Virus record (IMG/VR): IMGVR_UViG_3300001450_000146
Coordinates: 6,985-31,510 of that record
Reading direction: 5' to 3' (one strand)
DNA from: a virus
Length of the DNA: 24,526 nt
Shown: in pieces, positions 1 through 24,526 of the stretch
How positions within the stretch are numbered: position 1 is the stretch's first letter
How the letters are laid out: each line of letters starts with the position of its first letter
Position numbers and translations under genes: made by a program
The notes under the pieces: model-generated
Seen by the model: only the letters and a program-made list of their open reading frames with translations
What the model was told of the DNA's origin: nothing
Database searches by the model: none

Positions 1-95
1 TTTTCGATTTCCGCCAAACGAGCGTCATTGGTAGCTTTGAACTCTTCAAAAGCTGTTGCCATGCCCTCTACTGCGGTTTTGACATCATCAGTCAT
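1..95 (-). CDS. Major capsid protein, HK97-like (N-terminal fragment)
   Basis: The reading frame starts at an ATG at 95-93 (protein begins MTDDVKTAVEGMATAFEEFK) and runs off the left edge, so only about 31 residues are visible. They are charged and helical, as expected for the N-terminal scaffold-like (delta) region that HK97-family capsid proteins carry and that the prohead protease removes. The main support is position: it lies directly downstream of the prohead protease in the same direction, the usual portal-protease-capsid order. The alternative upstream ATG at 100-98 meets a stop after two codons. Identity is inferred from context plus the coiled-coil-like N-terminus, because no capsid fold is in view. 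Confidence 0.7.
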   Translation of the reverse strand, partial: MTDDVKTAVEGMATAFEEFKATNDARLAEIE

Positions 96-107
96 GTCAT
101 AGCCCCT

Positions 108-974
108 TTACGATTTTAGGATGTTGGTTAAATTGGCAATGGAACTCATTACCTCTTTTTGCTCAATGCCAACCTCACGCTGGTCTAAAGCCTTGAACAC
201 GGCATTTGCCGCGACTTTTGATTCACTCCTAGAAAGACCGCAAGCATCCCGCATGGCCTCTTCCCATTCACGAACCGTCCGTTGCTCCCCTTTGACCGCC
301 TGAACTCTCGCTCTGGTGTTCATTGGGAAGGTAACAGCACTTATCTCCATCAGGTCAACTTCTTTGAGCATACGCTTTTTGCCACGCTCATCGTAAGTTG
401 CACCCTTTGGGGAAACTCTGTAGCCAATGGATAGGCCATCAATGGCTCCCATCTTCATTAGCTCATAAACTTCACGGCCTTTTTGTGTACCCATAGCCAA
501 TCGGCCTTTTACACGCAGACCTTTTCTATCTTCAATAATTTCATCAAATACGCCGATAGGCTCTTTGGTATCATGCTGATATAGGAGCTTGACGCCCTTT
601 GGACCCTTGCTTGCGATTGACTTGGCAAATGCGCCTTGCACCATGACATCGTTGCCGAGGTCTTTGTTTCCAAAGATAGAGCCGTATCCAGAGAACACTC
701 CCTTTTCCTCATCATCATCGTCACTGTAAGCCTTTAGCTCTGCCTGAACATCAAGCGTCTCTGATTTCATCTCATCATCAAAATCATCAGTGAAATCTTC
801 AACTAGGGCTTCATCCATCACAGTCTCCTCTTTCCCGCCATCGCGGTAACTGCTCAGACAGACTGCAACCCGCTGGTCACGCTGTGAGTATTCGGCAAGC
901 ATGGTGGTATCACCTGTGCATCTTGCCATAAAATTAGATTCGCTTTCACCAGAGCTAGGCTTTGGTATCGGCAT
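108..974 (-). CDS. HK97-family prohead protease
   Basis: This is a serine protease that matures the capsid by cleaving the capsid delta domain inside the prohead. The 288-residue protein has the family signatures: GYGSIFG near residue 97, LYQHD with the likely catalytic His at about 134, GLSIGY with the likely nucleophile Ser at about 182, and LMEISAVTFP around 208-217. Before the protease domain lies an extension of about 90 residues. It contains a conserved-looking segment (PIPKPSSGESE, then QRVAVC) and a very acidic stretch (DFDDE, SDDDDEE). I chose the ATG at 974, which has AGGAG seven bases upstream, over the ATG at 980, which abuts that AGGAG. A promoter candidate lies at 995-1023. Confidence 0.93.
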   Translation of the reverse strand: MPIPKPSSGESESNFMARCTGDTTMLAEYSQRDQRVAVCLSSYRDGGKEETVMDEALVEDFTDDFDDEMKSETLDVQAELKAYSDDDDEEKGVFSGYGSIFGNKDLGNDVMVQGAFAKSIASKGPKGVKLLYQHDTKEPIGVFDEIIEDRKGLRVKGRLAMGTQKGREVYELMKMGAIDGLSIGYRVSPKGATYDERGKKRMLKEVDLMEISAVTFPMNTRARVQAVKGEQRTVREWEEAMRDACGLSRSESKVAANAVFKALDQREVGIEQKEVMSSIANLTNILKS

Positions 975-994
975 AAGCATCTCCTAATGAGTAC

Positions 995-1023
995 ATCATA
1001 CACTCATGTTGAACAATAGACAA
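995..1023 (-). promoter_or_regulatory. Promoter candidate for protease-capsid transcription
   Basis: On the minus strand TTGTCT (1023-1018) and TATGAT (1000-995) are separated by 17 bases. That would start transcription near 988, a few bases before the AGGAG of the prohead protease. It makes sense because the plus-strand cassette at 1137-2458 interrupts the minus-strand structural run, so the protease and capsid genes would benefit from a local promoter. The call rests on sequence resemblance only. Confidence 0.45.
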
Positions 1024-1070
1024 CATCTACAGTCTTTTAAGATTTATTGCAATTATTTATCTTTTTGTTG

Positions 1071-1098
1071 TTGACATATGAAAACAATATGGTAGTAT
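1071..1098 (+). promoter_or_regulatory. Shared-type phage promoter P1
   Basis: TTGACA (1071-1076) and TAGTAT (1093-1098) are 16 bases apart, with TGG just before the -10 box (extended -10). The segment TTGACATATGAAAACA is identical in the promoters at 13716 and 21665. It drives the accessory cassette 1137-2458, and the predicted start near 1105 leaves a leader of about 30 nt ending in the ACCACGGAGA module. Confidence 0.8.
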
Positions 1099-1136
1099 GT
1101 TTATATTGAATGATTAATTAAACCACGGAGAGACCA

Positions 1137-1466
1137 ATGACTTATACAGAAAACGAAATGAACATCCTGAACATCCTTGCCGACAATCATGGCGCAAAAT
1201 GGGATACTGAAGAAGATGACAACTCACCACACATTGACACATACGAATTGACAACCGATGGCTCTGGTCAATGCGGCACAATATTCTCTAAAAATAATCT
1301 TGACCCTAAAATTTTCAGAGGTGTCATCTCAAGCCTGATTCAAAAAGGCGCTTTAGAGGTTGATGAATACGATACGATGACAGACCCGCGCAAAGGTTTT
1401 TTGCCTATGATTGCCATTGCAATCAGCTTCGACACATTCACCGAAATCAGAAAGGCGGCGGCTTAA
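1137..1466 (+). CDS. Hypothetical protein, possibly winged-helix
   Basis: This is the first gene of the plus-strand cassette, 109 residues and acidic. The middle (DPKIFRGVISSLIQKG, about residues 56-71) followed by ALEVDEYD looks like the recognition helix and wing of a small winged-helix fold. That is a guess from pattern, with no family recognised. Translation starts at the ATG after AAACCACGGAGAGACCA, one of the shared leaders (ACCACGGAGA at 1122-1131). It lies on the opposite strand to the flanking structural genes, with its own promoter at 1071-1098. Confidence 0.75.
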   Translation: MTYTENEMNILNILADNHGAKWDTEEDDNSPHIDTYELTTDGSGQCGTIFSKNNLDPKIFRGVISSLIQKGALEVDEYDTMTDPRKGFLPMIAIAISFDTFTEIRKAAA

Positions 1467-1494
1467 CAGCCCCGCCCACCCTGCGGAGATAAAG

Positions 1495-1584
1495 ATGCAG
1501 ACATTCACAATAATCTTGAAAATCTTAATCGGCATTATGGGCATGGCTATGTTCTGCTCTTTGCCAATTCTCTTTTTTCTTTAG
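1495..1584 (+). CDS. 29-residue single-pass membrane peptide
   Basis: This short ORF begins with ATG at 1495, preceded by CTGCGGAGATAAAG, a good Shine-Dalgarno match (CGGAG). The peptide is almost entirely hydrophobic (IILKILIGIMGMAMFCS, then LPILFFL) and would form a single membrane-spanning helix. It fills the gap between two accepted genes of the cassette, and its stop ends one base before the leader of the next gene. Very small membrane peptides are common in phage accessory regions; no function can be assigned. Confidence 0.55.
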   Translation: MQTFTIILKILIGIMGMAMFCSLPILFFL

Positions 1585-1599
1585 ACCACGGAGGCGACC

Positions 1600-1791
1600 A
1601 TGACCAAACAAATCCTTAGATTCCGCAATGAAAGATGCGCCAGATATTTTGCCGATAACCACGGCTACGAATATCTTGGCTTTGTTAAAGAACAGACCAC
1701 ATTCTCAATCTCACGCGGCTCTGGCGACATCAGCCATGTAGATGGCGGCTCTTATCAGGTAAGCAAAGAGGTCAGCCATGAAGCCGTTTAG
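1600..1791 (+). CDS. Hypothetical small protein
   Basis: This 63-residue protein is led by ACCACGGAGGCGACCATG (1585-1602), a leader that fuses two of the shared modules. The N-terminal half is basic and aromatic (QILRFRNERCARYFADNHGY) and the C-terminal half is rich in Gly and Ser. No family was recognised. Its 3' end overlaps the next gene by 14 bases, which suggests translational coupling. Confidence 0.7.
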   Translation: MTKQILRFRNERCARYFADNHGYEYLGFVKEQTTFSISRGSGDISHVDGGSYQVSKEVSHEAV

Positions 1792-2287
1792 CAAGGTCAA
1801 ACCAGATATGCCACCCATGAAAGATTGGGTTACTGATATGATGAAGGCAATGCAGAAGGTCAAACCAAGACCAACTCGCAAACAACTCATAAACTCATAT
1901 TATGCCGCCAAGAATGATGACATCAGAGTTAATGATGTATATCAGGTGGCTATTGATTGGGACAGTGAGAAGAATGGCGCATTGACCCCAGACCCATCAA
2001 TCAGAGTTATTCATCTATCCATTAAGAGAAGAGATAAAGAGCCAATCATGGATTATCGCGACCTTATGGACATAAAAGATGCTCTGGTAGGCAGTGAGTT
2101 TGAGGCATTGATGTTATACCCAGCCAGACTTCGTGAACACGATATGGCTAACCAATATCACCTATGGATTCCTGTAAATAAAGAAACAAGCGAAGGTGTC
2201 GGGATACCATTCGGCTGGAATAATGGGCGAAAGGTATTTGATAAAGACCATGCTGGCGCAACACAAAGACCATTTACGGAGGACTAA
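1778..2287 (+). CDS. DUF7694-like phage protein
   Basis: This protein has 169 residues. The C-terminal half (about residues 75-145) contains VIHLSIKRRD, YRDLMDIKDALVGSEFEA, LYPARLR and NQYHLWIP. From memory this is the pattern of a small phage domain of unknown function (DUF7694), in which a beta strand is followed by an Arg-Asp-Leu helix and the Leu-Tyr-Pro and Tyr-His-Leu-Trp motifs. The N-terminal part (MKPFSKVKPDMPPMKDWV) is basic. The start overlaps the preceding gene and has AGAGG upstream. Its role is unknown. Confidence 0.75.
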   Translation: MKPFSKVKPDMPPMKDWVTDMMKAMQKVKPRPTRKQLINSYYAAKNDDIRVNDVYQVAIDWDSEKNGALTPDPSIRVIHLSIKRRDKEPIMDYRDLMDIKDALVGSEFEALMLYPARLREHDMANQYHLWIPVNKETSEGVGIPFGWNNGRKVFDKDHAGATQRPFTED

Positions 2288-2458
2288 ATGAAAAAACAAA
2301 ATAAACAGAATGTTAAATCCGCCTACGATAAGGCATATCAGGAAGCTATAAGAGAAGGGGCAAGGTCATTGAGCGATATTGATATATCTATTCAGCAAAA
2401 GATGGCAGAAATGGGCTTTCAATTAGCAGAACAGCCATCTCACCCAGAATTTGGTTAG
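2288..2458 (+). CDS. Hypothetical 56-residue protein, last gene of cassette
   Basis: ATG at 2288 follows TTTACGGAGGACTAA, a strong Shine-Dalgarno. The product is basic at the N-terminus (MKKQNKQNVK) and then amphipathic helical (AYDKAYQEAIREGARS). It starts directly after the stop of the previous gene. Its stop overlaps by four bases the stop of the convergent minus-strand gene ending at 2455, which marks the end of the plus-strand cassette. No hairpin terminator was seen at this convergent junction. Confidence 0.65.
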   Translation: MKKQNKQNVKSAYDKAYQEAIREGARSLSDIDISIQQKMAEMGFQLAEQPSHPEFG

Positions 2459-2658
2459 GCTACAATTGAATCTGGAACAGGGCTTTCTTTTATTGGCCTT
2501 CCATAAGCCAGAGCATCAATAATTCTTTCTATCGGAAAAGCACCCCAGTTCTCACCAGAGAGTTGGGGTTCTTCATTGAAGACCTCTTTGTATAGATTCA
2601 GCCAATCTTCTGAGGTGATTGCTAGTTGCATACGGCTCTCAAGCTCTTCGTTATCCAT
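2455..2658 (-). CDS. Hypothetical acidic protein downstream of MuF gene
   Basis: This 67-residue acidic protein (MDNEELESRMQLAITSEDWL) ends in APIERII-like helical and Pro-rich segments. It overlaps the end of the MuF-zincin gene by eight bases, which argues for translational coupling within the structural operon. It is the last minus-strand gene before the inserted plus-strand cassette. No family was recognised; it may be a head or connector accessory protein from its position. Confidence 0.65.
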   Translation of the reverse strand: MDNEELESRMQLAITSEDWLNLYKEVFNEEPQLSGENWGAFPIERIIDALAYGRPIKESPVPDSIVA

Positions 2659-4261
2659 CTGTTATCTCCCGCAACATTCTTTCAAATTCTCTGACTGTAT
2701 TTGGAAACAGTTTTCTCGCTTCATTCATGGCTCGTTTATTGCCATGTATTGCAAACAGATTAGCAAATGTTTCGTAATAAAACGACCCCGACCTTTTATA
2801 ATAATTTCTACCGTGACCCCACGCGCCAAAATCAGTGTAGAAGATACCCTTGGACATCGCATCAATTATATCCGATATAGAATTTGCACCATCGTATCGC
2901 GGTGACCAAGCCTTATATTGATACGACATTCCCTTTCTGCGGCCTCTAGTATACGTTTTTATTTTGTCAACCTGTTCTAAAAGTTCGTCTCTTAACATTG
3001 CAAGTTGTGGCTTGGTATCTGCACCCAATCTAAAACCCAACATATCATCAAAATCTGTGCCATCTACCGCCAAGCCAATTGCTTTGGCATCATCAATAAA
3101 TGCCCTTTGGAAGCCCTTATCTTGTTGTGACAAGTACCGCATTTTCTTTGATGCTGTAAAATCTACATGATGCCCATACTCATGCTCTAAGGTATTGGAT
3201 TCTAAATCAGACGAGATGAGCATAATCTCTCTCTGATAAAAGCCTCTTTTTGATTTCTTGATGGTATTTGGCTTTGGCAATTTGATTGCTGCGGCCAATG
3301 CTAAACCAGACAGATTATCATTTAGCTTTTCATTATACTGTTGTCGAATCTTGGGCGAGGCAACCGAAAGGGTGCTTGCTATATCTAACCTACCTCTAAC
3401 CTCTTGGGTTGGAGGCTTATCATCTGCAAACACTTCATCTTCTGGGCTTATATAAAGGGTTACACAACGACAGTTTATAACATTAGCTGCCCCGCCTTTT
3501 GGGTCGCCTGTGTACCCCATAGCAACGCCGCCAATAATAAAATCTTCGTCAAGCTCTACCTCTGTGCCATTTGCTTGTGCGTGAGTGCTTCTTGAACGCA
3601 AATCAGCAACGCTAACCCAACGCTTCTTTTGATTTGGAATATTCAGGCTGGCATTTACCGAATGATTGGCATAACTGGCGGCAGAATGGGTTTCTGTTCT
3701 GGCTATCGTATTGGCTCTATAGCGGCTGAATGGACTATTCATAGAAGCCCTAATTGCCTTTCCAATAACATTTACCCCATTGCCATCTTGAAGCCCTTGA
3801 TTCACGATAGAGTTTATTTGCCTCATTGTCGTACTGCTTATCTGCGTTACTCTTAAGGCTCCATAATCTCGCACATAGTTCCTGATGATATTTTCGAACT
3901 GACTATCTGCCTTTTGGTCACGCAAAATCCGCAAGCCAAATGCTTCAATCACAGCCCGATAATGAGTATCTAAAGCAACTTTCAGATTTCTTTGCAAATC
4001 CCTGTCTGTTGCAATCAATCTACCAGCTTGGATATATTCTTTTTCTGCATCTTTGCCAGCATCCGCAAAAACATTCTGCATCTGTAATCGCAGCTTACGC
4101 TCAAAACCAATTCGTAATCGGTTCTGCTCTACAAATTCTTTTCTTGCGCTAATCCTTTTGCGTGATGATTTGCTGGAAATGCTTGGGTATGATTTAACCT
4201 TGGCATCACCAGTACACACTGGCACAGCAGTATACGAGGTGGGTTTTTGCGATTTGAGCAT
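2651..4261 (-). CDS. MuF-like head morphogenesis protein fused to a zincin-type domain
   Basis: This 536-residue protein has two parts. Residues about 90-275 match the phage Mu F-like minor head domain: helical region, ARTETHSAAS at 187-196, then WVSVADLRSRSTHAQANG and a NCRC element near 263-266. MuF proteins sit at the portal and can be ejected with DNA. Residues about 320-536 form a second domain with LEHEYGHHVD (H360, E361, H364, H365), a zinc-metallopeptidase HExxH motif, and a downstream YYETFANLFA (E497) that could supply the third ligand. The start ATG overlaps the portal stop as TAATG. MuF proteins fused to peptidase or toxin domains are known; which substrate this one cuts, and whether it acts in the capsid or the host, is not visible. 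Confidence 0.85.
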   Translation of the reverse strand: MLKSQKPTSYTAVPVCTGDAKVKSYPSISSKSSRKRISARKEFVEQNRLRIGFERKLRLQMQNVFADAGKDAEKEYIQAGRLIATDRDLQRNLKVALDTHYRAVIEAFGLRILRDQKADSQFENIIRNYVRDYGALRVTQISSTTMRQINSIVNQGLQDGNGVNVIGKAIRASMNSPFSRYRANTIARTETHSAASYANHSVNASLNIPNQKKRWVSVADLRSRSTHAQANGTEVELDEDFIIGGVAMGYTGDPKGGAANVINCRCVTLYISPEDEVFADDKPPTQEVRGRLDIASTLSVASPKIRQQYNEKLNDNLSGLALAAAIKLPKPNTIKKSKRGFYQREIMLISSDLESNTLEHEYGHHVDFTASKKMRYLSQQDKGFQRAFIDDAKAIGLAVDGTDFDDMLGFRLGADTKPQLAMLRDELLEQVDKIKTYTRGRRKGMSYQYKAWSPRYDGANSISDIIDAMSKGIFYTDFGAWGHGRNYYKRSGSFYYETFANLFAIHGNKRAMNEARKLFPNTVREFERMLREITDG

Positions 4262-6444
4262 TAATCACCTGTTCTGAGAGGGTGACCTTTCGGCAAAAGG
4301 TCAGTATCGAACTTCCCTCGCTTAAATCTACCAGTACGAACAGCACCTAAAAATACATTCACCCTTGCATATGCCCATTGGTCAGGACTTGATACGCTTG
4401 GCCTAACAGACGATGGGTTTGTATTATATGCCCCAACGCCTCTGCGGAATACCGCCTCAAGCATACGCTGGGTTACACGCTTTCCCTTCTTATCGCCATG
4501 CTTGTCGTTATGTTCTTTGACCTTTTCAGCAAGCCCTTTCTTAACAGCCTCGCTAATTTTTGCCTTTTCATCTAGCCCAACATCCTGAATGTCGAGCATA
4601 TCAGTCATGACTTCTTCTTTTCTATCACGCTCTTTATCTAACGCCGCTGCTTTGCGCCTTGCCCATGTTTGACCAGCATCACCACCCCACAATAGCCACG
4701 CGATTTTTCCAGCACTTGGATAGCCTTCCTCACCTTGACGAAAGCCCTCGGCTCTTTTGTCTACTTCATGGCGGCTAAAGAATGAGTGCATCCGCCTTAC
4801 TGTGCGGGGGGACAGTCTTTCTTTGGATACAAGCTGGACTGCTCTTGCGACACCAACTTCTGTTCCGCCTCTGTTAAACTCTTTCCGCATGGCAAGGCCG
4901 CGTTCAGCCTCTTGCGCCATTGCGTCAGTAGGTTTTGTGTCAACATCGCTCTCCGCCTTTGCATCATCATCAAGAACCTCACTTGTTAAGCGGTCATAAT
5001 CATCATGGGATTCACAAGGCATATAGACTATGCCATTGGCTGTTTCATGCGAGTGTGTGCCTATGCAACCTATTTGCTCTGCCCTATCTTCAGCCTCACC
5101 TTCAGTTGTAAATACGTCTTTTTCAACTTCCTGTTTAGCTTCTGCATCCATTCCATAAGCATCTTTACCATCTTGTTCGGCCTCCTGTCCTTCGGCTGGT
5201 GCGGTTTCTGTGGTTCCAAGTGGAAAGAGATTAGCCGCGATATAGACATCATCACCCCCTGTAATTGGCTCAAGCCCTAAACGCTCTCTAGCTTCATTAC
5301 GAGAGATAATACCCTCACGGACTGCTTGTGTTACGTTTTCATAAACCCTGCGCCGCCTCTCAGTCATAGCTGGCACTGCTTCAAAATCATATTCAATACG
5401 AATATCATCGCCATAAATAGGAGTCAGCCACTCATTTAGGTCAGACTGCACTCTTCTAGCAAGCGGCATTATCGTTTCTTCGTAAAGAGCCAGCCTAGCT
5501 TCTTGGACATTTGCATACGTCTGTGAGTCAGGAATACCAATAAGTTGAGATGGAACCCCAAAACACAAAGCGATATCCTTCGCCGCCATGTTTCGCTGTT
5601 GGAGAAAATCCATGTCTTTAGGGCTAAGACCCATTTCACGCCAATCAAAATCCCCCTCCAATAATAATGGGCGACCTGCATTAGCTGGACCCTTAAACTT
5701 AACATCTAAATCATCCTGTAATTGTTGGCGTTGCCCATCGCTCAGTTGCATAGCAACACCTCTGTCGCTGGTTGGCTTGAATATTATAGCACCGCTGGGT
5801 CTTGCGCCATTGTTGAGCAAACTGATGTTGTGCTTGTTGATGGCATTGTGATTATCAATATCTACTGACGCCGCCATGAGTGGTGATAACCCATAGTAAT
5901 CATCTAATGGGTTGTAGAGCTTCATATGCTTTACTTCAGATTCACCTGTAAGCGGGTTGGCATCATATGTTTTTACAACCTTGCCATTGATTATATAATC
6001 ATACCCAGCTGGCGTTGTGGTCTTGCTAGGCTTAACTCTTATGCGGTCTGGCCTTAAAAGATAAAGCTCACGAACCTCACCCGCCACTTCAGAGCGAATA
6101 GCGTAGTTGTTCCCAGATAACAGCAAATATGAATATACCGCTTGAAAATACTCAACCCCTGCTTGCATAGGGTTAGGGCGTCTTAACAATGATAATATTG
6201 GATGTTGGTCTAGTTCTGTATCGCCTTGAAATGCTTTGAATGGAATACAGGCCGCACCATTTGCAATCTCATTTACACAACGATAAACAATAGCGTTCTG
6301 CCTATAACCCTCATCTGCATAGGCTTCATAGTTATCCCGCCTATAATGAGTAGTGTTTGTCGTATTTAAATAGACCTGTGGGGCTTCTTTTATCTCTATT
6401 GATTTGTTTTGCAGGAAACTAAAAAAATCTCTGATGCCAGCCAT
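4261..6444 (-). CDS. HK97-family portal protein with long C-terminal extension
   Basis: This is the portal through which DNA is packaged and ejected. The first 400 or so residues of the 727 are a typical HK97 portal (NAIVYRCVNEIANG, LLSGNNYAIR, then GVPSQLIGIPDSQTYANVQEA). The extension adds an acidic linker, a region with IGCIGTHSHE, a block RGLAMRKEFNRGG to YPSAGKIAWLLWGGDAG, and a final block rich in basic residues (KEHNDKHGDKKGKR, then DTDLLPKGHPLR). I have seen the latter two blocks as modules in other phage head-gene products. The ATG at 6444 is chosen over a TTG at 6459: it overlaps the terminase stop as TAATG and has GGAG nine bases upstream. Confidence 0.92.
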   Translation of the reverse strand: MAGIRDFFSFLQNKSIEIKEAPQVYLNTTNTTHYRRDNYEAYADEGYRQNAIVYRCVNEIANGAACIPFKAFQGDTELDQHPILSLLRRPNPMQAGVEYFQAVYSYLLLSGNNYAIRSEVAGEVRELYLLRPDRIRVKPSKTTTPAGYDYIINGKVVKTYDANPLTGESEVKHMKLYNPLDDYYGLSPLMAASVDIDNHNAINKHNISLLNNGARPSGAIIFKPTSDRGVAMQLSDGQRQQLQDDLDVKFKGPANAGRPLLLEGDFDWREMGLSPKDMDFLQQRNMAAKDIALCFGVPSQLIGIPDSQTYANVQEARLALYEETIMPLARRVQSDLNEWLTPIYGDDIRIEYDFEAVPAMTERRRRVYENVTQAVREGIISRNEARERLGLEPITGGDDVYIAANLFPLGTTETAPAEGQEAEQDGKDAYGMDAEAKQEVEKDVFTTEGEAEDRAEQIGCIGTHSHETANGIVYMPCESHDDYDRLTSEVLDDDAKAESDVDTKPTDAMAQEAERGLAMRKEFNRGGTEVGVARAVQLVSKERLSPRTVRRMHSFFSRHEVDKRAEGFRQGEEGYPSAGKIAWLLWGGDAGQTWARRKAAALDKERDRKEEVMTDMLDIQDVGLDEKAKISEAVKKGLAEKVKEHNDKHGDKKGKRVTQRMLEAVFRRGVGAYNTNPSSVRPSVSSPDQWAYARVNVFLGAVRTGRFKRGKFDTDLLPKGHPLRTGD

Positions 6445-7754
6445 TATGTGATTCTCCAAACAGCCGTCCCACTGGATTGGCTCAGTTCTGTCAACGCCCA
6501 GACTAAGGCATCAAGTCTATCAGGCGATTTACTGCTCCCAGCAGAGTAAGAGCAAAGCTGTTCTTCTAATTGCTTGAAAGCCCCCACATGAGAAACCTTT
6601 TTCTGCTCATACAGTGCCGCTATCGGCTCAGCCCTTACCAATTTTCCCCTTGATGCTCTAACAGGAGTATATGGCACGCTTTCATCAATATTTCTTAACA
6701 GCCTTTCTACTAAATCACCACCATTATTAACCTCAGCCACGATTCGGTCAGCTTGATACTTATAATACATCTCAATAGCTGTTCGACCCCAGCCGTCAGG
6801 GGTCATCTTACCAGAAACATCGTCAATTACATAGTACCTTCGGTCAATGCCAATTCCAGCAACAATTATGCCTGTCTCGTCTGAATCTTCGTTATTGGTA
6901 ACAGCAGGGTCGATTGCCACGACAATTCTATTAAATTCTGGCACGTCTTCTTTATCTATTCTTGTCTCATCTATACCCTTATACGACCATAAAGCCCCTT
7001 CAATATCTTCTAAAAGCTCTGCATAAAGCTCTTGTCTACCCAATCTTGTCCCAGCGTATCGTTCTTCTAATTGTTTAAGTGCGGATTCTGCCAAATTTTC
7101 GTGATTTTCAAATGTATTGCCACTTGTTAAATGAACATCTTTATCTTTTCTGCGCACAAGACTGCTAATAATCTGCGTAGGTCTAGGAGTTGTGGTTATT
7201 ATAAGCTGTGGTCTTTTACCAAGACGCAAGCCAAACATCATCTGGTCATATGCCTCTGGGTATCTCCATGCCGCCAACTCATCAGCCCATATTCTATGAA
7301 ACTGCGGACCACGAAGGCGGTCTGGTTCGATTGCCGCATAACCCTGTATGATAGAACCATTCCATAGCTTTATTTCCATAGCAGAGCGATTGTAAGCGTT
7401 TCCATCACCCTGCCATAAACACTCTTTGGGAATACTGGTTAAAAGCCCAGACGGACCCTCAAAACAAACCCGCCTTAAATCACTTCTTGTTGGGGCTACC
7501 ACCCCGCACCTTACATTTTGGTTTGCCATTGCATAAGCAGATATGTCTTGCGCACCTGTTCTGGTCTTGCCCCATCCGCGACCAGCCAATATTAGCCAAA
7601 CAGACCAATCCCCCTTGGGTGCTATTTGCTTTTGCCTTGCAGACCCAGCCCATTTCACAAAACTATTGAACGCGTAGCTTTCTTCATCAACAAATGAACT
7701 AGATAATTTTTGCAAATACTGCAGTTTATCTTGCTTCACGACTTGAACATTCAT
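6444..7754 (-). CDS. terL: Terminase large subunit
   Basis: This is the ATP-driven DNA packaging motor and headful or cos nuclease. In the 436-residue protein the Walker A motif is GRGWGKT (58-64), the Walker B motif is RIWADE (about 154-159), and the C-terminal RNase H-like nuclease begins with VVAIDPAV (D282) and continues through the acidic NNEDSDETG. Length is normal for the family. AAAGGATGA precedes the ATG. It lies downstream of TerS and one small gene and overlaps the portal start. The 127 bases upstream carry three copies of the TGACGAT iteron. Confidence 0.95.
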   Translation of the reverse strand: MNVQVVKQDKLQYLQKLSSSFVDEESYAFNSFVKWAGSARQKQIAPKGDWSVWLILAGRGWGKTRTGAQDISAYAMANQNVRCGVVAPTRSDLRRVCFEGPSGLLTSIPKECLWQGDGNAYNRSAMEIKLWNGSIIQGYAAIEPDRLRGPQFHRIWADELAAWRYPEAYDQMMFGLRLGKRPQLIITTTPRPTQIISSLVRRKDKDVHLTSGNTFENHENLAESALKQLEERYAGTRLGRQELYAELLEDIEGALWSYKGIDETRIDKEDVPEFNRIVVAIDPAVTNNEDSDETGIIVAGIGIDRRYYVIDDVSGKMTPDGWGRTAIEMYYKYQADRIVAEVNNGGDLVERLLRNIDESVPYTPVRASRGKLVRAEPIAALYEQKKVSHVGAFKQLEEQLCSYSAGSSKSPDRLDALVWALTELSQSSGTAVWRIT

Positions 7755-7764
7755 CCTTTGAACT

Positions 7765-7881
7765 CACGATTGCTTTTTTATGCTTCATTTTAATTTTGAA
7801 ACTATTAATTTTGACGATGGCAATTTACAGCCTTACATGGAAAACTTACTTTTCAAAACCTGACGATTAAGATTTTTCGCT
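7765..7881. repeat. Three degenerate 49-bp iterons between TerL and upstream gene
   Basis: TCACGAT (7765), TGACGAT (7812) and TGACGAT (7861) are spaced 47 and 49 bases apart. Each is followed at about +17 to +19 by a GCTT or GCCTT element in an AT-rich background. The same repeat with the same period occurs four times at 20470-20661. The block occupies the only sizeable non-coding gap near the terminase genes, so a packaging or replication site is possible. Confidence 0.65.
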
Positions 7882-8157
7882 TCAGCCTGTTTCTTTTTGC
7901 AAGCTGTCATCAATCTCATAATTTATATCGTGATAAACGCAATACCCTATAACTGGGAAAAGAAAGTTATCTGGGTCAGCGCAAGCATAAATCATTACAT
8001 GAGGATTACCATCATCATCTTTGATTAGATTAAGCCAATAATTGCCACCCCTTCCTCCCCAACAAAATAATCTGCCGCCATCTGCCAATGTGGTAAATTC
8101 ACCTGCTACGCTTGAAAGATAACTAAGCGTCCAATCAAACATATTAACGCTAGTCAT
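7882..8157 (-). CDS. Hypothetical protein between TerS and TerL
   Basis: This 91-residue protein overlaps the TerS gene by eight bases, so it is probably co-translated with it. It is rich in aromatic residues (MFDWTLSYL, LFCWGGRGGNYWLNL, then PVIGYCVYHDINYEID) and looks like a compact beta-rich fold. Its acidic end (YEIDDSLQKETG) leads directly into the iteron-containing gap before TerL. No family was recognised. Its position within the packaging genes is the only functional hint. Confidence 0.7.
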   Translation of the reverse strand: MTSVNMFDWTLSYLSSVAGEFTTLADGGRLFCWGGRGGNYWLNLIKDDDGNPHVMIYACADPDNFLFPVIGYCVYHDINYEIDDSLQKETG

Positions 8158-8575
8158 TAGTTTTGCTCCGAACCAAATCTTCTATAACTGAAAAAGCTTC
8201 ATTCAAGGCTGTCTCGCCTCTATCTTCAGTAATGACATCATGCTTGTCTCTTTGACCAAGAAGTTGCTTCCCAAGCCAGATTGCCATGGTAGCACTATTC
8301 ATATCGTTCATAATTTGCATTTGCTTACGGCGAACCGATAGCTTACCCACCTCTCTGCCACGATTGATGGTAGCCCTTATGTCTGGGTCATTGGTGTATC
8401 TATCTTCTAATGTTCTCAACGGAACCCTAAAATAAGCCGCTAATTCAGGCATCGTGCAATTTAATGCGCTTAATCTTTCAAGCTCTTCTAGGTTTATTTC
8501 TATTTTAGGTCTACCAACAGGCCGCTTTCCAACAGCAATTGTTTTCTTCTTTGGTTTGCCAACTTTATTAGCCAT
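8150..8575 (-). CDS. terS: Terminase small subunit (DNA recognition)
   Basis: This 141-residue protein recognises phage DNA and recruits TerL. The N-terminus is basic and has an AT-hook-like GKRPVGRPK (16-24). A helix-turn-helix follows (ALNCTMPELAAYFRVPLRTL, about 38-57), then a helical segment with RREQMQI-type residues and an acidic C-terminus. The order TerS, small gene, TerL is standard. The intergenic space to the glycosyltransferase is 38 bases and contains an antisense match to eight bases of the shared leader, probably by chance. Confidence 0.82.
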   Translation of the reverse strand: MANKVGKPKKKTIAVGKRPVGRPKIEINLEELERLSALNCTMPELAAYFRVPLRTLEDRYTNDPDIRATINRGREVGKLSVRRKQMQIMNDMNSATMAIWLGKQLLGQRDKHDVITEDRGETALNEAFSVIEDLVRSKTND

Positions 8576-8613
8576 ATTTTTTGCCCTTTTTAATGTACCA
8601 CGGAAATTATTTG

Positions 8614-9492
8614 TTACTTCATCGTCTTTAATTTCATTCCGTATTCATTAACCCCTTGTTTTGCAACGTAATCGTCTTTCAGTATTAAACGATTTTGTTT
8701 CTTGAATTTATTGTAGTTCACATGATGGTGAGGTCTACCATATCTCCATACCATTTTACTTACATCTGGGTGCAATCTCATTTGCATTGCAGACTTTGGG
8801 GCTGTCCCCTCTTTGGCATAAAATTCTTCAGTATTACCGCCCTTAACAGTTTGGGTATTAGCCTTCTCCTGTAAGAAAGCATTGAACTGAATAGTGCAGT
8901 ATTTTGCTTTAAGCATTTGAAGAGACAGGTCTGTATCTTCGTTATATCTACCTCTCCATCTGAAAGGCACATCATTACGGATTAGATTGCATGAGTAAAT
9001 TCTGGTATTAACTGTGAATGGTCCATAATCTTTTGCCCACTTATCTACCACGAAGAACATATAATTTGGACCTGCCATAGCAACATTCTTATAGCGCAAG
9101 ACAAAATCTTCCATCGCCTTGAATGGTGTCCCGTCATAACACTTAATGCGCTTATTATCTCTCCATCTGCGAAACGATTTGATATTATCGTCCATTACCC
9201 AATGCCAAGCATGACCTTCTGAGATTGAATGTTCCCAAATAAAGTTTCGGGCGGCTCCGGGTCCCTTGCTACGAGTTGCGCCAAGGTCATCACAGGTATC
9301 GTATTCATCTTGAAATTTTTTATCTAAAACCAAGAGGCTTTCTTTTGGGACATATTCTAAATATTCTTTGTATTCCTGTTCTTCTATCACAAGGCGATAT
9401 GGCACTTTCATTGAATCCAGTGCCTTCGCAGTCAATCTACTATCTGCCCTTCCCTTTGATGGGATATATAAGGAAAATTGTGGATTATTCAC
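8614..9492 (-). CDS. TET-associated-type glycosyltransferase (TAGT-like)
   Basis: This 292-residue protein has features of a GT-A-like family I recognise as the TET-associated glycosyltransferase, which in other phages decorates modified pyrimidines in DNA. The visible features are YIPSKGR (9-15) at the nucleotide-sugar-binding N-terminus, a DDN at 101-103 (VMDDNIKSFRRW) as the metal or sugar-binding DxD equivalent, and NEDTDLSL (184-191). The start is a GTG at 9492 overlapping the ParB-like gene's stop by eight bases, with AAGGG upstream; later ATGs would delete the first strand. It lies next to ParB-like and terminase genes, a known neighbourhood for this family. No cytosine methylase or TET/JBP oxygenase is in view, so the substrate is open. 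Confidence 0.75.
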   Translation of the reverse strand: MNNPQFSLYIPSKGRADSRLTAKALDSMKVPYRLVIEEQEYKEYLEYVPKESLLVLDKKFQDEYDTCDDLGATRSKGPGAARNFIWEHSISEGHAWHWVMDDNIKSFRRWRDNKRIKCYDGTPFKAMEDFVLRYKNVAMAGPNYMFFVVDKWAKDYGPFTVNTRIYSCNLIRNDVPFRWRGRYNEDTDLSLQMLKAKYCTIQFNAFLQEKANTQTVKGGNTEEFYAKEGTAPKSAMQMRLHPDVSKMVWRYGRPHHHVNYNKFKKQNRLILKDDYVAKQGVNEYGMKLKTMK

Positions 9493-10132
9493 TTGTGTAT
9501 CCCTTATCTTTTAATACATCATTTATTCTCACAGGATGCCACATAGAGGTTACTGGAACACCATTGCGCTTTTCTTGTTCACTGTCTTTGATGTCTTGGC
9601 CTATTCTTTGAGACAAGTCCGCCAAATCATCTGCGTTTCGCACATGAACAACTACTGTCCTGTAAGGCTTAAGGTCTTGATGGTCGAATGATGGCATATC
9701 ATTCCAATGCTCATCAGGCTTGAACCAATCGGCTTTTACATCATCAATAGATAAAAGGCTGTCAAGCTCTGCATCTTCAAATCCCAATTTACTTAAATCA
9801 AAATCACCATTTATCAAATCGTTTAATTCTTCTGTGAGGAACTTATATTCCCAATCGGTATCTTGATTGAGCCTATTATCGGCTATTCTATATGCTGTAG
9901 CTTTCTTTTCGTCTAAATCAGCCACAACAACAGGCACTTCTTTCAGACCAAGCATTTTAGATGCCGCATATCTCGTATGACCCACAACAATCACCAGATT
10001 TTTATCTACAACAATAGGCTGTTGAAACCCATATTCTTTTATAGACGCCGCCACCTTGTCAGCATTTGGGTTTTTTCTGGGATTTTTTTGGTATGGTACA
10101 AGCTTATCTAGCTCAATGGTCTCTACATTCAT
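9485..10132 (-). CDS. ParB/sulfiredoxin-fold (ParB N-terminal domain) protein
   Basis: The 215-residue protein begins with MNVETIELDKLVPYQKNPRK, the typical opening of phage ParB-like nuclease-fold proteins. PIVVDKNLVIVVGHTRYAA follows (GHTR at 51-54, the conserved nucleotide-binding motif), then ATAYRIADNRLN. The C-terminal half is acidic, ending in a region (PYRTVVVHVR) like those found in phage proteins with a DNA-modification role. I chose the ATG at 10132 over the in-frame GTG at 10168, which lacks a ribosome site and sits close to the upstream terminator. Function in this context (DNA modification, nuclease or regulator) is inferred. Confidence 0.8.
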   Translation of the reverse strand: MNVETIELDKLVPYQKNPRKNPNADKVAASIKEYGFQQPIVVDKNLVIVVGHTRYAASKMLGLKEVPVVVADLDEKKATAYRIADNRLNQDTDWEYKFLTEELNDLINGDFDLSKLGFEDAELDSLLSIDDVKADWFKPDEHWNDMPSFDHQDLKPYRTVVVHVRNADDLADLSQRIGQDIKDSEQEKRNGVPVTSMWHPVRINDVLKDKGYTSE

Positions 10133-10185
10133 ATGAACAGCCCTTTTTAATTCCCCATAATGGGACACTTAAAGCACTATACGAT

Positions 10186-10230
10186 AAAAACAAAGCAAAG
10201 AAAAGGGGACTGAGCCAAAACCCAATCCCC
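10186..10230 (-). terminator. Rho-independent terminator of the small RNA
   Basis: On the minus strand GGGGATTGGG, a six-base loop, and CTCAGTCCCC form a ten-pair stem including two G-U wobbles (10230-10205), followed by TTTTCTTTGCTTTGTTTTT. On the plus strand the wobbles would be A-C mismatches and there is no T tract, so the element is specific to minus-strand transcription. It ends the small RNA from 10292 and partly insulates the ParB-like gene from the upstream replication genes. Confidence 0.85.
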
Positions 10231-10292
10231 TTAAAGTAACCAACGGTGTAGGCGACCAAACCATTCACCACGGAGACAATCCTTAGATTGCT
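10204..10292 (-). ncRNA. Candidate trans-acting anti-leader small RNA
   Basis: This gap has no ORF on either strand but has a promoter, a predicted start near 10292-10291 and a strong terminator. The RNA would begin with a perfect hairpin (CAATC-TAAG-GATTG, 10290-10277). It then exposes three antisense elements: GTCTCCGTGGT (10277-10267), TTTGGTCGCCT (10260-10250) and CCGTTGGTT (10246-10238). These are exact complements of the three modules that make up the phage's shared ribosome-binding leaders (ACCACGGAGAC, AGGCGACCAAA, AACCAACGG). Pairing would cover the Shine-Dalgarno of at least nine plus-strand genes and, with one G-U pair, the leaders of the primase-helicase and initiator-like genes. 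The structure is read directly; the regulatory role is inference. Confidence 0.75.
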
Positions 10293-10297
10293 TAAAA

Positions 10298-10325
10298 ATA
10301 TTACCACAATATATGGTATTGTCTA
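10298..10325 (-). promoter_or_regulatory. Promoter of the small RNA
   Basis: TAGACA (10325-10320) and TAATAT (10303-10298) are 16 bases apart on the minus strand, with TGG just before the -10 as in the P1 and P2 promoters. The spacer lacks the GAAAACA of those promoters. Instead it carries a different imperfect inverted repeat (AATACCA, seven bases, TGGTAAT), so it may answer to another regulator. It begins four bases after the methyltransferase-like gene's stop. Confidence 0.7.
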
Positions 10326-10328
10326 GTA

Positions 10329-10877
10329 TTATATCCAGCTAACCCTTGTGTGTCTGAGCATTTGAATTGACTCATTCATAACCCTTGACCAGACAAACCA
10401 AGCATATGCAGTTGTGCCTGTAGATTTTTCTGGCTTTTCCTCATCACCTCGCCACATCGTCAATCTTTTTGAAAAGACGAATATGTGTGATGGCGGGAAT
10501 ACATCGTAAATCTGTGACTTTCTTGACTGCCCTTCCAAAAATGCCAATCTGAGTAAGAACGCAAATTTATCTATTTTCAAATCCATACATTTTAAAACAA
10601 ACTCATTCGCTAGTTTATATGGCGGATTGGTAATGACATCAGGCGCAAGTGCTTTCGGCTCCATCAAAAAATCAACATTACTTTTCCCAAAGCCAAAATC
10701 GTTTAAGTCTGTGCTTACAACATTATGACCCTTTTCGATTAAAACATTACTGATTGCGCCATTTCCGCAAGCTGGCTCCCAAATATCTTTATTGAACTCA
10801 TATCTGCTCAATAGTGCCTCTGTAGCCTCTGGCGGAGTCGGATAAAAATCATCTATCTGTCTATTTGAATCTTTCAT
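10329..10877 (-). CDS. Class I SAM-dependent DNA methyltransferase-like protein
   Basis: This 182-residue protein carries the two core motifs of amino-type DNA methylases: WEPACGNGAIS (SAM-binding motif I, PACGNG at 35-40) and ITNPPYKLA (catalytic NPPY at 84-87). DFYPTPPEA at 10-18 is the typical opening of short phage adenine-methylase-like proteins. No target-recognition domain is obvious, and the protein is at the short end of the family, so specificity cannot be stated. The ATG at 10877 is used; an in-frame TTG at 10883 overlaps the primase-helicase stop. The NPPY motif favours N6-adenine or N4-cytosine over C5-cytosine chemistry. Confidence 0.82.
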   Translation of the reverse strand: MKDSNRQIDDFYPTPPEATEALLSRYEFNKDIWEPACGNGAISNVLIEKGHNVVSTDLNDFGFGKSNVDFLMEPKALAPDVITNPPYKLANEFVLKCMDLKIDKFAFLLRLAFLEGQSRKSQIYDVFPPSHIFVFSKRLTMWRGDEEKPEKSTGTTAYAWFVWSRVMNESIQMLRHTRVSWI

Positions 10878-10879
10878 AA

Positions 10880-12646
10880 TCAATCTTCATATATACCATG
10901 AGAAATATTAGATGAATGTGAAACCCCCTCATAGATATGTCTTGCTGTGTTGTATCTAAAAAATGCCTCGCCAATAGACCCATATAACCCTTGCTCTCTA
11001 ATCTTTCTGGCAATAACCCTAGTTTCATCAGCTTCAAAATCTCTGTGAACCACCAGACCTACATCACACATATTATTCCAATGCGCTGAACCAGAAATAT
11101 CATACAGACTTGGTGGAGGATATGCGCCATCTGAGCCTCTTTGCATCTTGGCAGGGTGTGCCACCATCCACATTGCAACCTCATGGGTTCTGCAAAATTG
11201 CTTACATCTGCTCACCAAATCGCGGATATGCTCATCTTCTCGCTTGTTTCCATCTCTTGTGGCATCAATCTCATTATATGGGTCAATGATTATACCCTTT
11301 ACGCCATGCCTCAAACAAGCTGCTCTAGCCTTAGCAAGCAGCCAATCAATCGTTGGCAGTGAATCCTCACTTTCAATAAAATGGAATCTGTTATCTAAGA
11401 ACAGCATTGCCTCTGTAAGCTCTTCTTTGCTCATTCTGGGATTAGGACCACTATCAAATGGCTTGGCAACTACCTTTTCAGATAACCGCCTGATATGATT
11501 GGCTGTGCTATGTTCTGGTGAAAATATGGCAAATTTCCAGCCATGATTTTTGGCTAAATTGACCGAAAGCTGGTCTATGAAATTTGATTTACCATGATTG
11601 GGAATACCTGTAACAATGGAAAATGTTGATGGCATTACTTTATAAATCTCATCTAATTCGGAAAAACCAGTTGAAATGGCTTTCTGGACATTGCCATCAT
11701 ATATATTGAAAACCTCTTTTTGATAATCTTTAACTGTGTATAATCCATCTATGGGGTGTGGAGCCGCCAATTCTATTATCTCCCTTAGAACTTCGGCTCC
11801 ATGCTCCATTAAACATTCATTGGCATCTTTGCACTCAATATCGTGAAGATTAGGGTATTCAATAGTCCAACAACGGTCTTTGCCAAACCTGTGAATCAAT
11901 TCAAGTTTCAATGCTTGCCCTGCTTCATCTGCATCAACGGCTACAATCACTTTTTCTGCTTCATCTAACCATTCACAGTTTTGTAACGCTTGAAACCTTT
12001 TATCATTATCGTCAAATTTTGCAGTCTTGGGTGCGCCATCTGGCAATGTAACTGCATATATAAAACCAGCTTCCCACATCGAAAGCACATCCATCTCGCC
12101 CTCAACAATGATAACCTCTTTTCTTTTAGTGTGGCTCCAATGTTGCTTAACACCATCAATGTTGAATAACGTGCGTTCCGCGCCACTCTCTTGTCTGAAT
12201 TTTTTATCTTTACTTCTATATTTGACGTTCACAAGAGCATTATCTTTGTAATACGGAAATGCGTAACAAGGCTCTTCACCATCTCCGAACCAACTGTTTG
12301 TTCGCGTGATATGAAACGCTCTTATTGTTTGCTCACTAATCCCGCGCCTTTTGAACCATTCAATCATTGGTTGGCTTGAATCGCCTTGCATTGGCAAAGC
12401 CTTTGGTCGCTTGTATTCTACTGGCCTAACATACTGCCCATCTGGTTTATAATTAGCCCCAGCAACAGCCCCAGACCATTCACAATGGTGACATTTCCAA
12501 ACTGCCCCGCCATCATCTTCAACAGTCACAGACAAGCATTGGTCGGTCTTGTTTTTTCTTTTATGAGAACATTCTGGGCAAATTGTTTTATGGTCGCCCG
12601 ATTTCCAGCTTCTAAGCTGTATACCCTTATCAATCAATTTTTCCAT
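10880..12646 (-). CDS. Bifunctional DNA primase-helicase (T7 gp4 type)
   Basis: This is the replicative primase and 5'-3' helicase of the phage fork. The 588 residues hold, in order, a zinc-binding domain (C23, C26, C52, C55), a TOPRIM fold (VEGEMD at 181-186 and VDAD at 237-240) and a RecA-like helicase with Walker A GIPNHGKS (347-354) and Walker B GIIIDPYNE (about 451-459), then a HWNNMCDVG element. The length is normal for T7-type fusions. The leader reads GCGGGGTGACCAAATG; its GGTGACCAAA could pair with element B of the small RNA with one G-U pair. It follows the initiator-like gene by four bases. Confidence 0.93.
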   Translation of the reverse strand: MEKLIDKGIQLRSWKSGDHKTICPECSHKRKNKTDQCLSVTVEDDGGAVWKCHHCEWSGAVAGANYKPDGQYVRPVEYKRPKALPMQGDSSQPMIEWFKRRGISEQTIRAFHITRTNSWFGDGEEPCYAFPYYKDNALVNVKYRSKDKKFRQESGAERTLFNIDGVKQHWSHTKRKEVIIVEGEMDVLSMWEAGFIYAVTLPDGAPKTAKFDDNDKRFQALQNCEWLDEAEKVIVAVDADEAGQALKLELIHRFGKDRCWTIEYPNLHDIECKDANECLMEHGAEVLREIIELAAPHPIDGLYTVKDYQKEVFNIYDGNVQKAISTGFSELDEIYKVMPSTFSIVTGIPNHGKSNFIDQLSVNLAKNHGWKFAIFSPEHSTANHIRRLSEKVVAKPFDSGPNPRMSKEELTEAMLFLDNRFHFIESEDSLPTIDWLLAKARAACLRHGVKGIIIDPYNEIDATRDGNKREDEHIRDLVSRCKQFCRTHEVAMWMVAHPAKMQRGSDGAYPPPSLYDISGSAHWNNMCDVGLVVHRDFEADETRVIARKIREQGLYGSIGEAFFRYNTARHIYEGVSHSSNISHGIYED

Positions 12647-12650
12647 TTGG

Positions 12651-13277
12651 TCACCCCGCTAGTTGGTTCTTATTTTTATTTATAGATTGCTCTTCGTCTA
12701 CTGTCTCCCATCTTCTTTGATTCAGCCATGTTGTGGCATGAGGGATAAATTTTTTATCTTTATCAACGGTTGTTCGTTTGAACTTACAGGTCTTCAGGAA
12801 TAAATCTCTGGCATCAATATCTTTATCTACAACCCTTTTCCATATTTCGTATGCCTTTGCCTTAGAACCATCGTTGCGCGGATATGCGTTCCACCATTCC
12901 AAGAACTCTGAGGCATATTTGTCACCCCTCTTTGTATTATTAGGTTGTATATCTCTAATAGTATTGGGTGTATTATTTGTCACCCTCTGGGTGTCGATTC
13001 TGTCACCCCTAATCATGCTCAAAATGAACCTATTGCTTGTCTGCTTTCCAGTATCGGTAAATCTTTTTTCAACAGATACCAAATCATCATCATAAAGTGA
13101 TTTTATAGCCCTCATTATAGAACGCTCATTGCACTCACATAATTTTGCAAGATGTTTATAACTTGGATATGTAGAATTATTCTCGTCTGAATAATTCGCA
13201 AGCATCAAAAGAACTAATTTTGTAAGAGAATTTTTGCAGGACTGTTTTGCCGCCCAAGCCATAGCATCAAAGCTCAT
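12651..13277 (-). CDS. Replication initiator-like helix-turn-helix protein
   Basis: The N-terminal third of the 208-residue protein is a winged-helix DNA-binding domain (SLTKLVLLMLANYSDEN, PSYKHLAKLCECNERSIMRA) of the type found in phage replication O-like and DnaD-like proteins. The C-terminal part has FLEWWNAYPRNDGSKAKAYE and HATTWLNQRRW, a module that often follows such domains and is linked to helicase loading. The ATG at 13277 follows ATACGGAGGTATTA, an excellent Shine-Dalgarno; the longer reading from 13343 lacks one. It lies directly upstream of the primase-helicase, as expected for an initiator or loader. Its leader CAGGTGACCAA resembles the one before the DUF932 gene. Confidence 0.8.
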   Translation of the reverse strand: MSFDAMAWAAKQSCKNSLTKLVLLMLANYSDENNSTYPSYKHLAKLCECNERSIMRAIKSLYDDDLVSVEKRFTDTGKQTSNRFILSMIRGDRIDTQRVTNNTPNTIRDIQPNNTKRGDKYASEFLEWWNAYPRNDGSKAKAYEIWKRVVDKDIDARDLFLKTCKFKRTTVDKDKKFIPHATTWLNQRRWETVDEEQSINKNKNQLAG

Positions 13278-13342
13278 TAATACCTCCGTATGATTGGTCA
13301 CCTGATTTAAAAGGTAATATATAAATGGATTTCTGTAAACCA

Positions 13343-13371
13343 TTGACCTTTTCTGGTTTCATTTATTAGAA
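13343..13371 (+). promoter_or_regulatory. Promoter candidate for a leaderless zinc-ribbon gene
   Basis: TTGACC (13343-13348) and TTAGAA (13366-13371) are 17 bases apart. Seven bases separate the -10 box from the ATG at 13379, so transcription would start at or next to the start codon. No Shine-Dalgarno precedes that ATG, which fits a leaderless message. Confidence 0.45.
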
Positions 13372-13378
13372 TCAAAAA

Positions 13379-13690
13379 ATGCTGTGTTGCCCAAAATGCC
13401 AATCTACAAACCTTAGATGCCACCAAAGCACCCCTAGAGATGCAGAGGGCGGAAAAACAAGAACAAGATACTGCATAGATTGCAAAGTTAAATTTAACAC
13501 TATTGAAATGGTCTTTGTTATACCGCCAAAACCAAAGAAAGAATTGGCTGAAAAGGAAAAACCAAAAACCGTTTCTCGCAATGGCAAAAGGATACTAAGA
13601 CCAAGAAAACCTATGCCAAGTATAGAAATAGAACCAGATTTTGATGACCTGACAGACGAAGAGCTAGAGGCACATATTTTTTCTAATTAA
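13379..13690 (+). CDS. NrdR-like zinc-ribbon regulator
   Basis: The first 45 residues of this 103-residue protein form a zinc ribbon: CPKC at 4-7 and, after RTRYC, IDCKVKFNTIE. This closely follows the N-terminal ribbon of NrdR (CPxC, RRRxCxxCxxRFxTxE). The NrdR ATP-cone domain is absent; instead there is a basic Pro-rich linker and an acidic tail (EPDFDDLTDEELEAH). It is therefore a DNA- or RNA-binding ribbon protein, not NrdR itself. It is divergent from the initiator-like gene and probably leaderless. A regulatory role is likely but unproven. Confidence 0.75.
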   Translation: MLCCPKCQSTNLRCHQSTPRDAEGGKTRTRYCIDCKVKFNTIEMVFVIPPKPKKELAEKEKPKTVSRNGKRILRPRKPMPSIEIEPDFDDLTDEELEAHIFSN

Positions 13691-13715
13691 AAATGATATT
13701 TTTTTACATATATTG

Positions 13716-13743
13716 TTGACATATGAAAACATTATGGTAATAT
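13716..13743 (+). promoter_or_regulatory. Shared-type phage promoter P2
   Basis: TTGACA (13716-13721), 16 bases and TAATAT (13738-13743), with TGG before the -10 box. The first 16 bases, TTGACATATGAAAACA, are identical to P1 and to the promoter at 21665. It drives the four-gene unit 13779-15038, which ends at the terminator at 15048. Confidence 0.82.
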
Positions 13744-13778
13744 GTATATATTGATTGAACCAAACCACGGAGACTAAA

Positions 13779-13949
13779 ATGAATATTCAAATCGGAAATG
13801 TAATCAGGGTTAAAAATACCATCGGCAAAGTGGTCGAAATTAACCGCAAAAATGAAATCAACAAGTGGAAACATGACCAGATTGTAATTAGCGTCCGCAA
13901 TAAAAAACCAAGGGTTGTAAATCCTAATCAAATTCAAATCATCAGATAA
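13779..13949 (+). CDS. Small basic SH3/KOW-like protein
   Basis: This 56-residue basic protein is made of short beta strands (IQIGNVIRVKN, IGKVVEINRKN, QIVISVRNKK). The arrangement resembles small KOW or SH3-type barrels that bind nucleic acid or ribosomal components; that is a structural guess. The ATG at 13779 follows ACCACGGAGACTAAA, the exact leader module targeted by element A of the small RNA. The in-frame TTG at 13755 would place the leader inside the gene and is rejected. Confidence 0.75.
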   Translation: MNIQIGNVIRVKNTIGKVVEINRKNEINKWKHDQIVISVRNKKPRVVNPNQIQIIR

Positions 13950-13963
13950 CCACGGAGACCAAA

Positions 13964-14239
13964 ATGACCGATTTTATTAGAGCCGCAACTACCGAAGATA
14001 TGGCACAAGCATACAGCGACACCTTCAAAGATGTTCACGGATGCAGACCTCGCCATACAGAAGGCTGGGCTTTTGAAGATTACGCATCTGCCATTCAGGG
14101 TTTGCAAATAACCCTTGAGGAAGATTTAAGGCAAGAGAAGGCCGACAAACTAGCCGCCATTAATGCAACACTTGCGGTTGGCGCACCTGACTTTGAAGCA
14201 GCACAGCGTTGGCTTGAGCAAGCTTGGGAGTATGTATAA
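13964..14239 (+). CDS. Hypothetical helical protein
   Basis: This is a 91-residue protein, largely helical and acidic (TTEDMAQAYSDTFKDVHG, LEEDLRQEKADKLAAINA). A tryptophan-bearing motif GWAFEDYASAI sits in the middle. It has the leader ACCACGGAGACCAAAATG, again an exact 11-base match to element A of the small RNA. Its stop overlaps the start of the next gene as TAATG. No family was recognised. Confidence 0.75.
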   Translation: MTDFIRAATTEDMAQAYSDTFKDVHGCRPRHTEGWAFEDYASAIQGLQITLEEDLRQEKADKLAAINATLAVGAPDFEAAQRWLEQAWEYV

Positions 14240-14583
14240 TGGACATTACCGTAAACATCGAAAAGGTTGACACCAAAAAATTTCAAATCAATGTCACGAT
14301 TGATGAGGCAGACCTTAAGGCATGGGCAACTGATTATGTTTCAGACCAAGAACATGATTTCAAAATTGCAGATGGCCTCAAGGTCTGGAATGTATATGAC
14401 GAATACGACAACGTAACCACTCAAATTGATGAATCTGGAGAAAATTGGCATCATGAATATGTTCGAGAATATTTGAATGACCAAGATGCGGATAAGCTGA
14501 TGTTAGATAACTGCCATGATTTCACCCAATATGAACTCATAAATGAAGAATCTTCAATCATTGGGTTTGAAGGGGATTTATAA
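14239..14583 (+). CDS. Hypothetical acidic protein
   Basis: This 114-residue acidic protein begins at the ATG within the TAATG overlap (14239). An ORF extending upstream to 14224 has no ribosome site. It opens with alternating beta strands (DITVNIEKVDTKKFQINVT) and continues with acidic helices (YVSDQEHDFKIADG, YLNDQDADKLML). The strong negative charge recalls DNA-mimic and other anti-host early proteins, but nothing specific is recognisable. It relies on coupling from the gene before, and its own stop overlaps the next start. Confidence 0.7.
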   Translation: MDITVNIEKVDTKKFQINVTIDEADLKAWATDYVSDQEHDFKIADGLKVWNVYDEYDNVTTQIDESGENWHHEYVREYLNDQDADKLMLDNCHDFTQYELINEESSIIGFEGDL

Positions 14584-15038
14584 TGAATACGGCACTTAAT
14601 AACCATAAGGGTAAATGGTTTGAAATTGTAAATCGGAAAAAGGTTTATCAGAACAGGTGTTTATGCTGTAATAAAACTCACGCTGAATTGAAAAAAGACT
14701 TCAGGAAATTTACAAAAAATAGAATAGAGCTAGACCTCGCCTCAAAAACACGAACAATGATACTTCATGGGTTCAAAGACCATATTGGCACTGAAAACCA
14801 AGGAAGTCATTATTGGTATACTTGGCATGGCGACCCATGTAGATGCTGTGGTGGCGCGCCTCAAACTATAGGCGAATTGTTCTTGGCTGTATATTCTGAA
14901 GGTCAATGGTACTGCAATAAATGTTATGCTGAAAACCCAAAAGATAATTCTGGAAAATGGATTTTTGCACCAATCGGGCAACGCAAATATTTGCCAGATG
15001 ATGATGAAGAACAGACCGCCAACTCCGTGGTAAGATAA
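14583..15038 (+). CDS. Hypothetical zinc-binding protein; 3' end encodes an anti-leader hairpin
   Basis: This 151-residue protein has several Cys clusters that look like zinc-binding knuckles: CLCC (27-30), PCRCCGG (about 85-91) and CNKC (112-115). It starts in a TAATG overlap. Its last codons (encoding TANSVVR) lie within a six-pair hairpin, ACCGCC with GGCGGT, whose loop reads CTCCGTGGT, the complement of the shared leader ACCACGGAG. A strong terminator follows within ten bases. The protein's function is unknown; the 3' end may act as a regulatory RNA in its own right. Confidence 0.75.
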   Translation: MNTALNNHKGKWFEIVNRKKVYQNRCLCCNKTHAELKKDFRKFTKNRIELDLASKTRTMILHGFKDHIGTENQGSHYWYTWHGDPCRCCGGAPQTIGELFLAVYSEGQWYCNKCYAENPKDNSGKWIFAPIGQRKYLPDDDEEQTANSVVR

Positions 15039-15044
15039 GGCGGT
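15015..15044 (+). promoter_or_regulatory. Hairpin exposing an anti-leader loop at the operon 3' end
   Basis: ACCGCC (15015-15020) and GGCGGT (15039-15044) pair perfectly and enclose an 18-base loop. The loop contains CTCCGTGGT (15023-15031), complementary to ACCACGGAG, which occurs in five plus-strand leaders, two of them (13764 and 13949) in this same transcript. It lies four bases upstream of a terminator stem, the arrangement of a 3'-derived regulatory RNA or of 5'-3' autoregulatory pairing. Confidence 0.5.
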
Positions 15045-15232
15045 TAGAATCGGGGAGGCTTTGCGGCTTCTCCGATTTCTTTATGTTCTGAGCAATACCA
15101 TGTTTTCGCAAAATCAAAAGAATAACAAGCTAGATGTGAACCGCAAACCTTACACTCATGGTTTTGATGCACCTTTGCTGTCTGCTTTTCGTACCTCGGC
15201 ACTGGCTTTTTTCTGTTTTTCCATCTGCTCAT
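15044..15232 (-). CDS. Small zinc-knuckle protein (start uncertain)
   Basis: Up to 62 residues. HECKVCGSHLACYS with WYCSEH contains CxxC and CxxH pairs, a probable zinc-binding site. The basic N-terminus (MSRWKNRKKPVPRYEKQ) would overlap the upstream coiled-coil ORF by 77 bases, which is a long overlap. A GTG at the VHQNHEC position would give a shorter, non-overlapping form, so the start is not settled. The C-terminal codons double as the terminator stem of the convergent operon. No family was recognised. Confidence 0.5.
   Translation of the reverse strand: MSRWKNRKKPVPRYEKQTAKVHQNHECKVCGSHLACYSFDFAKTWYCSEHKEIGEAAKPPRF
15048..15085 (+). terminator. Strong terminator of the 13779-15038 unit
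   Basis: AATCGGGGAGGC (15048-15059), loop TTTGCG and GCTTCTCCGATT (15066-15077) form a 12-pair stem with two G-U wobbles, followed by TCTTTATG. The wobbles exist only in plus-strand RNA. The stem also lies inside the last codons of the convergent minus-strand zinc-knuckle gene. Confidence 0.85.
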
Positions 15233-15320
15233 ATTCAGATTGTACCAAAACCTTCATCGCAGATATACGAGATTTGAACTGCGCGACCAATGCTTGCCAT
15301 TCTTTATGACTGCGTTCCAT
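15156..15320 (-). CDS. Small coiled-coil-like protein
   Basis: This 54-residue ORF is not otherwise annotated. It begins with ATG at 15320, inside the last codons of the EF-hand membrane gene (17-base overlap), preceded by an A- and G-rich stretch. The product is helical and strongly charged (HKEWQALVAQFKSRIS, then EYEQMEKQKKASAEVRKA), consistent with a short coiled coil. In its position after a membrane protein it could be a spanin-like or accessory lysis factor, but it has no signal or lipobox, so this is weak. Confidence 0.5.
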   Translation of the reverse strand: MERSHKEWQALVAQFKSRISAMKVLVQSEYEQMEKQKKASAEVRKADSKGASKP

Positions 15321-15642
15321 TTTCTTTTATTCTTGTGAAGGCTGTAGCCCCCATGAACGCGGCCACAATGCCCATGTTGGCAACGACATAGGTTGATAGC
15401 AATGATGTGACCAATGGCACTCTCTGGTCTCCTATCAGCGGAGAAACCACCAATGCAATACTGACCGCGCTAGAGATTACGCTTACCCAACAGATTAGTC
15501 GTTGCTGGTCTTGCATCTTGTCCGCGTTCTCCAGCTTAATCATTCTTTCTTCTCTGGCGATTTCTTCATCAGTCACGATGCCATCTCCATCAAGGTCATG
15601 CTGTTCATATCTTGAACCGCTTTGTAATTTTTTCTGTTTCAT
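15304..15642 (-). CDS. EF-hand membrane protein
   Basis: This 112-residue protein has a canonical calcium-binding EF-hand loop near the N-terminus: D16, D18, D20, I22, T24 and E27 (DLDGDGIVTDEE). A charged helix follows, then two hydrophobic segments (about 49-70 and 77-101) that should span the membrane. The ATG at 15642 forms an ATGA overlap with the upstream gene's stop; a longer reading has no support. Similar EF-hand and membrane proteins are, from memory, frequent in marine phage genomes near lysis or tail genes, but their job is not established. Confidence 0.75.
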   Translation of the reverse strand: MKQKKLQSGSRYEQHDLDGDGIVTDEEIAREERMIKLENADKMQDQQRLICWVSVISSAVSIALVVSPLIGDQRVPLVTSLLSTYVVANMGIVAAFMGATAFTRIKENGTQS

Positions 15643-16124
15643 TTTACAATCACCGTAAACATTCCAACGAATAAACCTACTGCTAAAACCAATACAACGC
15701 CCGCCATAAGCCACTGTTTTAAGTTTTCTTCAAATTCTCTATCTTCTTTTAACTTTTTACGTTTGGCAGCGGCGACAGCTTCTTTTGCTTCTTGGATACG
15801 TTTGGCACGTTCAGCGATAATGCCAGCCCATGTGCCATGACCAAAGCGCATATCAACCATGGTCGCTACTTCTTGCAGATTCTCAGCTGCAATTTTTGCA
15901 TCAATCATTTCTTTTGCGACTGTATCAACGCCAAACTGGTCACCTAGCCCAACTCCGCCAGATTTTTTGTTTCTAGCTTGCTGAACTTGTTTCTCGCCAG
16001 CAAATAGGTCATCAATCGAACCCGCAATGTCACGGATGTCGTTTGCTGTTTGAATATTTGATTTTATGAACTCCACTGATTTTTGAACCAGTGCAATGCC
16101 TGTAAGCACTTCAGCAACGACCAT
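15639..16124 (-). CDS. Phage membrane protein with coiled-coil middle
   Basis: This 161-residue protein has a mildly hydrophobic N-terminal helix (VVAEVLTGIALVQKS). A helical middle follows (DIRDIAGSIDDLFAGEKQ), then a long basic coiled coil (RAKRIQEAKEAVAAAKRKKLKEDREFEENL) and a strong C-terminal transmembrane helix (about 139-158, VLVLAVGLFVGM). The coil probably lies on the cytoplasmic side. Related proteins occur in marine phages without known role. It is coupled to the EF-hand gene by ATGA. Candidate roles are lysis control or envelope modification, both inference. Confidence 0.72.
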   Translation of the reverse strand: MVVAEVLTGIALVQKSVEFIKSNIQTANDIRDIAGSIDDLFAGEKQVQQARNKKSGGVGLGDQFGVDTVAKEMIDAKIAAENLQEVATMVDMRFGHGTWAGIIAERAKRIQEAKEAVAAAKRKKLKEDREFEENLKQWLMAGVVLVLAVGLFVGMFTVIVK

Positions 16125-16179
16125 CAGATTACCTTTTTTGATAACCCTGATGGGTTGGTGTGTGTCTTTTGACTAACTC

Positions 16180-16185
16180 ATTATA
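16180..16185 (-). promoter_or_regulatory. Extended -10 promoter candidate for the membrane-protein operon
   Basis: TGATATAAT on the minus strand includes a consensus TATAAT (16185-16180) with a TGn extension. Only a weak -35 match (TAGTCA, 17 bases upstream) is present. It lies right at the end of the DUF1064 gene and about 56 bases before the ATG at 16124. Confidence 0.4.
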
Positions 16186-16530
16186 TCAGTAAAGCTCTGT
16201 AATGACTACAGGCGGGTCATATGTCTCAAGTATCTTTTTCTTTATTTTATAAACAGGCGTTCTGGTGGCAATGCTTTTCACATCTTCAAGGACTTCTTTT
16301 CCGTTAAGTGAATATGAGAAGTCACCAACATAATGACCAATCTTTATGCCATTAACCATTAATGGGATTCTGGGCTGCAATCTAAGATTGTCAATTTTAC
16401 CCTGCGATTCTAGCAAAGCCAGTATCTTGTAACGCTCGGCTTCTTTTTTAGAATGAAACGTGATTCCATCAACGACAGTTTTAATCGCTCCGTATTTGTT
16501 TTTGGAAATCGTTTGCCGTGACCGCGCCAT
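16186..16530 (-). CDS. DUF1064 nuclease-like protein
   Basis: This 114-residue protein matches the DUF1064 family, which has a predicted PD-(D/E)XK nuclease fold and occurs in phage recombination and replication regions. Visible conserved elements are NKYGAIKTVVDGITFHSKKEA (11-31), LRLQPRIPL (49-57), the catalytic-looking YVGDFSYSLNGKEVLEDVKS (68-87, with D71 and the E-D-V-K core) and TPVYKIKKKI. It overlaps the upstream HTH gene by 50 bases and uses the ATG after GCGAGAGACAC. It probably helps process recombination intermediates. Confidence 0.85.
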   Translation of the reverse strand: MARSRQTISKNKYGAIKTVVDGITFHSKKEAERYKILALLESQGKIDNLRLQPRIPLMVNGIKIGHYVGDFSYSLNGKEVLEDVKSIATRTPVYKIKKKILETYDPPVVITELY

Positions 16531-16681
16531 GTGTCTCTCGCTCTATATTATAAATGTGCAATGGCCTTGGGAACCTGTCACCAGACATCCACTTAACAAC
16601 CCCGCCATAAGAGCAACCAATTTGGTTTGCAAAATCTTTTGCCTTGATATTTTTTATTTTCAAGTAATCTCTTAATAACAT
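16481..16681 (-). CDS. HTH regulator (Cro/CI-like), probably leaderless
   Basis: This 66-residue single-domain DNA-binding protein has a helix-turn-helix at residues 10-33 (NIKAKDFANQIGCSYGGVVKWMSG) followed by RFPRPLHIYNIERET, the layout of small phage Cro-like repressors. There is no Shine-Dalgarno before the ATG. A promoter with TTGGAC (16717-16712), 18 bases and TGG-TAAATT (-10 at 16693-16688) would start transcription at the ATG itself, as in lambda cI from PRM. It is divergent from the exonuclease gene, and a palindrome (CCCAAATTGGG) sits between them as a likely operator. Confidence 0.8.
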   Translation of the reverse strand: MLLRDYLKIKNIKAKDFANQIGCSYGGVVKWMSGDRFPRPLHIYNIERETHGAVTANDFQKQIRSD

Positions 16682-16687
16682 TATTTT

Positions 16688-16771
16688 AATTTACCAGTAA
16701 TACAATTTTTAGTCCAATCCCAAATTGGGGTTTACTTTATAGGTTATTTGATTACTATAACATTCTATAAA
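16688..16771. promoter_or_regulatory. Divergent control region with CCCAA-A-TTGGG operator candidate
   Basis: This gap between the HTH gene (minus) and the exonuclease gene (plus) holds the minus promoter TTGGAC/TAAATT, a perfect odd palindrome at 16719-16729 just upstream of it, and plus-strand AT-rich -10 candidates (TATAAC at 16756, TATAAA at 16766) with only weak -35 partners. A repressor bound at the palindrome could control both directions. This is inferred from layout. Confidence 0.5.
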
Positions 16772-16788
16772 CCACTTTAGAGGCGACC

Positions 16789-17547
16789 ATGAATCATTTT
16801 GAAAAACACGGATTGATGCATTTAAGCCCATCAACAATTAACCAATGGATAGCTGAGCCAGCATTATGCTTGCTAAAAATAGCTGGAATAACTGATGGTG
16901 AGGCTGGCGCGGCAGCATGGAGAGGCACAAGCGCGGATAGGGCATTGGCAAAGGTTGCCAGCAATAGCGACGTATCAGATGAAGCTCTTGTGAATATGGC
17001 AAACAAGATTTTTGACGAGCAATATAAAAATGCACAAAATCATCACGACACAGAAAAAGTTCAAAAAGAACGAGACGAATTAACAAAATATATCACAGTC
17101 GGTGCCAAATTTTACAGGTCGCTTGGCGAAAAGCCTGTATCTGAACAGGGCAAAGTTACGACAATGCTTCCTGATATTAAGATACCTTTTATTGGTTATT
17201 ATGACCTTCTTTATAAAGATAAGGTTCGTGATACCAAAACAGTGGGTCGGATGACATCATCTGTAACCCAAGCCCATAATCGTCAAGCAAGTCTATATGG
17301 CTACGTTTTACAAAAAGAGCCTTGGCTTGATTATGTGGGCAAGAAAGAAGTACGCGCCTTCAAGGTTGATGACGTGCCATATTACATCAGGCAGATGCAA
17401 TTAGCCGCCCTTTCTCTTGAGCGTGTGCTTTCTTATAGCGATGACATATTTGAATGTTGTCAATTAGTATTCCCTGACTTTGATAATTATCGCTGGGGAG
17501 AAGTGACCAAGGCGGCCGCCAAAGACATCTGGAAAATGGAGAGATAA
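16789..17547 (+). CDS. PD-(D/E)XK exonuclease (RecB/Cas4-like)
   Basis: This is a 252-residue nuclease of the PD-(D/E)XK phage exonuclease type. LSPSTINQWIAEPALCLLK (12-30) is the characteristic opening of Cas4- and RecB-like nucleases. FIGYYDLLYKDKVRDTKTVG gives the active site (D139, then D148-T-K150), and QASLYGYVL (166-174) supplies motif QxxxY. It probably resects DNA ends for the ERF annealing protein one base downstream. The leader AGAGGCGACCATG carries the second shared module (AGGCGACCA). A later start would lose the N-terminal motif. Confidence 0.87.
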   Translation: MNHFEKHGLMHLSPSTINQWIAEPALCLLKIAGITDGEAGAAAWRGTSADRALAKVASNSDVSDEALVNMANKIFDEQYKNAQNHHDTEKVQKERDELTKYITVGAKFYRSLGEKPVSEQGKVTTMLPDIKIPFIGYYDLLYKDKVRDTKTVGRMTSSVTQAHNRQASLYGYVLQKEPWLDYVGKKEVRAFKVDDVPYYIRQMQLAALSLERVLSYSDDIFECCQLVFPDFDNYRWGEVTKAAAKDIWKMER

Positions 17548-17548
17548 A

Positions 17549-18250
17549 ATGGATTGTCCAAAAATAATCGCTAATGAATTGCATAATATTCAAAGCAAAG
17601 CAGAAAGACTTGTTCATGATAGCAAAAATGACCATCAGAAGTATTCATTTGTTAGCATTGATAAATACTATGAATATATGCGTCCATTGTTAAACCTTCA
17701 TAATCTTATGATTATACCTAATGAGGTTGAATCACAGCTTTCTGATAGCGGGAAAACATTAAAGGCTGTTTTTGAATTTTACATCTTACATAAAGATGGA
17801 GAAATGTGGCAGTTCCCTATTAAGCGAACTGTATATATCCCATTTCATGGCGCACAGACTTGCGGTTCTGCACTTTCATACGCAGACAAATTTATCATCA
17901 GAACCTTGTTCAAAATATCAACTGGTGAAGAGGCTGATGTTGAGGTTCGTGAAAATATATCACATGAAGTTGATGATTTACCGTCTGCTCATTTTGATTA
18001 TTCAGGAGAGCCATACAGATTGTTCGATAACAAAGGCAGGGTTAAGCAACAATTTACAGATACAAGAAGCTGGCGGCAGATAATTCAAAAACAAGCCACC
18101 CCTCTGTCTGAAATGAATGTTATGGAAATCAAACGAATTTATAAAGACATCAATGATGACCAAACATTAACAGATAACGCCAAAGATAAATGGTCTGAGG
18201 GATTTGCAGAAATGGGAGTTGTATTGGGAGATGTTTCCAATGAGACGTAG
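17549..18250 (+). CDS. ERF-family ssDNA annealing recombinase
   Basis: This 233-residue protein is of the ERF superfamily, which anneals complementary single strands in phage recombination. The signature GAQTCGSALSYADKFIIRTL (101-120) and TGEEADVE match the conserved GSxxSYARRY...L core followed by an acidic element. The N-terminus (QKYSFVSIDKYYEYMRPLL) fits the family's K-Y-x-Y-x-s pattern. It forms a two-gene module with the exonuclease and is followed by a winged-helix protein and an SSB-like protein. Confidence 0.9.
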   Translation: MDCPKIIANELHNIQSKAERLVHDSKNDHQKYSFVSIDKYYEYMRPLLNLHNLMIIPNEVESQLSDSGKTLKAVFEFYILHKDGEMWQFPIKRTVYIPFHGAQTCGSALSYADKFIIRTLFKISTGEEADVEVRENISHEVDDLPSAHFDYSGEPYRLFDNKGRVKQQFTDTRSWRQIIQKQATPLSEMNVMEIKRIYKDINDDQTLTDNAKDKWSEGFAEMGVVLGDVSNET

Positions 18251-18467
18251 AAGCCAGAAAGATAAAATCAAAGCATATCTGCAATCAGGGAAATCTATAA
18301 CACCGCTTGATGCGCTTGAAATGTTCGGGTGCTTTAGGCTTGGCGCAATTATATTTACCTTGCGTGAAGAGGGTATGCCGATAAAAACCGAGTTTGTTAC
18401 AAATCGTTACAAAACCAAATTTGCCAAGTACACGCTTGAGCAAACACAACAGCCTAGTTTGTTTTAG
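18240..18467 (+). CDS. Winged-helix (HTH_39-like) protein
   Basis: This 75-residue basic protein matches the short phage winged-helix family I know as HTH_39: KIKAYLQSGKSITPLDALEM is followed by FRLGAIIFTLREEGMPI and a YTL end strand. The ATG at 18240 overlaps the ERF stop and has GGGAG ten bases upstream; the longer frame from 18204 runs inside ERF and is rejected. Such proteins accompany recombination genes and may bind DNA ends or act as local regulators. Confidence 0.78.
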   Translation: MRRRSQKDKIKAYLQSGKSITPLDALEMFGCFRLGAIIFTLREEGMPIKTEFVTNRYKTKFAKYTLEQTQQPSLF

Positions 18468-18477
18468 GGAGAATCTA

Positions 18478-18897
18478 ATGGAAAACAAATACGAAAATTC
18501 TGGCAATCTATTTCCCGCCAATAACTCTGAGATTGTGAGACAGGGGACAGTAGATATTGAAGGTCTGAATCATGAGCTTGTTATTGTAAAAACAGTCACA
18601 ACAAAAAAGGGCATGACGATTTACGAAGTCCATAAACAAATTGGTGTCTTATACATTAACGATGAGAAAAGCGAAAAAAAGGATTGGGACATATCAGGTG
18701 AAATAGAAATCAATGGCGAAAAGCAAATGGCATGGGGTCGAAAGCGAACCGACAAAAACGGCAATGACTATACTAGAATGGGGTTTGCTCCATCTAAACC
18801 AAAAGAATCAATGCAAGACGAGCAATTCGTATCGCCAGACAGCTTCAATAATAAATCACAGAAGAAAGATGATTTAGATGATGATATTCCGTTTTAA
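18478..18897 (+). CDS. SSB-like single-strand DNA-binding protein
   Basis: This 139-residue protein ends in DDLDDDIPF, the acidic tip by which single-strand-binding proteins recruit partner enzymes. The body is beta-rich (HELVIVKTVTTKKGMTIYEV, GEIEINGEKQMAWGRKR), compatible with an OB fold or the DUF669-type replacement found beside phage ERF and exonuclease genes. AGGGAGAATCTA precedes the ATG at 18478. Context (exonuclease, ERF, then this) supports a role in recombination and replication; the exact family is not certain. Confidence 0.75.
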   Translation: MENKYENSGNLFPANNSEIVRQGTVDIEGLNHELVIVKTVTTKKGMTIYEVHKQIGVLYINDEKSEKKDWDISGEIEINGEKQMAWGRKRTDKNGNDYTRMGFAPSKPKESMQDEQFVSPDSFNNKSQKKDDLDDDIPF

Positions 18898-18899
18898 TC

Positions 18900-19235
18900 A
18901 TGGTTAAGCGAACTCGCATAAAGCCCAAGCGATATGTTAATAAAAAGCACATGGATTGGATACATTCTTTTCCATGTTGCTTGACGGCTCAAGGCGATTG
19001 TCTCGGGGCGGTGCAAGGGCATCATTTGATGAAGCCTTGGGATGGAGTGAGAGGCATGGGTCTAAAGGCAACAGACCGCAATCTTATTCCATTGTGCCAA
19101 CGGCATCACATTCTTTTACATAAACGAGGGAATGAGTTTTCGTTCTTTGAGGAAACGGCTGGGTTTGCTGATTACGGCAAAGTGACCGCCCAAAGATACT
19201 GGAAGCAAAGCCCGCACAATGATGATGAGGCATAA
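18900..19235 (+). CDS. HNH-type recombination nuclease-like protein
   Basis: This 111-residue basic protein has a zinc-supported HNH/beta-beta-alpha-metal layout: C26 and C34 in FPCCLTAQGDC, VQGHHLMKPWDG (H41, H42), DRNLIPLCQRHHILLHKRG (N61, C66, H69, H70, H74). The spacing resembles phage DUF968 and Ref-type nucleases that lie next to ERF and SSB genes and help process recombination intermediates. It starts two bases after the SSB-like stop. A structural HNH role is confident; the specific family is not. Confidence 0.8.
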   Translation: MVKRTRIKPKRYVNKKHMDWIHSFPCCLTAQGDCLGAVQGHHLMKPWDGVRGMGLKATDRNLIPLCQRHHILLHKRGNEFSFFEETAGFADYGKVTAQRYWKQSPHNDDEA

Positions 19236-19829
19236 ATGAAAATACGTTACACGCAAAACACTTATATCCGCGCACCTATTCAGTTTACAGGTACAGGTCA
19301 TGTCGATATGGATGCCTTTGATGAGGGTGGCGATAATGTATTAAAAACCATAGTGACATTTGAAGATGAAGAGTTAGAAGCATTATGCCGCCCTGTGATA
19401 GAGGGCTATGAGGCTTTGTTGATTAAAAAGAAAGTTGATTTCGATGCAGACGATGTTTCTATAGAGCGTGAGGTAATTCTATATGATGGAAAAACGCTAG
19501 ATATTTCGTACTTCTGGGGCGTTGGCGATTGGGAGTATGAAGGAATTTTAGACTTAGGAAATGGATTTGACCCTTACACAGACTATGGATGGGCTGAAGA
19601 TGCAACTGACATTGATGGCAAGCCGTATGATTGGGAAGGTAAAGACCTCGCAAAACAAATACCAAAACGGAATGATTTTTTATTGGTATGCGAAAAACAA
19701 ATTGCGCATGACCTTTCGGGTGTTTGTAGAGATTGGGACGGATGCCCAAATCAAAATCTTGCTGAAGGGAACGAAAAGTTTACCAAAATGGTAATGCTTT
19801 ATAGAAATTTATATAGGGGCTGGGAATGA
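19236..19829 (+). CDS. Hypothetical acidic protein
   Basis: This 197-residue acidic protein starts directly after the HNH gene's stop (TAA-ATG). Recognisable stretches are beta strands with acidic loops (DEELEALCRPVIEGYEALL, then ILYDGKTLDISYFWGVGDWEYE) and a YDWEGKDLAKQIPKRND segment near the centre. A late CEKQIAHDLSG and CRDWDGC give three cysteines that might bind metal. No family was recognised. Its place in the recombination operon is the only hint. Confidence 0.75.
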   Translation: MKIRYTQNTYIRAPIQFTGTGHVDMDAFDEGGDNVLKTIVTFEDEELEALCRPVIEGYEALLIKKKVDFDADDVSIEREVILYDGKTLDISYFWGVGDWEYEGILDLGNGFDPYTDYGWAEDATDIDGKPYDWEGKDLAKQIPKRNDFLLVCEKQIAHDLSGVCRDWDGCPNQNLAEGNEKFTKMVMLYRNLYRGWE

Positions 19830-20149
19830 TTACAGATGACGATGTAGAAAAAGCCATTGATTTTTTACGCAACAGTGCCAGAGATGCCGCCCAATCTAAA
19901 GCAAACAGAATTTATCTAGACGAATTTAGAAAATCGTTGAAATCAATGCTTATGAAAGAACACGCTGGTTTATCTATTGGAGCACAAGAACGCGAGGCAT
20001 ATTCTGACCCAAGATACTTAGAACACCTTGAGGCAATAAAAATCGCTGTGGCACAAGACGAACAGAATAGATTTTTAAGGGTGGCGGCAGAGGCTAAAAT
20101 TGAAGCATGGCGTAGCTTTTCTGCTAATCACAGAGCCATTAAAATTTAA
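19826..20149 (+). CDS. Conserved phage helical protein
   Basis: This 107-residue, almost fully helical protein overlaps the previous gene by four bases (ATGA). The pattern ANRIYLDEFRKSLKSMLMKE, then GAQEREAYSDPRYLEHLEAI and AEAKIEAWRS is one I recall from many phage genomes, located next to recombination and HNH genes, without an assigned function. Basic and acidic faces alternate, as in a helical hairpin or a DNA-binding adaptor. Confidence 0.8.
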   Translation: MITDDDVEKAIDFLRNSARDAAQSKANRIYLDEFRKSLKSMLMKEHAGLSIGAQEREAYSDPRYLEHLEAIKIAVAQDEQNRFLRVAAEAKIEAWRSFSANHRAIKI

Positions 20150-20160
20150 CGGAGCTAGAA

Positions 20161-20373
20161 ATGATGTACACAAAAAGATTGATTACGAAAACAGCCGCCG
20201 CAGAATATCTGGGTATGGGAACGTCTTTATTTGCCAGATTAGTATCGCAAGATAGACTTCCACAACCTATTCGCATAAGCGAAAGGCGTATTGTTTGGGA
20301 CATTCAAGACCTTGACGAACACATAGAATTGATGAAAACACAAGCGTATATTGAAACAGAGACATACCTTTAA
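20161..20373 (+). CDS. AlpA/excisionase-like HTH protein
   Basis: This 70-residue MerR-type winged HTH opens with LITKTAAAEYLGMGTSLFAR (8-27), followed by RLPQPIRISERRIVWDIQDLDEHIE. This is the AlpA and excisionase pattern: helix-turn-helix, Pro-rich wing, Arg-x-x-x-W-strand and final helix. Such proteins regulate prophage genes or assist excision. No integrase is in the window, so a transcriptional role is as likely. ACGGAGCTAGAA precedes the start, a shorter version of the shared leader. A terminator follows at 20411. Confidence 0.82.
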   Translation: MMYTKRLITKTAAAEYLGMGTSLFARLVSQDRLPQPIRISERRIVWDIQDLDEHIELMKTQAYIETETYL

Positions 20374-20410
20374 ATCAAATTCTGTTAAGCTGTGATTCCT
20401 CCCTAAACTT

Positions 20411-20437
20411 GGCCTCTCATCTGAGAGGTCATTTTTT
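20411..20437 (+). terminator. Terminator after the recombination operon
   Basis: GGCCTCTC, loop ATCT and GAGAGGTC form an eight-pair stem (one G-U), followed by A and six Ts. It closes the long plus-strand unit 16789-20373, about 37 bases after the last stop. Confidence 0.88.
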
Positions 20438-20469
20438 CGGCTTTATTGAAATCTTACATTTATAAAATG

Positions 20470-20661
20470 TGACGATGAAGACTTGTTGCTTTAGCCATAG
20501 ATTTTTCACCAAATATTATGACGATAAAAACTTTATGCTTAAATATTTTTTTCTCATCCAAAGATTGTCACGACAGAATTTTCTGGCTTTAGACACAGAT
20601 TTTTCACTAAATATCTGACGATGAACAATTTCTGCTTAAATATTTTATTTCTCCTGATATG
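20470..20661. repeat. Tandem 49-bp iterons (four copies) in a non-coding gap
   Basis: The gap 20374-20721 has no gene. After the terminator it holds four tandem units beginning TGACGAT (20470), TGACGAT (20519), TCACGAC (20568) and TGACGAT (20616), at intervals of 49, 49 and 48 bases. Each unit has GCTT at about +18 in AT-rich sequence. Units 1 and 3 share GCTTTAGnCA and GATTTTTCAC; units 2 and 4 share GCTTAAATATTTT, so a roughly 98-bp dimer has been duplicated. The TTGACA of promoter P3 follows 46-47 bases later. Iterons like these suggest a replication origin or multi-site operator. Confidence 0.85.
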
Positions 20662-20688
20662 TTGACAATAGAAAACATTAGGTATAGT
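20662..20688 (+). promoter_or_regulatory. Shared-type phage promoter P3 with inverted repeat
   Basis: TTGACA (20662-20667) and TATAGT (20683-20688) are 15 bases apart. The spacer holds GAAAACA as in the other three promoters, here at 20671-20677. An inverted copy TGTTTTC at 20690-20696 brackets the -10 region, a probable repressor site. It drives 20722-21611. Confidence 0.7.
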
Positions 20689-20721
20689 TTGTTTTCAATA
20701 GAAACCAACGGAGACTGAAAA

Positions 20722-20916
20722 ATGAATCAGTGGACTACAGAAAAATTAAAAAATGTTGCTGAGAGTATTGCAACTAACCCTTCACCAGATAATGTGCAAA
20801 CTCAAATTATGGGTTTGTCATGGGACGAAACAGTAACACTAGGTAAACTTGTTACGCTGATAGAAAACCTTATCTATGACCGTCAAAAAATCTATGACGA
20901 AGAAAGTATAACCTAA
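20722..20916 (+). CDS. Hypothetical helical protein
   Basis: This 64-residue protein is the first gene behind P3, with leader AACCAACGGAGACTGAAAA carrying the third shared module (AACCAACGG). It is helical and amphipathic (WTTEKLKNVAESIATN, VTLGKLVTLIENLIYDRQK), like small regulators or DNA-binding accessory proteins. Its stop overlaps the ATG of the HTH gene (TAATG), so the two are coupled. No family was recognised. Confidence 0.72.
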   Translation: MNQWTTEKLKNVAESIATNPSPDNVQTQIMGLSWDETVTLGKLVTLIENLIYDRQKIYDEESIT

Positions 20917-21158
20917 TGATGAAACCAGAACAATTCCGCAATATTAGAGCGAATATGGGATTAAGCCAACACAAATTGGCTTTGCTTCTTGGTTACGAAG
21001 ATAGGTCTACAATTTCTAATTTTGAAAGCGGTAGGCGTGAAATAAACCCACGAATTGAAAAATTGATACTGGCAATGTCATTATCATTTTTTTCAGATAA
21101 AGAAACCAACGGAGACCACAATGATAAATTGGCACAACGCACCAGAATACTCTCATAA
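20916..21158 (+). CDS. XRE-family HTH regulator
   Basis: This 80-residue protein has a textbook helix-turn-helix of the phage repressor type: FRNIRANMGLSQHKLALLLG, then DRSTISNFESGRREINPRIEKL (residues 7-50). The C-terminal tail (FFSDKETNGDHNDK) is outside the domain. It is coupled to the gene before. The next gene's leader (AACCAACGGAGACC) lies inside its 3' end. It is a candidate to bind the GAAAACA/TGTTTTC inverted repeat in its own promoter region and the shared promoters. Confidence 0.88.
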   Translation: MMKPEQFRNIRANMGLSQHKLALLLGYEDRSTISNFESGRREINPRIEKLILAMSLSFFSDKETNGDHNDKLAQRTRILS

Positions 21159-21345
21159 AGGCTATATATACCAGCCAGAGATTGAGCATGAAGATGAAGA
21201 GGGCATCCGCAAAGCAACACACCGTTTTGTAAACAGGGTTAACCCGCTTGACGTTATGATATGTGGCGAACATACACCCTATCAATGGATGACGCATGAC
21301 CAAGCAAAAACATTTATAGAAAAAATGATGGGAGTAAGGTCATGA
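21121..21345 (+). CDS. Hypothetical small protein
   Basis: This 74-residue protein is preceded by AACCAACGGAGACCACA (21104-21120), the third leader module, and overlaps the HTH gene by 38 bases. It is rich in His, Glu and aromatics (NWHNAPEYSHKGYIYQPEIE, EHTPYQWMTHDQAKTF), with no membrane segment. No family was recognised. Its last four bases overlap the lipoprotein start (ATGA). Confidence 0.7.
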   Translation: MINWHNAPEYSHKGYIYQPEIEHEDEEGIRKATHRFVNRVNPLDVMICGEHTPYQWMTHDQAKTFIEKMMGVRS

Positions 21346-21611
21346 GGTGGGCTGTATTTATTATGGCGGCTTCACTGACCGCCTGTAGCTATAACCCTGT
21401 GGTTGATTTGAGGGCTTCTAAAGATGAAGCACAGGTATATCAAAGGGATTTAATGGAATGTCGTGAATTAGCGAAACAAATTGATTACTCAATATTCCCA
21501 ACAAACCATAAAGCCGTGGCAAGATGTTTGGCGGGTAGAGGTCATAGCGTTCTTGATGACTTTGGCTCTGGCAATAACTCATTCATACTTCAGCATTTGG
21601 CAAGACAATAG
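21342..21611 (+). CDS. Small lipoprotein
   Basis: This 89-residue protein has a type II signal peptide: positively charged start MRW, hydrophobic VFIMAASLT and lipobox LTAC with Cys15 as the lipidation site. The mature part (YNPVVDLRASKDEAQVYQRD, CRELAKQIDY, then CLAGRGHSVL) has two cysteines and looks helical and periplasmic. Phage lipoproteins may serve in superinfection exclusion or as outer spanins, but there is no transmembrane partner next to it. It starts in an ATGA overlap and is followed by a terminator. Confidence 0.82.
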   Translation: MRWAVFIMAASLTACSYNPVVDLRASKDEAQVYQRDLMECRELAKQIDYSIFPTNHKAVARCLAGRGHSVLDDFGSGNNSFILQHLARQ

Positions 21612-21615
21612 AGGA

Positions 21616-21638
21616 AGAGGGCTTCGGCTCTCTTTTTT
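21616..21638 (+). terminator. Terminator with TTCG tetraloop
   Basis: AGAGGGC, TTCG and GCTCTCT form a seven-pair stem with a stable TTCG loop, followed by TTTTT and ATTT. It ends the P3 unit right after the lipoprotein gene. Confidence 0.9.
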
Positions 21639-21664
21639 ATTTAATATTTTTTTAACTAATATTG

Positions 21665-21693
21665 TTGACATATGAAAACAGAAAGAGTAGTAT
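21665..21693 (+). promoter_or_regulatory. Shared-type phage promoter P4
   Basis: TTGACA (21665-21670), 17 bases and TAGTAT (21688-21693). It opens with the same 16 bases (TTGACATATGAAAACA) as P1 and P2. The predicted start at about 21699-21701 coincides with the 5' arm of the long leader helix. Confidence 0.8.
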
Positions 21694-21698
21694 GGAAT

Positions 21699-21832
21699 TG
21701 TAGATAAAGATTGAAATATGACAACAAGGTACGAGCAAACCGAACGTAAGCAATGTTAAGAAACTTTTGATTTCGACACAGGTAAGCCCCAAGAGGATGT
21801 TCAAAGCCCAAACTTTTCAAACTTTATCTACA
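21699..21832 (+). ncRNA. Structured 5' leader closed by a long terminal helix
   Basis: TGTAGATAAAGATTGAAA (21699-21716) pairs with TTTCAAACTTTATCTACA (21815-21832) in 17 of 18 positions. These arms enclose 98 bases with no real gene. The 5' arm begins where P4 transcription should start, so the arms form the base of an RNA domain that precedes the shared leader (21846-21861) and the gene at 21861. The interior has a 13-codon ORF from 21718 (MTTRYEQTERKQC) without a ribosome site, and repeated AGGTA elements. It does not resemble any riboswitch class I can name. Alternatives are an sRNA or a translational attenuator. Confidence 0.65.
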
Positions 21833-21860
21833 CTGAAAAAATAAAACCACGGAGGCGACC

Positions 21861-22046
21861 ATGAATATAGAAGAACTTGATTCAGAAACCCTTAAAAAGC
21901 TAGGCTTGAAAAAGCCAAGAATTAAAACATTTACTGCTCAACATGAGCGTAGATTTGCGATTAAGGTTCTTAATGTAATTTCAGAACTCTCACAATCAGA
22001 AAGAAACAGAGTTCTAAGACGCGCCATTCAAATGAATGACGTTTAA
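21861..22046 (+). CDS. Hypothetical small helical protein
   Basis: This 61-residue basic protein (ETLKKLGLKKPRIKTFTAQH, then VLNVISELSQSERNRVLRRA) looks like a small helical DNA-binding or regulator fragment. Its leader is ACCACGGAGGCGACCATG (21846-21863), the same two-module fusion as at 1585. It is the first coding sequence behind the structured leader and precedes the DUF932 gene. No family was recognised. Confidence 0.72.
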   Translation: MNIEELDSETLKKLGLKKPRIKTFTAQHERRFAIKVLNVISELSQSERNRVLRRAIQMNDV

Positions 22047-22070
22047 TCAGGCGACCAAAAGGAGATGAAG

Positions 22071-22946
22071 ATGGACGGCAATATCAATACCTTAAAAAAT
22101 GAATGGGACTTCCCTGTAGATACCTATAATTTATGGGCGGTTTCTGAAACAGAAAACAAACCAGATGTAGAGGTTCCGCCACAGATGTCTAGGGCTATCG
22201 TTAGAACGGACACCAATAAGGTCTTAGGTGTACATGGGTCTAAATATACCGCCATAAAACATGACGATGTGGTGAACAGTATACTGGACGCTGTGGCAGA
22301 TGCAAAAGTATCAAAAGACATGGATTGTAAAATTGATGTTTTAGAAGATGGCGCAAAAATGCGGGGCAGTATCTTGTTCAATGATTTGGTCATTGAGCCA
22401 GATGTTGGTGATTATGTGAGGTTCCAAGTTCTGTTTTACAATTCGTATGATGGCTCTTGGTCTTTTCAGCAATCAGCCAGAGGGTTTCGCCTTTGGTGTA
22501 AAAATGGTTGCGCCGATACAGACACTATAGCCGAAACAATTTCTAAACACACTAAAGGCATATCAGTAGAGGCTTCTGCATCTAAGATAACCGCTGGTGT
22601 TGATGCCTTCTTTAAGAAAAAAGAAATGTGGCAAGAGTGGATGAAAACACCTGTATCCAGACAAATGGCAGAGGATTTCTTTAAGGCAACCCTTTGCAAT
22701 ATCAAAAGCAAGACATCTACAATTAGATGGAATGAATCACGCCTTAACACATTGATGAGGTTGTGGGATGATGATTCAAATAAACTTGGCAAGAACAAAT
22801 GGGCTTTATATAACGCCATGACATATTGGGCGTCACATACAGGCGATACCCTGAAGCCTCACGTTACATCTAAATCAAGAGATTCAATGATAAGCGATGT
22901 ATTAACAATGCCAAGTTGGGAGAACACGAAACTAATTGCAGCATAA
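22071..22946 (+). CDS. DUF932 phage/plasmid protein
   Basis: This 291-residue protein matches the DUF932 family found in phages and plasmids: RAIVRTDTNKVLGVHGSKYTA near residue 44, FQVLFYNSYDGSWSFQQSA about 118-136 and RLWCKNGCAD about 140-149. Family members are of unknown function, sometimes thought to be involved in replication or in countering host defence. The ATG at 22071 has AAGGAG six bases upstream; the ATG at 22065 abuts it and is rejected. The leader contains AGGCGACCAAA (22049-22059), an 11-base match to the small RNA's element B. Confidence 0.88.
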   Translation: MDGNINTLKNEWDFPVDTYNLWAVSETENKPDVEVPPQMSRAIVRTDTNKVLGVHGSKYTAIKHDDVVNSILDAVADAKVSKDMDCKIDVLEDGAKMRGSILFNDLVIEPDVGDYVRFQVLFYNSYDGSWSFQQSARGFRLWCKNGCADTDTIAETISKHTKGISVEASASKITAGVDAFFKKKEMWQEWMKTPVSRQMAEDFFKATLCNIKSKTSTIRWNESRLNTLMRLWDDDSNKLGKNKWALYNAMTYWASHTGDTLKPHVTSKSRDSMISDVLTMPSWENTKLIAA

Positions 22947-22952
22947 TATATT

Positions 22953-22978
22953 GAGGGGCAGAAATGCCTCTCTTTTTT
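22953..22978 (+). terminator. Terminator after DUF932 gene
   Basis: GAGGGGC, loop AGAAAT and GCCTCTC form a seven-pair stem (one G-U), followed by TTTTTT. It begins six bases after the DUF932 stop and closes the P4 unit. Confidence 0.9.
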
Positions 22979-22991
22979 ATAGGAGTTAAGG

Positions 22992-23168
22992 ATGATTTTG
23001 CAAATGAGGACATTGTTAAACGTAACGGCTTCAATATTCTTACTATTCATTATTGTTATACTTTTTGAATGGGCTGTTTTAAATGCTGTATTGGGTTGCA
23101 AGACTTGGGACGAGGCAAAGTGGACAAGCGAAAGCTCTTGCGTTTCACTGAAACAATTACTGCGATAG
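22992..23168 (+). CDS. Small single-pass membrane protein
   Basis: This 58-residue ORF starts at ATG 22992 after TAGGAGTTAAGG. The first 33 residues form a hydrophobic helix (TASIFLLFIIVILFEWAVL) that should span the membrane. A soluble tail of about 25 residues with two Cys (GCKTWDEAKWTSESSC) follows and could be periplasmic with a disulfide. It occupies the gap between the terminator and the oxygenase gene with a proper ribosome site. No family was recognised; holin, lysis-control or exclusion roles are all possible. Confidence 0.6.
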   Translation: MILQMRTLLNVTASIFLLFIIVILFEWAVLNAVLGCKTWDEAKWTSESSCVSLKQLLR

Positions 23169-23177
23169 GAGGATTAA

Positions 23178-23753
23178 ATGAGCATGGTCATACCGCCAAA
23201 CCATAGACAGGGCGAATTAGGTGTTATTAGCCCATTGGAATTAGACAAAGTTCAATGCAGAGATATTATAGAACTTCACAAAGACCCACAAAATGTTCAC
23301 AAAACAGCAAGGATAAACGCTGAAAATTCAAATGTTGTGGATTTAAAAACAAGAGATACAGATGTTTGGGTTATCCATGAAGACCATAATTGGGTTGATG
23401 CTTTAATCTGTACTGCCGCTTTGACAGCTAATCAAACATTTGAATTGAACATAAGCGGGTTAATGGAACGCCCTCAATTACTTCGATATAAAGCACCATC
23501 CAACGGATATGATTGGCATATGGATATTGGGAGAGGTGATGCCTCAACCAGAAAAATAAGCATATCAATATTGCTAAACGATGATTATGAGGGCGGCGAA
23601 CTAGGATTCTTCATAACAGGTGACCAATCAATTAAGCCTGACACTGGACAAGCCATAGCCTTCCCATCGTTTTTGCCTCATAGGGTTACACCTTTAACCA
23701 AAGGCATCAGGTGGTCATTGGTATGCTGGATTACAGGTGAACCATTTAGATAG
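23178..23753 (+). CDS. 2OG-Fe(II) dioxygenase (prolyl-hydroxylase-like)
   Basis: This 191-residue oxygenase carries the full iron and 2-oxoglutarate site: WHMDIG (H114, D116), FLPHRVTP (H168) and IRWSLVCW (R178 binding 2OG). GGELGFF (about 139-145) is the usual strand before the second metal ligand. This arrangement fits the small prolyl-4-hydroxylase and PKHD-type group common in marine phages, not TET/JBP enzymes. The substrate is unknown. It has a very strong ribosome site (AGGAGGATTAA). Its stop overlaps the convergent minus-strand gene by eight bases. Confidence 0.88.
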   Translation: MSMVIPPNHRQGELGVISPLELDKVQCRDIIELHKDPQNVHKTARINAENSNVVDLKTRDTDVWVIHEDHNWVDALICTAALTANQTFELNISGLMERPQLLRYKAPSNGYDWHMDIGRGDASTRKISISILLNDDYEGGELGFFITGDQSIKPDTGQAIAFPSFLPHRVTPLTKGIRWSLVCWITGEPFR

Positions 23754-24006
23754 AGTTCTGTTGCTTTACAGATAAGGGATGTTCTTTTTCAACCATAAGC
23801 CCCGCAAGGGTAACAAGCCTATCCTTTTCACGCATACCCTTTTCTGTGACGTTTAAAGCCCCGCCAGCCTCATTAACGAACCCTTCGCTTATCAACACAC
23901 CTAAAATGAAGTCATACGGCTCTCTGCCGCTTAAAACGGCGATAAGGCCACCAAGCCTAACATTCTGCACATTAGATAACCCTGTGCGGCTTTTCTTCCC
24001 AGACAT
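23746..24006 (-). CDS. Hypothetical small winged-helix-like protein
   Basis: This 86-residue protein starts at the ATG in a TAATG overlap with the membrane gene's stop (24006). The sequence GREPYDFILGVLISEGFVNE, then ALNVTEKGMREKDRLVTLAG suggests a small winged helix. A longer frame upstream runs inside the membrane gene and is rejected. It sits behind a membrane protein at the edge of a likely lysis or structural block. No family was recognised. Confidence 0.68.
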   Translation of the reverse strand: MSGKKSRTGLSNVQNVRLGGLIAVLSGREPYDFILGVLISEGFVNEAGGALNVTEKGMREKDRLVTLAGLMVEKEHPLSVKQQNSI

Positions 24007-24383
24007 TACTTTTTGAATCCCTTGAGGCCGCGTATTCCAAATGAAGCACCTATACTCGCGTACATAGCCCACTGGAACCATTCTGGTGTGCGAGATAAGG
24101 CGGCGAACCCATCCTCAACATATTGCTGGGTGAACGGAATAAAGCACATGGCAATTATGACAATAAAGAGAATAGTCCAAGCTTCGTCTTTCCATGAGTT
24201 GTCTGATGATTGAGCCATAATCTTTTCCCAGCCAGCCTCATGCGTAGCCATCGTGACCATAACCTGTGATTCCGCTTCAGCCCTTGCCTTGGCTACTGCG
24301 CCTTTGGCTTTGGTTTGCTCAACCTTAGATTCCATCCATGACCCAGCTAAATTAGCAATTGGACCTATAAGAGCCTGTAGCAT
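24006..24383 (-). CDS. Holin-like membrane protein
   Basis: This 125-residue protein has an N-terminal amphipathic helix (MLQALIGPIANLAGSWMESK) and an Ala- and Lys-rich coiled coil (QTKAKGAVAKARAEAESQVM). Two hydrophobic segments follow (about 69-86, AWTILFIVIIAMCFIPF, and about 106-119, FQWAMYASIGASFGIRG), with a basic tail. That layout matches phage and gene-transfer-agent proteins annotated as holins. The ATG at 24383 has GGAG eight bases upstream and overlaps the stop of the gene before. Function as a holin is a family-level inference. Confidence 0.72.
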   Translation of the reverse strand: MLQALIGPIANLAGSWMESKVEQTKAKGAVAKARAEAESQVMVTMATHEAGWEKIMAQSSDNSWKDEAWTILFIVIIAMCFIPFTQQYVEDGFAALSRTPEWFQWAMYASIGASFGIRGLKGFKK

Positions 24384-24523
24384 CACTTCATCTCCATCAT
24401 TGTTTCCATTTTTGTAATGCGTAGTTCAAGCTCTCGCACCCTTTGAATGTTTGCTTCAACTGCCGTAGGCGGCTTCCAGTTATCTATCCAGTCATCGTTT
24501 TCTTGGATTTCTTCCCAGTGCAT
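24383..24523 (-). CDS. Small coiled-coil protein upstream of holin-like gene (may continue beyond the window)
   Basis: This ORF encodes MHWEEIQENDDWIDNWKPPT followed by a helical end (IQRVRELELRITKMETMMEM), with a stop that overlaps the holin-like start as TGATG. The first ATG in view is at 24523, three bases from the window's edge, so the true start could lie outside. It is acidic then coiled-coil, 46 residues as seen. Short coiled-coil proteins of this kind occur before holin genes in other phages; no family name is assigned. Confidence 0.6.
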   Translation of the reverse strand: MHWEEIQENDDWIDNWKPPTAVEANIQRVRELELRITKMETMMEMK

Positions 24524-24526
24524 CTC

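Follow-up and report, generated by a model that had tools for sequence, protein, structure and literature searches.

The locus and the predicted RNA

Can a bacteriophage hold down a whole set of its own genes with one small RNA directed at their ribosome-binding sites? The question is raised by an intergenic locus at 10203-10325 on the minus strand of a stretch of 24,526 nucleotides (hereafter the window), which corresponds to bases 6985-31510 of a 31,510-base (31.5-kb) IMG/VR phage record. The locus is flanked by a methyltransferase-like gene (phrog_799) and a ParB-like gene. It had been proposed, from the letters alone, that it encodes an antisense RNA with three modules, each complementary to a different class of ribosome-binding leader. 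The explanation that we favour, with a probability of roughly 0.8, is a trans-acting antisense sRNA, produced from this locus, that would block translation initiation of the replication and early genes of the phage.

Re-reading of the sequence bore out the sigma70-like promoter, the 5′ hairpin of the transcript and the three modules, all of which are present on the minus strand where they had been placed (Table 1). An intrinsic terminator is present as well, with a stem of 13 pairs instead of the ten originally counted. At the level of sequence, promoter and terminator delimit a free-standing transcription unit. The window RNA folds better than its own shuffles (MFE z = -3.25). Nevertheless, in the fold of the sRNA alone modules 1 to 3 lie partly inside a hairpin, which counts against the favoured explanation; because of this partial pairing, the accessibility of the modules, whether intrinsic or chaperone-aided, is only presumed. 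A 64-aa ORF covering the locus (10113-10307, minus) was rejected as protein-coding, its frame being broken or changed in L063, L018, L017, L006 and L027. Elsewhere in the window, a TET-associated glycosyltransferase (PF20691) and a 2OG-Fe(II) oxygenase are encoded at 8614-9492 (minus) and 23178-23753 (plus), a pair that suggests hypermodified phage DNA.

Table 1. Features of the predicted sRNA gene and of its candidate target leaders (window coordinates)
Feature	Position	Strand	Remarks
Sigma70-like promoter	10298..10325	-	TAGACA (10325-10320), 16 nt, TGG before TAATAT (10303-10298)
Predicted antisense sRNA, ~90 nt	10203..10292	-	Start near 10292 inferred; homologues in relatives
5′ hairpin GCAATC-TAAG-GATTGT of sRNA	10276..10291	-	From the fold; kept with changes in L063 and L018
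Module 1, GTCTCCGTGGT	10267..10277	-	Complement of ACCACGGAGAC; includes anti-Shine-Dalgarno CTCC
Module 2, TTTGGTCGCCT	10250..10260	-	Complement of AGGCGACCAAA
Module 3, CCGTTGGTT	10238..10246	-	Complement of AACCAACGG
Intrinsic terminator	10203..10232	-	13-pair stem, TTCTTT tail
Target leader ACCACGGAGAGACCA	1122..1136	+	Before ATG 1137
Target leader ACCACGGAGGCGACC	1585..1599	+	Before ATG 1600; modules 1 and 2
Target leader ACCAAACCACGGAGACTAAA	13759..13778	+	Before ATG 13779; modules 1 and 2 colinear
Target leader ACCACGGAGACCAAA	13949..13963	+	Before ATG 13964
Target leader AGGCGACCA	16781..16789	+	Overlaps ATG 16789; phrog_10230 protein
Target leader AACCAACGGAGAC	20703..20721	+	Before ATG 20722
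Target leader AACCAACGGAGACCACA	21104..21120	+	Before ATG 21121
Target leader ACCACGGAGGCGACC	21846..21860	+	Before ATG 21861
Target leader AGGCGACCAAAAGGAG	22049..22070	+	Before ATG 22071; DUF932 protein
Target leader GGTGACCAATCATACGGAGG of replication initiator (phrog_270)	13278..13302	-	Modules 2 and 1 pair colinearly
Target leader AACCAACTAGCGGGGTGACCAA of DnaB-type primase-helicase	12647..12668	-	Modules 3 and 2 pair colinearly

Complementarity to ribosome-binding leaders

Complements of the three modules are found in roughly nine leaders of plus-strand early genes and, in addition, in those of the replication initiator and the helicase. The latter two had been mentioned only in passing as replication leaders, and they represent the most conserved targets. 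The individual matches claimed for the modules fared unevenly. The module 1 target ACCACGGAGAC occurs exactly (11 nt) at 13764 and 13949, but only 10 nt of it are found at 1122, which had been listed with them; 9 nt are shared at 1585 and 21846. Similarly, the module 2 target AGGCGACCAAA is exact at 22049, whereas the copies at 16781, 1592 and 21853 amount to only 9 nt. Both copies of the module 3 target AACCAACGG, at 20703 and 21104, are exact. Some exact matches lie outside leaders (ACCACGGAG at 15031 and AGGCGACC at 3509, both minus).

Pairing falls on the Shine-Dalgarno sequence, on the start codon or immediately upstream, and in most targets on one of the first two. Predicted duplex energies run from -20.9 to -33.4 kcal/mol over the twelve leaders tabulated for energy and from -10.6 to -19.3 kcal/mol at eight other starts, except for the portal start, the codon of which is uncertain and which reaches -27.4 kcal/mol.

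Complementarity to several Shine-Dalgarno and start regions exceeds chance, as had been claimed for the matches to three leader classes. Of 54 leaders called automatically, 7 contain an exact 9-mer complementary to the window RNA, versus a mean of 0.45 in dinucleotide shuffles, none of 500 of which reached 7 (maximum, 4 leaders). When G-U pairs are allowed, 9 leaders form a helix of -16 kcal/mol or lower, compared with a mean of 0.72 in shuffles (0/240 as good) and about 0.5 in in-gene control segments; the counts of 7 and 9 are both lower bounds, as the gene caller misses some of the listed leaders. In the clade of relatives that carries the seed TTCGTGGT, the seed pairs the leader word ACCACGGAG through one G-U, so the exact-match genome scan is uninformative there and was replaced by a helix-energy test with G-U. 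Under that test the summed helix energy lay above all 240 shuffles in 8 of the 12 phages tested, G032 and G014 showing no excess. Terminator stems dominate the result when unmasked sRNAs are given to RNAduplex or a lax helix cut-off of -13 is used; the stems were therefore masked and the cut-offs tightened.

Conservation of the sRNA and of the leader words

The helicase protein was used to collect relatives of the phage (80 loci). Within this family of uncultivated phages, about 20 distinct relatives of the sRNA were recognised, the majority immediately 3′ of the helicase gene. In the near relatives L002, L018 and L063 the element occupies the same place as in the window, and L018 and L063 retain modules 1 and 2 with hardly any change, sharing the identical bases CTCCGTGGT in module 1. 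Module 3 is variable, reading CCAATGGTT in L063 and being lost in L017, and L018 has an unrelated terminator stem in place of that of the window. Around twenty further contigs carry a unit composed of a promoter (T[GA]GACA-N14-19-TAnnnT), the seed TTCGTGGT and a terminator with the loop TTTGGTC(GC). This unit follows the helicase directly in most of them and lies elsewhere in L022-26, L033 and probably L103, and the promoter pattern is retained in the relocated sRNA genes too.

An alignment of 16 relatives reveals that the two anti-leader segments, TTCGTGGT (the seed, within module 1) and TTTGGTCGC (the loop), are the only invariant ones, while 8 of the 11 pairs of the terminator stem have compensatory changes. 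In most relatives the position of module 2 is that of the terminator loop. A covariance model built from these 16 relatives recovers the sRNAs of G014, G016, G017 and G018, all of them outside the training set, with E values of 4e-7 to 2e-4. The window's own element scores weakly with this model (E = 0.08), and its kinship to the wider family consequently rests on position, promoter and module 2.

On the side of the targets, ACCACGGAG is the commonest upstream 9-mer found without supervision, or ties with shifted forms of itself, in most long sRNA-bearing records. It is present in 3-12 copies per record, each followed by an ATG, usually exactly six bases on, and the copies are confined to one strand per record, opposite to the helicase where this was compared. 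The reversed control pattern gave one match in 36 records. When G-U pairs are counted, complementarity between the G002 sRNA and AACCACGGAGACCAAAATG runs unbroken for 19 positions and takes in the start codon. No leader word of the ACCACGGAG type is seen in the more distant relatives G014 and G016-G022, and none of these words lies upstream of initiator or helicase in L044-L081, whose helicases fall below about 60% identity.

Several further features were noticed around these genes. One more stretch, CAGCATCTCCACG, is conserved among the sRNAs of L022, L026, L033 and L103; the complement of GCATCTCCA is found in G010 in both the Erf-like gene's leader (TGGAGATGC) and the initiator leader (TGGAGATG). 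In L039 (G018), some 130-190 bases 3′ of the helicase end, CCGTTGGAC is repeated in tandem directly after the sRNA terminator; the tract holds five copies of CCGTTGG, a word shared with module 3 of the window RNA, and L038 has diverged copies of it. Just 3′ of the sRNA in L019, L020, L021 and L027 lies a tRNA-like tract (GTTGGTGTAGCAT..GGTTCAA..) with an over-long centre, in which ARAGORN calls no tRNA. Finally, L178 (G035; about 15773, minus), L085, L098 and L109 contain a structured sRNA-like unit of several hairpins, two of the loops being TTGGTC and TTTGGTCG. The helicase of this phage is 62% identical, and in L178 its leader ACCACGAACCT faces the sRNA segment AGGTTCGTGGT.

Co-variation of the sRNA and its leaders

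The original prediction would have been contradicted by relatives in which the leaders drift and the antisense elements do not follow. The initiator (phrog_270) and helicase leaders were listed across all loci, and the opposite was found: loss or replacement of a module is mirrored by loss or replacement of its site, and cognate pairing is stronger than swapped pairing. Most phages with the seed TTCGTGGT have ACCACGAA in both the initiator and the helicase leader. At the helicase these bases are also codons of the 3′ end of the initiator gene, with the Thr codons ACC ACG nearly constant, so a coding constraint contributes there. The sRNAs of L030, L032 and L034 have two TTTGGTCGC loops instead of the TTCGTGGT seed, and ACCACGAA is missing from both their helicase and their initiator leaders, the latter reading GCGACCAA in L030 and L032.

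Whole words have also been exchanged. In L017 the sRNA reads CTCCGTAG..TTTGGTCGCC and is colinear with the initiator leader GGCGACCAAA-TAA-ACGGAG; in L039, TGGTTTGCTTCGTG faces CACGGAGCAAACCA, and in G016, CTCCTATTGGTTTG faces the early leader TAAACCAATAGGAG. A unit directly 3′ of the helicase in G019 carries TTAATTTGTGTTG, matching ACACAAATTAA of the initiator and CAACACAAATT of the helicase. G021 and G022 were scanned without bias for the site with the greatest complementarity to their leaders, and the best hit in either genome was an element that has a terminator. Its TTCATTCTC in G021, or TCATTCTC in G022, is matched by GAGAATGA(A) in the leaders of the initiator, the helicase and early genes. 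This element superseded a weaker first candidate in G021 (TTTCTTTCCGTAGG before a terminator). The same type of scan gave no clear unit in G020.

A swap test, in which the duplex energy of every leader with every sRNA was computed with terminator stems masked and row and column means removed, puts numbers on this specificity. In 17 phages the cognate pairs were lower by 7.3 kcal/mol for the initiator and 7.9 kcal/mol for the helicase (p = 1e-5 for both leaders, the permutation floor). With one phage per clade (11 phages) the differences were 6.3 and 7.7 kcal/mol (p = 1e-5), and the cognate sRNA was the best-ranked partner of 10 of the 11 helicase leaders and of 8 of the 11 initiator leaders. 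Poor initiator ranks were those of G014, G016 and L019. G019, G021 and G022 are not independent in this test because their motifs were found partly via complementarity; without them (13 phages), p is 5e-5 for initiator and helicase alike. The permutations ignore the tree, and shared descent is controlled only via other gene groups, for which the same statistic was calculated on 20 orthologous groups in up to 11 phages. In this control the initiator came first (-6.7, p = 0.0002), the helicase second (-4.5, p = 0.0008) and the Erf annealing gene third (p = 0.002), while portal and terminase were near zero. The results of the swap tests and of the gene-group control point to joint change of the predicted sRNA and its target leaders in about ten phage lineages, which include cases of whole-word replacement.

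A model for the function of the sRNA

From the anatomy of the gene, its conservation and the cognate-specific co-evolution of RNA and leaders we infer that the RNA would be transcribed, bind its targets in vivo, repress rather than activate them and serve a timing or dosage role. In the model, the sRNA would be transcribed from its own promoter and ended by the intrinsic terminator, and two or three modules would base-pair with phage mRNAs around the Shine-Dalgarno sequence or the start codon. The mRNAs concerned would be those for the replication initiator and the helicase and, from the opposite strand, those of a group of early genes. Since pairing covers the Shine-Dalgarno sequence, the start or the stretch just upstream, its simplest consequence would be exclusion of the 30S ribosome. 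With targets of this kind, the RNA would lower the output of the replication and early genes, through timing or through the dosage of replicated genomes, and translation of their proteins would be expected to drop as phage copies and sRNA accumulate. The one-to-many silencing first proposed is thus backed by cognate pairing and co-loss of modules and sites, with transcription and the direction of the effect as its conjectural parts. An integrase (PF00589) was not found in 11 records, several of which are fragments; a lytic-phase role is for this reason weakly favoured.

A narrower version of the model deserves serious weight, although we lean towards the broader one: the RNA may mainly control copy number, with initiator and helicase as the true targets and the early leaders as secondary recruits. 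The cognate signal is indeed strongest in initiator and helicase, and the sRNA gene lies directly 3′ of these genes in most relatives, but the early leaders of the window and of several relatives pair as strongly as those two or more strongly. A different and improbable view is that the sRNA activates or stabilises its target mRNAs, or that it is an RNA directed mainly at host mRNAs, for which the leaders serve as a sponge. The phage RNAs PreS, AgvB and AsxR are known to target host mRNAs or sRNAs (PMC12197685). Here, however, most targets are paired over the Shine-Dalgarno sequence or start codon, which normally blocks initiation, and it is two phage replication genes that give the strongest signal, together with co-evolution.

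It is very unlikely that the leader word is instead the site of a phage protein, either an RNA-binding repressor or a DNA operator, with the inverted copy next to the helicase as an extra site. Such a protein would account for motifs repeated at a fixed distance from starts, as a T4 RegA-like protein would also use, but not for copies bounded by a promoter and a terminator, in a unit with an invariant loop and seed and a co-varying stem. Moreover, the leaders are always sense and the sRNA always their complement, extending into the start codon (19 positions in G002), and the tolerated G-U wobbles fit RNA pairing and not DNA binding. Coincidence, in which Shine-Dalgarno similarity of the usual kind is combined with a terminator that follows the methyltransferase gene, is hardly credible. 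GGAG-like letters are present in most leaders, and any RNA with CUCC would match many starts by a few bases; yet the matches reach well past the Shine-Dalgarno sequence (ACCAC, CGACCAAA, AACCAA), beat shuffles and, in the swap test, track the cognate leader across lineages.

Relation to known regulatory RNAs

The type of mechanism proposed for the sRNA is already known, while its multi-target, own-phage design was not found described: a search of the open-access literature, which took in few subscription papers or preprints, returned no phage RNA acting on a set of its own ribosome-binding sites. The closest phage examples are c4 of P1 and P7 and sar of P22. Each is encoded by a phage and prevents translation of a phage gene by base-pairing around its ribosome-binding site; for c4, the specificity differs among related phages (PMC12197685). 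Unlike the window sRNA, they have one target (ant) and not an early and replication regulon; the target proteins that were inspected here included nothing ant-like. Lambda OOP is likewise a small phage antisense RNA tied to the replication and lysis-lysogeny region, but it is antisense to the single gene cII and leads to RNase III cleavage (PMC12197685). VpdS of VP882 and PreS of lambda also act in trans during the phage cycle, but they are Hfq-dependent, PreS acting on host dnaN and VpdS on host and phage mRNAs, with no shared co-evolving leader code described in that source (PMC12197685).

Outside phages, AbcR1/AbcR2 and NfeR1 of alpha-rhizobia resemble the window sRNA in being trans-encoded with two or three short anti-Shine-Dalgarno modules, and AbcR1/2 act on many mRNAs; they differ in that they belong to bacteria, use CU-rich motifs and target host metabolism (PMC8844928). 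The modules of the window sRNA, in contrast, extend well beyond the Shine-Dalgarno sequence, address the phage's own genes and have co-evolving leaders, and neither of the 8-nt CU-rich AbcR/alpha-r15 motifs CUCCUCCC and UUCCCCUC (PMC8844928) occurs in the window RNA. RNAII of plasmid pMV158 is likewise small and antisense and inhibits the translation of a replication initiator, as the window sRNA would, but it is plasmid-encoded and described on one initiator, with no second target set (PMC4485353).

Database comparisons returned no named counterpart. Rfam gave no match at the curated threshold (best E = 0.06, below every gathering score), megablast of the window against named phages gave no match, and the sRNA itself yielded only unrelated 28-nt hits among them. 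By tblastn, helicase, terminase, portal and initiator reach only distant isolates. One of the phages considered, Roseobacter phage CRP-6, shares the terminase but was set aside, its annotated gene plan being different and the sRNA model finding no hit in it. The 24 hits of a pattern scan of bacterial genomes, mostly GC-rich, showed by eye no promoter-seed-terminator unit and look like chance.

Implications for phage biology

If the favoured explanation is true, the locus would represent a virus-encoded one-to-many translational switch in which the words of the RNA and of its targets co-evolve visibly across many lineages, and these lineages would supply natural compensatory pairs for testing how sRNAs and their targets evolve. 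It would also offer an RNA-level route to the shutdown of early and replication functions in a phage without a detected integrase. In addition, the sRNA may serve in competition with related phages. A more speculative reading, which we regard as doubtful, is that the leaders form a translation code private to each lineage, through which the sRNA would both switch the early and replication block according to copy number and silence incoming relatives. Were that so, superinfection immunity classes would be set by RNA words.
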